A DNA stretch of 64,000 nucleotides from Rhabdothermincola sediminis (GTDB lineage Bacteria; Actinomycetota; Acidimicrobiia; Acidimicrobiales; Acidimicrobilacustridaceae). A program made the position numbers and the translations under genes. The stretch spans positions 62,001 through 126,000 of the forward strand of contig NZ_JACFSZ010000010.1 in NCBI RefSeq assembly GCF_014805525.1. The letters run 5' to 3'. The notes beneath the pieces were generated by a model that was given only the letters and a program-made list of their open reading frames with translations, ran no database searches and was not told the DNA's origin. Positions 1 to 64,000 of the stretch are shown piece after piece; the first letter of the stretch is position 1, and each line of letters starts with the position of its first letter.

Positions 1-448
1 CCCCGTCGAGCGCCCCGCGACGGGCCATGCGGACCTTGCCCCCTCCCCCCTCCTCGGCTGGGGTCCCGAGGACCGCCACCCGCCCGCCCAGCTCTCCCGC
101 CATCGCCGCGACGGCCAGGCCGGCACCGAGGCCGGCGGCGGCGATGACGTTGTGCCCGCATGCGTGGCCGATGCCGGGCAGCGCGTCGTACTCGCACAGC
201 ACCGCGACCGTGGGGCCAGCCGAGCCGGCTCGGGCAGCGAACGCCGTGTCCAGCCCGTAGGCGTGGCACTCGGTGTCGAGACCCTCGGCGGCCAGGATGC
301 CGGTGAGCAGGTCATGGGCGAAGCGCTCACGGAAGGCGAGCTCAGGGTTCGCGTGGATCTGCCGGGCGACGTCGACGAGGAGGTCGGCCCGCTCGTCGAC
401 CTCTTGGCAGAGACGATCCTTGACCGCGTCGAGGTCGGTCGGGGGCAT
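1..448 (-). CDS. M20-family amidohydrolase/peptidase, N-terminal part (runs off window)
   Basis: The minus-strand reading frame starts at an ATG at 448 and stays open to base 1, so only about 149 N-terminal residues are visible. It contains the metal-site motif GHACGHN after CEYDALPG, and further on TPAEEGEG. These are the two metal-site motifs of M20 metallopeptidases of the amidohydrolase (AbgB/HipO-like) branch, which hydrolyse amide bonds of N-acyl amino acids or peptides. The start lies 37 bases after the stop of the preceding gene in the same direction. Substrate cannot be told from this part, and the C-terminal half lies outside the window. Confidence 0.85.
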   Translation of the reverse strand, partial: MPPTDLDAVKDRLCQEVDERADLLVDVARQIHANPELAFRERFAHDLLTGILAAEGLDTECHAYGLDTAFAARAGSAGPTVAVLCEYDALPGIGHACGHNVIAAAGLGAGLAVAAMAGELGGRVAVLGTPAEEGGGGKVRMARRGALDG

Positions 449-485
449 GGAACCGAAGGCTAGCGCTCGCCCGCCTGACGCCCGG

Positions 486-1097
486 TCACACGACGACGAT
501 CAACGCGTCGGGCTCGACCCGGACCGCGACCCGCGCGGCCCGCCCCACCTTCTGCCCGTCCAGCCACACGTCCAGCGGTGGTGACAGCTCATCACTCCAT
601 GCCGGTGCCCGAAGGGTCCGGATGCCGGGATGCGGGAGGTGGGCGCCGGTGCGAACGCGGCGGCGGGCTTTCAGGCGGTCACCGAGCGAGAGGTCCGCAT
701 CGGAGATGTCCAGCAGCCCGTCGTTCGGGTGGGCGCGGGGCCCGAGGTCCCAGTCGCCGAGCCATTCGGCGTTCATGGCGACCACGATCCGCCCGAGCCA
801 CCACGACCGGCGAGCGACCAGATGGGCGACGAACCAGTGCAGCCTCCCGTCCACCAGCGCGGCGCCGAGATCGACCGGGAACGACATGGCCTCGCTGGAC
901 CTCAGCCGGGCGGCGTCGCCGGTGCCGCCGAGCGTCCGGCACAGGTCACCACCGAGCAGGCCGAGCGGCGGCACCGGTTCGTCGCGGCGGCGATGAGCCT
1001 CCACCACCGCTCGGGCTTCGGCGTCGGAGTGGACGACCACCCCGTGGGGGGGCAGCGGCTCGGCCCTCCCCCAGGTGACGCCCCGCTCGACCGTCAC
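486..1097 (-). CDS. protein resembling the C-terminal domain of YegS/diacylglycerol-kinase-like lipid kinases
   Basis: 203 residues from a GTG at 1097 that overlaps the TGA of the upstream helicase gene by four bases (GTGA), so the two are probably translationally coupled. The second half has the pattern of the C-terminal beta-sandwich domain of DAGK/YegS kinases (NDGLLDI, then SDEL, then VWLDGQ). The N-terminal ATP-binding domain of those kinases is absent, so catalysis as a kinase is unlikely. Function is unknown. An apparent longer frame starting inside the helicase gene is rejected because it would overlap that gene by several hundred bases. Confidence 0.75.
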   Translation of the reverse strand: MTVERGVTWGRAEPLPPHGVVVHSDAEARAVVEAHRRRDEPVPPLGLLGGDLCRTLGGTGDAARLRSSEAMSFPVDLGAALVDGRLHWFVAHLVARRSWWLGRIVVAMNAEWLGDWDLGPRAHPNDGLLDISDADLSLGDRLKARRRVRTGAHLPHPGIRTLRAPAWSDELSPPLDVWLDGQKVGRAARVAVRVEPDALIVVV

Positions 1098-3733
1098 CCC
1101 ACCGGCTCCGTCGGCACCTGATCGGCGGTCTCGGGGGACTCGATGGCGGAGGAGGCGGCGACCACCCCCCGGAACAGCGCGTCCGAGGCCAGCCGTGCTG
1201 CGACCGCGGTCTGCGGTTCGGAGGCGGCCTCCCCGATCTGCCGCAGCAGGTCGAGGAGCTGCTTCACGTTGCGCACGAAGTCGCCAGCGGCGATCCCCTC
1301 CTCGGCCAGCACATCGTCGAGTCCCTCGCCTGCGGCCCACGCGTGGGCGAGCGCCAGGAACCCCGGGTCGGGACCGCGGGTCTGGCTCAGCCCGAGCCGC
1401 CGCTCGTCCGCGTTGAGCTCGGCGGTGATCTGGCCGATCTGCTCGACCCGGTGCCGGACCGTGGCGCTGGGGAACCACGGCTCGAGCGGCGGCCCGCCGG
1501 CACGGTGCTCGTAGGTGAAGCAGGAGACCACACCCGCCAGGGAGGCGGGATCGAGCCCGTCGAGCAGGCCGGCTTCCAGGCTCTCGGCCACCAGCAGGTC
1601 CGACTCGTGGAAGATGCGCACCAGGCGCTCGCCCCGCCGAGTGAGGGACCAGCCCTCGAGGTACCCCCAGGCCTCGAGGAGCTGGCAGACCCGATCGAAC
1701 TGCCGGGCGAGGGATTCGGTGTGGCTGCGGATCTGGCGTTCGAGGTCATCGACCTCCCGCTCGGCTCGAGCCAGCTGCCGGGCGGCGCGCAGGTGGCGAT
1801 CGCGCTCCGGGCAGTGCCCGACCGGATGCTCCGCGCTGGTGGTTGTCGCGATGACCCCACCGGCGGCACCGGTTTCCGTCGGAGCCGGTGGCCGGCTGAC
1901 CGCGACCTGCTGGAGGGCCTGGATCACCGCCCGCTGGAAGCTGGCGCTCTGGGGGGCGAAGGGCTGCGGCAGCGGGACCTCGCCGATCCGGGCCGGAGGA
2001 TGACGAAAGTCGGCTGCGCCGAGGTTGAGCACCCGGCGCTGCGGGGTGATGACCCGCAGCCGCACCGCACCGGCCTTGCGGTGGGAGACCGACAGGACCG
2101 CGGCCTTCCCGGCGGACTTGCCGCCGTGCAACCAGATCACGTCGCCGGGCTTGAGGCGGCTGAGGGCCTCACGGACCTCGGCCTCACCGACCGAGCCCCG
2201 GGCCCGGCCTGCCGAGCGCTCGGCATCGACCAGGGCGCGGTACTCCCCCACGTCGCCCAGCTCGCAGGTCGCTGCGGCGCGCAGCTCGTCGAGGTGGGCC
2301 TTGCGCGCCGCCAGCCTCGTCTCCAGCCGGACCACGGCCCGGTCGGCTTGGAACTGGGCGAAGGAGAGGTTCAGCAACCGGTGCGCCCGATCGGCCGGGT
2401 AGCGGCGCACGAGGTTGGCCGCCATGTTGTAGGTGGGGCGGAACGCCGAGCTCAGCCGGAAGCTGCGACTCGCGGCCAGCGCAGCGACGTCGGCGAACGG
2501 GACGAACGGCGACCACAGCGCGATGGCCGTGCCGTGATCGTCGATGCCCCGTCGCCCCGCCCTCCCGGTGAGCTGCGTGTACTGGGCAGGCGTGAGGAAC
2601 TCGTGGCGCTCGCCGGTGAACTTGGTCAGCTTCTCGATCACGACCGAGCGCGCCGGCATGTTGATGCCGAGCGAAAGCGTCTCGGTGGCGAACACGACCT
2701 TCACCAGACCTTCCACGAAGCAGGCCTCGACCGCCTCCTTGAACGGCGGGACCATGCCGGCGTGGTGAGCCGCGAACCCTGCCTCGAGCCCGGCCAGCCA
2801 GCGCCGGTGGTCCAGCACCTCCAGGTCCGCGTCGCTCAGGGAGGCGACGTGGCGCTCGGCGAGATGCCGGATGCGGGCCCGCTCGTCGCCGTCGGTGAGC
2901 CGATGCCCCGAGCGCAGGCAGGCCGTGACGGCGTCGTCGCAGGCGGCTCGGCTGAAGATGAAGTAGATGGCCGGGAGGAGGTCATGCTCATCCAGGAACG
3001 CCACCAGCTCGGAGCGGGTCGGGGTGGCGTAGCGCCGGCGGTTGCGAGATCGCCAGGCTTGGCGGGGATCGACGTCGTAGCGGCTGCCCTGCCGGTTCGG
3101 CTTGCCGCCGGTCAGGGTGGGGATGACCACCAGCTCGTCGCGCAGCCGATCCTCGACCGCGAAGAGGTTCTCGAGCGCGACCGGCCGGCGCTCTTCGATC
3201 ACCGTCGCGGTCGGACCCCGCACGGTCGTGATCCAACTCGTGAGTTCCTCAGCGTTGGACACCGTGGCCGACAGGCAGACGAGCCGGACCTCGGGGGGCA
3301 GGTGGACGATCACCTCCTCCCACACCGGGCCACGGTACGCGTCCTGCAGGTAGTGCACCTCGTCGAGCACGACGAAGCGCAGACCGACCAAGGCACCCGA
3401 GCGGGCGTAGATCATGTTGCGGAGCACCTCGGTGGTCATGACCACGATCGGCGCGTCCCCGTTGATCGTGTTGTCGCCGGTGAGCAGCCCGACCTGCCCG
3501 GCCCCGTGGCGCCGGACCAGGTCGTGGAACTTCTGGTTCGACAGCGCCTTGATCGGGGTGGTGTAGAAGGCCTTCCTGCCGGACCGTAGAGCCAGCTCCA
3601 CCGCGTGTTCGGCAACGACGGTCTTGCCGGAGCCGGTCGGTGCGGCGACGAGGACCGACTCGCCCCGCTCCAGCGCCGTCATGGCCTCGATCTGGAATCG
3701 GTCGAGGTCGAAGTCGTAGCCGCGCTCGGGCAT
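1094..3733 (-). CDS. helY: DEAD/DEAH-box helicase of the Ski2/Mtr4-like HelY family
   Basis: 879 residues from an ATG at 3733, ten bases after the tatC stop; an in-frame start 75 bases upstream would overlap tatC. The protein has Walker A APTGSGKT (about residues 31-38), the DEVH box (124-127), motif III SAT (155-157), a second RecA domain with TGRAGRRG, and a long C-terminal region with the helical features of Ski2-like helicases. The family acts on structured RNA; the cellular role of actinobacterial HelY is poorly defined. Its position after tatA-tatC at the end of the Pup-proteasome locus is the usual actinobacterial order. Confidence 0.92.
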   Translation of the reverse strand: MPERGYDFDLDRFQIEAMTALERGESVLVAAPTGSGKTVVAEHAVELALRSGRKAFYTTPIKALSNQKFHDLVRRHGAGQVGLLTGDNTINGDAPIVVMTTEVLRNMIYARSGALVGLRFVVLDEVHYLQDAYRGPVWEEVIVHLPPEVRLVCLSATVSNAEELTSWITTVRGPTATVIEERRPVALENLFAVEDRLRDELVVIPTLTGGKPNRQGSRYDVDPRQAWRSRNRRRYATPTRSELVAFLDEHDLLPAIYFIFSRAACDDAVTACLRSGHRLTDGDERARIRHLAERHVASLSDADLEVLDHRRWLAGLEAGFAAHHAGMVPPFKEAVEACFVEGLVKVVFATETLSLGINMPARSVVIEKLTKFTGERHEFLTPAQYTQLTGRAGRRGIDDHGTAIALWSPFVPFADVAALAASRSFRLSSAFRPTYNMAANLVRRYPADRAHRLLNLSFAQFQADRAVVRLETRLAARKAHLDELRAAATCELGDVGEYRALVDAERSAGRARGSVGEAEVREALSRLKPGDVIWLHGGKSAGKAAVLSVSHRKAGAVRLRVITPQRRVLNLGAADFRHPPARIGEVPLPQPFAPQSASFQRAVIQALQQVAVSRPPAPTETGAAGGVIATTTSAEHPVGHCPERDRHLRAARQLARAEREVDDLERQIRSHTESLARQFDRVCQLLEAWGYLEGWSLTRRGERLVRIFHESDLLVAESLEAGLLDGLDPASLAGVVSCFTYEHRAGGPPLEPWFPSATVRHRVEQIGQITAELNADERRLGLSQTRGPDPGFLALAHAWAAGEGLDDVLAEEGIAAGDFVRNVKQLLDLLRQIGEAASEPQTAVAARLASDALFRGVVAASSAIESPETADQVPTEPVG

Positions 3734-3743
3734 CGGATCGAGG

Positions 3744-4526
3744 CTACGGCGCGGCCGCGCCGGCCACCTGGCTCTGCTTCCGTCCCTTCCGCCAGTGGAA
3801 CAGGGCACCGATCCCGATCGAGCCGAAGTACAGCAGGACCATGGGGGTGACGAGAGCCATCATGGTGATCGGATCGCCGCTCGGGGTGATCACCGCGGCG
3901 ACGATGGCGATGATCACGATCGCCATCCGCCAGAACCGCAGGAGCTGGCCGGGCTTGAGCACGCCGATCATCTGGAGGGCCACCAGCAGCACGGGCGCTT
4001 CGAACCCGGCACCGAAGGCGAGCATCATGTAGGTGGTCAGGGTGAGGTACTTCTCCTGGGTGAAGATCTCGCCGACGTTGTCGCCGCCGAGGCCGAGCAG
4101 GAACTCGAGCGCGGGGGTGAGCGACCAGTACGCGAGGGCGGCGCCGAAGGCGAAGAGCAGCAAGGAGCTGGCCACGAAGGGGATCGCGTACCGCTTCTCG
4201 TGGGGGTACAGCGCGGGGGTGACGAAGCGCCAGAGCTGCCACAGGATCACCGGCATGGCGAAGGCGATGCCGATGTAGGCCGACACCTGCAGCCGGACGG
4301 TGAACAGCTCGATCGGGTCGGTGACGAACAGCTGGGCGTCCGGCTTGATCTGTCGGTAGGGGCCGAGCAGCAGCGAGAGCACCGTCGGGTAGAGGATCCA
4401 CCCCATCACCCCGCCCACCGCCACCGCGAGGATCGACTTGATGAGACGCGACCGGAGCTCCGCCAGGTGCTCCCAGATCGTCATCCGGCCGCTCTCGTCA
4501 GCCACCTCGCGCGGCACGGCGCTCAT
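3744..4526 (-). CDS. tatC: twin-arginine translocase subunit TatC
   Basis: 260 residues with the family start pattern (MTIWEHLAELRSRL), several hydrophobic segments consistent with six membrane spans, and the conserved FxxxP-type periplasmic and membrane regions. TatC recognises twin-arginine signal peptides and forms the receptor of the Tat export pathway in the cytoplasmic membrane. The gene lies 15 bases downstream of a TatA/TatB-type gene and 10 bases upstream of helY, so the three probably form one operon. The length is normal for the family. Confidence 0.95.
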   Translation of the reverse strand: MSAVPREVADESGRMTIWEHLAELRSRLIKSILAVAVGGVMGWILYPTVLSLLLGPYRQIKPDAQLFVTDPIELFTVRLQVSAYIGIAFAMPVILWQLWRFVTPALYPHEKRYAIPFVASSLLLFAFGAALAYWSLTPALEFLLGLGGDNVGEIFTQEKYLTLTTYMMLAFGAGFEAPVLLVALQMIGVLKPGQLLRFWRMAIVIIAIVAAVITPSGDPITMMALVTPMVLLYFGSIGIGALFHWRKGRKQSQVAGAAAP

Positions 4527-4541
4527 GATCGAAGCTCCCCG

Positions 4542-4841
4542 CTACGCGGCGCTCGAGTCGCTCGTGGGCGACTCTCCGGCACCGGAAGCCCCAGGCTCCA
4601 CCCTCGGCGAGGGAGGCTCGACCAGACGGGGACCGGTCGCCCTGCCCGCAGGTCTGATCACCGGGTCGTCTTCCAGCTCCATCGCCTGGCGCATCTCCTG
4701 CTGGAAGCCGTGCGAGATCCGCCGCAGCTCACCCATGACCCGCGCCGCCTTACGCGTGTACTCGGGGAGCTTGTCCGGCCCGAGCACGATCAGGGCGAGC
4801 AGGAGGATGACGAGTACCTCGCCACCTCCGACGTTGAACAT
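4542..4841 (-). CDS. tatA: Sec-independent translocase subunit of the TatA/TatB type
   Basis: 99 residues: one N-terminal membrane helix (about residues 6-20) followed by the LGPDKLPE hinge, then an amphipathic helix and an acidic, disordered tail. This is the TatA/TatB architecture. The GPDKLP hinge and the longer charged region resemble TatB as much as TatA, and only one such gene lies here, so the paralogue type is uncertain. It sits directly upstream of tatC on the same strand, consistent with a tat operon. Confidence 0.85.
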   Translation of the reverse strand: MFNVGGGEVLVILLLALIVLGPDKLPEYTRKAARVMGELRRISHGFQQEMRQAMELEDDPVIRPAGRATGPRLVEPPSPRVEPGASGAGESPTSDSSAA

Positions 4842-4850
4842 GCCACAAGT

Positions 4851-5075
4851 CTACCGGGCGGTGATCCGGCGAAGGGAGTCGTCCACGTGGTCGGCCCGCC
4901 GGCGACCCTGCTGTGCCGCCCGGGCGATCTGGCGCCCACGTGCCGATGCCTGGCGCAAGGTGAGCAGGCTCCGCTCCAGCTGCCGGACCTCACGGTCGAT
5001 GGCATGTGCCAGACGCAACGCCACCACCGCGGTCAGGGCCAGGGCCGCCGCAGGCAGGAGCCACCACAGAGCCAC
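4851..5075 (-). CDS. small single-pass membrane protein, function unknown
   Basis: 74 residues. An N-terminal hydrophobic segment (roughly residues 3-20) is followed by a charged, Arg- and Gln-rich stretch likely to form a coiled coil. It lies nine bases upstream of the tat subunit gene and in the same direction, so it is probably cotranscribed with tatA-tatC. No family was recognised. A role in the Tat operon is only a guess from position. Confidence 0.6.
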   Translation of the reverse strand: MALWWLLPAAALALTAVVALRLAHAIDREVRQLERSLLTLRQASARGRQIARAAQQGRRRADHVDDSLRRITAR

Positions 5076-5126
5076 GGCGCCAGCCTAGGGTCCTGCTCGT
5101 CTCCGAGTACCGCGGCCCCGGGACGA

Positions 5127-5462
5127 TCAACGCTCGTCGAGCGCCCCGAGTGCCTGCCACAGGCGATCGTCGTCCTGGAGGAGGTGGTGGAAGTCGATGA
5201 GGTCGTCGTGGGTGATGGGCTGGCCCGTGCCGCGAGGCTCGGCCAACTCCAGCGGTGGCTCCCAGGTCTCGTAGGAGACCCCCGAGGCGACGAGCAGATC
5301 GATGGTCCGAGCCTCGGCCGGCTTGACGACCGTCATGGCGCACACAGGGCAGCGGAACAGGTAGGTGCCCTGATTGTCGGCGGTGCACACCCGAACGTGC
5401 ACGTCGCCCGTCGTCAACTCGACGTCGCCGCACTCGCTGCAACTGGCCCGAATCGTTGCCAT
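5127..5462 (-). CDS. small zinc-ribbon-like protein, function unknown
   Basis: 111 residues from an ATG at 5462. The N-terminal half carries CSECG and CPVC motifs separated by about 30 residues, plus one more cysteine, which looks like a zinc ribbon. The C-terminal half (about residue 78 onward, GQPITHDDLIDFHHLL) is acidic and probably helical. A zinc-binding structural or regulatory protein is plausible, but no function can be given. A longer frame that runs upstream through the divergent phosphodiesterase gene is a shadow and was rejected. Confidence 0.7.
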   Translation of the reverse strand: MATIRASCSECGDVELTTGDVHVRVCTADNQGTYLFRCPVCAMTVVKPAEARTIDLLVASGVSYETWEPPLELAEPRGTGQPITHDDLIDFHHLLQDDDRLWQALGALDER

Positions 5463-5615
5463 CTCCGAAGCCCCTCCTCTCACGCTCACCCGAGGCATCG
5501 GCAGTCGTTCTCCGGGGCTTGAGTCCGCGAGGGTGGGCCGTTCGGCCCATTTCAGGCGGTCACCACCCAGGGTGGGTGGCTGGCGTGGGGCCGACCACCA
5601 GGCGAGGATGGCCCC

Positions 5616-6329
5616 GTGCCGACCAGGCTCCCATCGCTGGGCCGAACCCCGATCGGCTTCGCCCACCGTGGAGCTCGCGCGCACGCGCCGGACAACACGC
5701 TCGAGGCGTTCCGGCTCGCGCTCCGTCTGGGCGCGGCGGGCCTCGAGAGCGACGTGTGGATCACCGCCGACGGCCACCCGGTGCTCGACCACGACGGCGT
5801 GGTGGGTCGGCTGCGGCGTACCCGCATCCGGGACGTGGCCCGCCACGACCTGCCGAGCCACATCCCGACGCTGCGGGAGCTCTACGAGGAGTGCGGCGAC
5901 GGCTTCGAGCTCTCCCTCGACGTGATGGATCCGGCTGCGGTGCCCCAGGTGCTGGCCATCGCCCGATCGGTGAGCCGAGACGCCGAGGAGCGGCTGTGGC
6001 TGTGTCATCACGACTGGACCGTGGTGGCGAGCTGGCGGGAGCTGTCCCCCGCCGTGAAGCTGGTGGACTCGACCCGCATGCGCCACATGAAGGACGGGCC
6101 TGAGCGCCGGGCCGCGGCGTTGAGGGCCGCGACCATCGACGCCGTGAACCTGCACCACACCGACTGGACCGGCGGTTCCGTGACGTTGTTCCACCGCTTC
6201 GGGATCCATGCCTTCGCCTGGGACTGCCAGCAGGAGCGGGTGCTGGGCGAGATGCTCGACGCTGGGATCGACGCCGTCTACAGCGATCACGTCGACCGCA
6301 TGGTGGCGGCGCTGGCGCGCGCTGCTTGA
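5616..6329 (+). CDS. glycerophosphodiester phosphodiesterase
   Basis: 237 residues from a GTG at 5616. The N-terminus has the signature [19 protein letters not shown], with the catalytic His-Arg pair near residues 17-18, followed by ESDVW and LDHDG. These are the metal and general acid-base residues of the GDPD TIM-barrel family, which cleaves glycerophosphodiesters to glycerol-3-phosphate and an alcohol. No signal peptide is visible, so the enzyme is probably cytoplasmic. Its stop is two bases from the stop of the convergent lepB gene. Confidence 0.9.
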
Positions 6330-6331
6330 GG

Positions 6332-6982
6332 TCAGAGGGATCCGAAGCGGTTCAACGGCCAGATGCGGAAGAACGCACGGCCGAGCACGTCGCGCTCCGG
6401 GATCGGGCCGAACCAGCGGCTGTCGCGCGACGAGCTGCGGTTGTCACCCATGACCCACAGCGAGCCCTCGGGAACGACGCAGGGCTTGTCCTCGGTGCAC
6501 TTGTCGGTGGGGCCGTTCTCGGTCTTCGTGCCGCTCGGCAGGTAGGGCTCGGAGAGCAGCTGGCCGTTGATGTAGACGTGACCGTCGCGGATGACGATCC
6601 GGTCGCCGGGCAAGCCGATCACGCGCTTGATGAGGTCCTCGATGTCCTCGCCGGTCTGATCGAGCGGCGGTCGCTCGAAGACCACGATGTCGCCGCGATG
6701 GACGTCGTGGAGCCGGTAGCTCAGCTTGTTGACCAGCACCCGGTCGCCGATCTCCAAGGTGGGCACCATCGACTCGGACGGGATGTAGAACGCTTGGAAC
6801 AGGAAGGTCTTGATGACCAGCGCGAGAGCCACCGCGCCGACGATGACGACCACCCACTCGATGAACGAGCGGGCACTCGACGGGCGTCGCTCGGTCACGA
6901 GCACATCCTGGGTGGGGAACTCGAAGTTCGGCGTCTGGTCCGGCGAGGGTGGCGCCGGCTCGGGGCTGTCTGTGTTCGTCAC
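6332..6982 (-). CDS. lepB: signal peptidase I
   Basis: 216 residues from a GTG at 6982. A disordered N-terminus is followed by one membrane anchor (about residues 42-60). The catalytic serine is in PSESMVPTL (S71) and the lysine in the IKRVIGLPGD box (about K119). A later GDNRSSSRDSR box is the family's conserved domain E. The enzyme cleaves signal peptides of exported proteins at the outer face of the membrane. The gene sits between pafC and the tat genes within the proteasome locus. Confidence 0.94.
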   Translation of the reverse strand: MTNTDSPEPAPPSPDQTPNFEFPTQDVLVTERRPSSARSFIEWVVVIVGAVALALVIKTFLFQAFYIPSESMVPTLEIGDRVLVNKLSYRLHDVHRGDIVVFERPPLDQTGEDIEDLIKRVIGLPGDRIVIRDGHVYINGQLLSEPYLPSGTKTENGPTDKCTEDKPCVVPEGSLWVMGDNRSSSRDSRWFGPIPERDVLGRAFFRIWPLNRFGSL

Positions 6983-7052
6983 CGGCGTTCTCGGGTACGA
7001 GTGATGGGAGGTGGGCCGAGGCTACCCGACGTGCGGGCGACCCAGCGCGCGC

Positions 7053-8003
7053 TCAGGTGGTCACGTAGCGTGCCAGCACGCGCGTCGCCGCGTCGGCCCC
7101 GGCGGTGGCGAGATCGGCGGGCGCGCTCACCACCGTCGCGTCGGGGCCCAGGCGCAGCACCAGCCGCTCGAACCACGCCCGGGCGGTGACCGCCAGGGTC
7201 ACCCGGACCCGGCCACGCTCGAGTTCGGTGACCCCCTCGGTGGGGTACTCGTCGATGACCCAACGAGCCGCCGGAGCGAGTTCGATCGTGACCCGGGGTG
7301 CGTCCGGGTCGGGGCGGAACGACGGTGCCAGCTCGCCTGGCGGGGGCTGCTCCACCGGCTCGGGGAGCAGCCGTGCACCGTCGATGCGATCGACGCGGAA
7401 GGTCCGGCGGGCCTCCGAGCGGTGGCAGTACGCCTCCAGGTACCACTCCCCACCGCGGGCGAACAGCCGCCACGGCTCCACCACCCGCCGCTGGTGCTCG
7501 TCCCGCCCGTAGGAGTAGTAGCGGAGCTCGACCCGGCGTTGGTGGGCGATCCCCTCCCGGAGGAGATCCATCGTGGTCTCCTCGGCGTCGCCGAGATCGA
7601 TGTCGACCGCTGACGGATCGACACCGAGGACCTCGGCGATCTTCGCCACCCCGCGGGCCAGGGCTCCACCGGGATCGGCGCCGGGGACCGACTCGAGGCT
7701 CCGCCCGGTCACCACCAGCGCGAGTGCCTGGTCCGGGGTGAGACGGAGGGGTCGCTTGAACCAGTCAGCCAGGTAGATGTGGAGGCGATCGTCCGCGTCG
7801 ATCTCCCAGTCGATGAGCTCGTGGGGGGTGAAGGGGTACACGCCCACCATCCACAGCATGTCGAGCTCCTTCGTGAGCTCCGCTCTCGTCAGGCTGAAGC
7901 GCTGGCAGACCTGCTCGACGGGCGCGCCGCCCGGTTGCGCGACGACCCAGGGGATGAGCGCGAGGAGCCGGCGAAGCCGCGAGGTGGCCGAGATCCGGCT
8001 CAC
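7053..8003 (-). CDS. pafC: WYL-domain transcriptional regulator PafC
   Basis: 316 residues starting at a GTG at 8003 that overlaps the pafB stop by four bases (GTGA), indicating translational coupling. It has an N-terminal winged helix-turn-helix (about residues 5-65) and a WYL domain with the VELRYYSYGRD and WYLEAYCH motifs, then a WCX-type C-terminal extension. In mycobacteria PafB and PafC act as a heterodimer that activates the LexA-independent DNA damage response. The placement after pafA is the conserved order. Confidence 0.9.
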   Translation of the reverse strand: MSRISATSRLRRLLALIPWVVAQPGGAPVEQVCQRFSLTRAELTKELDMLWMVGVYPFTPHELIDWEIDADDRLHIYLADWFKRPLRLTPDQALALVVTGRSLESVPGADPGGALARGVAKIAEVLGVDPSAVDIDLGDAEETTMDLLREGIAHQRRVELRYYSYGRDEHQRRVVEPWRLFARGGEWYLEAYCHRSEARRTFRVDRIDGARLLPEPVEQPPPGELAPSFRPDPDAPRVTIELAPAARWVIDEYPTEGVTELERGRVRVTLAVTARAWFERLVLRLGPDATVVSAPADLATAGADAATRVLARYVTT

Positions 8004-8929
8004 CGCCGGCACCCTGCGAGCTGTTCGAGCCAGCGGATCATCTCGGCTCGACACTCCGGCGGCCCGAGAACGGTGGCGTGATCGAGGAAGGTGAGCGCGA
8101 AGGATCGGAACGCCGGCCAGTTGCGCACCGGAACCCTGAAGACGGCGCTGCCGTCCGGCCGCTGGTCGGCCGCCACCTCCGCACCGAGGTACCGGCGGGC
8201 CCATCCGGCCTGCTCCGCGTCGACGAGCAGTTCGACGTCGACCGGATCTGCGTCCCCGTACTCCCAGGGGCGGCCGAGCTCGTCGTCGGGGACGGCAACG
8301 CGCTCGAACGATCCCGGCGCACCGGCGACCACCGTGCCGACGATGCGGTCGAGCCGGAACCGGCGCTCCTCGTCGTGACCGTGGTCGCGACCCACCACGT
8401 ACCAGCGTCCGAGCTGGAAGTCGAGGCGGTGGGGGTCGATCGTGCGCTCCCGCTCCTGCTCACCGCTGCGGTAGGTGAACGTGACCGGCCGGCACTCGAC
8501 CACCGCGCCGAACAGTGGGACGAGCGCCGGCTCACTCGGCACCTCCGCCAGCTGCTCGCCGCCTTCGCCGACCTGCCCCCCGAGTTTCCAGAGAGCCTCG
8601 ACGCCCTCCACCCCTTCGATCCGCACGGCGGACAGCGCCAGGTTGAGTGCCGCCAGCTCGTCGGGGTCCAACCCGGGGTCCGGTAGGCGGTACTCGCCGG
8701 GGTGGATGCGGTACCCGTCGGCGGGCGGATCACGGAACGGGATGGGCTCGACCGAGATGGGCATCCCCATGTCTCGGAGTGCCTCCTTGTCCCGCTCGAA
8801 CGCCCGGTGGAACGCGTCGTCGCCCTCCGGGTAGCCCGGCACACGCTCGCGCAACTCCTCGGCACTGAGCGGTCGAGTGGTGTGCAGCAAGGTCGCTGTC
8901 AGGTTCAGGAGCCGCTCGACCTTGTTCAT
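8000..8929 (-). CDS. pafB: WYL-domain transcriptional regulator PafB
   Basis: 309 residues from the ATG at 8929 (MNKVERLLNL); a start eight codons upstream is possible. It contains an N-terminal HTH (residues 1-60), a WYL domain (VTFTYRSGE, then GRWYVVGRDH) and a C-terminal WCX region. It is paralogous to pafC, which follows with a four-base overlap. PafB with PafC controls DNA damage genes in actinobacteria; despite the name it is not needed for pupylation itself. It is probably cotranscribed with pafA, whose stop is 51 bases upstream. Confidence 0.9.
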   Translation of the reverse strand: MNKVERLLNLTATLLHTTRPLSAEELRERVPGYPEGDDAFHRAFERDKEALRDMGMPISVEPIPFRDPPADGYRIHPGEYRLPDPGLDPDELAALNLALSAVRIEGVEGVEALWKLGGQVGEGGEQLAEVPSEPALVPLFGAVVECRPVTFTYRSGEQERERTIDPHRLDFQLGRWYVVGRDHGHDEERRFRLDRIVGTVVAGAPGSFERVAVPDDELGRPWEYGDADPVDVELLVDAEQAGWARRYLGAEVAADQRPDGSAVFRVPVRNWPAFRSFALTFLDHATVLGPPECRAEMIRWLEQLAGCRR

Positions 8930-8980
8930 CGCGGGCGATCCTACCGAGACCACTCCGAGACCTCGGGAAGCCGCTCGGGC

Positions 8981-10339
8981 TCAGAGCGAGGCGATCAGCT
9001 TCTCGACCCGCTCGTCACGGGCCTTGAACGGGTCCTTGCAGAGCACCGTCCGCTGGGCCTGGTCGTTGAGCTTCAGGTGGACCCAGTCGACGGTGTAGTC
9101 CCGTTTGCGCTCCTTCGCTCGGCGGATGAACTCGCCCCGCAGGCGGGCGCGGGTGGTCTGCGGTGGGGTCTCCACCGCGGTGTTGATCTCCTCGTCGGTA
9201 CAGATCCGATCGACCAGGTCGCGCTGTTGCATCTTGTAGAACAGCCCCCGTTCCCGGTTGACGTCGTGGTACTGGAGGTCGAGCAGCGCCACGCGCGGGT
9301 GGTTGAGCGGCAGGTCGTGCTTGTCGCGATAGGACTCGACGAGCTTGTGCTTGATGACCCAGTCGACCTCGCGGTCGAGACCGAGCGGGTCCTTCTCGAG
9401 TTGTGTGAGGCAGTGCTCCCACATGCCGAGGGCCTTGAGCTCCCACGCGCTGAGGTCGCGACGCTCGGCGAACTTCAGGGCGCGCGCCAGGTACTCACCC
9501 TGGATGTCGAGGGCGCTCGCCTCCCGCCCGTTCGCGAGACGGACCCGGCGACGGCAGGTGATGTCGTGGCTGATCTCACGGATGGCGCGGATGGGGTTCT
9601 CGAGGGTCATATCCCGCAGGACGATCGACGGTTCCTCCAGCATCCGCAGCATGATGGAGCACGCTCCCACCTTGAGGAACGTGGCGTACTCACTCATGTT
9701 CGAGTCGCCCACGATGACATGGAGCCGCCGGTACCGCTCGGCATCCGCGTGCGGCTCGTCGCGGGTGTTGATGATTGGCCGGGAGCGGGTGGTCGCGCTC
9801 GACACGCCCTCCCAGATGTGCTCGGCCCGCTGGCTGATGCAGAACATCGCCCCCCGAGCGGTCTGGAGGACTTTGCCCGCCCCGGCGTAGATCTGCCGGC
9901 TCACGAGGAACGGGATGAGCACCTCAGCGTAGTGGCTGAAGTCGTCACGCCGGCTGGTCAGGTAGTTCTCGTGGCAGCCGTAGCTGTTGCCGGCAGAGTC
10001 GGTGTTGTTCTTGAAGAGGTAGATCACTCCCCGGATCCCCTCCTCGCGCAGCCGCTGCTCGGCGCTCGCCAGCAGCTGCTCGAGGATCCGCTCCCCCGCC
10101 TTGTCGTGCACCACCAGGTCGTAGATCGAATCGCACTCGGGGGTGGCGTACTCGGGATGGGAGCCAACATCGAGGTACAGGCGGGCACCGTTGGCGAGGA
10201 ACACGTTGCTCGACCGGCCCCACGACACCACCCGCCGGAAGAGGTAGCGGGCCACCTCGTCGGGGCTCAGCCGTCGTTGCCCGCGCAGCGTGCAGGTGAC
10301 GCCGTACTCGTTCTCGAGCCCGAAGATGCGCCGCTCCAT
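8981..10339 (-). CDS. pafA: Pup-protein ligase PafA
   Basis: 452 residues from the ATG at 10339 ([15 protein letters not shown]). The sequence follows mycobacterial PafA closely: [11 protein letters not shown] with the catalytic Asp, the [19 protein letters not shown] box, [20 protein letters not shown] and the C-terminal [16 protein letters not shown]. PafA uses ATP to join the C-terminal glutamate of Pup to lysines of target proteins. In related genomes it lies right after prcA; here 11 kb of xfp, inserted DNA and ackA lie between. An upstream in-frame start 14 codons earlier lacks family support. Confidence 0.97.
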
Positions 10340-11220
10340 CGCCCTCACGGTACCGGCCACCGGGAGGATCCCGGGGACCACCAGCGTGCAGCGCTCCGAC
10401 GGTTCAGCCCCGTCTCGTGAGCACGGCCCGGGCCTGGCGTGCCATCTCGAGGTCCTCCCGGGCCGCGAGCACCGCCACCGCGACGGTCGAGTCCTCCGGG
10501 CTCACCACGGTGTCGGCTTCAGCCTCGTCGAGTACCTCCGGGAGGCCGAGGAAGCCGAGCCGCGCGCAGGCCGCCGCACGGATCCCGGCCGCGTTCTCCC
10601 CCACCCCCCCCCCGGTGAACACCAACGCGTCGAACCGGGTCAGGGAGGCACGCATGGCCGCGATGCCCTTCACCAGGCGGTGGACGTAGACGTCGACCGC
10701 CGACACGGCCTGGCGGTCACCGGAGCGGGCACGGGTGAGGATCACCCCGAGATCCGGTGTGCCGGCCAGAGCCAGCAGCCCACTGCGGTGGTTGAGAGCG
10801 TCGTCGACCTCGTCGGCGGAGAGCCCCGCCCGCTGCTGCATCCGCAGCACCGCCGCAGGATCGACGTCGCCGGAGCGGGTGGCCATCACCAGTCCTTCGA
10901 GCGGTGTGAGACCCATGGTGGTGTCGACGGATCGTCCACCCTCGATCGCCGCCAGTGACGCGCCGGCCCCCAGGTGGCAGGTGATCACCCCGACCTGCTC
11001 CGGCGGCCTGCCGAGCAGCTCTGCCACCCGCCGGGCCGCGTGGGCGTGGCTCAGGCCGTGGAAGCCGTAGCGGCGGATGCCGAACTGCTCTCGCCACGAC
11101 GCGGGGATGGCGTAGGTAGCCGCCGCCGAGGACATCGAGGCGTGGAACGCGGTGCCGAAGCAGGCGACGGCCGGTGCGCCTGGCCGGAGTGTCGCCAGGT
11201 GGCGGATGAGCTCGACCGCT

Positions 11221-11228
11221 GGGGGGGG
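11221..11228. repeat. G8 homopolymer carrying the ackA frameshift
   Basis: Eight G on the plus strand. The acetate kinase frame is intact on each side, but the two sides are out of phase across this tract. Such tracts are prone to slippage in the cell and to miscounting in sequencing, so this lesion alone is weaker evidence than the 10-base duplication. Confidence 0.7.
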
Positions 11229-11463
11229 TTGTGCAGCGGCGCCAGCGCCGAGAGCTCGTCGAGGGCCCGCAGCACGTCGTCGTCGACCACGGTCGGGCCA
11301 CGGAAGCGCTCCCCGCCGTGCACGACCCGATGGGCGATGGCCGCCGGCTCGACCGACCCTCGGAGGAACCTCTCGACGGCGCCGTGATCCACCGGCACCG
11401 GGAGGTGGGCATCCGCCACCACCCTGTCCAAGTGGTCGAGCAACCGGAGCTTCAGGCTGCTCG

Positions 11464-11483
11464 AGCCGAGGTTAGCCGAGGTT
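11464..11483. repeat. 10-base perfect tandem duplication inside ackA
   Basis: AGCCGAGGTT occurs twice head to tail on the plus strand (11464-11473 and 11474-11483). Removing one copy restores the conserved NLGSSSLKL motif at the N-terminus of acetate kinase. With both copies the frame shifts and meets TAA at once. It looks like a replication-slippage event. Confidence 0.85.
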
Positions 11484-11508
11484 GACGACCAGGAGGTTCA
11501 CCCGGCGA

Positions 11509-12601
11509 TCACCCGCCGGTCCAGGTCCAGTCCCGTCCCTCCGGCATGTCCCCGAGGTGCTCGGTGACGTAGATCGCATGCCGGGCGAGCATCACCCGGC
11601 AGTGCTCGAGGAGCTCGTCGGAGCCCGCAGGGCGCCGCCGCGACCGCCGGAGGGCCTGCTGGACGAGCTGGTACCGGCTGACGTGGTTCAGCACCACCAT
11701 GTCGAACGGCGTGGTGGTGGTGCCCTCTTCCCGGTAGCCGCGGACGTGGAACCGGTCGGTGTCGCCTTGACCGTGGATCAGTTCGTGCACCCCTCGTGCG
11801 TAGCCGTGGAAGGCGAAGATCACGTGTTGGTCGGGGGTGAACAGGTCGTTGAACTGGAGGAGGTCCATGCCGTGGGGATGGTCGTTGGCCGGACGGAGCG
11901 TCATCAGGTCGACGACGTTCACCACCCGGACCCGCAGGTCGGGCACAAAGCGCCGCAGCAGCTCGGCAGCGGCCAGCGTCTCCATCGTGACGATGTCTCC
12001 CGCGCAGGCCAGGACGATGTCGGGGTCCTCACCACCGAAGGTGCTCGCCCAGGCCCACATCCCCGCCCCTCGCGAGCAGTGCTCCCGGGCCGCATCGATG
12101 TCGAGGTACTGGAGCTGGGGCTTCTTGTCGAATGACGATGAGGTTCACGTAGCCGCGCGAGCGGAGGCAGTGGTCGGCCACCGACAGCAGGCAGTTGGCG
12201 TCCGGCGGCAGGGAGATGCGCGAGACCGACGGCTTCTTCGACATCACGGTGTCGATCAGGCCGGGGCCCTGGTGGCTGAAGCCGTTGTGGTCGTTGCGCC
12301 AGCACGTGGACGTCAACAGGAGGTTGAGCGACGCCACCGGCCGCCGCCAGCCGAGGGTGCTCGCGTGGTCGAGCCACTTGGCATGCTGCACGACCATCGA
12401 CGCTGACACCATGGCGAACGCCTCGTAGGTGGCGAACAGACCGTGGCGGCCGGTGAGCAGGTAGCCCTCCAGCCAGCCCTCGCAGAGGTGTTCGCTGAGC
12501 ACTTCCATCACTCGACCCTCGGGTGAGAGGTGATCGTCGGTGCTCTCGATCGGCTCCATCCAGCAGCGGTCCTCGACCTCGAAGACCGCGTCGAGCCGAT
12601 T
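11509..12601 (-). pseudogene. xfp: phosphoketolase, C-terminal fragment (second part of split xfp)
   Basis: The fragment begins at the family motif NRLDAVFE (12601) and runs through [25 protein letters not shown]-type and [17 protein letters not shown] motifs to the normal phosphoketolase C-terminus (FHVRGYREEGTTTTPFDMVVLN) and a stop at 11509. An extra base near 12130 breaks the frame: the downstream frame ([22 protein letters not shown]) fits the family only after that base is dropped. It has no start of its own and joins foreign DNA upstream. Phosphoketolase cleaves xylulose-5-P or fructose-6-P to acetyl phosphate. Confidence 0.88.
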
Positions 12602-12636
12602 AGCCCCAATAGTTCACGAGAAGTCGTGGGCTGGGC

Positions 12637-13310
12637 CTCTCCCCTGATCGTGGAGGGTTCCGTTATGCAGCTCGGTCGCTCACGGTAGCGACCGTTTCGT
12701 AGTCGATGGGGGACTTCATCTCGCAGCGGCTGTGTCGCCGGCGGCGGTTGTAGTTGTCGATCCAGGCGGCGACTCGTCGTCGGGCTTCTTCCTTGGTTCG
12801 GAACGTGACTCGGCACAGCAGCTCGTGTTCGAGGGTGGAGAAGAATGATTCGGCGGCGGCGTTGTCGAGCGCCGAGCCGACTCGGCCCATGGACTGGCGG
12901 ATCTTGTGATGCGCGCACGCCTGGGTGAACGCATCGGCGGTGTAGGTCGAGCCTCGGTCGGAGTGGAAGATGACCCCGGCCACCGCGCCGCCGCGGATCG
13001 TCACTGCGGTCTGGATCGCGGCCTTGGCCAGCTCGGCGTCGGGGTGCTCGCTGCGGCGCCGCAGCCGGACCAGCTCCTCGCGCTCGTTGGCGGTGAGACC
13101 CTCAGCCTCGCCCCGCTCCACGCGATCCTTGTTCACCCAGTTGCCCAGCGTGCCCTCGTCGATCCCCAGCTCGCGGGCGACCTCGGCGATGGACTTGCCG
13201 GTCTCACAACCGATCCGCACTGCGCCCGCGCGGAACTCCGGATCGAACTTCCTTCTCGTCTCGGGCATGGCATCTCCTCATAGGTGATGCCTCCACGGAA
13301 CGGGGGGATG
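12637..13310 (-). mobile_element. IS3-family element, internally deleted
   Basis: The transposase-derived frame is flanked by imperfect inverted repeats. Reading inward, the orfA side (13290-13306) has CCCCGTTCCGTGGAGG and the far side (12641-12656) has CCCCTGATCGTGGAGG. The ends beyond these cores are approximate. About 600 bases of the normal element are missing from the middle, leaving a roughly 670-base non-autonomous copy. It lies at the edge of the segment that splits xfp. Confidence 0.65.
12663..13268 (-). pseudogene. IS3-family transposase, OrfA fused in frame to the C-terminal part of OrfB
   Basis: Residues 1 to about 75 are the OrfA helix-turn-helix ([18 protein letters not shown], then [14 protein letters not shown]). 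The rest is the C-terminal half of the OrfB DDE domain: [14 protein letters not shown] holds the second Asp, and the catalytic Glu is in [14 protein letters not shown]. The segment with the first Asp is missing, so the 201-residue product cannot be an active transposase. The junction near [15 protein letters not shown] is in frame, which suggests a single clean deletion. A partner copy elsewhere might still mobilise the ends. Confidence 0.8.
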
Positions 13311-13351
13311 CCCACGGCGACGGCGGCGATGGCGGTGCGGTTGCGGTTCAT
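13308..13351 (-). pseudogene. stub of a secreted-protein gene cut off by the IS element
   Basis: A good ribosome site (AGGAGGAACTC) precedes an ATG at 13351, followed by about 14 codons reading MNRNRTAIAAVAVG, the typical basic-then-hydrophobic start of a signal peptide. The frame then enters the IS end. No continuation of this gene is visible on the other side of the IS, where sequence passes within about 40 bases to the xfp fragment. This suggests the IS inserted here and a deletion removed the remainder. Confidence 0.5.
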
Positions 13352-13651
13352 GAGTTCCTCCTGGATCGGTGTTCAGGGACTTGTCGTGGCCACCGCTGCG
13401 GCGCTGATGGGGCCTGTGCTGCCTGGTCGAGGCCCCACAACCCCCACCAGGCCGCTGGGGCCGCCGCCGGGTGGGGCTGGCGGTCGTGCCGGCTGTCTGC
13501 TGCGTTGCTCGCCGGGCCGGCGCGTGCTCCGCTCGCCTCGAGCGGGCGCCGGCGCCGGCAATGCTGTGCTGGACACGCCGGAGGCCGGCGCCCGCCGTTG
13601 GCGGGGGCACCGGCCTCCTGTCGGGACATGTGCTGGATCGCTACGGTCGGG
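13352..13651. other. 300-base non-coding stretch between the secreted-protein stub and the lipoprotein gene
   Basis: No credible gene was found in this stretch on either strand. It holds the upstream region of the truncated secreted-protein gene near 13352 and a strong hairpin at 13580-13618 downstream of the lipoprotein gene. Confidence 0.5.
13580..13618 (-). terminator. GC-rich hairpin downstream of the repeat lipoprotein gene
   Basis: The arms GGAGGCCGG and CCGGCCTCC, with an inner CCCGCC/GGCGGG pairing, form a strong hairpin about 35 bases past the lipoprotein stop. No T-run follows in the minus direction, so it may be a weak terminator or an mRNA 3' stabiliser. Confidence 0.5.
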
Positions 13652-14923
13652 CTAGAACCGGTCCGGGAACTGTTGGGCTGTCGCCGAGGCAAGCACGGCG
13701 GCGGTGCCGGACATGTGGTGGACGGCCTTTCGCAGCAGTCTGGCCACGTCGCCGGGGTCGCCGGCCTTCTGGGCGTCGATGACGGCGATGAGGGTGGTGG
13801 CGTGCTCGGTGATGGCTGCCTCCACGGCGTCGGCCGGCAGGTTCGGGTTGACCGAGTTCAACGTCTCCCCGAAGGTCCGGGCGTAGGACGTGAGGCGGTC
13901 GATGGCAGCCTGCTTGCCGGCTTCGTCGTCGGCGGCGACGGCCTGGGTGTAGGCGACGAAGGCGGGGATGTGGTCCTCGGAGCGCCACAGGCCGTCGAAG
14001 GCGGTGCCGACGTCGTCGCCGTAGACGCCGCGGATGGCGTCGACGATGTCGGCGCTGTTGCTGTTGGTCGGGCCGTTCAGGGCGGTGGCGGCGGCTTCGA
14101 ACTGCGCGTCGCGGCCGCCGAGGGCGCCGCCGGTTGCGCTTGCGGCGAGCCAGACGTGCTCCCGGAGCAGGGAGTGCAGCCCGGCGCGCAGCTCGGCGCC
14201 GGGAGCGTCGGCTTCGCCGTCGAACTGGTCGGGGAACTGGGCTGCAGTGGCGCCGGCGAGCGCGGCGGCCGTCCCGTTCATGTGGTGGTACGCCTCGCGC
14301 AGCAACTGGTAGACGGCGGGCTGGTCGCCTGCCGCCTGGGCGTCGATCACCGCCAGCAGGGTGGTGGCATGGGAGGTGATGGCGCCCTCGACGACGTCAG
14401 CGGGGAGGTTCTCGTTGACGCTGTTCATCGTCTCGCCGAAGGTGCGGGCGTAGGAGGTGAGCCGCTGCACGGCGGCGTCCTTGCCGGCCTGGTCGTCGGC
14501 GGCGGCCGCCTGGGTGTAGGCGACTAAGGCGGGGATGTGGTCCTCGGAGCGCCACAGCCCGTCGAACGCGGCGCCGACGTCGTCGCCGTAGGCGGAGGTC
14601 ACGGCAGCGACGAGGTCGGCGCTGTTGCTGTCGGTGGGCCCGTTGAGGGCGGTGGCGAAGGCCTCGAAGGCGGCGTCGTCGCCGCGGAGGGCGGCGCCGC
14701 TGGTGAGCGCGGCGAGGTACACGTGCTCGGTGAGCAGGTCGGTGAGCCCGGCCCGGAGCGTTGCGGCGCCGGTCTCGGTGCTGGCCCCTTCGGCACTTAC
14801 CGGCGTCTCGGTGCCGTTCCGGTCGGTGCCCGCCGCGCTGTCGTCGTCGTCGCCGCAGGCTGCCGCCACGAGGGACAACGCAGCCAGTGGGGCGATGAGC
14901 TTTACGAGGGTCTTGCGTGTCAT
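13652..14923 (-). CDS. lipoprotein with two 189-residue His-containing helical repeats, function unknown
   Basis: 423 residues with a lipoprotein signal peptide (lipobox cysteine at residue 23, followed by an Asp run) and a short Thr/Ser/Glu linker. Two tandem copies of one domain follow (about 55-234 and 244-423) with a register of exactly 189 residues. Both copies keep NGPT(D/N)SNSAD, FDGLWRSEDHIPA, LTSYARTFGET and HHM(N/S)GTAA. Conserved histidines are H67/H256, H129/H318, H185/H374 and H213-214/H402-403, which could bind metal or haem. No family was recognised. It lies 20 bases downstream of a cupredoxin lipoprotein gene and is probably cotranscribed with it. Confidence 0.8.
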   Translation of the reverse strand: MTRKTLVKLIAPLAALSLVAAACGDDDDSAAGTDRNGTETPVSAEGASTETGAATLRAGLTDLLTEHVYLAALTSGAALRGDDAAFEAFATALNGPTDSNSADLVAAVTSAYGDDVGAAFDGLWRSEDHIPALVAYTQAAAADDQAGKDAAVQRLTSYARTFGETMNSVNENLPADVVEGAITSHATTLLAVIDAQAAGDQPAVYQLLREAYHHMNGTAAALAGATAAQFPDQFDGEADAPGAELRAGLHSLLREHVWLAASATGGALGGRDAQFEAAATALNGPTNSNSADIVDAIRGVYGDDVGTAFDGLWRSEDHIPAFVAYTQAVAADDEAGKQAAIDRLTSYARTFGETLNSVNPNLPADAVEAAITEHATTLIAVIDAQKAGDPGDVARLLRKAVHHMSGTAAVLASATAQQFPDRF

Positions 14924-14943
14924 GGACTTCTCCTTGTGGGGGG

Positions 14944-15345
14944 TCAGGTGACGCGGATCTCGCCGCGCATGGTCGCTGGGTGCAGGGCGCAGAAGTACGG
15001 GTAGGTGCCCGGCTCGTCGAAGGTGTGGGAGAACGTGTCGCCGGTGGCAACCGGGCCGGAGTCGAACAGGCCGTCGGGCTGCTGGGTGACGCCTCCGGCG
15101 GCCTGCTCGACGGTGCCCGAGGTGACGGTGTGGTCGCCGCGGTCACGCTGCTGCCAGGTGACGGTGGTGCCCGCCGGCACCTCGAGCTGTGCGGGCTTGA
15201 ACGCCACCAGCTCCATGACCACCTCCTGCGCTCCTGCGGCCTCGCCGTCGTCATCACCGCCACAGGCGGCCAGGCCGGCTGCGAGGGCGACGGCGATGGC
15301 GGCGTAGTGCCACGACCGTCGGCGACGTGTTCTATGGGTGGTCAC
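14944..15345 (-). CDS. cupredoxin (plastocyanin-like) lipoprotein
   Basis: 133 residues from a GTG at 15345 with a GAGAGGA ribosome site. A signal peptide ends in LAAC (C28), followed by an Asp-rich spacer. The body is a cupredoxin domain with a full type 1 copper ligand set: H72 in DHTVTSG, C119 in YPYFC, H122 in LHP and M126. It is therefore expected to be a copper-binding electron carrier tethered outside the membrane. It sits directly upstream of the His-rich repeat lipoprotein, which may be its partner. A longer frame upstream lacks signal-peptide logic and was rejected. Confidence 0.88.
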   Translation of the reverse strand: MTTHRTRRRRSWHYAAIAVALAAGLAACGGDDDGEAAGAQEVVMELVAFKPAQLEVPAGTTVTWQQRDRGDHTVTSGTVEQAAGGVTQQPDGLFDSGPVATGDTFSHTFDEPGTYPYFCALHPATMRGEIRVT

Positions 15346-15402
15346 GTCCTCTCTACGGAGCGACCCGCCGCCGCGGATCACCAGGCTCGGGGAAAACGCG
15401 GC

Positions 15403-15436
15403 GAGGGGCCGGTTGCGCGGCCGCAACCGGCCCCTC
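15403..15436 (-). terminator. intrinsic terminator after the ferritin-like gene
   Basis: A perfect 15-base-pair stem (15403-15417 with 15422-15436) closes a four-base loop, about 30 bases past the stop of the ferritin-like gene. In the minus direction it is followed by CGCGTTTTCCCC, a short T-run. It would separate the ferritin-like gene from the cupredoxin gene, whose start is about 60 bases further on. Confidence 0.8.
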
Positions 15437-15465
15437 TGCCGCAGGGGAGCGAGTGCAATGAGCGT

Positions 15466-16311
15466 CTACGTCGACGCTCCCCGCGGAGACCGAGGCCGGA
15501 CCGGGGTGGGTGCCGTGGGCTCCGCAGCGTGGTGGCGGTCGCGGGCCCGCTGGACCAGGCCGAGGCCTTGGAGTCCGGGGAGGCGGTCGATGCGCCGGTC
15601 GATGCGCTGCGCGGCGGCCAGTCCCTCGGGCCCGTCGAACAGCCATCGGGCCACGAACGCGGACTCCTCGGCGGGCATGACGCTCGTCCCCACCGGCTGC
15701 CAGAGCTGGGACAGGGCGAAGCGCGCGAGGCGGCGAGCCCGGCCGCTCCGCTCGAGTCGGGCGGCGGCTTCGCTGGCGTAGAAGTCGATGTGCCTGCCTT
15801 CCTGGCGCATGAGCCGGCGGAGCAGCACGACCAGCACCGGGTGCGGCTCCCGGGCGATGAGGCGGGCGTACCCGGCCTGGGTCGTCCACTCGTTGACCGC
15901 ACCCCACGTCAGGTGCAGCGCCGTGACGTCCTCGCCCAGCCGGCCCCGCCCGAGCAGTGACACGGCGAGCGACCACGGGCGAAGCCCCCGGTCCCGGGCC
16001 CGCGTGACCGAGGTCCGTGCGGGCCCGGCGGGCTCGCCGTGGGCGGCGAGGACCTTGCCGAGCGCCTCGCCGTGCCAGAGCTCCTCGTAGCTCCAGATCG
16101 TGAGGAACTCCGTGACGTGGGGGTCTGCGTGTGCCGGGCCGACGAGCAGGTCGCGCAGGTAGCAGACGGTGTGGTGCTCCACGTCGTGCATGTATCGGAT
16201 GCAGCGCAGCGCCGGCGCCGACAGCGGCTGGCGCCGGAACGAGCCGAGATCGAGATCGTCGATCGTGACCCGTTCGGAACGTTCCTTGAATGTCTCGAGG
16301 TCGAAGCGCAC
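15466..16311 (-). CDS. ferritin-like diiron-type protein
   Basis: 281 residues from a GTG at 16311. The helical body has two ExxH-type metal motifs (EELWH near residues 76-80 and EGRH further on) with extra acidic and His residues (DVEHHT, WGAVNE), the arrangement of ferritin-like four-helix diiron proteins. The C-terminal 30 residues are low complexity. It is divergent from the first ECF sigma gene (63-base gap) and ends at a strong terminator. A decayed relative lies at 20014-20533. The enzyme reaction is unknown; an oxygenase or metal-handling role is only inference. Confidence 0.75.
   Translation of the reverse strand: MRFDLETFKERSERVTIDDLDLGSFRRQPLSAPALRCIRYMHDVEHHTVCYLRDLLVGPAHADPHVTEFLTIWSYEELWHGEALGKVLAAHGEPAGPARTSVTRARDRGLRPWSLAVSLLGRGRLGEDVTALHLTWGAVNEWTTQAGYARLIAREPHPVLVVLLRRLMRQEGRHIDFYASEAAARLERSGRARRLARFALSQLWQPVGTSVMPAEESAFVARWLFDGPEGLAAAQRIDRRIDRLPGLQGLGLVQRARDRHHAAEPTAPTPVRPRSPRGAST
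16276..16285. promoter_or_regulatory. GGAACGTTCC palindrome, possible paired ECF -35 elements
   Basis: A perfect 10-base palindrome holds GGAAC on both strands, the -35 core of many ECF sigma promoters. It lies 90 bases upstream of the first sigma gene and inside the 5' end of the divergent ferritin-like gene. No convincing -10 element was identified, so this is a weak call. Confidence 0.25.
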
Positions 16312-16374
16312 ACCTGCCCTACGGAGCCGCGCGCCGTCCCGGATCACCACATCCGGATGCGTCGGCGGCTCCGA

Positions 16375-16956
16375 ATGACGAGCGTGGATCACGACCTCGT
16401 GCACGCCAGCGACGCGGCGCTCATCGTCGGGGTGGGCCGCTGGCGGCAGGACGCGCTCGCCGAGGTGTACCGGCGCCACGCCGGCAGCGTGCTCGCGCTG
16501 GCCCGCCGGCTCCTCGCCAGCCGCGAGGAAGCCGAGGAAGTCGTGCAGGAGGTGTTCCTCCGGCTCTGGAACCAGCCGGAGCGCTTCGAGCCGGCTCGTG
16601 GCTCGCTGCGCTCGTACCTGCTCGCCCAGACCCACGGCCGGGCCATCGACCGGCTGCGGTCCGACACCGCCCGCCGCGCCCGGGAAGAGCGCGATGCACG
16701 ACGGACCGCCACCGGCGCCTACGACCTCGAGCACGAGGTGGCGGACCTCGTCGTCGCCGAACAGGTCAGGGCGGCCCTGGCGGTGCTGTCCGACGACGAG
16801 CGCGAGATCGTCCAGCTCGCATACTTCGGTGGTCACACCTATGCAGAAGTGGCCACGATGCTCCGGACGCCGGCCGGCACGGTCAAGGGGCGGATGCGCT
16901 CTGCGTTGACCAAGCTCCGGCGAGAGCTGCTGACCACGGGACTGGTGCGGCCATGA
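16375..16956 (+). CDS. ECF RNA polymerase sigma factor (first copy)
   Basis: 193 residues. Region 2 spans about 10-85 (ALAEVYRRHAG, then EEVVQEVFLRLW and the YLLAQTHGRAIDRLR part that contacts the -10). Region 4 is about 125-185 (LSDDEREIVQLAYFGGHTYAEVA). The type resembles SigK-like factors paired with RskA-like anti-sigmas. Its stop overlaps the anti-sigma start (ATGA). A second, clearly paralogous sigma follows at 17690. Such factors direct polymerase to stress-response promoters, often including their own. Confidence 0.92.
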   Translation: MTSVDHDLVHASDAALIVGVGRWRQDALAEVYRRHAGSVLALARRLLASREEAEEVVQEVFLRLWNQPERFEPARGSLRSYLLAQTHGRAIDRLRSDTARRAREERDARRTATGAYDLEHEVADLVVAEQVRAALAVLSDDEREIVQLAYFGGHTYAEVATMLRTPAGTVKGRMRSALTKLRRELLTTGLVRP

Positions 16957-17693
16957 ACCCTCGGCTGGGCCACCACGAGATCGAGGAGCTGCTCGGCGCC
17001 TACGCGCTCGACGCCGTCGACGCCGACGAGGCGCTCACCCTGGAGAACCATCTTCGCGGCTGCCCCCGCTGCCGGGCCGAGGTCGCTGCGCATCGGGAGA
17101 CGGCGGCGCTGCTGGTCGAGGACCGGCTCGAACCGCCGCCCGAGCTCTGGGACCGGGTCACCGCCGGCATGGAGGAGGTTCCACCCCCGATCGACCTCGC
17201 CCAGTTCGCCCGCGCCGAGCGGCGCCCCTCTCGGGCCACCCCGTGGTGGCTGGCAGCCGCGGCCGCGGTCGCGGTCGTCCTCGGGGCCGGCTCGTTCGTC
17301 GTCCAGCAGCAGCGCCACGACCAGCTGCAGGCCGCGCTCCACAGCCAGGAGGTCGCCGTCGAGGTGCTGGCTGCCTTCAACGATCCCGGTGCACGCCTCG
17401 CCACGCTCCGATCCGGGGACGGCCAGGTACATGTGCGCGCCGTCCTGCTGCGAGACGGGACCGGCTACGTGCTCGCCGACCGCCTTCCCGATCTCAGCGG
17501 GGGCCGGGTGTACCAGCTGTGGGCCATGGTCGACGGCGCCCCTCGCTCCGCCGGTGTGCTCGGCGCCGAACCGGCCATGGCACGCTTCCACGCCAGCAAC
17601 GCCACCACCGCGCTCGCCATCTCGATCGAGCCAGTCGGCGGCGCCGAGCAGCCCACCCTGCCCGTTCTTCTCACCGGGCTCCTCGAGGCATGA
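16953..17693 (+). CDS. RskA-type anti-sigma factor (first copy)
   Basis: 246 residues starting in a four-base ATGA overlap with the sigma gene. The N-terminus has a zinc anti-sigma motif (NHLRGCPRCRAEV, His-x3-Cys-x2-Cys) that would hold the sigma in the cytoplasm. One membrane segment follows (about residues 92-112), then an external RskA-type domain (YVLADRLPDLSGGRVYQLWA). Release would occur through regulated proteolysis upon an external signal. Its own stop overlaps the next sigma gene by four bases. Confidence 0.9.
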   Translation: MNPRLGHHEIEELLGAYALDAVDADEALTLENHLRGCPRCRAEVAAHRETAALLVEDRLEPPPELWDRVTAGMEEVPPPIDLAQFARAERRPSRATPWWLAAAAAVAVVLGAGSFVVQQQRHDQLQAALHSQEVAVEVLAAFNDPGARLATLRSGDGQVHVRAVLLRDGTGYVLADRLPDLSGGRVYQLWAMVDGAPRSAGVLGAEPAMARFHASNATTALAISIEPVGGAEQPTLPVLLTGLLEA

Positions 17694-18409
17694 CCAGCAC
17701 CCGGACCGCTCCAGCGCGATGCCGAAGTCCACGCCCGGTGTCGTCGCCAGCCACGGGCTCCGGTGGGAGACTCCAAGACATCGACCCGTTGCCCCCGGCC
17801 CTGCCGCCCAGCGCCCGCGTGAGGGAGGACGACCTCACCCAGGCGAGCGACGCCCAGCTGGTGGTCGCCATCGGCCGTTGGCGCCAGGACGCCCTTGCAG
17901 AGGCCTACCGCCGTCACGGCGGCGCCGTGTTCGCGCTCGCCTGCCGGGTGCTCACCGACCGGCTGCTGGCCGAGGAGGTCGCGCAGGACGTCTTCGTGCG
18001 GCTCTGGCACGAGCCGGGCCGGTTCGATCCCCAGCGCGGCAGCCTGCGATCCTTCCTCCTCGCCCACGCCCACAACCGTGCCGTGGACATCGTGCGCTCC
18101 GAAGAGGCGCGGCGCGGGCGGGAGCGGCGCCAGCACCAAGAGCGCGTCCGGGTCAGCGCAGGTGAAGACGTCGAGGGTGACGTCTGGGACCTCACCGTCG
18201 CCGAGCACGTCCGCGACGCGCTGGGCCTGCTCCCTCCCGGTGAGCGGCAGGCGATCGAGATGGCGTACTTCGGCGGCAAGACCTACCGGCAGGTCGCCGC
18301 CAGCCTGGGCGAGCCCGAAGGCACCGTGAAGAGCCGCATCCGTTCGGGACTTCGCCGCCTGCGCGACAACCTTGCCGACCTGGTGTGGGAGGACAGCCGT
18401 GAACCATGA
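17690..18409 (+). CDS. ECF RNA polymerase sigma factor (second copy)
   Basis: 239 residues if started at the ATG that overlaps the preceding stop. The first 43 residues are low complexity, and alignment with the first copy begins at a GTG at 17819 (VREDDLTQASDAQL), which may be the true start. It has both ECF regions (EEVAQDVFVRLW, AHNRAVDIVR; then LLPPGERQAIEMAYFGGKTYRQVA). It is strongly similar to the sigma at 16375, so the module was duplicated in tandem and has since diverged. Confidence 0.9.
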   Translation: MTSTRTAPARCRSPRPVSSPATGSGGRLQDIDPLPPALPPSARVREDDLTQASDAQLVVAIGRWRQDALAEAYRRHGGAVFALACRVLTDRLLAEEVAQDVFVRLWHEPGRFDPQRGSLRSFLLAHAHNRAVDIVRSEEARRGRERRQHQERVRVSAGEDVEGDVWDLTVAEHVRDALGLLPPGERQAIEMAYFGGKTYRQVAASLGEPEGTVKSRIRSGLRRLRDNLADLVWEDSREP

Positions 18410-19127
18410 CGAGATCAGCGACCTCCTCGGGGCCTACGCCCTCGACGCCGTCGACCCCGACGAGCACGCCGCCGTGGACACCCACCTGCGCGAATGCGCA
18501 CGCTGCCGGGCCGAAGTGCAGGACCACCGGGAGACGGCCGCACTGCTGACCCCCAGCAGCGGCGACGCCCCCGAGCACCTCTGGCAGCGCATCGCCGGCT
18601 CGCTCGAGGCATCCCCGCCCGGGCCCCGGCTGGCCCCCGTCGAGGGCGGCACGCTCGAACGCCCCCGGCGGGTGGCTCGAGCGATGGTCGCAGCCCTCGC
18701 CGCGGCCGCCGTGATCGTCGCGGTGCTCGGCGTTCAGGTGCGCGAACAGGACCAGCGGATCGACCAGCTCCAGAGCGCCCTGCAGGACCCGCTGGGCCCA
18801 GCGTTCCAGGCCGCGCTCACTGACCCGCGCTCCCAGGTGTTCGAGCTGGCCTCCGACGACGGGCAGCTCACGCTCCGGGGGGTCATCGCAGCCGACGGGA
18901 CCGGATACCTGGCCGCCGCGGCGCTGCCCCGCCTCAGCCGTGACCGCACCTACCAGCTGTGGGGCGCGACGGGCGACCAGCTGATCTCCCTTGGGGTCCT
19001 CGGACCGCACCCCGATATCGTCACGTTCCCCGCCGACCCCTACACCGCCTTCGCCGTCACCGAGGAGGACCGGGCCGGGGTCGTCGCGTCCACCAACGCG
19101 CCGGTGGTCGTCGGCAGCACCACCTGA
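18399..19127 (+). CDS. RskA-type anti-sigma factor (second copy)
   Basis: 242 residues from a GTG at 18399, overlapping the sigma stop by 11 bases. It has THLRECARCRAEV (zinc anti-sigma motif), one membrane segment (about residues 93-111) and an external domain with GYLAAAALPRLSRDRTYQLWG. The architecture matches the first copy throughout. The ATG at 18406 is out of frame and was not used. It completes a translationally coupled sigma/anti-sigma/sigma/anti-sigma operon. Confidence 0.9.
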   Translation: MNHDEISDLLGAYALDAVDPDEHAAVDTHLRECARCRAEVQDHRETAALLTPSSGDAPEHLWQRIAGSLEASPPGPRLAPVEGGTLERPRRVARAMVAALAAAAVIVAVLGVQVREQDQRIDQLQSALQDPLGPAFQAALTDPRSQVFELASDDGQLTLRGVIAADGTGYLAAAALPRLSRDRTYQLWGATGDQLISLGVLGPHPDIVTFPADPYTAFAVTEEDRAGVVASTNAPVVVGSTT

Positions 19128-19195
19128 GACGGCCACCGGATCGGTCAGCATCGAGCGTGCGGTCGTTGCGAGCAGGCTGACCAGGAAGGTCGACG

Positions 19196-19957
19196 GTGGC
19201 GCCAGTGCCCTCGCGCATGCAGTTCTCGGTGGGTGTCGTCGACGATGACGACGATCTGCGTGCGCTCGTCCGCCTCACCCTCGAGCTGAGCAGCCGCTAC
19301 CACGTCGTCGGCGAGGCGCCCGACGCCGAGACCGCACTCGCGGTCATCGAGGCCGAGGTACCCGACATCGTCGTGCTCGACCTCGGGCTGGCCGACATCG
19401 CCGGGCACGAGCTCATCCCCCGCATCCTCGACATCGCAGGCGACACGCGGGTGGTCGTCTTCACCGGCACCGACCCACAAGACCAGCACCTGAGCCGCTC
19501 GACCGGCGCCACAGACTACGTGGTCAAGGGCGACATCGACCACCTCCTCGCAGCGCTCAACCAGATCGGAGACCGCCCACCCACACGAGCGACCCGCCGC
19601 TTCGCGGCGACACCACCGAGCGTCCCCGGCGCCCGCCAGTTCCTCGCCGACACCTGCCGGCGCTAGCGGTGCGGCGACGAGAGCGAGACTGCCACGCTGA
19701 TCGTGAGCGAGCTGGTCACCAACGCCATGATCCACGCCAGCTCCCCGACGGACGTGACCCTGTCCCTCGCTGGAAGCGTCCTGCGCGTCGAGGTCGCCGA
19801 CGAATCGAACCGAAGCCCCGATCCCCAGGTCCTCGACCCGGCATCCGAGGGCGGCCGCGGCATGTTCCTCGTCGCCGCCATGAGCCAAGCCTGGGGCGTC
19901 GAGGCCGGCGAGCACGGCAAGGTCGTGTGGGCCGAACTCGCCGTGACGCAACGCTGA
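19196..19957 (+). pseudogene. receiver domain fused to anti-sigma-type HATPase, broken by an in-frame TAG
   Basis: A GTG at 19196 with AGGAAGG upstream opens a receiver domain: acidic pocket at D16-D18, phospho-acceptor D62 (VLDLGLAD), T90 and K111. A linker ends in GARQFLADTCRR and then TAG (19664-19666). The same frame continues with RCGDESETATLIVSELVTNAMIHA and GGRGMFLVAAMSQ, the N and G boxes of an RsbW-like HATPase. The family normally reads through this point with Trp, so TGG to TAG is the simplest explanation. A GTG at 19703 could restart a shortened HATPase of 84 residues. Confidence 0.72.
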
Positions 19958-20013
19958 CGGCCTTGCCGGCCCGGCCGCCGACGAGTTCCCTCGACTCGCC
20001 GCCGTGGGACCGG

Positions 20014-20533
20014 TCAGCAGAGGTTGCCGTAGATGCGCAGCCCAGCCAGCCCCGGCAGCGCCGAGAACCGCTGGTCCATGCGGGACACGACACGCCTGCC
20101 GTCGTCGCCACTCGCGAGATAGCCGAGCAACCGATCGAACTCCTCCGGACGCTTGTAGCCGTCACCGACCCCCACCGGCGTCCACGCCCGCGTGAGGACC
20201 TGGCGCACCGCGACCCGCGCCAGCGGGCTGGCCGCCAGACGCCATTCCGCCTACAGCAGGTAGAAGCTGTAATGGCGCGACTCCTGCGCCGCGACACGCC
20301 CCAGGAGCGTCGCCAGCAGCGGATGGCCGCAGCGGGCGGCCAGCAACCGGTAACCGGTCAACGTCAACAGCTCATTCGCCGCTCACCAGGTCATGTGCGC
20401 AGCCGCGACCACGGTCCCGACCGGCCCGGCGATCCGAGCCAGGCCCCGCTCCCGCGCCGGCGCCACCGCCGGCGGCGCCGTCTGCCGGGGCGGCACGACA
20501 ACGCCAGCGTGCTCGCGGTAGCAGCGCAAGAAC
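20014..20533 (-). pseudogene. ferritin-like protein remnant, truncated at the xfp junction
   Basis: Frame-consistent similarity to the ferritin-like protein at 15466-16311 runs from [12 protein letters not shown] at the junction through AAHMTW, a [37 protein letters not shown], a TAG, then AEWRLAASPLARVAV and the C-terminus at 20014. The N-terminal third is missing, cut off where xfp begins. With two stops and a missing 5' end it cannot be functional. It marks the right-hand edge of the inserted segment. Confidence 0.75.
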
Positions 20534-21615
20534 CGGGTTGGCTCCCATGCGACGGTCGCCGGTGCGGCTCGCGGCGAGGACGTCGGGGACGGGACGGCCT
20601 CGACGGTCGAAGAGCTCCTCGGGCCGGTAGCTGCGCAACCACTGCTCGAGGATCGCCAGGTGCGCGGGATCGGTGCGCACGTCCGAGACCGGCACCTGGT
20701 GGGAGTGGAACGTCCCCTCGATCTGCTGGCCATCCACGATCGCCGGGCCGGTCCAGCCCTTCGGGGTGCGCAGGACGAGCGCGGGCCACGCCGGCCGGGC
20801 CCGGACCCCCCGCGCCCTCGCGTCGGCCTGGATGGCGGCGATCGAATCGAAGCAGTGATCGAATGCCGAGGCGAGGTCTCGATGCACGTGGTGGGGATCG
20901 TCTCCGTTGACGAAGACTGGCGCGTAGCCGTGACCCTGGAGGAGGCGGACGATGTCCTCGTCGCTCGAGCGGCCGAGGACCGTGGCGCTGGAGATCTTGT
21001 AGCCGTTGAGGTGCAGGGTCGGCAGCACGGCGCCGTCCCGGGCGGGGTTCAGGAAGCTGATGCCCTTCCACGACCCCTCGAGCGGGCCCGTCTCGGCTTC
21101 GCCGTCACCGATCACGCAGGCGACGACCAGTTCGGGGTGGTCGAACGCCGCGCCGAAGGCGTGGACGAGCGCGTATCCCAGCTCGCCACCCTCGTGGATC
21201 GAGCCCGGCGTGGGGACGCTGACGTGGCTGGGAACACCGCCGGGCGTCGAGAACTGGCGGAAGAGCCGGAGCATGCCGGCTGCATCCAGCGAGACGTCCG
21301 GGTAGATCGCCGAGTACGTGCCTTCGAGGTAGACGTTGGCCAGGATGGCCGGGCCACCGTGCCCCGGGCCGGTCACGAGCAGCACGCTCGACCCTCGCTC
21401 GCGGATCACCCGGTTGAGATGGGTGTAGATGATGTTGAGCCCAGGCGAGGTGCCCCAGTGGCCGAGCAACCGCGGCTTGATGTGCCCTGCCTCGAGCGGT
21501 TGGGTGAGCAGCGGGTTGTCGCGCAGGTAGATCTGGCCCACCGTGAGGTAGTTGGCTGCACGCCAGTGGGCATCGATCCGCCGGAGCTCTCGTCACTCAG
21601 GACCCCCTCGGCCAC
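20534..21615 (-). pseudogene. xfp: phosphoketolase, N-terminal fragment (first part of split xfp)
   Basis: It contains the hallmark [59 protein letters not shown] and HLNGYKISS motifs and ends abruptly at RMGANP (20534). The start is probably the GTG at 21615 (VAEGVLSDE); a one-base deletion near 21590 then shifts the frame before [22 protein letters not shown]. Phosphoketolase makes acetyl phosphate for AckA. Loss of the middle, two frame lesions and separation by about 8 kb show that the gene is dead. Confidence 0.88.
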
Positions 21616-21702
21616 CAGGCTCGGCTGGTCGTGGCTGGAGCCAATGCTCCGGGACCTTACCCATCCTTCCCGCGGCCGTGACCGCCGGCGAGCTGGCCGT
21701 GA

Positions 21703-22398
21703 TCAGCTCGGCGATGCCTGCTCCCCGAGGTAGCCGCTCAGCTCCTCGTCGTCGATGCGCCGGAAGGCCCGGCGGCCGTTGGTGCGCGACAGCACGGCTG
21801 CTTCCAGCTCGCTCGGCCCGATGCTCCGCTCGGGCCCCGCCAGGGCCTGCACCGTGACCCTCACCGCCTCGTCGAGGGGCAGTCCTGCTCGCCAGGTCTC
21901 CTGGAGCCTCGCGGCGATCGCCTCCGCTTCGCCGCCGAGGACGGTGACGTTCTCCTCGTCCATCACGGTGCCGTCGTAGAGGATGTGGAAGAGCTGGTCC
22001 CCGCCCGGCTCGGCACCGACTTCGGCCACCAGGATCTCGACCTCCATGGGCTTCATCTCGTGGGTGAAGATCTGGCCGAGGATCTGCGCGTACTGGTTGG
22101 CCAGGCTGCGAGCGTCGACGTCCTCCCGGCTGTAGGCATAACCCTTGAGATCGGCGGCGCGGATGCCGGCGATGCGCAGCTGGTCGAACTCGTTGTACTT
22201 GCCGACACCGGCGAACGCGATCCGGTCGTAGATCTCGCTGATCTTTCGCAGCGTCGAGGAGGGGTTCTCGGCGCAGATCAGGATGCCCTGGTCGTAGAGC
22301 ACGGCCGCGAGGCTCCGGCCCCGCGCGATGCCCTTGCGGGCGTAGTCAGCCCGGTCCTTCATGACCTGCTCGGGGGCGACGTAGAAGGGCATGGTCAT
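21703..22398 (-). CDS. prcA: 20S proteasome alpha subunit PrcA
   Basis: 231 residues, start in a four-base ATGA overlap with the prcB stop; a second Met (MPFYVAPEQ) two codons on is an equally good start. MKDRADYARKGIARGRS and GVGKYNEFDQLR match actinobacterial alpha subunits, and there is no catalytic N-terminal Thr, as expected. Alpha rings cap the proteasome core and form the gate to which the Mpa C-terminus docks. In typical clusters pafA follows directly; here the broken xfp fragment does. Confidence 0.95.
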   Translation of the reverse strand: MTMPFYVAPEQVMKDRADYARKGIARGRSLAAVLYDQGILICAENPSSTLRKISEIYDRIAFAGVGKYNEFDQLRIAGIRAADLKGYAYSREDVDARSLANQYAQILGQIFTHEMKPMEVEILVAEVGAEPGGDQLFHILYDGTVMDEENVTVLGGEAEAIAARLQETWRAGLPLDEAVRVTVQALAGPERSIGPSELEAAVLSRTNGRRAFRRIDDEELSGYLGEQASPS

Positions 22399-23231
22399 CG
22401 CTCGCCACCACCTTCGGTCGTGGTCTCCGGCAACCGGGGTGCGGTGGCTTCGCGCTCGGTGAGGGTGGCCACCAGGTCCTGGAAGCGCTCGGCCACTTCG
22501 TCATCGGCCAGGCGCTCGAAGCCGCTGCTGGTGATGGTGGCGATCACCGGGTAGATGCCCCGGACCAGGTCCGGTCCGCCGGTGGCCGAGTCCTCGTCGG
22601 CGGCCTCGAAGAGGGCTGTGATCGCCAGGTCCACCGCGCCACCCCGATCCATGCCTTCCCGGTAGCCCAGCTTGATCACCGTGCTGGCATGGAGGCTCCC
22701 CGATCCACTGGCGGCGAAGCGGGTCTCCTCGTAGCGGCCCCCGGTCAGGTCGTACTCGAAGAGGCGGCCCGCTCGCCGGTGGGTGTCGTAGCCGGCGAAG
22801 AGTGGTACGACACCGAGTCCCTGCATCGCCGCCGGGAGGTTCGATCGCACCATCTGGGCCAGGGTGTTCGCCTTGCCCTCCAGGCTGAGCGCCGTCCCCT
22901 CGACCTTCTCGTAGTGCTCGAGCTGGAGCTGGAACAGCTTGACCATCTCCATCGCCGGCCCGGCCGCGCCGGCGATCGCCACCCCGGAGTGACGATCGGC
23001 CGGGAAGACCTTCTCGATGGCCCGGTGGGAGATGAAGTTGCCAGCCGTGGCCCGCCGGTCACCAGCCATCACCACGCCGTCGGCGTAGCGGATGGCCACC
23101 ACCGTCGTGCCGTGGGCGATCTCGATCCGCTCGCCAGGCGACAGGGTGGGTACCGGCGGTGCCAATCCGACCCGCCGCAGCAGCTCGGTGAAGCTCGGTC
23201 CGGGATCGTCACCCGGCGTGAAGAACGGCAT
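22395..23231 (-). CDS. prcB: 20S proteasome beta subunit PrcB
   Basis: 278 residues from the ATG at 23231 (MPFFTPGDDPG); a GTG two codons upstream is possible. The propeptide ends at Gly41, and the mature protein would begin at Thr42 (GTTVVAIRY), the nucleophile. The catalytic Asp and Lys positions are in MAGDRRATAG and AIEKVFPAD. It forms the proteolytic inner rings. It is translationally coupled to prcA and lies 91 bases downstream of pup. Confidence 0.95.
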   Translation of the reverse strand: MPFFTPGDDPGPSFTELLRRVGLAPPVPTLSPGERIEIAHGTTVVAIRYADGVVMAGDRRATAGNFISHRAIEKVFPADRHSGVAIAGAAGPAMEMVKLFQLQLEHYEKVEGTALSLEGKANTLAQMVRSNLPAAMQGLGVVPLFAGYDTHRRAGRLFEYDLTGGRYEETRFAASGSGSLHASTVIKLGYREGMDRGGAVDLAITALFEAADEDSATGGPDLVRGIYPVIATITSSGFERLADDEVAERFQDLVATLTEREATAPRLPETTTEGGGER

Positions 23232-23322
23232 GCTCACGGACGAGCAGGCTACAAGGTGCCGTCGCGGCGGTGACCAGTCACCTCCCGAGGGCCCGCTCAC
23301 ACCGCCTGGCCGCAGAAGCCGG

Positions 23323-23517
23323 CTACTCGCCGCCCTTCTGCACGTACGACTTCACGAACTCCTCAGCGTTGGTCTCCAGGACGTCGTCGATCTCGTCCAG
23401 CAGCTCGTCCAGCTCAGCCTTGAGCTTCTCGCCGCGCTCGGTCGTGACGGGGGCGTCGTCGACCTCGACGTCCTCGCGTTCCTTCGCCGGCTTCTTGATC
23501 TGCTCCCGTTCAGCCAT
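23323..23517 (-). CDS. pup: prokaryotic ubiquitin-like protein Pup (Glu-ending form)
   Basis: 64 residues from the ATG at 23517 (MAEREQIKK). The protein is charged and low in hydrophobics, with the coiled-coil segment that binds Mpa (about 27-55) and FVKSYVQKGGE at the end. The C-terminus is Gly-Gly-Glu, not the Gly-Gly-Gln of mycobacteria, so PafA can use it without deamidation by Dop. It is the tag for proteasomal degradation. It lies between dop and prcB in the conserved order. Confidence 0.96.
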   Translation of the reverse strand: MAEREQIKKPAKEREDVEVDDAPVTTERGEKLKAELDELLDEIDDVLETNAEEFVKSYVQKGGE

Positions 23518-23552
23518 CAACCACTCACTCCGTCGCTCGTCGCGGTCCGCGC

Positions 23553-25067
23553 CTACGACCCGAGCCGCTCCAGCAGCTCCGCCGACGTCGAACACTCTGC
23601 CAACAACGTACCCACCTGCGCCGCTGTTCCACGCGTCGGCTCCATCATCGGGACCCGGCGGAGGGGATCCTGGCCGACGTCGAAAACCAGCGAGTCCCAG
23701 TTGGCGGCCACGACGTCATCGGCCCACCGTTGGAGGCACTTGCCACGGAAGTAGGCCCGGGTGTCGGTGGGGGGCTCGGTGATCGCCTCCCGGACCTCCT
23801 CGTCGGTGGTCAGCCGCTCGAGGCCCACCCGAGCCGCCAGGGAGCGCTCGGGGCGGAGGTCATGGTACTGGAGATCCATCGCTGCTAGACGGGCATCGTC
23901 CCACCGGAGGCCGTGGCGCTCGCGGTAGCCCTCGATCAGCCGGTACTTGGCGACCCAGTCGAGCTGCGAGGCCAGTGACCCCGGATCGGTCTCGAGGCCC
24001 GTGAGCACGGCCTCCCAGCGGCGGAGCACCTCCTGGCCGGTGGACTCGCCCACGCACTCCAGGCCGAATGCGTCGGCGTACTTGCGGGCCCGGTCGTAGA
24101 GCTCCCATTGCACCTCGAGCGCCGTGATCGACGAGCCGTCGACGAGCTCGAGCGGCTCGGTCAGCGTGAGGTCGTAGCTCACCTGGCGGAGGGCCCAGAC
24201 GGGCGTGTTGAACACCAGCTCCCGTGTCAGGAAGTCGTCCTCGACCATCGCCAGCACCAGCGCGGTGGTGCCCACCTTCAGGAAGGTCGAGACCTCGGAC
24301 AGGTTGGCATCCCCCACGATGACGTGCAGGCGCCGGTACTTCTGCGCGTCGGAATGCGGCTCGTCGCGGGTGTTCACGATCGGTCGCTTGAGCGTCGTCT
24401 CGAGGCCGACCTCCTCCTCGAAGAAGTCGGCCCGCTGTGAGAGCTGGAAGGGGATCTGCTCCGCGGTCATCCCGGCGACCTCGGTGCCCACCTTGCCTGC
24501 GCCGGTGAACACCTGCCGGGTGATGAAGTGGGCCATCGCGTGCACGACGATGCGCCCGAAGGGCACGTGGCGGTCCATGAGGTAGTTCTCGTGACAGCCG
24601 TAGGAGTTGCCCTTGCGGTCGCTGTTGTTCTTGTAGACGACGATCTCCTGGCCTCCGGGCAACAGCCGGCGGGCAGCTTCCATCGATTGCTTGAGGATCT
24701 CTTCCGCCGCGCGGTCGTAGACCACCACCGAGCGGGCGTCGGCGCACTCGGGTGTGGACAGTTCCGGGTGTGCGTGGTCTACGTAGTACCGGGCACCGTT
24801 GGTCAGGACGGCGTTGACGAGGTGGGTCTCCACCTCGGGCGCCATCGCGCCGGCGGCCTGGATGCCTCGAGCGTCGTTGCCCGGTGATTCGTCCTCGAAG
24901 TCCCAGCCGACCTTGGACGACACGGACTCGCCACCGCGTGCTCGGACCATCTCGTTGACGTAGGCGTTGATCAACATGGAAGACGCCGCAATGGGATTGG
25001 AGTCGGCCGCGCCGCGAAGCACGATGCCGTACTCCGTCTCGACACCGCAGATCTTCTTGATCGCCAC
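23553..25067 (-). CDS. dop: depupylase/deamidase of Pup (Dop)
   Basis: 504 residues. MAIKKICGVETEYGI, VDHAHPELSTPEC (catalytic Asp region), [19 protein letters not shown] and [26 protein letters not shown] identify Dop. It is a paralogue of PafA in the same carboxylate-amine ligase fold and carries the longer N-terminal loop (about residues 38-80) typical of Dop. Because Pup here already ends in Glu, the main role would be removing Pup from tagged proteins. It is 21 bases downstream of mpa. Confidence 0.96.
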   Translation of the reverse strand: MAIKKICGVETEYGIVLRGAADSNPIAASSMLINAYVNEMVRARGGESVSSKVGWDFEDESPGNDARGIQAAGAMAPEVETHLVNAVLTNGARYYVDHAHPELSTPECADARSVVVYDRAAEEILKQSMEAARRLLPGGQEIVVYKNNSDRKGNSYGCHENYLMDRHVPFGRIVVHAMAHFITRQVFTGAGKVGTEVAGMTAEQIPFQLSQRADFFEEEVGLETTLKRPIVNTRDEPHSDAQKYRRLHVIVGDANLSEVSTFLKVGTTALVLAMVEDDFLTRELVFNTPVWALRQVSYDLTLTEPLELVDGSSITALEVQWELYDRARKYADAFGLECVGESTGQEVLRRWEAVLTGLETDPGSLASQLDWVAKYRLIEGYRERHGLRWDDARLAAMDLQYHDLRPERSLAARVGLERLTTDEEVREAITEPPTDTRAYFRGKCLQRWADDVVAANWDSLVFDVGQDPLRRVPMMEPTRGTAAQVGTLLAECSTSAELLERLGS

Positions 25068-25088
25068 CTACGTCAGCCTCGGTGTGTC

Positions 25089-26867
25089 CTACAGGTACTG
25101 GCCGGTCGCTACCCGTTCGATGGCCCGCCCGCCCTCTGCCGCCTCGTCGTCATGGCGCTTGATGAGCGTGCGCACGTAGATGATGCGCTCGCCTTTCTTC
25201 CCCGAAATCTTGGCCCAATCGTCGGGGTTGGTCGTGTTCGGCAGGTCTTCGTGCTCCTTGTACTCCTGGTGGATGGACTCGATCAGGTCCGACACCCGGA
25301 TGCCCTTGGTCTGCTGGGTGATGTACCGCTTGATCGCCAGCTTCTTCGCTCGGCGCACGATGTTCTCGATCATGGCGCCGGAGGAGAAGTCCTTGAAGTA
25401 CATCACCTCCTTGTCGCCGTTCTGGTAGGTGACCTCGAGGAACTGGTTCTGCTCGCTGGTCTGGTACATCTCCCCGACGGTCTGCTCGATCATCGCCTGT
25501 ACGGCCTTGGCGGGATCCCCCCCACCGAGGCGCGCCACCTCGGCGGGATCGAGTGGGAGGTCCGGCGTCAGGTAGCGGGCGAAGATCTGCATGGCGGCGG
25601 ACTCGTCAGGTCGCTCGATCTTGATCTTCACGTCGAGCCGTCCCGGCCGCAGGATCGCGGGGTCGATGAGGTCCTCCCGGTTGGAGGCGCCGATCACGAT
25701 CACGTTCTTCAGTGCCTCGACCCCGTCGATCTCCGCCAGGAGCTGCGGGACGATCGTCGATTCCATGTCGGAGCTGATGCCGGTGCCACGGGTGCGGAAC
25801 AGGGAGTCCATCTCGTCGAAGAACACGATGACCGGCCAGCCTTCCTCGCTCTTCTCCCTGGCCCGCTGGAACACCAGGCGGATCTGGCGCTCCGTCTCGC
25901 CCACGTACTTGTTGAGCAGCTCCGGGCCTTTGATGTTGAGGAAGTAGCTGCGGGCCTCCTTGTCGCCACTGCGCTCGGCCACCTTCTTGGCGAGGGAGTT
26001 CGCCACCGCCTTGGCGATGAGGGTCTTGCCGCAGCCTGGCGGGCCGTAGAGCAGGATGCCCTTGGGGGCAGGGAGCTTGTGCTCCGCGAACAGCTCCTGG
26101 TGGAGGAAGGGCAGCTCGACCGCGTCGGTGATCTGCTCGATCTGGCTGTCGAGCCCGCCGACGTCGTCGTAGGTGATGTCCGGCACCTCCTCCAGGACGA
26201 GCTCCTCCACCTCCGGTCGGGGGAGCCGCTCCAGGAGGAGGTTGCTGCGCCCGTCGAGCATGACCGAGTCACCGGCTCGCAGCTTGCTGCCGACCAGGTG
26301 CTCGGCCAGCTCCACCACGCGCTCCTCGTCGGCCCGGCCGACGATCATCGCCCGCCGACCGTCGTCGAGCAGCTCCTTGAAGGTCACGACCTCGCCGGTG
26401 ATCTCCGGGCCGCGGGCCATGACCACGTTGAGGGATTCGTTGAGGACCACCTCCGCGCCGCGCACCAGCTCGTCGGGCCCGAGGTCGGGGTGTACCGAGA
26501 CGCGCATCTTGCGCCCACCACTGAAGACGTCGACGGTGCCGTCGTCGTTCACCCCGATCAGCGTGCCGTACGCAGCCGGTGGCTGGGTCAGCTTGTCGAC
26601 CTCGTCCCGGAGCGCGGCGATGTGCTCCCTCGCCTCCCGCAGGGTGTAGGTGAGCTTCTCGTTCTGCGACACGGCCTGCGCCAGCTGGCCCTTGGTCTCG
26701 AGCAGCCGTTCCTCGAGGGTGCGGACGCGCTTGGGGGCGTCCTGCAGGCGGCGCCGAAGGGAGATCACCTCCTCCTCGAGGGTCTTGGCCTGCTCGCGCA
26801 GCTCGGCCATCTCCCGTTCGTAGGCGGCGAGTCGGCGTTCGTATTCGGCCTCGTTGACGGGACCCAC
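25089..26867 (-). CDS. mpa: proteasome-activating AAA+ ATPase Mpa/ARC
   Basis: 592 residues: an N-terminal coiled coil (about 4-95) that binds Pup, an OB-fold interdomain, then one AAA+ module with Walker A GPPGCGKT, Walker [13 protein letters not shown] and the arginine-finger region [11 protein letters not shown]. The C-terminus is GQYL, with the penultimate Tyr used to dock on the alpha ring. It unfolds pupylated proteins and threads them into PrcAB. It is the first gene of the minus-strand proteasome cluster; the 292-base upstream gap should hold its promoter. Confidence 0.96.
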
Positions 26868-27159
26868 CTCCTCGTTCGTGGTCTCTCCGGACCCTACACG
26901 CGTGCCTCGCGGAATCGGCGGAGTGGAACGGGCGAGATTCGTGGGCCCCGCCGGACCCCACCTCTGTCGTGGCCGGCTGCCGGGGCCGTGGGCGGCAGGA
27001 TGATTTCCCCGGAGATCTCGTTTTTATTCTGGAGGCAGGTAGAGTGCTAGAGAACCGCTGGCAGACCGGCACCGGTCAGACGAGCGGGACCGATATCCGC
27101 GAGCCGCGCAGCCGGCAGAGCCGACACCACGACACACGTAGAAAGGTACGGGCGCAACC
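26868..27159. promoter_or_regulatory. divergent intergenic region between mpa and ferredoxin
   Basis: A 292-base gene-free gap lies between divergent starts, so promoters for both directions are expected. A locally AT-rich patch (27016-27055, including GTTTTTATTC and TAGAGT) stands out from the GC-rich surroundings and could be a promoter core for the plus-strand ferredoxin. No firm -35/-10 pair could be assigned. Confidence 0.4.
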
Positions 27160-27396
27160 ATGAAGGTCTGGATCGACCAGGATCTCTGCACCGGCGATGG
27201 CCTCTGCGAAGAGATCGCCCCCGACGTGTTCACCCTCCTCGACGACGGGCTGGCCTACGTCAAGGAAGGCGACAAGGTGTTCAGCGATCCCGGCGGTGCC
27301 GAGGGGCTCGCGAACGTCCCTGCGGGCCAGGAGGAGGCGGTCATCGAGGCTGCCGAGGAGTGCCCCGGCGAATGCATCTTCATCGAGGTGGACTGA
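27160..27396 (+). CDS. small [3Fe-4S]/[4Fe-4S]-type ferredoxin
   Basis: 78 residues with cysteines at C10, C16, C68 and C72 (DLCTGDGLC near the start, EECPGEC near the end). The C-x5-C plus C-x3-C layout is that of single-cluster ferredoxins of actinobacteria that serve cytochromes P450 and other oxidoreductases. The protein is acidic. A ribosome site (GAAAGGT) lies a few bases upstream. No partner reductase or P450 is nearby. A hairpin follows at 27470. Confidence 0.92.
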   Translation: MKVWIDQDLCTGDGLCEEIAPDVFTLLDDGLAYVKEGDKVFSDPGGAEGLANVPAGQEEAVIEAAEECPGECIFIEVD

Positions 27397-27469
27397 GCCC
27401 GAGGCTCGGGTGCTGACGACCGAGCGGCCGCCACCGCTCGCACCGGCTGCACGGAGCACCGTGTTCGGA

Positions 27470-27490
27470 GGGGGGCCTCAGCGGCCCCCC
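27470..27490. terminator. hairpin between convergent ferredoxin and MarP-like genes
   Basis: A perfect stem GGGGGGCC/GGCCCCCC closes a five-base loop. It sits between the two convergent stops (27396 and 27507) and could act in both directions. No T-run follows on either side. Confidence 0.5.
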
Positions 27491-27506
27491 GTTCGCGTCC
27501 AGCGGG

Positions 27507-28670
27507 TCACAGGCAGGGCCCCGTCCCCACCGGCGCTGCGCCGGTGACCTCCCCGAGGAGCGCCTCGAGCTCGCCGGCAGTCAGCGCATAGGCGGTGCTG
27601 GCCCGCTCGGTCGACACCGCGAACACCACGCCGACGACCCGGCCGTCGGACCGCACCACCGGTGCACCCGAGTCGCCCCCCGCGAGCGCGGCGTGCAGCT
27701 CGAGCACCTTGCGATCGGCCACGCCCGTGTCGTAGATGTCACGGCCCGTGGCGTTCAGCTCCCGGGCTACCAGGAACGGAGCGACTCGCAGCGGCCCGCC
27801 ACCGGGATGGCCGAACACCCCTCCCACCTGCCGCGGCGCCGCCCGATCCCGGGGCAGCGGCGGCCGGTCGAGGCGACGCACCGAGAGCAGCGCCAGATCG
27901 CGATCGGGGTCGAAGCCCACCACCTCCGCGTCCAGCGAGCGGCCGTCCTCGCGCACCACCGTCGTCCTGCGGCTCCCCGCCACCACGTGGGCGTTGGTCG
28001 CCACCAGTCCCTCCCCGACCACGAAGCCCGTGCCGTTCTGGATCCGACGGCAGGCGAGCGCCTCCACCTTCAGCACGGAGCGTTGAACCCGCTCCGCCAC
28101 CGCCGGGGACATCCCGGTCTCGGATGGCGGCAAGCCCGGATCGCCCGAGGGATCGAGGGCAGTGAAGACCGTCGGGAAGCGATCCTCGCCCACGATGGAC
28201 CGCAGCGCGCTGGTGGCGTCCGGGGGTGGCGGCAGGTGGGACTGGAGCTGCCGAGCCACCCACGACTCGGATGTCTGCCGCTCCAGCCATCCCGGTGCGC
28301 TCGCGGCCAACGGGAGCAGAACCCAGGCCAGCACCACGACGCCGAGCACGCTGGCCAGCGCCCCCAGCGCGCCGTCGAGGGTCGTGCCCGCCCTCGTCCG
28401 CATCGGCGGCCGGACGTAGGCGCCCAGGAGATAGCCGATCGCCTGCCCGAGGAACATGGTGCTCATGAGCAGGGTCACGGCCACCAGCAGCACGACCGCG
28501 TGAGCGGCGTCCTCGACCTGGGCGAGCACCAGCGGCAGCAGCCGGGCCCCGAGCGCGAGGCCGGCGAGCGCTCCGAGCCACGAGAGCACCCGGGTCACGA
28601 AACCGATCCGGTACCCCACCAAGGCCACGATCGTCGCCAGCGCGACGAACACAGCATCGAGGGCGTTCAC
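27507..28670 (-). CDS. marP: MarP-like membrane serine protease with CvpA domain
   Basis: 387 residues. Four hydrophobic segments (about 5-120) form a CvpA-type membrane domain. A trypsin-like protease domain follows with the catalytic triad in TNAHVV, DPDRDLALL and ALAGGDSGAPV. The layout is that of mycobacterial MarP (Rv3671c), a periplasmic-facing protease needed for acid and oxidative stress survival. It lies nine bases downstream of trmI and probably shares its operon. Confidence 0.88.
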   Translation of the reverse strand: MNALDAVFVALATIVALVGYRIGFVTRVLSWLGALAGLALGARLLPLVLAQVEDAAHAVVLLVAVTLLMSTMFLGQAIGYLLGAYVRPPMRTRAGTTLDGALGALASVLGVVVLAWVLLPLAASAPGWLERQTSESWVARQLQSHLPPPPDATSALRSIVGEDRFPTVFTALDPSGDPGLPPSETGMSPAVAERVQRSVLKVEALACRRIQNGTGFVVGEGLVATNAHVVAGSRRTTVVREDGRSLDAEVVGFDPDRDLALLSVRRLDRPPLPRDRAAPRQVGGVFGHPGGGPLRVAPFLVARELNATGRDIYDTGVADRKVLELHAALAGGDSGAPVVRSDGRVVGVVFAVSTERASTAYALTAGELEALLGEVTGAAPVGTGPCL

Positions 28671-28679
28671 CCTGGGTCC

Positions 28680-29453
28680 TCAGCCGCCGAGGAGGCGAGC
28701 GTGGGTCAGGAACCCGGTGTGGGCGACCATCCGGTGGTCCGGTCGAACGGCCTGGCCGTCGACGTGCCAGCTACGGCTCAAGACCTCGACCGTCTCGGCG
28801 AGGTCGAAGCGGCTGGCGTCGAGGGCTTCGCGCAGCTGCATCACCTGCACCACCGACGGGGTGTAGGCGAGCAGCACCCCGCCGGGGTGCAGCGCCAGCT
28901 CCGCGTGCTTGACCACCTGCCAGGGCTCGGGGAGGTCGAGGACGATGCGGTCCAGATCTCGCAGGTCGATCCCCTCGTAGCAGTCGCGGACCTCGACCCG
29001 GTACCGCGCCAACGCCTCGTCGCCGAGGAAGGCCGCCACGTTGTTCCGGGCCCGGGAGGCGAAGTCGTCTCGGATCTCGTAGCCGGTGACCTCGGCCCCG
29101 GCACGGAGCAAGGTCATCGACAGCGCGCCCGAGCCCACGCCGGACTCGAGCACCCGCGCGCCGGGGAAGATGTCCGCCAGCATGAGGATCGGCCCGAGAT
29201 CCTTTGGATAGATGACCTGCGCACCCCGTGGCATCTTGAGCACGAAATCGGCGAGCGTCGGCCGGACCGCCACGTAGGGGCTGCCTTTGGTCGACCGCAC
29301 CGTTGCTCCCTCGCCCACGCCGATGATCTGGTCGTGCTCCACGTACCCCGCGTGGGAATGGAACTGGCCACCGGGCCGGAGGTTCACCAGGTAACGGCGC
29401 TTCTTCTGGTCGATGAGCAGCGCTCGATCGCCGGCTCGGAACTGCCGGCTCAC
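28680..29453 (-). CDS. trmI: tRNA (adenine-58-N1)-methyltransferase TrmI
   Basis: 257 residues from a GTG at 29453 that overlaps the upstream gene's stop by four bases; the longer frame upstream is a shadow. It has the N-terminal beta domain of TrmI (VNLRPGGQFHSHAG), then KDLGPILMLADIFPGARVLESGVGSGALSM with the SAM site, and LDLPEPWQVV. It makes m1A58 in the T-loop of tRNA. The gene next to a TtuA-like sulfurtransferase is notable because m1A58 and 2-thiolation of base 54 act on the same loop. Confidence 0.92.
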   Translation of the reverse strand: MSRQFRAGDRALLIDQKKRRYLVNLRPGGQFHSHAGYVEHDQIIGVGEGATVRSTKGSPYVAVRPTLADFVLKMPRGAQVIYPKDLGPILMLADIFPGARVLESGVGSGALSMTLLRAGAEVTGYEIRDDFASRARNNVAAFLGDEALARYRVEVRDCYEGIDLRDLDRIVLDLPEPWQVVKHAELALHPGGVLLAYTPSVVQVMQLREALDASRFDLAETVEVLSRSWHVDGQAVRPDHRMVAHTGFLTHARLLGG

Positions 29454-30412
29454 GACGGGCGCACTCCGCTGCCGGCGCTCAGCTCGACGGGCACGGAGCC
29501 TCCAGCGCGCTCCCCTGTCACCCGCTCCACGAGGCGGCAGAAGGCGCACACCTCGGTGACGGTGGGGGCACCGCAGGCCGAGCAGGGACGGAGAGCGGCC
29601 TGGTCCGCCTCGATCCCGGCCCGGAAACGCTCGGAGGCCCGGGCCAGGAACCCGAAGTAGAAGTCGTGCTTGCTGCCCGGCGACTGCTGCTCGATGGCGT
29701 TGAGGGCCTCCTTGTACCCGAGGTGCTTGTTCCCGGCCGACATGGGGCACTCCTCCACGATGTAGTCGATGCCCCGCAGTACGCAGTAGGCAGCCATCTC
29801 ACGCTCGGTGAGCCTGACGAGTGGCTTCACCTTGCGGGGGAACCCGTCTCGCTCCGGGAGCACCGGGAGCTGGCGGGCGAGGTAGTCGACCTGCCAGCGC
29901 AGCACGTTGCCGAACAGCACCGCTGCCTCGTCGTCGAGGTTGTGGCCGGTGGCCACGACGTCGTAGCCACCTTCGACCGCGACTCGGTCGAAGACGTGCC
30001 GCTTGGCCAACCCGCAGGCGGAGCACGGCACCCGCCGGGCGGCGCGCGAGCCGGTGGGGATGTCGAAGCCGTACCGCTCCCGCAGGTCGACCTCGATCAG
30101 CCGCAGGTCGCGGCTCGCCGCGAACCGCCGGGCGTGGTCACCGGAGGTGTCGCTGTAGTCGCCGATACCCAGCCCGAGGTAGAGGCCGTCGGCCTCGTAA
30201 CCCAGGGAGCTGAGCAGGTCCCACGCGGCCAGGGAGTCCTTCCCTCCGGAGACGGCGACGAGCACCCGCTCACCAGGCCCGATCATCGAGAACTCCTCGA
30301 TCGCCTTGGTCACCTGGTCCCGGCACAAGCGCAGGAAGTGCTCGCCGCAGAACCCGGCGTTGTGCCTGCGGATGTCGATGACCGCCGGCTGGCGGCACAC
30401 CCGGCACTTCAT
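29450..30412 (-). CDS. TtuA/TtcA-like tRNA 2-thiolation enzyme (PP-loop ATPase)
   Basis: 320 residues: an N-terminal zinc finger (C3, C6, C22, H25), the PP-loop SGGKDS (55-60), VPCSACGLAKR and VEECPMSAGN each carrying a candidate catalytic or cluster cysteine, and a C-terminal zinc finger (CSACG, CAFC). This is the domain order of TtuA, which thiolates base 54 of tRNA using sulfur from a ubiquitin-like carrier. A ThiS-like carrier gene directly upstream overlaps it (TGATG). TtcA (C32 thiolation) is the alternative, but it lacks the double zinc finger and the carrier partner. Confidence 0.85.
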   Translation of the reverse strand: MKCRVCRQPAVIDIRRHNAGFCGEHFLRLCRDQVTKAIEEFSMIGPGERVLVAVSGGKDSLAAWDLLSSLGYEADGLYLGLGIGDYSDTSGDHARRFAASRDLRLIEVDLRERYGFDIPTGSRAARRVPCSACGLAKRHVFDRVAVEGGYDVVATGHNLDDEAAVLFGNVLRWQVDYLARQLPVLPERDGFPRKVKPLVRLTEREMAAYCVLRGIDYIVEECPMSAGNKHLGYKEALNAIEQQSPGSKHDFYFGFLARASERFRAGIEADQAALRPCSACGAPTVTEVCAFCRLVERVTGERAGGSVPVELSAGSGVRPS

Positions 30413-30621
30413 CAGAACGCCCCGCCAGAGATCACGGGCCGGATCTCGATCACGTCATCGTCCTGCAGCACGACGTCGCTCGTGACCAGCGTGTCCCCGC
30501 GGATCACGAGGACGGACTCCCGGTTGATGTCGAGCCGGGCCAAGAGGTGCTGGACGCTCAGGGGTCCAGCGACGTCGAGCTCTCGATCGGGATTGCGGAG
30601 GCGAACCTTCACGGTGCCCAT
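30412..30621 (-). CDS. ThiS/MoaD/TtuB-like ubiquitin-fold sulfur carrier ending in Gly-Gly-Ala-Phe
   Basis: 69 residues with the beta-grasp pattern of ThiS-type carriers (VSVQHLLARLDI, then DTLVTSDVVLQDDDVIEIRPVISGG). The C-terminus is GGAF instead of a terminal GG, so two residues would have to be removed before activation as a thiocarboxylate. It overlaps the TtuA-like gene by one base, which makes it the likely sulfur donor (TtuB role). Function is inferred from family and neighbours. Confidence 0.82.
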   Translation of the reverse strand: MGTVKVRLRNPDRELDVAGPLSVQHLLARLDINRESVLVIRGDTLVTSDVVLQDDDVIEIRPVISGGAF

Positions 30622-30690
30622 GATGGCCCGACCTGGCCCCGATGCCGAAGCGGACCGTCCACCGCGCCGTCGCCGGATCCGAGCGGGCGC

Positions 30691-30927
30691 TCAGCGTGCA
30701 CCGCGAGCACGACCCCTCCTGGCCGAGGGCGCACGTGCCGTGATCACGAGCTGCTCGCCCGGCTCCAGGACCTCCCGGAAGACGACCTCCTCCTCACGCC
30801 GGACCGCCCAGCGCAAGGCTCGAGCGCCCCAGGCGAGGCCCCCCACGACGAGCCACAGCCGGTTCCCTCCGATGAGGCCTCGGGTGATGCCTTCGGTGCG
30901 CGCTCGGCGGAGCAGGCCCGCCAGCAT
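30691..30927 (-). CDS. small basic membrane-associated protein, function unknown
   Basis: 78 residues from an ATG at 30927 that overlaps the upstream stop by one base (TGATG). One weak hydrophobic segment (about 20-35) is followed by an Arg-rich tail. It is the third gene of a three-gene set of small membrane proteins (30691-31474). No family was recognised. Confidence 0.6.
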   Translation of the reverse strand: MLAGLLRRARTEGITRGLIGGNRLWLVVGGLAWGARALRWAVRREEEVVFREVLEPGEQLVITARAPSARRGRARGAR

Positions 30928-31139
30928 CAGACCCTCCGGATCTCGACGATCGTGCGCACCTTCCGGCCTCGCCGGCGACCGAGCAGGAACGCCACGGCCA
31001 CCACGGTGACCACGACCGCCACAGCGACCAGGCCGGCGTAGTTGCGGGCCTCGTCCTCGATCAGCTCCACCTCGCCTTGGATCTCCCTGAACTTCGCTTC
31101 GATGTCGTCGCGGGTGATCCGCTGGGCCGGGTTGCTCAT
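30927..31139 (-). CDS. small DUF3618-like membrane protein
   Basis: 70 residues: a charged N-terminal helix (ITRDDIEAKFREIQGEVEL) followed by one membrane span (about 38-55) and a basic tail (GRRRGRKVR). The layout resembles the DUF3618 family often found next to holin-X-like genes. The start overlaps the stop of the upstream gene by four bases (ATGA), and its own stop overlaps the next start. Confidence 0.68.
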   Translation of the reverse strand: MSNPAQRITRDDIEAKFREIQGEVELIEDEARNYAGLVAVAVVVTVVAVAFLLGRRRGRKVRTIVEIRRV

Positions 31140-31474
31140 CGTGGTCCCTCCCGGGTGCTGCGCTGGGCGTGCGGCCCGCGGGTGATGCGGCTGGCGGCGA
31201 GGACCGCGAGCAGCAGGAGGGCCACCGCGACGATCGCGTAGGGCACGGCCGACCAGGCACCGTCGAAGGTGTCGCCGGTCTCGGTCTGCAGGGCCCGCAA
31301 GGCAGCCAGGGCGAGGAAGAACGTGCCCAGCGAGAGCAGTAGCGCCCCTGACAGCCCGAACGCCAGGTACCGGCCGAGGTCGCGAAGCGGGTCGACCGTC
31401 TCCTGCTTCGCGTAGCCCTTGAGGAGCTCCCACAGCTCCTGGGCGATGTCGGCTACGGGCTTCTGCTTGGTCAC
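31136..31474 (-). CDS. putative actinobacterial holin-X-like/phage-holin-superfamily membrane protein
   Basis: 112 residues from a GTG at 31474. An amphipathic N-terminus (VADIAQELWELLKGYAKQE) is followed by two membrane spans (about 36-60 and 76-95). This is the pattern of the chromosomal holin-X-like proteins (Phage_holin_3_6 type), whose role is unclear. No phage genes are nearby, so lysis is unlikely. It heads a small overlapping operon. Confidence 0.65.
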   Translation of the reverse strand: MTKQKPVADIAQELWELLKGYAKQETVDPLRDLGRYLAFGLSGALLLSLGTFFLALAALRALQTETGDTFDGAWSAVPYAIVAVALLLLAVLAASRITRGPHAQRSTREGPR

Positions 31475-31625
31475 AGCGGTCCTTCGTCGATCCTCGGCCT
31501 CGGTACGGGCTGGACGGGCCACCCGCCTGCGCAGGGCACGTTACCCAGGCCGGGTCCCCGCAGCACGAACCGTCCGGCGCCGCGGCCGCCGGTCTGGCGC
31601 GAGCCGGTTTCTCTAGGCTGTCGCC

Positions 31626-32948
31626 ATGCAGTGTTGGCGGTGCCGTTCCGAGGTCGACGACGGCGAAGAGGTGTGCCCGACCTGTGGGTGGCAATTCGCC
31701 CCCGCCCCGCCCGCTGACCGGGCCGCGACGGCATCCTCGACCCCTCCCGCCCAGCCCCCGGTTCCCCCGAGCGAGCCACCCGCTCCTGTTGCGCCCAGGG
31801 AGGTCGCGGCCCCTGTCGCGGCGTCAGGTGTCCCGGGCGAGCGAAGCCCCCAGCCGTCCCCCGAGCCGCACCCGCCGCGAACACCAGGTGGGCCCACCCC
31901 CAGATCCGGCCCGAACTGGCTGCTCATCGGCGGCATCGTGATCCTTCTCGCAGCCCTGGCGGCGGGCATCGCGATGGTGGCGGGGGGCGGCAACGGCGGC
32001 GATGACGCCGACCTCGCAGCCGAGGGCACGACCACCACCGCAGCAGTCACGTCCTTCCCGCCCCCGCCGGCGATCGAGGTCCCCCCGGGCGGCTTCAGCG
32101 CCGAGCAGATCGCCGTTCACTTCGGGGATGCCGTGTGGCGGGTGGAGGCCTCAGGTTGCGGGGTGGAGACCAGCGGGAGCGGGTTCGCGATCAGCCCGCG
32201 CCACGTGGTCACGAACTGGCACGTGGTGGTCGGTGACACGGAGCCGGAGCTGGTCTCCCGCAACGGCGAGCGCATCCCGGGCCACGTCGTGGGCATGAGC
32301 AAGAGCCCTGACGTGGCGCTGATCGTGGTCGACCAGCCGCTGAGCTCGTATCTCGCGTGGGCGGACACCGCGACCCTCGTCGAGGGTCAGCCGCTCGTCG
32401 CGCTCGGCTATCCCCGCCCCCTGCGCACCTTCACGGTCACCGAGCTGAGCATCATGAGCTTCGACCGGAGCGGGGAGCGCCGCATAGGCATGTCGGTCGA
32501 CGGTCGCATCGACCGTGGCAACAGCGGAGGGCCGTCGTTGACCACCGACGGCAAGGTGGCGGGTATCAACACCGCGGTGAACATCAACCAGGGCGCTGCC
32601 CTCGGCGCGCTCAGCGGAGGAGGGTTCCAGGTGGTGCCCTACCTGGAGACCTACGAGGGGGTCAAGGCGTCGCTCGACTCGTTCCTGGCGGACACCTCCC
32701 GCAAGACCGTGCCCCCCGACTGTGCGAAGCTCGATCCACGCAAGGCCAAGTCCTACGGCGACAACGCTCAGCTCGACGAGCAGTGGGAGCTGTGCGATGC
32801 CGGTAACTCGTACGCCTGTGACCTGCTCGTGCAGGAATCGGCGCCCGACTCGGACTACTACCAGTTCGGGGTGACCTGCGGAGCCCGCATGCCGGTGGCG
32901 GGGTACTGCCTGGCCCGGTGGGGGCCGCAGCTTCCGCCCAGGGGTTGA
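31626..32948 (+). CDS. zinc-ribbon/TM-anchored trypsin-like serine protease
   Basis: 440 residues. An N-terminal zinc ribbon (CWRCRSEVDDGEEVCPTCGW, residues 3-22) is followed by a Pro-rich linker to about 97, one membrane span (about 98-120), a Thr/Pro stalk and a protease domain. The triad is in TNWHVV, SPDVALIVV and DRGNSGGP. The C-terminal 90 residues hold several Cys, probably disulfide-bonded. The ribbon would be cytoplasmic and the protease outside, so it may link an internal signal to external proteolysis. Substrate is unknown. Confidence 0.85.
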   Translation: MQCWRCRSEVDDGEEVCPTCGWQFAPAPPADRAATASSTPPAQPPVPPSEPPAPVAPREVAAPVAASGVPGERSPQPSPEPHPPRTPGGPTPRSGPNWLLIGGIVILLAALAAGIAMVAGGGNGGDDADLAAEGTTTTAAVTSFPPPPAIEVPPGGFSAEQIAVHFGDAVWRVEASGCGVETSGSGFAISPRHVVTNWHVVVGDTEPELVSRNGERIPGHVVGMSKSPDVALIVVDQPLSSYLAWADTATLVEGQPLVALGYPRPLRTFTVTELSIMSFDRSGERRIGMSVDGRIDRGNSGGPSLTTDGKVAGINTAVNINQGAALGALSGGGFQVVPYLETYEGVKASLDSFLADTSRKTVPPDCAKLDPRKAKSYGDNAQLDEQWELCDAGNSYACDLLVQESAPDSDYYQFGVTCGARMPVAGYCLARWGPQLPPRG

Positions 32949-32951
32949 GGC

Positions 32952-33593
32952 TCAGGCCGGCCCGACGTCGCCGTCGAGCCGCATGCCCGCGAGGAGTACC
33001 TCGCGGGCTTCGTCCAGCAGTCCGATGAGCAGCTCGACGCGAGCCTGCGTGGACGGTGCCGACAGCAAGCGGTACTGATCGGCGGGCCCCAGCGGCGAGA
33101 GCGCACAGAGCCGATAGCTGGCCAGGATCGGGTCGTCAGGCACCTCGAGCTCCACGGGGATCCCGCGACCTCCCGCCTCGGAGAACGCCGCTAGGAGGCG
33201 CCGCAGGCTCGCCGCAGCGGAGGCCACCAGCGAGGGCAGCGCTGCCGATGGCGCTGGATCAGGCCACGGCTCCACCTCCGCTCTCGGATAGGGGTCGTCG
33301 GCGAGCCACCGCACGACCCGCAGGCGCTCGATCCCGACGCCCAGCAGGGTCCAGCGCCTGTCGGCCAGCTCCACCGGGTCGACGATGGCGGCGCGGGTAC
33401 CCACCGACGCCCGGACGTCGCCACCGCCGACCTCGCTCCCCCGCTCGATGAGCACGACCCCGAAGCCATCCTGCCCCGCGAGGCAGTCGCGCATCATCCG
33501 GCGGTATCGAGGCTCGAAGACCTGCAGGGGCACCGCCCCCGTGGGCTGGAGAACCGTGCCGAGCGGGAACATCGGCAGGACGGGCACCGTCAC
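32952..33593 (-). CDS. LON substrate-binding domain protein
   Basis: 213 residues from a GTG. The start MFPLGTVLQPTGAVPLQVFEPRYRRM is the LON N-domain signature. No ATPase or protease domain follows, so it is a stand-alone LON-domain protein as found widely in actinobacteria, probably a protein-binding module. It is convergent with the serine protease gene, three bases apart. Confidence 0.88.
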   Translation of the reverse strand: MTVPVLPMFPLGTVLQPTGAVPLQVFEPRYRRMMRDCLAGQDGFGVVLIERGSEVGGGDVRASVGTRAAIVDPVELADRRWTLLGVGIERLRVVRWLADDPYPRAEVEPWPDPAPSAALPSLVASAAASLRRLLAAFSEAGGRGIPVELEVPDDPILASYRLCALSPLGPADQYRLLSAPSTQARVELLIGLLDEAREVLLAGMRLDGDVGPA

Positions 33594-33621
33594 CCAGCCT
33601 ATGCCCGGTACCGGGCGGGCC

Positions 33622-35070
33622 TCAGGTGCCGACCGGGCGCGGAGACAGGTGCTCGACCGGTGGACCGCCCGGCGCGGTGACTAGGGCCGTGGCCAGCTCG
33701 TCGAGCGGCAGGAGCCCTCGCGGTTGGTCCGGGCCATTGATCACGTAGGCGAAGGTGAGCGTGGCGCCGCTGTCGGTCTCGACGAACCCGGCGAGCGCGT
33801 TGACCTCGGCGAGGGTGCCGGTCTTGGCCCGCACCCGCCCTTCGGCCGGGGTGTCGCGCATCCGCTTGCGCAGCGTGCCGGTGCGTCCGGCCGCCGGGAG
33901 GCTACGGCCGAGGACGCTGTCGGGCCCGGCCCGGTCGAGGGCCGCCACCAGCAGGCTGCACGTCACCCGGTCCTGGGGATCGAGCCCTGAGCCGTCGCGC
34001 AGCTCGATGCCCGCCACCGGCAGGCCGAGCTGCGCGAGCTCGGTGGCGATGGCGTCGAGCCCGGCTCGGGTGGTGCCCTCCCCACGGGTTGCGACACCCA
34101 GTTCCTTGACCAGAAGTTCCGCGGTGGTGTTGTCGCTGTCGGCGATCATCTCGCCCACCAGGTCCCGGACCGGCGGGGACTCCAGGGTGGCGATCACGGT
34201 CGCACCGGCGGGCGCCGGGCCGGTCGACGGCGCGCCGGCCACCCGCACGCCTCGATCCTCGAGCAGGGTGCGTAGCGTCTCGGCGGCGAGCAAGGCGGGC
34301 TCACCGGGCTTGCGGAACCGGGCAGGCTCGTTCGGCGCCAGCGACAACCCGGTCGAGCCGTCGTTGACCACCAGCGCGCTGAGCGGGCCGACGTAGCCTT
34401 CCCGCTGGTAGCGCTGGGGCCACGTGGGGATCCAGCGCTCCTGGTCGTAGCGTGACTCGTCCCCGATGATGCCACCCCGGATCTCACGCACGCCCGCGGC
34501 CGCGATCCGGTCGGCGAGCTCACCGAAGTCGTTCGAGAGCTGGCTGGGGTTCTCGAAGGTGACCTTGTAGCCATCAGTGGTTAGCAGCGGGTCGCCGCCG
34601 CCGATCAAGTACAGGTCGCCGTCGATCACACCGTCCTGGGGCGCCTGGCGCGCCTGGACGGTGGTCGTGAGGTGGCTGTCGGGATCGAGGGTCTCGAGCA
34701 CCGCCACACCCGTGAGCAGCTTGAGGGTGGATGCCGGGACCACCGGGGTGTCGGGGTCCTTCTCCAGCAGCACGCGCCCACCAGCGCTGACCACGAGGCA
34801 GCTCGAAGGCGGTGCCTCGGCCAGCAGCGGTGCCAGCGCGTCGTGGAGGCGCTGGCCGGTGATGGTGGCCCGGAGCAGCTCGGGAGCGCGGCGGGCGGAC
34901 AGCACCGGGGTGGCGAGCCGGGTCCCCGTGGCCTCGGCCGGCGAGGCGGCCACTGTGCGATCAGGCCCGACGGAGACCGCCTCGCCCGCACAGCCCGCGG
35001 CGAGCATCGCGCCCACTGCGGCGAACGCAGCCAAGGCCCGGCGGTGCGATCGAGGCGGGTGGCGCGGCAT
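33622..35070 (-). CDS. dacB: D-alanyl-D-alanine carboxypeptidase of the PBP4/DacB family
   Basis: 482 residues from the ATG at 35070, whose signal peptide ends in a lipobox (LAAGC, C27). The catalytic motifs are SxxK in PASTLK, SxN in SDNTT and KTG in AKTGTL. The long insertion between SxxK and SxN is typical for the PBP4 (S13) family, which trims the peptide stems of peptidoglycan. An upstream in-frame extension of 37 codons has no signal-peptide logic and was rejected. Confidence 0.92.
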   Translation of the reverse strand: MPRHPPRSHRRALAAFAAVGAMLAAGCAGEAVSVGPDRTVAASPAEATGTRLATPVLSARRAPELLRATITGQRLHDALAPLLAEAPPSSCLVVSAGGRVLLEKDPDTPVVPASTLKLLTGVAVLETLDPDSHLTTTVQARQAPQDGVIDGDLYLIGGGDPLLTTDGYKVTFENPSQLSNDFGELADRIAAAGVREIRGGIIGDESRYDQERWIPTWPQRYQREGYVGPLSALVVNDGSTGLSLAPNEPARFRKPGEPALLAAETLRTLLEDRGVRVAGAPSTGPAPAGATVIATLESPPVRDLVGEMIADSDNTTAELLVKELGVATRGEGTTRAGLDAIATELAQLGLPVAGIELRDGSGLDPQDRVTCSLLVAALDRAGPDSVLGRSLPAAGRTGTLRKRMRDTPAEGRVRAKTGTLAEVNALAGFVETDSGATLTFAYVINGPDQPRGLLPLDELATALVTAPGGPPVEHLSPRPVGT

Positions 35071-35156
35071 CGAGTGGGAGCCTACGTGCCGCGGACACAC
35101 CGGCCGGCGCATGCCGCCGCTCGCCGGCGCCACCCGCCGGCCGGTGTAGGGCCGCC

Positions 35157-36623
35157 TCAAAGACCCCGGCGGGCCCGCCACCGGGCATGGTGCCAGAGGT
35201 GGGCCAGGGCAACCACGGCCCGGTTCGAGGACGGATAGCAGTACTTGCCGCTCTCCACGACGCCCCGCACCGCGGGATTGTCGGGCGAGCTGATCGACAG
35301 CTCGGTGGCCGTGAGGATCGGCTTGCCCAGCTCGTCGGCCAGCGCGCCGGCCGTGGTCGTGTACCGGTGGTCCTGACGCTCATGGAAGCTCACGATGCGA
35401 TCGAGACCGTGGTCGGGGTAGAAGGGCCCCTCCCGCTCGAGCTTGCCCTGGTTCCCCTGGATGCCCATCCCGAGCAGGATCACGGCGTCGACGTCGTCGT
35501 GGCGGGCCACGGTCGACAGCACCGAGGGGACGGTGTCCTTGGTCTCACCACCCGCGAGATCGATGGGGTTGTTGCGACTCCAGCGGGGCGGGAGCTCGGC
35601 GTCGAGATCGCGCAGTAGGTCCGCAGACAGCGTCATCAGGTCGAGGTCGGTACGGGCGATGGCATCGGCGGTGACAACGCCCCAACCACCCGCCGTCGAC
35701 AGCACCGCCACCTTCGGGCCCTTGGGGAGCGGCTGGGTGGCGAAGGTGGCCGCGGCCTCGTAGGCCTCCTCGATCGTGGCCGCCCGCACGGCCCCCGCCT
35801 GCCGGCACATGCCGTCGAAGACCCGGTCATCGGTGGCCAGCGAACCCGTGTGGCTCGCCGCGGCCCGGGCACCGCCGGCGGTGGCCCCGCCCTTCACCAG
35901 GACCACGGGAATCTGCTCGCACACCGCGCGAAGGCGTTCGAAGAAGCGGCGACCGTCGCTGACCCCCTCGACGTAGGCCAGCGCCACATCGGTAGCGGGA
36001 TCCTCGGCGTAGAACTCGAGGACGTCCGCCACCCCCACCTGTGCTGCGTTCCCGGCCGAGACCGCGCGGCTCACGCCCACACCGCTGTGGATGGCGTAGT
36101 TCATGAACGAGGAGACGAAGTTGCCGGACTGGCTCACGATCCCGATGCGGCCGGGAGGTGGATACGGCGCCACGATCTGCGCACACATCGACACCGGGGT
36201 GGACACCACGCCCTGCCCGTTGGGCCCCACGAGCAACAGGCCCAGCTCGTCGGCCAGCGTGACCAGCTCGTCCTGGAGGGCCCGGCCCTCCTCCCCCGCC
36301 TCGCCGTAGCCCGCGGAGGCGATGAACGCGGCCTTGATGCCCTTGCTGGCCGCGGTGCGCAGCACCTCGGAGTTGGATGCCGCGGGCGTGCACACGAAGA
36401 CCAGGTCGGCTTCCCCCGCAGGCACATCCTCCAGCGAGGGCAGGGTGGGCCGGCCGAGCACCGCTGAGCCCTCGCGATTGGTGGCGAAGACCTTGCCCCG
36501 ATAGCCGCAGGCCAGCAGGTTGTGCAGCGCCACGAAGCCGAACTTGCCAGGGTGGGTCGAGGCCCCCGCCACCACCACCCCTCGGGGCTCGAAGAGCGCC
36601 AGGAACTGCTCGGTGGTCGCCAT
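35157..36623 (-). CDS. ADP-forming acyl-CoA synthetase, alpha subunit (CoA-binding and ligase domains)
   Basis: 488 residues: a CoA-binding Rossmann domain (VVVAGASTHPGKFG), a succinyl-CoA synthetase-like domain with SQSGNFVSSFMNYA and GGWGVVTAD, and a C-terminal ligase domain. A phospho-His candidate is in ASHTGSLA. With the ATP-grasp protein encoded just upstream (one-base TGATG overlap) it would form ADP-forming acetyl/acyl-CoA synthetase, turning acyl-CoA plus ADP into acid plus ATP, or the reverse. Confidence 0.88.
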   Translation of the reverse strand: MATTEQFLALFEPRGVVVAGASTHPGKFGFVALHNLLACGYRGKVFATNREGSAVLGRPTLPSLEDVPAGEADLVFVCTPAASNSEVLRTAASKGIKAAFIASAGYGEAGEEGRALQDELVTLADELGLLLVGPNGQGVVSTPVSMCAQIVAPYPPPGRIGIVSQSGNFVSSFMNYAIHSGVGVSRAVSAGNAAQVGVADVLEFYAEDPATDVALAYVEGVSDGRRFFERLRAVCEQIPVVLVKGGATAGGARAAASHTGSLATDDRVFDGMCRQAGAVRAATIEEAYEAAATFATQPLPKGPKVAVLSTAGGWGVVTADAIARTDLDLMTLSADLLRDLDAELPPRWSRNNPIDLAGGETKDTVPSVLSTVARHDDVDAVILLGMGIQGNQGKLEREGPFYPDHGLDRIVSFHERQDHRYTTTAGALADELGKPILTATELSISSPDNPAVRGVVESGKYCYPSSNRAVVALAHLWHHARWRARRGL

Positions 36624-37315
36624 CAGGCCTGTACCTCGACGAGCGCGTCGACCGCGATCGGCTCACCGCCGACGATGAGCACGGGGTTGAGGTCCGCCGA
36701 CACGATCTCGGGGTGGACCACCGCGGCCCGCGACAGCGCGAGCAGCACGTCGGCCAACCGCGACCGGTCGACGGGAGGCTCGCCCCGGAAGGCGCGCAGC
36801 AGGTTCTGGGTCGTGAGGTCGTCGATCATCTCCTCTGCGTCTTCCCGCTCGATGGGCACCAGCCGGATGGTCGCGTCGGCGATGGCCTCTGCCAGCACGC
36901 CGCCGACACCCAGCATCACCGTCATGCCGAAGTGGGGGTCGCGAGCCAGCCCCGCGATCAGCTCGCGGGTGGCGCGCAACATCGGTGCGACCAGCAGCTC
37001 CACCTCGCCGTCGGCAGGAGTCGCCGCCGCCAGCAGCTCGCCGGCCGCTCGACGGACCGCTGCTTCATCGGCCAGGTTCAGCCGGACCAGGTTCCGTTCA
37101 GTCTTGTGGGCGATGCGGTCGCCATTGAGCTTGACCACCGCGGGGAAGCCGATGTCGATCGCGGCGGCGACCGCGGCGTCCGGGTCGGCGACGACCCGTT
37201 CCTCCGGGAAGGGGACACCGAAGCGCGCCAGCAGCGCTTTCGAGCGGGCTTCCGAGAGGGTGCGGCTGATGGGTGGTTCGTGCGGCGCGCGACCACCGGC
37301 TGAGGCTGGCGGCAT
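36623..37315 (-). CDS. ADP-forming acyl-CoA synthetase, beta subunit (ATP-grasp)
   Basis: 230 residues from the ATG at 37315. It has the ATP-grasp pattern PAVVKLNGDRIAHKTERNLVRLNL, then APMLRATRELIAGLARDPHFG and SADLNPVLIV. In many bacteria this domain is fused to the alpha subunit; here the two are separate. It lies 21 bases from the divergent GH84 gene. The acyl substrate is unknown. Confidence 0.88.
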   Translation of the reverse strand: MPPASAGGRAPHEPPISRTLSEARSKALLARFGVPFPEERVVADPDAAVAAAIDIGFPAVVKLNGDRIAHKTERNLVRLNLADEAAVRRAAGELLAAATPADGEVELLVAPMLRATRELIAGLARDPHFGMTVMLGVGGVLAEAIADATIRLVPIEREDAEEMIDDLTTQNLLRAFRGEPPVDRSRLADVLLALSRAAVVHPEIVSADLNPVLIVGGEPIAVDALVEVQA

Positions 37316-37336
37316 GGGTGCGTACCCTAGCGAGCC

Positions 37337-38644
37337 ATGGGATGGGCGATCCGCGGGCTGATCGAGGGCTTCTACGGGCCGCCCTGGTCGTGGGACGAGC
37401 GGCTCGACGTGATGGCGTGGTGCCACCAGCGAGGCATGACCCACTACCTCTACGCCCCCAAGGACGATCCCCTCCATCGGGAGCGCTGGCGCGAGCGGTA
37501 TCCGGCGGAGGCCCTGGCCGGGTTCGAACGCCTCCTCGAAGCGGGCACGCTCCAGGTCGGGTTCGCGCTGAGCCCCGGCCTGTCGATCGACTACGCATCG
37601 GCCGAGGACCGGGCCGCCCTGCTGGAGAAACTCGTGCAACTCACGGCAGTCGGCGTGCGGTTGGTCTGCCTGGCCCTCGACGACATCCCACCCCGTCCCG
37701 GGCTGGGAGACGAGCATGCCGGGCTCACGCGGTGGTTGCGGGAGGAGCTCGACGCTGACGTCGCCCTCGTGCTGGTGCCCACCGAGTACACCGGCAGCAC
37801 GTCCACCCCGTACCTGGATGCGCTCGCCACGGGGGTCCCCGTCGAGGTCCCGATCGCCTGGACGGGCGCCACCGTGGTGTGCGACGAGATCACCGCCGGC
37901 GACGCGCAGGCCCGAGCCGCGACCCTCGGTGACCGGCCGCCACTCGTCTGGGACAACTACCCGGTGAACGACGCGCTGATGGCCGATCGGCTGTTCCTCG
38001 GGCCGCTCCGCGGCCGAGACCCGGCACTTTCGAGTGCCTGTGCGGGGTACCTCGCCAACCCGATGGTCCAGCCGCTCGCCTCGAAGCTCCCCTTGTCGTC
38101 GGTGGCGGCGTTCCTGCGGGGCGATGACCCGGCCGCGGCGTGGGAGCAGGACGCGGCTGCGCTGGGGATCCGGGGATTCGCGGCGGCGTGCGACGGGGTG
38201 GAGCCCTGGCAGCTCACCCGGGCGGTCGTGAGCTCGTTCGGACCAGCACGGCAGGAGGCGATGGCCCGGCTACGGGCCTGGATCGACGAGGCGGTCGACG
38301 TGGACGCGGTGGCCGACGAGAAGCTGCTGACGGAGATCACCCCGTGGCTCACCCAGCTGCGCGCCGAGCGCGAAGTGGTGCGGATCGCACTGCGAGTGCT
38401 CGCCGCGCTCGACGCCGGCGACCTGGCGAAGGCCACCGACCAGGGGCTGGCCCTCCTCTATCTCTGGCCACCCCTGCGCCGGGCGGCGCATTCGGTGATG
38501 GGCCCGCGCTGCAGCGTCCGCCCGGTGCTGGGACAGTGGGCCGACGGCACGTGGCGCTACGGCGCCGGCAGTGTGCTGGAGGACCGGAACGCCACCGACT
38601 CGCTCGTGCGCTTCGCGCTGGCGTCGCTCGCCGAGGCGGGCTGA
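37337..38644 (+). CDS. GH84-family beta-N-acetylglucosaminidase (O-GlcNAcase/hyaluronidase-like)
   Basis: 435 residues. It begins with GLIEGFYGPPWSWDERLDVMAWCHQRGMTHYLYAPKDD, the GH84 signature, and carries the catalytic Asp pair in LALDDIP. The region with WTGATVV and VWDNYPVND matches the substrate pocket of the family. No signal peptide or anchor is visible, which implies a cytoplasmic enzyme, unusual for a family known from secreted bacterial and eukaryotic O-GlcNAcases. The natural substrate is unknown. Confidence 0.88.
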   Translation: MGWAIRGLIEGFYGPPWSWDERLDVMAWCHQRGMTHYLYAPKDDPLHRERWRERYPAEALAGFERLLEAGTLQVGFALSPGLSIDYASAEDRAALLEKLVQLTAVGVRLVCLALDDIPPRPGLGDEHAGLTRWLREELDADVALVLVPTEYTGSTSTPYLDALATGVPVEVPIAWTGATVVCDEITAGDAQARAATLGDRPPLVWDNYPVNDALMADRLFLGPLRGRDPALSSACAGYLANPMVQPLASKLPLSSVAAFLRGDDPAAAWEQDAAALGIRGFAAACDGVEPWQLTRAVVSSFGPARQEAMARLRAWIDEAVDVDAVADEKLLTEITPWLTQLRAEREVVRIALRVLAALDAGDLAKATDQGLALLYLWPPLRRAAHSVMGPRCSVRPVLGQWADGTWRYGAGSVLEDRNATDSLVRFALASLAEAG

Positions 38645-38660
38645 AGGGCCAGGCGGCGGC

Positions 38661-39281
38661 TCACGGCTCGAGCGCAGCCCGCATGAACGCCCTCAGGTGC
38701 TCTAGGCGCTGCTGGAGCACCTCGGGGGCCATCGGATCCCGGCCGAGCAGACCCTCGATGAAGGGCCGGTCACCGAAGTAGCTCAACAGCGCGCCATACC
38801 CGGTCAGGAGGAGCTGCTCGGGGTCGAACCGGCGGAAGGTGCCGGCATCCATCTCCCGCTCGAAGTACCCCACCGCCCGTTCGAACAGGGGCCTGAGCAT
38901 GACCCCGAGGTCCACCCCCAGCCGTTCCCCACCGTCGAGCGCCTCCCGCCTCACGATTCGGACGAACTCCGGGTTGGCGACGAAGAACCGGAAACCCGCG
39001 GTCAGCACCTGGTCGACCCGGGCCCAACCCGTGAGCGCGTCGTGCGCAGGACCGGTGGCCTCGTCCACCCGGGCCATCCACTCGCTCAGAGCGTCCTCGA
39101 AGACCTGGCGGTAGATGGCATCCTTCGACGGGAAGTGGTGCAGCACACTGGAGCGGCGGATGCCGACGGCCTCCGCGATGTCGTTGAGCGAGGTGCCGTC
39201 GTAGCCGTGCTCTGCGAAGCAGTGCCGGGCGGCGAGCAGGATCGAGTCCCGCGTCGATGTCGTGGATTCCTCGACCGCCAC
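38661..39281 (-). CDS. TetR-family transcriptional regulator
   Basis: 206 residues. The N-terminal HTH ([24 protein letters not shown], then [15 protein letters not shown]) is the TetR signature; the rest is a ligand-binding helical domain. It is convergent with the GH84 gene (16 bases between stops) and divergent from the small gene at 39353. Its targets are unknown; autoregulation across the 71-base gap would be typical. Confidence 0.92.
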
Positions 39282-39352
39282 GCTGCCAGGGTAGTGACCG
39301 GTGGGCGGCGGAGCCGCTTCCGTGTACCGGATCGCACGGATAGCTTGCGCCC

Positions 39353-39739
39353 GTGCACATCCTCGCCGCCCTCTTCATCGACGGGATCGACGTCCGGCAG
39401 GTCCCCGGGCCCTCCACCCGTCTCGACCTCACCGGCGTGGGCTTCTCCGCCCCGGCACCCGCTGCGCTCCCGGTGACCATCGAGCCCCACCTGGTGGTGA
39501 TCGTGCACTGCCCGCCGGACCATCGGGGCACCGCGGCGCTCGAGGTCGTGTACCGGCGCGACGGCGAACCGGTGGCGCGCAACGTCCAACCCCTCGAGGT
39601 CGAACCGGGACGGTTCACCTACCGGCTCGTACGGGCGGAGCTCACCTTCGAGGCCTTCGGGACGGTGGACGCGCATTGCCGCATCGACCTCGGCCCAGCG
39701 ACGGTGGTGCCCTTCACCCTCCTCCCGCCGGTGGGCTGA
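39353..39739 (+). CDS. protein of unknown function
   Basis: 128 residues from a GTG at 39353. The sequence is beta-rich, with no signal peptide or membrane segment and few charged helices. It lies divergent from the tetR gene and about 100 bases upstream of transketolase, in the same direction as the latter. A product controlled by the TetR protein is possible. No family was recognised. Confidence 0.65.
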
Positions 39740-39837
39740 CCGCCCGCCGGAGCGGGCCCTCGCGCCGCGGCGGACCCGGCGTCGGAGCGGCGGGGTGCCC
39801 TTGGCTAGGGTGGCCGCAGCCATCGGAGGGAGGGACC

Positions 39838-41835
39838 GTGACCGACGCCGAGCTCCAGCAGCGAAGCATCAACGTGATCCGCGGGCTGGCGATGGACGCG
39901 CCCCAAGCCGCGAACTCCGGCCATCCGGGCACGGCGATGGCGCTGGCACCGCTGGCGTACACCCTCTGGGCGCGGGTCATGCGCTACGACGCCGCGGCAC
40001 CTGATTGGCCCAACCGTGATCGCTTCATCCTGTCGGCCGGCCACGCGTCGATCCTGCTGTACTCGATGCTCTACCTCACCGGCCACGGGCTACAGCTCGA
40101 CGACATCGAGGCGTTCCGGCAGTGGGGCTCACGCACTCCGGGTCATCCGGAGGTCCACCACACGCCCGGGGTGGAGGTCACGACCGGCCCCCTGGGTCAG
40201 GGCTTCGCGAACGCGGTCGGGATGGCCCTGGCCGAGCACATGTTGCGTGCCCGGTTCGGCGAGCAGCTCTTCGATCACCACACCTTCGTCATCGCCAGCG
40301 ACGGCGACCTCGAAGAGGGCATCAGCCACGAGGCGGCCTCGCTGGCCGGGCACCTCGGCCTGGGCAAGCTGGTCGTGGTCTACGACGACAACCACATCAG
40401 CATCGACGGGCCGACCGAGCTGGCCTTCTCCGACGACACGGCGGCGCGGTTCGCCGCCTACGGCTGGCACGTCGACCGCATCGGCGAGGTGGCCAACGAC
40501 GTCGACACCTTGGAGGCCGCGCTGCGGCGAGCCATGGTGGTGGAGGATCGGCCGTCCCTGGTGATCCTGCGCAGCCACATCGGCTACCCCTCACCCACCT
40601 ACACCGACACCGCGCACGCCCACGGCAGCCCGCTCGGCGAGGAGGAGGTGCGGGCCACCAAGGAGATCCTCGGGCTGCCGCCGGGCGAGCGCTTCTGGGT
40701 GCCCGACGACGTGCTCGCCCACCTCCGCCAGGCCGGTCGGCGTGGCCGCACCGAGCGGGAGTCCTGGGAGCAGACCTGGTCCAGCTGGCCGGAGCACCGG
40801 GAGGAGATCGAGGCCTGTCTGCAGGGCCGGGGCCTTCCCGGGTGGGAGGCCAAGCTGCCGACCTGGCAGCCCGGCGAGAAGGTGGCCACCCGCAACGCGG
40901 GCAAGGCGTGCATCGACGCGGTCCTCGACGTCGTCCCCGGCCTCGTGGGGGGCGGCGCGGACCTCACCGGGAACACCGGCACCGAGATGCCGCCCGAGGC
41001 CGGGACCTTCTCCCGCACCAACCGCGCCGGGCGCCAGATCCACTTCGGGGTCCGCGAGCACGGGATGGGGGGGATCATGAACGGCATGGCCCTCCACGGC
41101 GGGCTGATCCCCGTGGGGGGCACCTTCTTCGTCTTCAGCGACTACATGCGCCCCTCCGTCCGCCTCGCCGCGCTCTCGCGGGCCAAGGTGATCTACTCCT
41201 GGTCCCATGACTCGGTGGGACTCGGCGAGGACGGCCCCACCCACCAGCCGATCGAGCAGCTGGCGGCGATGCGGGCGATGCCCGGGCTGCGGGTGATCCG
41301 GCCCGCGGACGCCAACGAGACCGCCATGGCCTACCGGGTGGCCATCGAAAGCGACGGTCCGACCGCGCTGATCCTCAGCCGGCAGAACCTTCCGGTCCTT
41401 GATGGCACCGCGGGCAACGCGGGGGTGGCGAAGGGCGCGTACGTGCTGCGCGACGTCGACGACCCGGCCGTGATCCTCATCGGCACGGGGAGCGAGGTGG
41501 CCGTCGCGCTGGCCGCGGCCGACCAGCTCCAGGCCGGCGGGATCGCCACTCGGGTGGTCTCCATGCCCTCGTGGGACCTGTTCGCAGCTCAGCCGGTCGC
41601 CTACCGCCAGCAGGTACTCCCTCCAGGGCTGCCGAAGGTGTCCGTGGAAGCGGCGTCCACCTTCGGGTGGGAGCGCTACGCCGACCGTTCCGTGGGCATC
41701 GACTCCTTCGGAGCCAGCGCCCCCGGGCCGGTGGTCCTGGAGCAGCTCGGCATCACCCCGGAGCAGGTCGCGGCGGCGGCCCGGGAGCTACTCGGCCGCA
41801 CCGATCCGGTGGGCGAGGATCAGCGGGCGAGGTGA
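39838..41835 (+). CDS. tkt: transketolase
   Basis: 665 residues from the GTG at 39838, with GGAGGGAGGG just upstream. It has the thiamine diphosphate motif (IASDGDLEEGISHEAASLAGHLGLGKLVVVYDDN), SGHPGTAMALAPLAYTLW, and the pyrimidine-binding HDSVGLGEDGPTHQP with catalytic His. It moves two-carbon units between sugar phosphates. It is followed 73 bases later by transaldolase and then by pgl, forming a pentose phosphate operon. Confidence 0.97.
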   Translation: MTDAELQQRSINVIRGLAMDAPQAANSGHPGTAMALAPLAYTLWARVMRYDAAAPDWPNRDRFILSAGHASILLYSMLYLTGHGLQLDDIEAFRQWGSRTPGHPEVHHTPGVEVTTGPLGQGFANAVGMALAEHMLRARFGEQLFDHHTFVIASDGDLEEGISHEAASLAGHLGLGKLVVVYDDNHISIDGPTELAFSDDTAARFAAYGWHVDRIGEVANDVDTLEAALRRAMVVEDRPSLVILRSHIGYPSPTYTDTAHAHGSPLGEEEVRATKEILGLPPGERFWVPDDVLAHLRQAGRRGRTERESWEQTWSSWPEHREEIEACLQGRGLPGWEAKLPTWQPGEKVATRNAGKACIDAVLDVVPGLVGGGADLTGNTGTEMPPEAGTFSRTNRAGRQIHFGVREHGMGGIMNGMALHGGLIPVGGTFFVFSDYMRPSVRLAALSRAKVIYSWSHDSVGLGEDGPTHQPIEQLAAMRAMPGLRVIRPADANETAMAYRVAIESDGPTALILSRQNLPVLDGTAGNAGVAKGAYVLRDVDDPAVILIGTGSEVAVALAAADQLQAGGIATRVVSMPSWDLFAAQPVAYRQQVLPPGLPKVSVEAASTFGWERYADRSVGIDSFGASAPGPVVLEQLGITPEQVAAAARELLGRTDPVGEDQRAR

Positions 41836-41908
41836 CGGCGAGCCGGGCGCACACGGGGCAGACTGGCAACGGCCACCGGCGGAGGCGGGTCCCGAGGAAG
41901 GAAGCGAC

Positions 41909-43006
41909 GTGAGCACGAGACTGCAGCAGCTCCATGATGAGCAGGGTCAGAGCCCGTGGCTCGACAACCTCAAGCGCGGCTGGATCACCAGCGGCGAGCT
42001 CGAGCGGTGGGTCGAGCGGGGCGTGCGCGGGATCACCTCGAATCCGAGCATCTTCCAGAAGGCGATCGAGAGCTCCGACGCCTACGACGTCCAGTACCGG
42101 GAGCTGATCGAGAGCGGCGCATCGGTCGAGAGCAGCTACTGGGATCTCGTCACCGATGACATCCGGCGGGCGCTGGCGATCCTCCGACCGGTCTACGACG
42201 CCAGCGACGGCGTCGACGGCTTCGTCTCCGTGGAGGTTGACCCCGGCCTGGCCCGAGACACGGCCGCCACCATCGAGGCCGCTCGCCACCTCCACACGAC
42301 GATCGCGCAACCCAACCTCTACGTGAAGATCCCGGGGACCGCGGAGGGCCTTCCCGCCATCCGGCAGATGATCGCCGAGGGTCGCAACATCAACGTCACC
42401 CTGCTGTTCTCGGTCGACCGCTACGCGGAGGTCATCGAGGCATACCTCTCGGGCCTCGAGGCCTGTGACGGCGACCTCTCCCGGGTGTCCTCGGTGGCGT
42501 CGTTCTTCGTCAGCCGGGTGGACACCGAGACCGACCGCCGCCTGGAGGCCATCGGCTCACCCGAGGCGCTCGCGCTGCGAGGAAAGGTCGCGGTCGCCAA
42601 CGCGAAGCTGGCCTACGAGCGCTTCGTCGCCGCATTCTCCGGTCCCCGGTGGGAGGCACTGGCCGCTCGGGGCGCCCGACCGCAACGCCCGTTGTGGGCG
42701 TCGACCTCGACCAAGAACCCGGCGTACTCCGACGTGCTCTACGTCGACGAGCTCATCGGGCCCGGCACGGTCAACACCATGCCGGACCAGACCCTCGAGG
42801 CATTCCTCGACCACGGCACGGTGCGGCGGACCATCGACGAGGACCTGGCCGGCGCACACGCCACGATGGCCACCCTGGCGGAGGTCGGGGTCGATCTCGC
42901 CGACGTCGCCCGCACCCTCGAGGACGAGGGTGTGGCCGCGTTCAGCAAGTCCTTCGAGGAGCTGATCGCCACGCTCGAGGGCAAAGCCCGGACGTTCACT
43001 CGCTGA
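41909..43006 (+). CDS. tal: transaldolase
   Basis: 365 residues from a GTG at 41909 with AGGAAGGAAG upstream. The Schiff-base lysine is in NLYVKIPGT; GITSNPSIFQKAI and LWASTSTKNPAYSD are the family motifs. The length fits the actinobacterial class (about 370). It transfers dihydroxyacetone units in the non-oxidative pentose phosphate pathway, between tkt and pgl. Confidence 0.96.
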   Translation: MSTRLQQLHDEQGQSPWLDNLKRGWITSGELERWVERGVRGITSNPSIFQKAIESSDAYDVQYRELIESGASVESSYWDLVTDDIRRALAILRPVYDASDGVDGFVSVEVDPGLARDTAATIEAARHLHTTIAQPNLYVKIPGTAEGLPAIRQMIAEGRNINVTLLFSVDRYAEVIEAYLSGLEACDGDLSRVSSVASFFVSRVDTETDRRLEAIGSPEALALRGKVAVANAKLAYERFVAAFSGPRWEALAARGARPQRPLWASTSTKNPAYSDVLYVDELIGPGTVNTMPDQTLEAFLDHGTVRRTIDEDLAGAHATMATLAEVGVDLADVARTLEDEGVAAFSKSFEELIATLEGKARTFTR

Positions 43007-43034
43007 AGACCACGGAGCGGAACGACGAGTCACC

Positions 43035-43718
43035 ATGAACAACGATTCCCTCTACGTGGTCGACGACGTCCCGGGCGAGTTCGCCGAACGGGTCATCGAG
43101 GCGTTCCATGCCCGGCCCGGCGAGACGTTCTCGATCGCCCTCTCCGGCGGTGAGACCGCGCGGCGTTGCTACGAGCGCCTGGCAGCCGTCGGCGACATGC
43201 AGATCGACTGGTGGAAGGTCGACGTGTACTGGGGTGACGAGCGGTGCGTCCCTCTCGACGACGAGGCGTCCAACTACCGCCTGGCGCGCGAAGCCCTCCT
43301 CGATCGGGTCGGCGCGGCCAACGCCACCTACCCCATGCGTTGCGACGAGGGACCCGACCCGTACCAGTTGCGGGTCGGTGAGCTCGGCCGGTTCGACCTC
43401 GTGCATCTCGGGCTGGGCCCGGATGGCCACACGGCCTCGCTGTTCCCCGGCTCGCCCGCACTCGAGGCCGACCCCGGGCGGCTGGTGGCGATGAACGACG
43501 ATCCCTCCGGTCGCAACCCCCATCGACGCATGACCCTGACCTACGCGGGCATCGCCCGCGCTCGACTCGTCCTCTTCACGGTGGAGGGCGAGGGCAAGCG
43601 CGACGCCCTCCACCGGGTCATGTCGGGCGATCCGACCGCACCGGCGAGCGCCGTGCGGGCGGAGCGGGTGGTGTGGCTCGCGGACCGTGCAGCCGCTGGC
43701 GACCTGACGGGTGACTGA
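43035..43718 (+). CDS. pgl: 6-phosphogluconolactonase
   Basis: 227 residues. It has IALSGGETARRCYERLA, VYWGDERCVPLDDEASNYR, and HLGLGPDGHTASLFPGS, the substrate-binding and catalytic motifs of the DevB/Pgl family. It hydrolyses 6-phosphogluconolactone in the oxidative pentose phosphate pathway. Its usual neighbours zwf and opcA, which sit between tal and pgl in many actinobacteria, are absent here. Confidence 0.94.
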   Translation: MNNDSLYVVDDVPGEFAERVIEAFHARPGETFSIALSGGETARRCYERLAAVGDMQIDWWKVDVYWGDERCVPLDDEASNYRLAREALLDRVGAANATYPMRCDEGPDPYQLRVGELGRFDLVHLGLGPDGHTASLFPGSPALEADPGRLVAMNDDPSGRNPHRRMTLTYAGIARARLVLFTVEGEGKRDALHRVMSGDPTAPASAVRAERVVWLADRAAAGDLTGD

Positions 43719-43772
43719 CCCGATGGTCTGCGGAGGTCTCCTGGCGCCGAGCTGCCAGTAGTGTCACCCGTC

Positions 43773-46118
43773 ATGACCGATGAGCTTCTCCGTCTCCCTC
43801 TCGGCGAGCTCATGCGTCGGGCCCGAGCGGTTCGCGATGCCACCACCGGGACCAGGCTCACCTACTCCCCGAAGGTGTTCATCCCCCTGACGATGCTCTG
43901 CCGCGACCGTTGCGGCTACTGCACGTTCGCGCAGCCTCCGGCACGGCTCGACCGGCCCTATCTCGATCCCGCGGAGGTTCTGCGCATCGCGCGGGCCGGG
44001 GCCCGGGTCGGCTGCCACGAGGCCCTGTTCACCCTCGGCGAGCGACCCGAGGAGCGCTATCCGGTGGCACGCGACTGGCTCCACCAGCACGGCTACGACT
44101 CGACCGTGGCGTACCTGGCGGCGATGTGCGAGCTGGTCGTGGAGGAGGTGGGGCTGCTCCCCCATGCCAACGCCGGGGCGCTGTTCCCCGATGAGCTGGC
44201 GCTGCTGCGGCGGGTCGCTCCCTCGCAGGGGATGATGATCGAGTCCCTCAACCCGTCGCTCACGTGCCATCGCGGGGCACCGGACAAAGATCCGCAGCGA
44301 CGCTTGGCGACCCTCGAGGCGGCCGGGGCGCTGGCCATCCCGTTCACGACGGGCATCCTCGTTGGCATCGGGGAATCGCGCTCGGACCGCCTCGTAGCCC
44401 TGCGAGCCATCGCCGATGCGCACCTCCGGCACGGTCACGTGCAGGAGGTGATCGTCCAGAACTTCCTGCCCAAGCCCGGCACCGCCATGCAGGCCGCGCC
44501 CGCCTGCCCCACGGAGGAGTACCTCGAGGCCATCGCCCTGGCCCGCCTCGTCCTGCCCCCCGACGTGCGGGTCCAGGCACCTCCCAACCTCTCCGACGAT
44601 CTCGGCGCCCTGATCGATGCCGGCATCGACGACTGGGGCGGGGTCTCGCCGGTCACCGCGGACCACGTCAACCCGGAGCGACCCTGGCCTGCGCTCGATC
44701 AGCTGCGCCGGGCCACCGAAGATCGTGGGTTCACCCTCGCGCCCCGCCTCACCGTGCACCCCCGCTTCGTGGCCGATCCCGAGCCGTGGTTGGACGAGCG
44801 GCTCCGGTTCGCGGTCCTCGACCGCTCCGACGCCGAAGGGCTCGCTCGCGACGATCCGGGCTCCCTCTACGTGCAACGCATCGCCCCCGCACAGCCTGAG
44901 CAGGTCGACGACGGGGTGGAGGTGGTGCACCTCGGCGAGCGCAGCACCGCCTGGTGCGCGGGCGCCAGCCTCGCTCCCCCGCTGCTCCTGCCCGGCGCCC
45001 CGGCGGCCCGTGGTGCCCTCGGCGAGGTCCTCGCCGGGGTGCTGCTCGGCCAGGAGGTCGGCGTCGAGGAGATCGTGACGTTGTTCTCAGCCCGAGGGCG
45101 CGAGGTGGTGGCGGTGGCCGAGGTCGCCGATCAGCTCAGGCAGGACGCCGTGGGCGAGACGGTGACGTTCGTGCGCAACCGGAACATCAACTACACGAAC
45201 GTGTGCACGTTCAAGTGCCGGTTCTGCGGCTTCTCCAAGGGACCCCTCTCCCTCAACCTCCGGGGGACGCCATACCTGCTCACCCTGGACGACATCGCGG
45301 CCCGGGCGGCCGAAGCCCAGGCACTCGGCGCGACCGAGATCTGCCTGCAGGGCGGCATCCACCCCGACTTCGACGGCGAGTACTACCTCGAGGTGACCAA
45401 GGCGGTGGCGGCTGCCGCCCCGGGGATCCACATCCACGGCTTCACCGCCCTCGAGGTCACCGAGGGGGCCCGGCGTCTCGGGGAGCCGCTGCCCGCCTAC
45501 CTGCGCCGCCTGAAGGAGGCCGGGTTGTGCACGCTCCCGGGAACCGCTGCAGAGATCCTCGACGACGAGATCCGGGACGTCATCTGCCCCGACAAGGTCA
45601 CCACGGACGAGTGGCTCGACGCCCACCGTGCGGCCCATGAGGTCGGCCTGCGCTCGAACGTGACGATCATGTTCGGCACGATCGAGAAGCCGCTGCACTG
45701 GGCGCGCCACCTGGTGCGAACCCGGGCTCTGCAACAGGAGACCGGTGGGTTCACCGAGTTCGTCCCCCTCCCGTTCGTCCACATGGCTGCCCCGCTCTAC
45801 CTGCAACGCCGGTCGCGGCGGGGGCCGACGTTCCGGGAGGCGCTGCTCATGCACGCCGTCGGCCGGATCGCCTACCGCGGAGCCATCGACAACGTGCAGG
45901 TCTCCTGGGTGAAGCTCGGTCCGGCCGGGGCGGCACAGGCGTTGCAGGCCGGCGCCAACGACCTGGGCGGCACGCTCATGAACGAGAACATCTCCCGCGC
46001 CGCCGGCGCGACGCACGGGCAGGGCATGGAGGAGGAGCAGTTCCGGGCCCTGGTGGAACCGCTGGGCCGCCCGCTGGAACCACGCACCACCGTGTACGGG
46101 CGCGTGGCGGTGGCCTGA
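43773..46118 (+). CDS. fbiC: bifunctional FO synthase FbiC (CofG-CofH fusion)
   Basis: 781 residues with two radical-SAM domains: the first has CRDRCGYC near residue 45 (CofG half) and the second CTFKCRFC near residue 475 (CofH half). GETVTFVRNRNINYTNVC and NENISRAAGATHGQ are CofH motifs. FbiC joins a pyrimidine from riboflavin synthesis with tyrosine to make FO, the deazaflavin core of cofactor F420. A GTG four codons upstream is an alternative start. It implies an F420-using organism. Confidence 0.96.
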   Translation: MTDELLRLPLGELMRRARAVRDATTGTRLTYSPKVFIPLTMLCRDRCGYCTFAQPPARLDRPYLDPAEVLRIARAGARVGCHEALFTLGERPEERYPVARDWLHQHGYDSTVAYLAAMCELVVEEVGLLPHANAGALFPDELALLRRVAPSQGMMIESLNPSLTCHRGAPDKDPQRRLATLEAAGALAIPFTTGILVGIGESRSDRLVALRAIADAHLRHGHVQEVIVQNFLPKPGTAMQAAPACPTEEYLEAIALARLVLPPDVRVQAPPNLSDDLGALIDAGIDDWGGVSPVTADHVNPERPWPALDQLRRATEDRGFTLAPRLTVHPRFVADPEPWLDERLRFAVLDRSDAEGLARDDPGSLYVQRIAPAQPEQVDDGVEVVHLGERSTAWCAGASLAPPLLLPGAPAARGALGEVLAGVLLGQEVGVEEIVTLFSARGREVVAVAEVADQLRQDAVGETVTFVRNRNINYTNVCTFKCRFCGFSKGPLSLNLRGTPYLLTLDDIAARAAEAQALGATEICLQGGIHPDFDGEYYLEVTKAVAAAAPGIHIHGFTALEVTEGARRLGEPLPAYLRRLKEAGLCTLPGTAAEILDDEIRDVICPDKVTTDEWLDAHRAAHEVGLRSNVTIMFGTIEKPLHWARHLVRTRALQQETGGFTEFVPLPFVHMAAPLYLQRRSRRGPTFREALLMHAVGRIAYRGAIDNVQVSWVKLGPAGAAQALQAGANDLGGTLMNENISRAAGATHGQGMEEEQFRALVEPLGRPLEPRTTVYGRVAVA

Positions 46119-46119
46119 G

Positions 46120-47163
46120 GTGGCACGACGCGCCCCCTACCGCACCGGTGACCCCTCGCTCGACGCACGCATCGCGGAGCTGCTCGAGGAGGCGGGGATC
46201 AGCCGCGACGAAGACCTGGTGTTCGAGATGCTGGTGTCGGCCCTGCGCATCGGCCGGGAATCGGCCAGCCGCGGCGACCTCAAGCTGGTGAATGCCGCGC
46301 TCAAGGAGCTGCGGTATTCCTTTCTCGTCTTCGAACCGTATGCCTCGGTCCCCAAGGTGTCGATCTTCGGCTCGGCCCGCATCCGCAGGGATGACCCGGC
46401 TTACGAGGTGGCCATGCGGTTCGGCCGTCAGATGGCCGAACAGGACTGGATGGTCATCACCGGAGCCGGGCCGGGGATCATGGAGGCCGGCATCGAGGGC
46501 GCGGGGGCCGAGCGGGCATTCGGCGTGAACATCCTGCTGCCTTTCGAGAACGAGCCGACCGCCCTGCTCGCCGGGGATCCCAAGCTCATCAACTACCGGT
46601 ACTTCTTCACGCGCAAGCTCACCTTCATGAAGGAGTCGAAGGCGTTCGCGCTGCTCCCCGGTGGTTTCGGCACCCTGGACGAGGCGTTCGAGTTGCTCAC
46701 CCTCATGCAGACGGGACGCTCGCCCATCTGCCCCGTGGTGCTGATCGCCCCCGAGGGTTCGACCTACTGGCAGACGTGGCTGCAGTTCATCGAGAACGAG
46801 CTACTGGGCCCCAGAGCGCTGATCGGCCCGGACGATCTCTGCCTGGTCCGGGTGTGCAGCACCGTCGAGGATGCGGTGGCGGAGATCACCCACTTCTACT
46901 CCCGCTACCACTCGATGCGGGTCGTGGGACGCCGGCTGGTGGTGCGGCTCAGGACACCGGTCGACGAGCGTGAGCTGGCCGAGCTCAACGAGCAGTTCGC
47001 CGACATCGTGGTCTCGGGGAAGATCGAAGCCGTCGAGGCCTCACCCGCCGAACGGGAGGATGGCGACGTCCCGGACCTGCCACGGATCGCCTTCCAGTTC
47101 AACCGGGTCAACTATGCGCGCCTCCGGCGGCTGATCGATGCGCTCAACGGCCCGCGTAGCTGA
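46120..47163 (+). CDS. LOG-family Rossmann-fold protein (nucleoside-5'-monophosphate phosphoribohydrolase-like)
   Basis: 347 residues from a GTG one base after the fbiC stop. The LOG core (about 80-260) has VSIFGSARI, VITGAGPGIMEAGIEGA and the PGGFGTLDE motif that binds the nucleotide phosphoribosyl group. It also has an N-terminal helical extension and a C-terminal region of about 80 residues, making it longer than plant-type LOGs. Nucleotide turnover rather than cytokinin synthesis is likely. Confidence 0.88.
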   Translation: MARRAPYRTGDPSLDARIAELLEEAGISRDEDLVFEMLVSALRIGRESASRGDLKLVNAALKELRYSFLVFEPYASVPKVSIFGSARIRRDDPAYEVAMRFGRQMAEQDWMVITGAGPGIMEAGIEGAGAERAFGVNILLPFENEPTALLAGDPKLINYRYFFTRKLTFMKESKAFALLPGGFGTLDEAFELLTLMQTGRSPICPVVLIAPEGSTYWQTWLQFIENELLGPRALIGPDDLCLVRVCSTVEDAVAEITHFYSRYHSMRVVGRRLVVRLRTPVDERELAELNEQFADIVVSGKIEAVEASPAEREDGDVPDLPRIAFQFNRVNYARLRRLIDALNGPRS

Positions 47164-47181
47164 TCGGTTCGGGCATGGCAC

Positions 47182-47382
47182 TCAATCGCCGTCGTCAGGC
47201 TCTCGCAGGATCGCGGCCGCCTTCTCGACCGCGCGACGGGCGCGGGTGAGCCGCCGCTCGTCGACCGGCAGCTCCGTGCCGCCGGCGTCGACGCACTCGC
47301 GGAGCCGTTCGATCGCCAGGTCCGCCAGCTCCTCGGCGATGACCTCCAGCCGTCCCCGGATGTCGTCGAACTCGCCGGCCAT
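47182..47382 (-). CDS. small helical protein, function unknown
   Basis: 66 residues, charged and predicted helical throughout (FDDIRGRLEVIAEELADLAIERLRE, then LTRARRAVEKAAAIL). Convergent with the LOG gene (18 bases between stops). Conserved-looking small proteins of this kind occur in actinobacteria, but no function is known. Confidence 0.65.
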   Translation of the reverse strand: MAGEFDDIRGRLEVIAEELADLAIERLRECVDAGGTELPVDERRLTRARRAVEKAAAILREPDDGD

Positions 47383-47459
47383 GGCGCATTCCTAGCGCGT
47401 CGCGGCCGGCCCGGCGAGGGGTAACCTCACCGTTGCCCTCGAGCCCGACCTGGAGCGTG

Positions 47460-48182
47460 ATGAGCACCCGAGACATCCACGAATGGTTGTCGTTCGAGTA
47501 CGCCGGCGAGACGTACCTGTTCGACCTGACCTTCCTGGGGAGCTCCTGGTCGTGCATCTACGGCCGGGGGTGCCCGGGCATCGACGAGGCCCCGGCACCC
47601 CAGCTGAGCCTCGGTTGCTGCTCGCACGGCGCCTACTTCACGGACAAGGCCGACCGAAAGCGCACCAAGCAGCTCATCGCCGCGCTGGGGGAGGACGAAT
47701 GGCAGTACAAGGCGGTCGCGGAGGAGCTCGGCGGGGCGATCTACAAGAACGAGGAGGGGGACTGGGTCACACGGGTCGTGGACGGTGCGTGCATCATGCA
47801 GAACCGGGTGGGCTTCGAGGGCGGGGCCGGTTGTGCGCTGCACCTCGCGGCCGTGAACCGGGGCGAACGCTTCATCGACTGGAAGCCCACCGTGTGCTGG
47901 CAAGCTCCCCTCCGCCTCGATTACCACGTCGACGACAACGACCACCTGACGAAGATCCTGCGCGAATGGAAGCGCCGGGACTGGGGCGAGGGAGGCTTCG
48001 ACTTCCACTGGTGGTGCACCGACGACCCACTCGCGTTCACCGGCCGCGAGCCCGTCTACGTCACTCTCCGGGACGAGATCATCGAGATGGTCGGCGAGGA
48101 GCCCTACGCCCGACTGGCCGAGCATCTCGAGCGGCAGGAAGACCGCCTGCTCCCGCATCCAGCACTCAAGAAGCGAGCCTGA
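47460..48182 (+). CDS. Cys-rich protein, possible YkgJ/DUF3109-like metal-binding protein
   Basis: 240 residues from an ATG at 47460. Cysteines cluster in SCIYGRGCPG, LGCCSHGAYF, GACIMQNR, GCALH and TVCWQ, which together suggest bound iron-sulfur or zinc. The pattern recalls YkgJ/DUF3109-type putative Fe-S proteins. Two genes follow in the same direction with gaps of 19 and 10 bases (an McrB-like ATPase and an unknown protein), so the three probably form one operon. Function is unknown. Confidence 0.7.
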   Translation: MSTRDIHEWLSFEYAGETYLFDLTFLGSSWSCIYGRGCPGIDEAPAPQLSLGCCSHGAYFTDKADRKRTKQLIAALGEDEWQYKAVAEELGGAIYKNEEGDWVTRVVDGACIMQNRVGFEGGAGCALHLAAVNRGERFIDWKPTVCWQAPLRLDYHVDDNDHLTKILREWKRRDWGEGGFDFHWWCTDDPLAFTGREPVYVTLRDEIIEMVGEEPYARLAEHLERQEDRLLPHPALKKRA

Positions 48183-48201
48183 CCGCCGACAGGTGACGAG
48201 C

Positions 48202-49137
48202 ATGCACCAATTCACGTCTGAGGAGCTCGAGCGGGCCGCCGAGGAGGCGGGGATGATCTTCCCCCCCTACGTGCTCGACCAGTTGGTCGCGGCGATCGAC
48301 GCCGGCAAGCACGTGATCCTCACGGGGCCCCCGGGGACCGGCAAGACCACCCTGGCGTACCTGGCCGCCGACGTGGCCCGCCGAGCCATGTTCTGCACTG
48401 GCTACCTGCCCACCACAGCCACCAGTGAATGGACGACCTTCGAGACCATCGGTGGCCTGCAGCCCACGCCGGACGGGTTGATCTACCGGCCCGGGTTGTT
48501 CGTGGAGGCCATCGAGAGCGGCCGGTGGCTCGTGATCGACGAGCTCAACCGGTCGAACTTCGACCGGGCATTCGGTCAGCTCTTCACCGTGCTGTCCGGT
48601 TCGGCCGTGGTGCTGCCCTTCAAGCGCAAGGGCCAACCCGATCCGATCTCCCTCGTGCCCTCAGGCGAGGAGCCACCGGAGAAGACCGATGTGATCCGGG
48701 TCCCGGCCAACTGGCGGATCATCGCCACGATGAACGTGTTCGACAAGAACCTGCTGTTCGACATGAGCTACGCGCTCATGCGCCGGTTCGCGTTCATCGA
48801 GGTGGGCACCCCCGACGACCAGGCGTACGAGAAGCTGCTGGCCGGCCCTGGCGAGATCGTGACCAAGCTCCTGCCCCTGCGTCGTTTCCAGGACCTCGGT
48901 CCCGCCGTGTACCTCGACGCCGCCAAGTACGCGGCCCGCCGCGCCAAGGACGGCCCGACCGAGTCGCGACTCATCTACGAGGTCTTCTACGCGTACTTCC
49001 TCCCTCAGTTCGAGGGCATGGAGGACCGCCGGGCCACGACCCTGTACCGCACGGTCGCGCAGCACATGGATCCACCCGAGCAGGCCGAGGTCCAACGCAC
49101 GATCGGTGAGGTCCTCGGGGTCGAGCTGGCAGTCTGA
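48202..49137 (+). CDS. McrB-like AAA+ ATPase
   Basis: 311 residues from an ATG at 48202, with AGG eight bases upstream; a GTG at 48193 is possible. Walker A GPPGTGKT (42-49), Walker B VIDELNR (111-117) and sensor ATMNVFDKN (175-183) with LMRRF are the marks of the McrB/MoxR-like AAA+ clade. McrB proteins are motor subunits of type IV restriction systems, but similar proteins serve other roles. It lies between a Cys-rich protein and a protein with a possible DUF2357-like motif. Confidence 0.85.
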   Translation: MHQFTSEELERAAEEAGMIFPPYVLDQLVAAIDAGKHVILTGPPGTGKTTLAYLAADVARRAMFCTGYLPTTATSEWTTFETIGGLQPTPDGLIYRPGLFVEAIESGRWLVIDELNRSNFDRAFGQLFTVLSGSAVVLPFKRKGQPDPISLVPSGEEPPEKTDVIRVPANWRIIATMNVFDKNLLFDMSYALMRRFAFIEVGTPDDQAYEKLLAGPGEIVTKLLPLRRFQDLGPAVYLDAAKYAARRAKDGPTESRLIYEVFYAYFLPQFEGMEDRRATTLYRTVAQHMDPPEQAEVQRTIGEVLGVELAV

Positions 49138-49147
49138 TCGCGATCCG

Positions 49148-50179
49148 ATGGCGCCACCGGTCGAGATCGAGCCCACGAGCCCGGTGGTCGACGACCCCGT
49201 CGCCGGAGCCTTCGACCGGCTCTGGGAGCGCCTGGCCCGTCCCTTCGAGGTGGTGGGGACGGTCGCGGCGCTGGTCGGGCTCTCCCCCGCGGTCGTGGCA
49301 CAGCTCGTGGGGGTGGTCGTGGCCACCTCCGAGGAGGCCGAGCATCTACTCGATCAGTTCCCGGTGACGGTTCGGTCGCTGGCGACCTCCATCCACACCA
49401 ACGCGGAGCGCTGCATCGGGCAGTTGCGCGGCCCGGTCCTGTGGAGCGAGACCATGTCTGCCCGGGCCTCGAGCTTCGGCGACCCGGACCTGTTCGTGTG
49501 CTCGGCCCCCTCCCGCGCGTACGACATCGATGAGAACCAGGTCCTCGTGGCCGCGCTGGTCGAGGTTCGCGAAGCGGCGAAGTACGCGAGTGAGAGCGTC
49601 GGCGATCGCGGAGCTGACGATCCCCTCATCCGAGCCGCCCGACGGAACGGGCAGGATGCCTCCCGGTTCATCGAACATCCCTCGTTGCAGCGGGTGAGCC
49701 GCAGCCGCCCCAGGGCGCGAGCATTGAAGCGCACCCGGTCGGGCAAGCATCGCAAGACGTACGGGCCCGCGCTGGCCATGCTGGACCGGGCCATGAACCC
49801 CCTCGGCCGCGACGACGTGCGCACCTGGTGCGACGAGCGCACGCGGATGCAGCACTACGCGCTGATGGGCCTGGTGGACCGGCTGGAGCGCGGGGGTCGC
49901 CGGTTGCCCGACTTCCGGGCCGAGCGTGGCGCGCTCTACGCGGGCCCGGTCCAGTACTACCACCCCCGCGGCCTCGGGGCGAGCGGGCAGCTCTCCGGCA
50001 TCGTCGTCGGTCAACTCCTCGTCGACGTCCCGATGCGCCTGCACGACCCTGATCGAGATCGGGCCGAGGCCCAGCTCAAGGCCCGGGCCGGAGGTCGCCG
50101 ATCGATGGTCATCATGGAAGAGGACGACCTCGATCGAGCGATCGAGGTCGCCATCGACCTGGCCCGCCGGGGCCGCTGA
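49148..50179 (+). CDS. possible DUF2357/McrC-like partner of the McrB-like ATPase
   Basis: 343 residues from the ATG at 49148, ten bases after the ATPase stop. Residues 92-140 (LRGPVLWSETMSAR, then SRAYDIDENQVLVAAL) resemble the GRIDW.RT ... DTPENRFL pattern of DUF2357/McrC-type proteins. No PD-(D/E)xK nuclease motif is evident downstream; the C-terminus is charged and helical. The name is inference from motif and neighbour. If the match is wrong, it is a protein of unknown function. Confidence 0.55.
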   Translation: MAPPVEIEPTSPVVDDPVAGAFDRLWERLARPFEVVGTVAALVGLSPAVVAQLVGVVVATSEEAEHLLDQFPVTVRSLATSIHTNAERCIGQLRGPVLWSETMSARASSFGDPDLFVCSAPSRAYDIDENQVLVAALVEVREAAKYASESVGDRGADDPLIRAARRNGQDASRFIEHPSLQRVSRSRPRARALKRTRSGKHRKTYGPALAMLDRAMNPLGRDDVRTWCDERTRMQHYALMGLVDRLERGGRRLPDFRAERGALYAGPVQYYHPRGLGASGQLSGIVVGQLLVDVPMRLHDPDRDRAEAQLKARAGGRRSMVIMEEDDLDRAIEVAIDLARRGR

Positions 50180-50191
50180 GCCCCCGAGCGG

Positions 50192-52015
<1,824 letters not shown>

Positions 52016-52040
52016 GAGCGCGGCGGGATGGTCGGTGAGC

Positions 52041-52226
52041 TCAGGCGGACCAGTCGTCGCGTGAGTCCTCGTTGAGGCACCACGACTTGTGATCGTGGCC
52101 GGGCTCGGCCCCGCACTCGGGGCAGGGCTCGGCGTCTCGAGCGTCGAGCAGAGCGTCCAGATCGCCTTCGGTGCTGCGTTTCAGTGCTCGGGCTTCCTCG
52201 AAGCGCCGATGACGCCCCTTCTTCAC
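52041..52226 (-). CDS. small zinc-finger-like protein, function unknown
   Basis: 61 residues: a basic N-terminus, a charged helix, then [16 protein letters not shown], which could bind one zinc through three Cys and His. It lies 25 bases upstream of typA on the same strand and is probably cotranscribed with it. No family was recognised. Confidence 0.65.
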
Positions 52227-52381
52227 GGGCCAAACTCCCGATCGACTGCGGACAGTTCGGACAGTCTATCCCCGCCGTGGTGGTCTCCGACGAACTCCAC
52301 GCCCTCCCGAGACTTTCGTGTGATTTCGTATGCGCTCGTGTGTGTACGCACCCCACACCCTCGGAGCCGTAGGATCGGAGC

Positions 52382-53938
52382 GTGAGCGAGCCGCCTTGGT
52401 GGAAGACCTCGGTCGTGTACCAGATCTATCCCCGATCCTTCTGCGACACGAACGGCGACGGGGTGGGCGACCTGGCGGGGATCCGCCGGCACCTCGATCA
52501 CCTGGAGTGGTTGGGTGTCGACGCCATCTGGCTCTCGCCCTTCTACCGCTCACCGATGGCGGACTTCGGCTACGACATCAGCGACTACTGCGACGTGGAC
52601 CCGCTGTTCGGCACGCTCGCCGACTTCGACGCCCTGGTCGAGGATGCGCACGACCGAGGCATCCGCATCATCGTCGACTGGGTGCCCAACCACACCTCGG
52701 ACCAGCACCCGTGGTTCGTCGAGTCCCGCTCGGGGCGGGACAACCCCAGACGTGACTGGTATCTCTGGCGCGATCCGGCGCCCGGCGGTGGCCCCCCGAA
52801 CAACTGGGTGGCGGCGTTCACCGGAGGTCCCGCATGGACCTACGACGACGCGACCGGGCAGTACTACCTGCACTCCTTCCTCCCCGCGCAGCCCGATCTG
52901 AACTGGGCGAACCCCGAGGTGGTGGAGGCGATGCACGACGTGCTGCGGTTCTGGCTCGACCGGGGTGTCGACGGTTTCCGGGTCGACGTGGTCCACCTCA
53001 TCGGCAAGGCCCCTGACCTGCCCGACGACCCCGAGGAGTACCTCCCGATCCCCCATTCCGGCCTCAACCACCGCCCCGAGACCCACGAGCTGCTCCGAGG
53101 GCTCCGCCGACTCCTCGATTCCTATCCCGGCGACCGCATGATGGTCGGAGAGGTCTACCTCCTCGACACGACGATGGTGGCCACCTACTACGGATCGGGC
53201 GACGAGCTGCACCTGGCCTTCAACTTCCCGCCGCTGTACACGCCCTGGGACGCCGAACGCTGGCGTTCCCAGATCGAGATCGTGAGCCGGGAGCTGGACC
53301 CTATCGGCGCGTGGCCCACCTGGGTGCTCTCGAACCACGACAACAAGCGGCACCGCACCCGCTACGGGGGAAGCGAGGCGAGAGCGCGGGCCGCGGCCGT
53401 GCTGCTCCTCGGGTTGCGGGGCACACCGTTCCTCTACGCGGGCGAGGAGCTGGGCCTAGAGGACGCGGTGGTGCCCGACGATCGGGTGGTGGATCCCGGA
53501 GGTCGGGACGGGTGCCGGGCGCCGATCCCGTGGGAACCCGCACCGCCCCACGGCTGGGCCGGCGCCGATCCGTGGTTGCCGTGGCCACCGGAGCCAGGAA
53601 CCCGGAACGTTGTGAGTGAGCGGGAGGACCCTGCCTCCATCCTGCACCTCTACCGGCGTCTGCTCGCGGCCCGACGCCGCTCCCCCTCCCTCCGGGAGGG
53701 TGACCTGTCCCTGATCGATGCCCCGCCGGGAGTGCTCGCCTGGCGACGCGCACACCAGTCGGGGGATGAACGGGTCCTCATCGTCAACTTCTCCGCCGAA
53801 CGGGTGACCATGCCGCCATCCGGCCTCAGCGGGCTGGTCGAGGTGGCGAGCGACGGCTCAGGGGAGGGCGCCCTGTTCACGGGCGAGGTCGGCCCGGATC
53901 AGGCGCTGCTGATCGACCCCGGCGCCACCGCATCGTGA
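52382..53938 (+). CDS. GH13 alpha-glucosidase/oligo-1,6-glucosidase-type enzyme
   Basis: 518 residues from a GTG at 52382. The (beta/alpha)8 motifs are DWVPNHTSD, GFRVDVVH (nucleophile Asp), VGEVY (acid-base Glu) and LSNHDN (transition-state Asp). VYQIYPRSFCDTNGDGVGDL and QPDLNWANPEV are typical of the alpha-glucosidase/isomaltase branch. No signal peptide, so intracellular breakdown of short alpha-glucans or sucrose-like sugars is likely. Confidence 0.93.
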   Translation: MSEPPWWKTSVVYQIYPRSFCDTNGDGVGDLAGIRRHLDHLEWLGVDAIWLSPFYRSPMADFGYDISDYCDVDPLFGTLADFDALVEDAHDRGIRIIVDWVPNHTSDQHPWFVESRSGRDNPRRDWYLWRDPAPGGGPPNNWVAAFTGGPAWTYDDATGQYYLHSFLPAQPDLNWANPEVVEAMHDVLRFWLDRGVDGFRVDVVHLIGKAPDLPDDPEEYLPIPHSGLNHRPETHELLRGLRRLLDSYPGDRMMVGEVYLLDTTMVATYYGSGDELHLAFNFPPLYTPWDAERWRSQIEIVSRELDPIGAWPTWVLSNHDNKRHRTRYGGSEARARAAAVLLLGLRGTPFLYAGEELGLEDAVVPDDRVVDPGGRDGCRAPIPWEPAPPHGWAGADPWLPWPPEPGTRNVVSEREDPASILHLYRRLLAARRRSPSLREGDLSLIDAPPGVLAWRRAHQSGDERVLIVNFSAERVTMPPSGLSGLVEVASDGSGEGALFTGEVGPDQALLIDPGATAS

Positions 53939-54009
53939 ACCGCTAGGTCGAGCGCGGCCAGGGCAAGGGTTCGACCGCGCAAACCGGCCCGCTCGGAGTG
54001 ACCAACCCC

Positions 54010-55176
54010 TCAGCCCACGGGGCGGTGCGAGCGCTCCTCGAGCACCAGCGTGCCCTTGCCGTCGAAGGCCAGCGCCGCATCCCCCTGAACCAGTTGACGT
54101 ATCGGCTCGCCGACGAGCGCCGCCCGCCAGCCGTGCGCCAGGCGGGCGTCCTCGTCGCCGCGGAGGAACGCCTCCAGATCGGCGCGGGTCGCGAGCAAGG
54201 CGGTCTCGATCTCGAGGCGTCGGGCGAGCTGGCTCACCCACGCCGAGACCAGGCTCACCGCCGGCCGAAGGTCACGGTCGAGCTCCCGCTCCCCTGCTGG
54301 TTCCGGCGGGCCCGGGGGACGCTGCCTGGCTTCCTCGATCACCTCCAGAAGCGCACGGGCCCGGCCGCCGCCCAAGTGACGGTCGTCGAGTCCCCGGATC
54401 TTGAACAGCCCGTGGGTGTCCGTCGGAGGCCGCTGGGCGATGGCGACGATCGCCAGGTCGGGCATGACGAACCGGCTCGGCACGTCGAGCTCGATCGCCC
54501 GCATCTCGCGCCAAGCCGCGACCGCCCGGGCGATCTCCCGGGACCGCCCTTTGAGTTGGCGCGCTTCCCGTATCCGTCGCCAGGCCATTGAGGGGTCGCG
54601 GACTCCCCGCACCCGGCGCCGGATGTCGTCGCACTCGTCGAGCACCCATTGCAGGCGCCCGCGCCCTTCGAGCTCCTCGACCAAGCGGTCCTGCGCCTCG
54701 AGCAGATGGGCCACGTCCGACGCCGCGTACTCGAGCTGGTTCCGTTGGAGCGGGCGGGCCAGCCAATCCGAGAGGCGGTCGGACTTGCGGACCGTGATGC
54801 CGAGCACGTGCTGGTACAGCGCGGTGAGCGACGGTGAGCTCATGCCGACGAAGCCCGCCGCGATCTGGGTGTCGAAGAGCTGCGAGGGCACCACACCGCA
54901 TGCCAGAGCGAGCACTTCCAAGTCCTGGTCGGATGCATGCAACACCGCGACCCCCGGTCCTTCAAGCACTCGACGCAGCGGGGTCACGTCGACCACCAGC
55001 GGATCGACGAGCGCGAGCCCACCTCGCCACGCGAGCTGGATCAGCGCCAGTTTCGGGAAGTAGGTGCGCTCCCGGTGGAACTCGGTGTCGAGTGCGTACC
55101 GAGGTTCATCCACCAGCTGCTCGACGACTTCCCCGAAAGCAGCGTCCGAGTCGATCACCTCATAGGTGGCGGCCAT
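54010..55176 (-). CDS. rnd: ribonuclease D
   Basis: 388 residues from the ATG at 55176 (MAATYEVIDSDAAF). The 3'-5' exonuclease domain has LDTEFHRERTYFPKLALIQ (the DxE pair), LHASDQDLEVL and YAASDVAHLL; one HRDC domain follows (about residues 215-290). RNase D trims the 3' ends of tRNA and other stable RNAs. The longer upstream frame is a shadow over the intergenic region. Confidence 0.92.
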   Translation of the reverse strand: MAATYEVIDSDAAFGEVVEQLVDEPRYALDTEFHRERTYFPKLALIQLAWRGGLALVDPLVVDVTPLRRVLEGPGVAVLHASDQDLEVLALACGVVPSQLFDTQIAAGFVGMSSPSLTALYQHVLGITVRKSDRLSDWLARPLQRNQLEYAASDVAHLLEAQDRLVEELEGRGRLQWVLDECDDIRRRVRGVRDPSMAWRRIREARQLKGRSREIARAVAAWREMRAIELDVPSRFVMPDLAIVAIAQRPPTDTHGLFKIRGLDDRHLGGGRARALLEVIEEARQRPPGPPEPAGERELDRDLRPAVSLVSAWVSQLARRLEIETALLATRADLEAFLRGDEDARLAHGWRAALVGEPIRQLVQGDAALAFDGKGTLVLEERSHRPVG

Positions 55177-55195
55177 CGTCCCGTTCTGCGACCGG

Positions 55196-55519
55196 TCAAC
55201 CTGGATGAGGACCGGCGACGGTGGGCTTGCCGGCCTCGATCCACGCGAGGGTCCCACCAGCGACGTTGGTGGCGTCGACGCCCTGGCGGGCGAGGAACTC
55301 TGCTGCGCGGCGGCTCCGGACGCCCGACGCGCAGATGAACAGGACGGCGCGATCGACCGGGACCTCCTCGATGCGATCAGGCAGTTCGGCCAGTGGGATC
55401 AGGACCGCTCCTGGCACGTGCGCCTGCGCGTACTCGTGCGGCTCCCGCACGTCGATCACCGTCGCACCATCTGCGCAGCGCTTCTCCAGCTCGTCGACGT
55501 CGATCTCGGGGATGTCCAA
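55196..55519 (-). CDS. single-domain rhodanese-like sulfurtransferase
   Basis: 107 residues with VIDVREPHEYAQAHVPGA and the active-site loop ICASGVRSRRAAEFL (catalytic Cys). Single-domain rhodaneses carry persulfide sulfur. It lies 15 bases after mobA and 19 bases before rnd on the same strand. A link to molybdenum cofactor sulfur chemistry is possible from the mobA neighbour, but not shown. Confidence 0.92.
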   Translation of the reverse strand: MDIPEIDVDELEKRCADGATVIDVREPHEYAQAHVPGAVLIPLAELPDRIEEVPVDRAVLFICASGVRSRRAAEFLARQGVDATNVAGGTLAWIEAGKPTVAGPHPG

Positions 55520-55534
55520 GGAGCCTCCTCGCGC

Positions 55535-56128
55535 TCAGGGGTCGCCCGAAGCGTACCGGTGGAGGTCTGCGGCGTCGTCGAGGTCCTCGAAGACTGGGGC
55601 CAACCCCTCGACCTCGACGACGTCGAGGCTGGCGAGGCCGTGGTGCAGCGAGCGCAGCCCGGTCTCGAACGCCGCCGCCAGAGCGGGCAAGGCCGAGCGA
55701 CGGTACGCGACGGCCGAGAGCTGGCGACGCTGGTCCACGAACGGGACCGCTGCCGCGGCAGAGCACGAGCGCAGGGAGGCCACCAGCCCCCGCACGGCGG
55801 CGGCATCGACCTCGGGCAGATCACACGCCAGCACCACCACGATCGGGTCGGTCGCCGACCCGAGCGCGGTGAGCACCCCGCCGAGAGGCCCCTGGCCTGG
55901 GTGCCGGTCCGCCACGTACTCGAACCCGAGCGCTCGCAGGTCCTCGCTGCGTCGCCCGCCCACGGCGAGCACCCGGCGAGCGCCCGCCTGAACGAGCGCC
56001 TGTTGCGGGTAGGTGCACAGCGGCGCGCCACGCACGATCACGAACGCCTTGTCGGTGCCCATGCGCACCGACGATCCACCGGTGAGGACCGCCCCGGTGA
56101 ACGGTTCCAGCCGCTCACCCGTGCTCAT
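55535..56128 (-). CDS. mobA: molybdenum cofactor guanylyltransferase
   Basis: 197 residues. AVLTGGSSVRMGTDKAF is the nucleotidyltransferase signature, with GPLGGVLTAL and VVLACDLPEVD also present. MobA attaches GMP to molybdopterin-Mo to make the bis-MGD cofactor. A CTP-specific paralogue (MocA) cannot be excluded. It is preceded by the GT87 gene five bases upstream, with which it is probably cotranscribed. Confidence 0.88.
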   Translation of the reverse strand: MSTGERLEPFTGAVLTGGSSVRMGTDKAFVIVRGAPLCTYPQQALVQAGARRVLAVGGRRSEDLRALGFEYVADRHPGQGPLGGVLTALGSATDPIVVVLACDLPEVDAAAVRGLVASLRSCSAAAAVPFVDQRRQLSAVAYRRSALPALAAAFETGLRSLHHGLASLDVVEVEGLAPVFEDLDDAADLHRYASGDP

Positions 56129-56134
56129 GGCCGC

Positions 56135-57337
56135 TCACCCCGCCACCCCGACTGGCGTGCCCCGAGCAGAGGATGCAGCCTGCAGCGCCTCACTGGCCGG
56201 CGGCCGGTACCCCACCACGAGCACGACGGTGACCAGCGTGAGCGCATTGTGGGCCAGGACGCCAGCGGCGCGGAGGGCATGGTTCCCGTCGTCGAGCAAC
56301 GCCCAACCCCACCAGCCGAGGGGCAGGAGCAGCAGCAGGGACACGACGCCGGCCCACGCGTCGCGGACCCGATCCCGACCGTCCGCCACCAGCGCGCCGA
56401 CCATCGGGAGCAACCAGACGAAGTGGTGGAGCCACGAGATCGGCGACACCAGCAAGCCCAGCGCGGCAGTGACCGCAACTCCGCCGAGCTCGTCGCCTGC
56501 GCGGTGGGCCTCCCGCGCCCGGTGCAGGCCGATCACCACCACCGCGGCCGACACCACCAGCCACACGACACCTCGTGCGTGAGCGGGGACCATCCGGTTC
56601 ACGGCACCGAGCACCGACTGGTTGGACGTGTAGGCCAACGAACCGGTGACCCGCTCGCCGTGGAACACCGCGTCGGACCAGTAGTCGATCGAGGCGGCGG
56701 GCAGCACGACGAACGCCAGACCGCTGCAGGCGGCGAAGGCCGCCACGGCGGTGCCAGCGGCGCGGAGCCGGCCGGTGACCGCCAGGTAGACGATGAACAC
56801 CGCGGGGGTCAGCTTCAGCGCGCTGGCCACCCCGATGAGCGTGCCCTGCGGCCAGCGCCCGCGGACCGCGAAGAGATCGACCAGGCACGCCAGCACCAAG
56901 AAGACGTTGACCTGACCCATGGCCACGTGCTCCGCGAACGGTCGGGCCAGCACGGCCAGCACGCAGGCACCCCCGAAGAGCAGCGGTCGCACATCTGCAC
57001 CCACCGCCTCGACGGCACGCCGGAACGAGAGCCACACCACACCCACCAGTGCGAGGGTCGATGCCAGCGTCCAGAGGAACTGGCCCCACCATTGCCCGAA
57101 CGGCGCGGTGAGCACCGCCACCAGGGCGGCGAAGGGCGGGTAGGTGAACACCAGATCACCGCCCCCGGAGCGGTACCCGAAACGACCGGCGAGCACGTCC
57201 CGGCCAGCGTGCTTGTACACGTCGAGATCGATGAGCGGGTGGAGCGGCTGATGCACGACGTAGCGCCACGCGACGGCCGTCGCGGCGACCATCACGCCTG
57301 CGATGCCCACCGCCACCGCGATGTGGCGCCGGGTCAC
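56135..57337 (-). CDS. GT87/DUF2029 polyprenyl-phosphate-mannose-type glycosyltransferase
   Basis: 400 residues from a GTG at 57337. About ten hydrophobic segments form a GT-C membrane fold. The first loop has HPLIDLDVYKHAGRDVL (the Asp-containing catalytic loop) and LVFTYPPFAAL; later SISWLHHFVWLLP. The family uses polyprenyl-phosphate mannose to build envelope glycans in actinobacteria. The actual sugar and acceptor are unknown. Confidence 0.88.
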   Translation of the reverse strand: MTRRHIAVAVGIAGVMVAATAVAWRYVVHQPLHPLIDLDVYKHAGRDVLAGRFGYRSGGGDLVFTYPPFAALVAVLTAPFGQWWGQFLWTLASTLALVGVVWLSFRRAVEAVGADVRPLLFGGACVLAVLARPFAEHVAMGQVNVFLVLACLVDLFAVRGRWPQGTLIGVASALKLTPAVFIVYLAVTGRLRAAGTAVAAFAACSGLAFVVLPAASIDYWSDAVFHGERVTGSLAYTSNQSVLGAVNRMVPAHARGVVWLVVSAAVVVIGLHRAREAHRAGDELGGVAVTAALGLLVSPISWLHHFVWLLPMVGALVADGRDRVRDAWAGVVSLLLLLPLGWWGWALLDDGNHALRAAGVLAHNALTLVTVVLVVGYRPPASEALQAASSARGTPVGVAG

Positions 57338-57401
57338 GAGCCGGTCCAGGTGGGACCCGGGCTGCTGCGACGAGGAGCAGGTGGACCCCACCGGTATCGG
57401 C

Positions 57402-57848
57402 TCAGCGCTGGTCCGGCGGTGGCCAGGTCGGATCGAGCTGGCGGAGGAAGCGCGCACACCGCTCTTCCTCGTCCAGCTCACCGATCGCACCGGCCGCGGC
57501 CCGCAGCCCGTCAAGCGCCCGGAGAAACCCGCGGTTGGTCTCGTGCTCCCACCGAACGTACCCCGAGCCCCGCCAGCCTCCGGCCCGCAGCGCGTCCAGC
57601 CCGCGGTGGTAACCCACCCGGAAGTACGCGTACCGCTCGATCTCGTCCCGTCCACGGAGGCCGAGCTGCGCCCAGGCGTCGAGGTAGCGGGGGTAGCGGG
57701 CCACGACCGACGCGATGGCGTCGCGCTGGCGCGCTGCCGGCTCCGAGAGGGCTCGATCCAATGCCTCGGCCGCCTCGGTGGGTGGCGGGGGGAGGATGGT
57801 CTCCGGCGGCCCGGCGGGGGTCAGGTTCACGGGGCTGTGGTCGGCCAT
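57402..57848 (-). CDS. DUF3151-family protein
   Basis: 148 residues from the ATG at 57848. It is helical, with LDAWAQLGLRGRDEIERYAYFRVGYHRGLDALR and GYVRWEHETNRGFLRALDGL, the hallmark of DUF3151, an actinobacterial family of unknown function. It lies 64 bases upstream of the GT87 gene and 31 bases after the hydrolase gene stop. The longer frame upstream overlaps the hydrolase gene and was rejected. Confidence 0.85.
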   Translation of the reverse strand: MADHSPVNLTPAGPPETILPPPPTEAAEALDRALSEPAARQRDAIASVVARYPRYLDAWAQLGLRGRDEIERYAYFRVGYHRGLDALRAGGWRGSGYVRWEHETNRGFLRALDGLRAAAGAIGELDEEERCARFLRQLDPTWPPPDQR

Positions 57849-57879
57849 CCACGCCAACCTAGACGACGATGGCAACCGG

Positions 57880-58683
57880 TCAGCGGCCGGCCGCGGCCCG
57901 CTCGACCGCCCGGCGGACGAACGACGCGAACGCGTCGGGATGGCTCGTGTGGGCATCGTGGCCGGCACCCGGGATGCGGACCAGCTCACCGTCCCGAACG
58001 GAAGTGGCGAGCTCCTCCGCCGCCCGGCGATGGCGGTCCGCCGCCGCGGTGCCGCAGCCGGCGACGACCGGGCAGGTGATCGCTGCCGGGTCGTAGGCCT
58101 GACGGGTACGGACCGATCGCAGATCGGCGAGGAGGGCCCGGCCCTCGGCTCGTCGCTGCGCCTGCGTCGACCGCGGGAGCTGCTCCCAGCGTTCATCGCC
58201 GATCACCCGGCGCATGAACCGCTCCACGGCGATACCTGCTGCCTCCGAGCCTTCCCCCGAGAGGGGATCTTCCAGCCGCGATCGCTCCGGCCACCACGGT
58301 GCCCACGGCATGGGGGCCTCGAACGCGGCCACCGCCAGCGCCAGCAGCGGCTCACGCTCGGCCGTGGCGAGCGCGATCACGCCGCCGAGACTGTGGCCCA
58401 CCAGGACGGCCGGCTCATCGGCCAGCACCTCCACCAGGTCAGCAACCATGGCATCGAGATCAGCCGCCTCCCCGCTCTCGAGGGACCGCCCATAGCCCCG
58501 ACGGTCGTAGCGCACCAGCTCGAGGTCCGGAAGACGCCGTGCGACCTTGAGGAACGCCGCGGCCCGGTCGAGCGTGCCGTGCACGAAGACCACCCGAGGA
58601 GCGGGGAGTGAACCCGCCTCGGTGCACGCGGGGTGGCGGTACACGGCTAGCTCGGCCTGTGGCCTGCGGCTGGCTCCGCTCAC
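57880..58683 (-). CDS. alpha/beta-fold hydrolase
   Basis: 267 residues. VVFVHGTLDRAAAF contains the oxyanion loop, VGHSLGGVIAL the nucleophile Ser, and PGAGHDAHTSHP the catalytic His. The cap region is helical. Substrate is unknown; candidates include esters and lactones. It starts in a four-base overlap (ATGA) with the pyruvate kinase stop. Confidence 0.9.
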   Translation of the reverse strand: MSGASRRPQAELAVYRHPACTEAGSLPAPRVVFVHGTLDRAAAFLKVARRLPDLELVRYDRRGYGRSLESGEAADLDAMVADLVEVLADEPAVLVGHSLGGVIALATAEREPLLALAVAAFEAPMPWAPWWPERSRLEDPLSGEGSEAAGIAVERFMRRVIGDERWEQLPRSTQAQRRAEGRALLADLRSVRTRQAYDPAAITCPVVAGCGTAAADRHRRAAEELATSVRDGELVRIPGAGHDAHTSHPDAFASFVRRAVERAAAGR

Positions 58684-60110
58684 GGGATACGCAGGAGACG
58701 CAGTGTGTCCGTTGCCCGGCCGGCGAGCTCCCCGGTCCCGAACAGGAGCACCACCAGATCACCCGGCTTCACCTCGCCGAGGCGCAACGCCTCGGCGATG
58801 GCGGCTGGCACCAGGTGATCGGCGCGCTCGGTGCCCTCGAGGTGGTAGGGCACCGAGCCCCAACTCATCGTGAGCTGGCGCACCGTGCGCTCGTGGGTGC
58901 TGAAGCCGATGATCCGCGCCCGAGGTCGGAACCGGGCGATCGAGCGGACCGTGAAGCCGCTGCGGGAGATGCAGATGATGGCCGCGGCGTTGGTCGCCGC
59001 GGCCGCCCGGTGTGCCGCACTGGTCATCGCGTCGGTGATGGCGTTGGCCGGGTCGGTCGCGTCCCGCTCGATCGTTTGCAGCTGGTCGGCCCAGGTGTCG
59101 TAGTCGAACTCGTCGTCGGCCCGCTCGGCGATGCGAGCCATGGTCGCCACGGCGTGCACCGGGTCGACGCCCACCGCGCTCTCACCGGAGAGCATCAAAG
59201 CGCTCGAACCGTCGAACACGGCGTTCGCCACGTCGGAGGCCTCGGCGCGGGTGGGGATCGGTGCCTGGATCATCGACTCGAGCATCTGGGTAGCCGTGAT
59301 GGCCGGGCGGCCGAGCGCGATGCACCGGTGGATGATCCGCTTCTGCAGGTGCGGGAGCTCTTCGATCGGGAACTCCGAACCGAGATCCCCGCGGGCCACC
59401 ATCACCGCGCCCGACGCCTCGATGATTCCGTCGAGGTTCTCCACCGCAGCCCGGGTCTCGACCTTGGCCACGATGAGCGGGCCCCGCGGGTGAGGTTCCA
59501 CCCCCACCCGGCGGACGTCATGGGCCGAGCGAACGAACGACAGCGCCACCATGTCCACGTCGACGTCGATGAACGCGTCGAGACAACGCAGGTCCTCGGA
59601 AGTCGGGCTGGTGAGCCGGAGCCGGTCGGAAGGGATGTGGATGCCCGGCCGCCCCTTCAGGACCCCCCCGTGGATGACGCTCACCTCGATGTGGTCGTCG
59701 GCGCGACCCAGCGCCTCCACCACCACCGCGCCGTCACCGAAGGCGACGGTGTCACCGGGGTGGATGTCGGACAGCAGCTGGTCGTAGTCGACCTGGATCA
59801 CCTCGGCGGTGCTGGTCCCCGTCCCGGGCGTCAGCCTGAGACGCTGACCTTCCAGCAGGAGCAGGCCTTCGTCGGGCACGGCTCCGGCACGGACTTTCGG
59901 ACCGGGTAGGTCGACGAGGATGCCGACCGTGCGCCCGAAGTCGGCGGCCGCCTTGCGGACCCGGTGGTAGCGGGCCAGCGCCTGCTCGAGGCTCTCGTGG
60001 GCGAGACTCAGTCGCGCCACGTCCATCCCGGCCTCGATCATCCCCTTCAGCACCGCCTCGGAATCGGACGTGGGCCCGATGGTGGCGATGATCTTGGTAC
60101 GGCGTGGCAT
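58680..60110 (-). CDS. pyk: pyruvate kinase
   Basis: 476 residues. It starts RRTKIIATIGPTSDSEAVL; the signature VAKVETRAAVENLDGII and ARGDLGSEFPIEELP holds the Lys/Glu catalytic region, and ITATQMLESMI the metal and substrate part; the C-terminal regulatory domain is complete. It makes pyruvate and ATP from phosphoenolpyruvate. It overlaps the downstream hydrolase gene by four bases, an unusual pairing. Confidence 0.96.
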   Translation of the reverse strand: MPRRTKIIATIGPTSDSEAVLKGMIEAGMDVARLSLAHESLEQALARYHRVRKAAADFGRTVGILVDLPGPKVRAGAVPDEGLLLLEGQRLRLTPGTGTSTAEVIQVDYDQLLSDIHPGDTVAFGDGAVVVEALGRADDHIEVSVIHGGVLKGRPGIHIPSDRLRLTSPTSEDLRCLDAFIDVDVDMVALSFVRSAHDVRRVGVEPHPRGPLIVAKVETRAAVENLDGIIEASGAVMVARGDLGSEFPIEELPHLQKRIIHRCIALGRPAITATQMLESMIQAPIPTRAEASDVANAVFDGSSALMLSGESAVGVDPVHAVATMARIAERADDEFDYDTWADQLQTIERDATDPANAITDAMTSAAHRAAAATNAAAIICISRSGFTVRSIARFRPRARIIGFSTHERTVRQLTMSWGSVPYHLEGTERADHLVPAAIAEALRLGEVKPGDLVVLLFGTGELAGRATDTLRLLRIP

Positions 60111-60147
60111 GCCCCAACGCTAGCGGCACCTAGGCTCGGATCCCGTC

Positions 60148-60741
60148 ATGGAGCTCCTGCTCATCCGGCACGCCAGACCGTTCCGCGGCACTGCCACGGA
60201 GGGACCGGCCGACCCGTCGCTCGACCCGGTCGGGGCCCGCCAAGCAGCACGCCTGAGCGACTGGCTCGCCCGGGAGGAGATCGACGCGGTCTACAGCAGC
60301 CCGCTGGCCAGGGCCCGGGAGACGGCCGCGCCACTCGCCACTCGGATCGGCGTCGATCCTGTGATCGAAGAGGGGGTGGCGGAATGGGATCGTGACGCGC
60401 CGGCCTACATCCCCCTCGAGGAGCTACGAGCGACCGGACACCCCTGGTGGCAGGCGATGGCCGCTGGCGACTGGGACCTGCTCGGGGTCGACCCGGAGGC
60501 GTTCGGGCAGCGGGTCGTCGCCGCCATCGACGCCATCGCGGCCCGGCACCCCTCCCAACGGGTGGCGGTCGTCTGCCACGGCGGGGTCATCAACTTTTAT
60601 CTCGCCGAGGTGCTCGGCCTCGGCCAGCGCCTGTTCTTCCAACCCACCTACACCTCGATCAGCCGGGTCCTGGTGTCGCGCGCCGGCGTCCGCTCGCTCG
60701 AGACGCTCAACGAGCGTGCCCATCTGCGGGACCTCGCCTAG
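60148..60741 (+). CDS. histidine phosphatase (phosphoglycerate mutase-like) family protein
   Basis: 197 residues. LLIRHARPFRG carries the catalytic RHG-type His (here RHA), followed by YSSPLARARETA and VAVVCHGGVINFYL. The Gly of the RHG motif is replaced by Ala, as in several branches of the family. It acts on phosphate monoesters, with substrate unknown. It is divergent from pyk (37-base gap) and ends in a hairpin. Confidence 0.9.
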   Translation: MELLLIRHARPFRGTATEGPADPSLDPVGARQAARLSDWLAREEIDAVYSSPLARARETAAPLATRIGVDPVIEEGVAEWDRDAPAYIPLEELRATGHPWWQAMAAGDWDLLGVDPEAFGQRVVAAIDAIAARHPSQRVAVVCHGGVINFYLAEVLGLGQRLFFQPTYTSISRVLVSRAGVRSLETLNERAHLRDLA

Positions 60742-60751
60742 CTGGGCGAGG
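60732..60751. terminator. hairpin at the end of the histidine phosphatase gene
   Basis: A 7-base-pair stem (CCTCGCC/GGCGAGG) with a six-base loop overlaps the stop codon and lies between convergent genes. No T-run follows; terminator function is uncertain. Confidence 0.4.
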
Positions 60752-60759
60752 CGTCCGGG

Positions 60760-61176
60760 TCAGGTCGCCCGCTCCCACACGGTCGACCGGGAGGGAGCCT
60801 TCCTTCCGAGGGCCTCGATCAGGCGCTGCGAATCGAAGCCCGGCAGGAGCTGCAGTTGCTCCACCAGGCCGGTGTCCTCGATCCGGTCGAGCGGAACCAG
60901 GCATCCCCGGGCGGAATCGCCGGCGAGGACCACCACCCCCCCGTACCGCCCGTGCGGGCCGCGCTGGGCCGTCACCACCTCCACCTCGGTGAGCTCGCCC
61001 CACTCAACCACCTCCTCGCGCCCGTCGGCGAGCACTCGTCGAGCGCCGAACTCGTCGACGCGGAGCTCCACGGTGGCCGAGCGCATCTCGCGGCGGCGAG
61101 CTTCGTTCCGGGCCACGGCGAGCAGCACCACCACCGGCGACATCATCAGCACCACCCCCAGCCAGCCCACGGTCAC
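60760..61176 (-). CDS. membrane-anchored protein of unknown function
   Basis: 138 residues from a GTG at 61176; a TTG 17 codons upstream is an alternative. One N-terminal membrane span (about 3-22) is followed by a basic stretch and a soluble beta-rich domain (VELRVDEFGARRVLADGREEVVEWGELTEVEVV), which resembles small PH-like or YcxB-like membrane-linked domains. No function is known. Confidence 0.65.
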   Translation of the reverse strand: MTVGWLGVVLMMSPVVVLLAVARNEARRREMRSATVELRVDEFGARRVLADGREEVVEWGELTEVEVVTAQRGPHGRYGGVVVLAGDSARGCLVPLDRIEDTGLVEQLQLLPGFDSQRLIEALGRKAPSRSTVWERAT

Positions 61177-61243
61177 CGCACCCCACGATCGCCATGCCGC
61201 GCACGGAACGTGCCCTCCCGTCGCCAACCTGCGGAGGCGGGCA

Positions 61244-62029
61244 TCAGTTCAGGCGGGCCCTGAGCAGGACCGCACGCCGCGCGTACTCCTCTCCGATGCC
61301 ACCGCCGAGGCGCTCCGCAGTGATGTCCAGCTCGCGGGCTGCACCCCGGAAATCACCACTCGCGGCCAGCGCGGCGGCCAGCTCGGCCCGCTCCTCGGTC
61401 GGCACGCCGGGGAGGAGGGTCCGCAGGCGCAGCACCCACACCAGGGCCGCATGGTCGCCTCTCGCGGTGAACACCACCCGCAGATTGGCGAGCATCCGAG
61501 CCAAGACGGTGAACGGCCCGACCGGCTCCAAGAACGCGTCGTCGAAGACCGCGTCCGGCCCGTGCACGGCCCGGAACGCCCGCTCGCAACCCGCCCGGTC
61601 GAGGAACGCGCCGCCTGCGAAGGGATCCACGAACACGGTCGGATCGACCCGGTCGCGCAGCAGGAAGTGCCCCGGCATGCCCACCCCGGCGAGGGGGACG
61701 CCGAGGCGCCGCCCCACGGCCATGGTGAGCACCGACAGCGTGATCGGGATCCCCCGCCGCCGGTGGATCACATCGTTGAGGTACGAGTTGCGCGGGTCGT
61801 AGTAGGCCGTCCGGTTCCCCCGGAAGGCGAGGTCCACGAACAGGTACCGGACCAGGGCGTCGAGCGTCGGGGCGAAGCAGCGCTCGGCGATGCGGTCGAT
61901 CACCGCCAGCTCGGCGTCGACGTCGAGGTCCGGGTAGGCGTGCACGGCGATGAGCAATGCCGCCCGATCGAGGGGGAGCTCCTCCTCCGGGCGGCGGAGC
62001 AGGTCTGCGAACTGCTCGGTGGCCTGCAC
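61244..62029 (-). CDS. SirB1-family protein (transglutaminase-like and TPR-like regions)
   Basis: 261 residues from a GTG at 62029. YYDPRNSYLNDVIHRRRGIPITLSVLTMAVGRRLGVPLAGVGMPGHFLLR is the SirB1/transglutaminase-like core, with the typical GMPGHF motif. A helical C-terminal region with TPR-like repeats follows. The catalytic Cys of true transglutaminases is not evident. Family role is unclear. An in-frame start 16 codons upstream is less likely because it overlaps the terminator at 62064. Confidence 0.85.
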   Translation of the reverse strand: MQATEQFADLLRRPEEELPLDRAALLIAVHAYPDLDVDAELAVIDRIAERCFAPTLDALVRYLFVDLAFRGNRTAYYDPRNSYLNDVIHRRRGIPITLSVLTMAVGRRLGVPLAGVGMPGHFLLRDRVDPTVFVDPFAGGAFLDRAGCERAFRAVHGPDAVFDDAFLEPVGPFTVLARMLANLRVVFTARGDHAALVWVLRLRTLLPGVPTEERAELAAALAASGDFRGAARELDITAERLGGGIGEEYARRAVLLRARLN

Positions 62030-62063
62030 CCGGCGGAGGGTACCGGTCGCCCGGGGAAAACCA

Positions 62064-62091
62064 CGAGGGGCCCGCACGTGCGAGCCCCTCG
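62064..62091 (-). terminator. intrinsic terminator after the secreted-protein gene
   Basis: The arms CGAGGGGC and GCCCCTCG pair around an inner GCAC/GTGC stem. In the minus direction it is followed by TGGTTTTCCCC. It starts about 20 bases past the stop of the gene at 62114 and is well placed to terminate it. Confidence 0.75.
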
Positions 62092-62113
62092 ATCACCTGA
62101 CGTGCGGCTGCGC

Positions 62114-62629
62114 TCAGCCGGTGAAGCGGGGCGTGGCCCGGGCCGCCGTGGTGGCGGCTGTGGACGTGGTGGTGGTCGGCTCGGCCGTGGTGGTCGGCCC
62201 CGGCTCGTTGAACCGGTTCACGACCTCGACCCTGCGGTTCTCCCAGTCGGTGAAGGTCACGACCTGCTCCCGCCCGGTCACCTCGTCGGCACCACCGTCA
62301 TCGGTCTCGGTGACCCCGCAGTCGATCGCATCCCAGAAGGCATCCGGATGGATGCTCAAGGTCACGGTGCCGCCCTCGCTCGGGAACACCGTGTCCTCGT
62401 TGAGCACCACCGTGTCGGCCAAGGGGCGGGCACGGAGCGGCTCGGCCGGCATCTCGTAGGCGACGCAGTTGACGTTGATCACGAACTCGGTGTCGTTCGG
62501 AGCGGAACCCTCGACGATCTTGGTGATGGTCAAGGTGAACTCCGGGTGGCTGCCTGCGCCAACCGGCGCTGCGCCGAAGGCTCCGATGGTCGAGACGGTG
62601 ATCATCGCCACGAGCAAGCGCTTGGTCAT
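62114..62629 (-). CDS. secreted protein of unknown function, DUF5979-like
   Basis: 171 residues. A Sec signal peptide ends near residue 25 (APVGAG). The body (LTITKIVEGSAPNDTEFVINVNC, with a second Cys in DAIDCGVTE, likely a disulfide) has the beta-sandwich look of DUF5979-type repeats. The tail is Thr-rich (about 145-165) and could be a flexible, perhaps glycosylated stalk without a sorting signal. A CAAGCGC start region and GGAGAAC ribosome site lie upstream. Surface function is unknown. Confidence 0.75.
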   Translation of the reverse strand: MTKRLLVAMITVSTIGAFGAAPVGAGSHPEFTLTITKIVEGSAPNDTEFVINVNCVAYEMPAEPLRARPLADTVVLNEDTVFPSEGGTVTLSIHPDAFWDAIDCGVTETDDGGADEVTGREQVVTFTDWENRRVEVVNRFNEPGPTTTAEPTTTTSTAATTAARATPRFTG

Positions 62630-62782
62630 GGGAGAGTTCTCCTTACGGGGACGCGAACCCCTTTGGGGGAGGTAAAACGGGCCCGCCGAATGCTAGCAGC
62701 GCACGTCGTTCAGGGCGAACACATCCGCCCGGGAGGCGGTACCGTCCCCGCGAGCCGACCGCTGACCCGCGAGAGGAGCACC

Positions 62783-64000
62783 GTGTACCCAGGGGCCCAC
62801 GCTACGACCCAACCCGACAAACCCGCCTACGTGATGGCCTCGACTGGCCGGGTGATCACCTACCGCGAACTCGACGAGGAGGCCAACCGCCTCTCGCAGC
62901 TGTTCCGGGCGGCGGGTCTGCGGCCGGGTGACCACATGGCGTTCTGCATGGAGAACCACCCGAAGTTCCTCGCCATCGCCTGGGGGGCACAGTACGCCGG
63001 CCTCTACTACACGGCAATCAGTAGCCGGCTCACGAGCGAGGAGGTGGAGTACATCGTCAACGACTGCGGCGCGAAGGTGTTCATCACCTCGCAGTACAAG
63101 GCGGAGGCGGCCGAGCACCTCGTGGACCGGATGCCGAACGTGTCGGTCCGCCTCGTGCTCGACGGCCCGCTCGAGGGCTACGAGCCCTACGAGGAGGTCG
63201 TCGGCCGGTACCCGGCCGAACCGCTCGCCGACAGGGTGGCGGGCAAGGACATGCTCTATTCCTCGGGCACCACCGGTCGCCCCAAGGGCGTGAAGCCGGC
63301 CTTCCCGTCCGAGCCGATCGACCAGCCCACGGCGGTGACCGGCCTGATGCAGCTGCTGTTCCAGGCCGACCCCTCGATGGTGTACCTGTCCCCCGCGCCG
63401 CTGTACCACGCAGCGCCGCTGCGCTTCACCATGGCCGTGCACCAGATCGGTGGCACCGCCGTGATCATGGAGCACTTCGACGCCGAGGAGGCGCTCGCCC
63501 TGATCGAGCGGTATCGCGTCACCCACAGCCAGTGGGTGCCGACGATGTTCGTGCGGATGCTCAAGCTGCCCGAGGAGGTCCGCAACCGCTACGACGTGTC
63601 GAGCATGCGGGTCGCCATCCACGCGGCCGCCCCCTGCCCGGTGCCGGTGAAGCGCCAGATGATCGAGTGGTGGGGGCCGGTCATCCACGAGTACTACGCC
63701 GCCACCGAGGGCAACGGCTTCGTCTACTGCAACAGCGAGGACTGGCTCGCCCACCCCGGCACGGTGGGCCGCCCGTTGCTCGGCGAGGTGCACATCGTCG
63801 GCGAGGACGGCGAGGAGGTCCCCGTCGGGGAGGAGGGCACGATCTACTTCAGTGGCGGCAATGACTTCGAGTACCACAACGATCCGGAGAAGACCGCGCA
63901 GTCCCGCAACGATCGGGGCTGGACCACCCTCGGCGACGTGGGGCGGGTGGACGAGGACGGTTTCCTCTACCTGACCGACCGCAAGAGCTACATGATCATC
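62783..64000 (+). CDS. AMP-dependent acyl-CoA synthetase, N-terminal part (runs off window)
   Basis: From a GTG at 62783 with GAGAGGA upstream; open to the window end, 406 residues visible. MLYSSGTTGRPKGVKPA is the AMP-binding P-loop, YYAATEGNGFVYC the A5 motif, and GWTTLGDVGRVDEDGFLYLTDRKS the A7-A8 region. It belongs to the ANL superfamily and activates a carboxylic acid as acyl-AMP, then acyl-CoA. The chain length is unknown. The C-terminal lid domain is outside the window. Confidence 0.92.
   Translation, partial: MYPGAHATTQPDKPAYVMASTGRVITYRELDEEANRLSQLFRAAGLRPGDHMAFCMENHPKFLAIAWGAQYAGLYYTAISSRLTSEEVEYIVNDCGAKVFITSQYKAEAAEHLVDRMPNVSVRLVLDGPLEGYEPYEEVVGRYPAEPLADRVAGKDMLYSSGTTGRPKGVKPAFPSEPIDQPTAVTGLMQLLFQADPSMVYLSPAPLYHAAPLRFTMAVHQIGGTAVIMEHFDAEEALALIERYRVTHSQWVPTMFVRMLKLPEEVRNRYDVSSMRVAIHAAAPCPVPVKRQMIEWWGPVIHEYYAATEGNGFVYCNSEDWLAHPGTVGRPLLGEVHIVGEDGEEVPVGEEGTIYFSGGNDFEYHNDPEKTAQSRNDRGWTTLGDVGRVDEDGFLYLTDRKSYMII

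Follow-up and report, generated by a model that had tools for sequence, protein, structure and literature searches.

Whether a McrB-like ATPase encoded beside a McrC-like partner must belong to a restriction system, or whether a cell may keep such a pair for other work, is the question raised by three genes (A, B and C) in a 64,000-nucleotide stretch of the Rhabdothermincola sediminis genome, hereafter the window. On balance, we favour the reading that A-B-C is an operon formed around a domesticated McrBC machine that does not cut and that serves a function other than defence. A sequence-only reading had described the genes as a tightly spaced unit on one strand, and this was confirmed: all three lie on the + strand (47460-50179; Table 1), intergenic gaps are about 10 bp, and the reading frames show codon-position G+C of the coding type. 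An alternative start for C is the GTG at 49106. The genes were seen again in 25 named genome contigs as well as in genomes across the order, and this recurrence indicates that neither they nor their motifs are products of chance.

Table 1. Coordinates of the A-B-C locus and its flanks in the window
Feature	Position	Strand	Description
LOG-family gene	46120..47163		flank, upstream of A
Gene A	47460..48182	+	240-aa cysteine-rich probable metalloprotein, DUF3109-like below cut-off
Gene B	48193..49137	+	314-aa McrB-type AAA+ NTPase without N-terminal DNA-reading domain
Gene C	49148..50179	+	343-aa McrC homologue; McrC N-terminal/finger part retained, approximately residues 50-220
C-terminal domain of C (residues 222-343)	49811..50176	+	probable decayed PD-(D/E)XK domain, catalytic motif absent
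bipA	50192..51937		flank, convergent

Gene B encodes an AAA+ domain in which Walker A is preceded by some 40 residues, compared to more than 300 in its plasmid relatives, and the DNA-reading domain that is fused to McrB is absent. The Walker B (DELNR) and sensor (TMN) motifs from which a McrB-like identity had been proposed are present, and that identity was upheld by a B profile that reached E. coli McrB at E 7e-20. Midasin, in which two stretches of a protein of several AAA modules were matched, outscored McrB in this comparison. Across 20 aligned rows, Walker A, Walker B (D116-E117-x-N119-R120), N181xxD184, and R197-R198 are all invariant; two successive arginines are a feature of the McrB family (PMC10602043). 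B evolves slowly and is the only strong match within its own genome. Diverged B-like AAA+ genes without C in the sequence available were also found in two other loci (L167:3777-4643 and L168:5956-7152; 57% and 51% identity), and these are possibly orphan motors.

Gene C is unnamed by Pfam, NCBIfam, PADLOC, and PHROGs, and a PDB sequence search with it returned nothing meaningful. The sequence-only reading had noted a WSET...YDIDEN pattern, which is present, and had suggested a DUF2357- or McrC-like protein without a clear nuclease motif. The Pfam models of both families gave no match to C. PF10117 found nothing in the window's own genome, and a PF04411 search there carries no information, since its controls also stayed silent. 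The suggestion was borne out by structure and by other profiles. Foldseek comparison of an AlphaFold2 model of C, made from 13 relatives (mean pLDDT 85.8), against the PDB singled out four McrC chains, the sole matches with a probability of 1.00 (best E 2.1e-4). With VIA-align, Z was 10.7 for McrC chain 6ut6_G (231 residues; rmsd 12.5, which we ascribe to different domain placement) and 10.6 for McrC chain 6hz4_M (138 residues; rmsd 3.6); the first unrelated row reached only Z 6.2.

Sequence evidence for a McrC-type protein is independent of these structural matches. A tblastn search with C over 7.3 Gb of plasmids returned five records (best E 1e-4), and in the four that were inspected (Priestia, Haladaptatus, Halorarius, and Halobacterium) the match falls on the gene immediately following an AAA+ gene, itself matched by B. 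A profile of C aligned to the partners of McrB-like ATPases on plasmids at E 1.3e-15 (probability 98.6, residues 32-246), and a reverse search of 198 genomes of the phylum with the Priestia partner had the window's C as its only match (E 3e-8). C thus does show the similarity to McrC on which the earlier idea depended, and we regard the homology of B-C to McrBC as close to certain. In an alignment of 35 C proteins, G95, P96, W99, T102, C118, R123, and N130 are invariant. C retains the finger-bearing part of McrC and, in the region aligned there, a basic cluster (R195-T-R197-x-G-K200-x-R202). McrB is activated when a finger of McrC enters the ring and brings Lys157 (E. coli) or Arg263 (Thermococcus gammatolerans) to an active site (PMC7680126). 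We do not assign an exact equivalent of these GTPase-stimulating residues in C, as a residue-by-residue alignment was not achieved.

The nuclease centre of C, in turn, is missing. In E. coli McrC the nuclease residues are Asp244, Asp257, and Lys259 (PMC6624300), and PD...ExK is invariant in all nine plasmid partners of McrB-like ATPases. Scanning the last 40% of each protein for the pattern D-x(6-35)-(D/E)xK recovered all nine intact partners and none of the 35 C proteins, among which no conserved lysine occurs. D293 is invariant wherever the C-terminal domain is retained (25 C proteins), mostly within D-V-P; five relatives (L035, L037, L160, L161, and L165) terminate before or within it. When this domain was modelled alone (pLDDT 91), Foldseek gave no significant match, and VIA placed nucleases in five of its first six rows at low scores (Z 5.1 to 4.3). 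These rows (three VRR_NUC, Can1, and I-Bth0305I) are ones that we take to belong to the PD-(D/E)XK group. The absence of the motif is an observation, and the fold is our interpretation, to which the domain alone contributes low-scoring matches: it is probably a decayed PD-(D/E)XK domain. Because the domain resisted residue-by-residue alignment with McrC or the intact partners, we do not assign the lost catalytic residues one by one. It is very probable that C is not a nuclease.

Taken with the kept motor motifs, the McrC match, and the absence of both nuclease motif and reader, this identifies B-C as the motor and activator of a McrBC system without a reader or a working nuclease. As in the McrBC type IV restriction systems of E. 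coli and T. gammatolerans, an AAA+ motor with NxxD and RR adjoins a McrC-type partner of the same N-terminal/finger architecture. Unlike in those systems, B carries no DNA-reading domain, C has no nuclease motif, the context is core metabolic, and a cysteine-rich neighbour is conserved.

That neighbour, gene A, has the cysteine pattern previously noted in it. In 25 diverse relatives, C32, C38, C53, C54, C111, C125, C146, C186, and H128 are invariant. A scores 23.7 bits against the Pfam family DUF3109, below the gathering cut-off of 33.5, and 10 of the 25 relatives match that family at E <= 0.1 (best 1.6e-7); a PDB sequence search with A gave nothing meaningful, and we found no mention of DUF3109 in the open-access papers searched. 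FliB likewise has eight conserved cysteines, and its CX4CX3CC binds a [4Fe-4S] cluster (PMC8598068). This parallel, used solely for plausibility and not as kinship, makes it plausible that A holds a metal or Fe-S site.

In 36 of the 37 loci where the upstream region could be judged, A lies directly upstream of B-C in the same orientation, with a median A-B gap of 31.5 bp (<=104 bp in 34 of the 36). The sole exception, L163, has B-C without an adjacent A and only a diverged A elsewhere in its genome. Further upstream, the LOG-family gene is a frequent operon neighbour at looser spacing. Genes apparently split by frame shifts were seen for A in L158 (5932-6643) and for B in L169 (6270-7238), which appear to be assembly errors or decay. 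A is also found on its own: 60 of 296 Actinomycetota genomes carry it, mostly without B-C, and in several Acidimicrobiia it adjoins bipA without them. The proposal that A stands in place of a nuclease was not supported, as it is an independent gene, and we reject A as a replacement nuclease since it is widespread by itself. What surrounds A in two large, distant genomes offered no usable clue. Four Acidimicrobiia loci (L101, L102, L104, and L108) carry a second, paralogous A without B-C, forming a well-supported clade of its own.

The distribution of B-C is patchy. Within the order, C was found in 20 of 258 genomes, so the pair is not among its core genes, and B is matched at E <= 1e-30 in 22 of the 258, including all 20 carriers of C. 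C directly follows B in each of these 20 genomes, as it does wherever both occur. The named contigs bearing the genes come from MAGs, and their labels are Acidimicrobiales, Acidimicrobiia, Microthrixaceae, or actinobacteria; a single one carries the label Acidobacteria, which is probably wrong. On the A tree, the presence of B-C costs 5 changes versus 24.7 with shuffled labels, and well-supported branches force at least 3 changes; many groupings of the A tree are shared by the B tree. These counts, the B tree, and the constant site fit one old acquisition followed by several losses, and B-C seems to be vertically inherited with repeated losses inside Acidimicrobiia; spread by transfer together with A may be an alternative.

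The sequence-only reading had raised a defence-related or a housekeeping role for the unit and had named a core distribution with unrelated neighbours as part of what would count against its idea. The neighbours proved to be housekeeping genes, among them transketolase, transaldolase, a 6-phosphogluconolactonase-type protein, LOG, BipA, alpha-amylase, an RNase D-like protein, GT87, and pyruvate kinase, with a large protein at 43761-46118 that looks like a fused FO synthase. No match was found in 50,697 phage records or in a pattern scan of viral contigs. On these two grounds, core metabolic neighbours and the lack of phage or viral matches, the locus is not a defence island, context gives a defence role no support, and we reject a mobile defence module. 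A different form of the defence explanation, in which B-C is still directed against phages with a McrC nuclease that is dead as in type II/III CoCoNuTs, and with A as the effector or a non-nucleolytic block, draws on the McrBC ancestry and patchy presence of the pair as well as on the existence of CoCoNuTs with inactivated McrC nucleases (PMC11090510). There, too, McrC homologues with an inactivated PD-(D/E)XK domain, as reported for the known cases, stand next to a McrB-type NTPase. In CoCoNuTs, however, the signature motif is NxD and is accompanied by coiled coils and by HEPN or other nucleases; the motif of B-C is NxxD, and it has no such companions. No HEPN or other nuclease was seen among the genes scanned next to B-C in the window, the RNase D-like gene lying about 4 kb away and outside the operon. 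The absent reader, the metabolic neighbours, the constant site, the slow evolution of B, and the occurrence of A without B-C further argue against this explanation, which we consider unlikely.

In the domesticated, non-cutting machine that we favour, B would act as an AAA+ motor, a McrB minus its DNA-reading domain, and C as a McrC-type activator whose finger would enter the B ring and stimulate NTP hydrolysis. With C presumably unable to cut nucleic acid, the pair may spend this hydrolysis on pulling or remodelling a partner rather than on DNA cleavage. The likeliest client or co-worker would be A, a probable metalloprotein rich in cysteine, and its presence in the operon makes a role in remodelling or metal insertion attractive though unproven. 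A need not be the client, because it mostly occurs without B-C in actinobacteria and L163 has B-C without an adjacent A; that it is one is a tentative suggestion. A very similar finger-in-ring arrangement is seen in NorQ-NorD, a pair that inserts iron into the protein it targets (PMC13036017). Together with other MoxR-VWA chaperones, this pair offers a functional analogy (AAA+ ring, partner finger in the pore, and metalloprotein target), though the partner in that line carries a VWA domain and here is McrC-type; no VWA domain was matched in A or C. That B-C is a chaperone or metal-insertion enzyme for A, a McrBC-derived counterpart of NorQD separate from the MoxR-VWA line, is a narrower and somewhat more doubtful version of the same suggestion.

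Dead McrC nucleases are already known from CoCoNuTs (PMC11090510), as is a McrB co-opted without McrC, PcdA of Staphylococcus aureus (PMC10602043). In the open-access literature, we found no description of a McrB-McrC pair lacking both reader and nuclease in a conserved operon with a cysteine-rich protein. A-B-C is a naturally stripped McrBC, in which motor and activator are strongly conserved and cutter and reader are gone from a stable chromosomal operon, and it makes testable what the motor does on its own. Domestication of this kind would be a second one for McrB besides that of PcdA, with the McrC partner retained. PcdA is likewise a McrB-family protein recruited to a cellular function, and it lends some precedent to the explanation that B-C works on the cytoskeleton or cell division; yet PcdA carries EVE domains, its Walker motifs are degraded, and it lacks a McrC-type partner, whereas B-C retains motor and activator and no division gene lies nearby, making this explanation quite improbable. 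Least probable is that C still works as a nuclease with an unusual active site, as its confident alpha/beta domain resembling PD-(D/E)XK folds and the single invariant Asp might suggest, against the missing motif and lysine and the relatives that stop before or inside the domain.

The plasmid pairs of Priestia and haloarchaea (L109:4062-7229, L110, and L180-L184) are the closest outside relatives found for C (profile E 1e-15) and for B (approximately 36% identity). They differ from B-C in the long reader region on the ATPase, in the intact PD...ExK of the partner, and in being plasmid-borne near methylases and restriction genes. Because neither Pfam nor PADLOC gives a usable match to the PD-(D/E)XK partner, these reader-AAA+ and partner pairs look like under-annotated restriction systems of the McrBC type.
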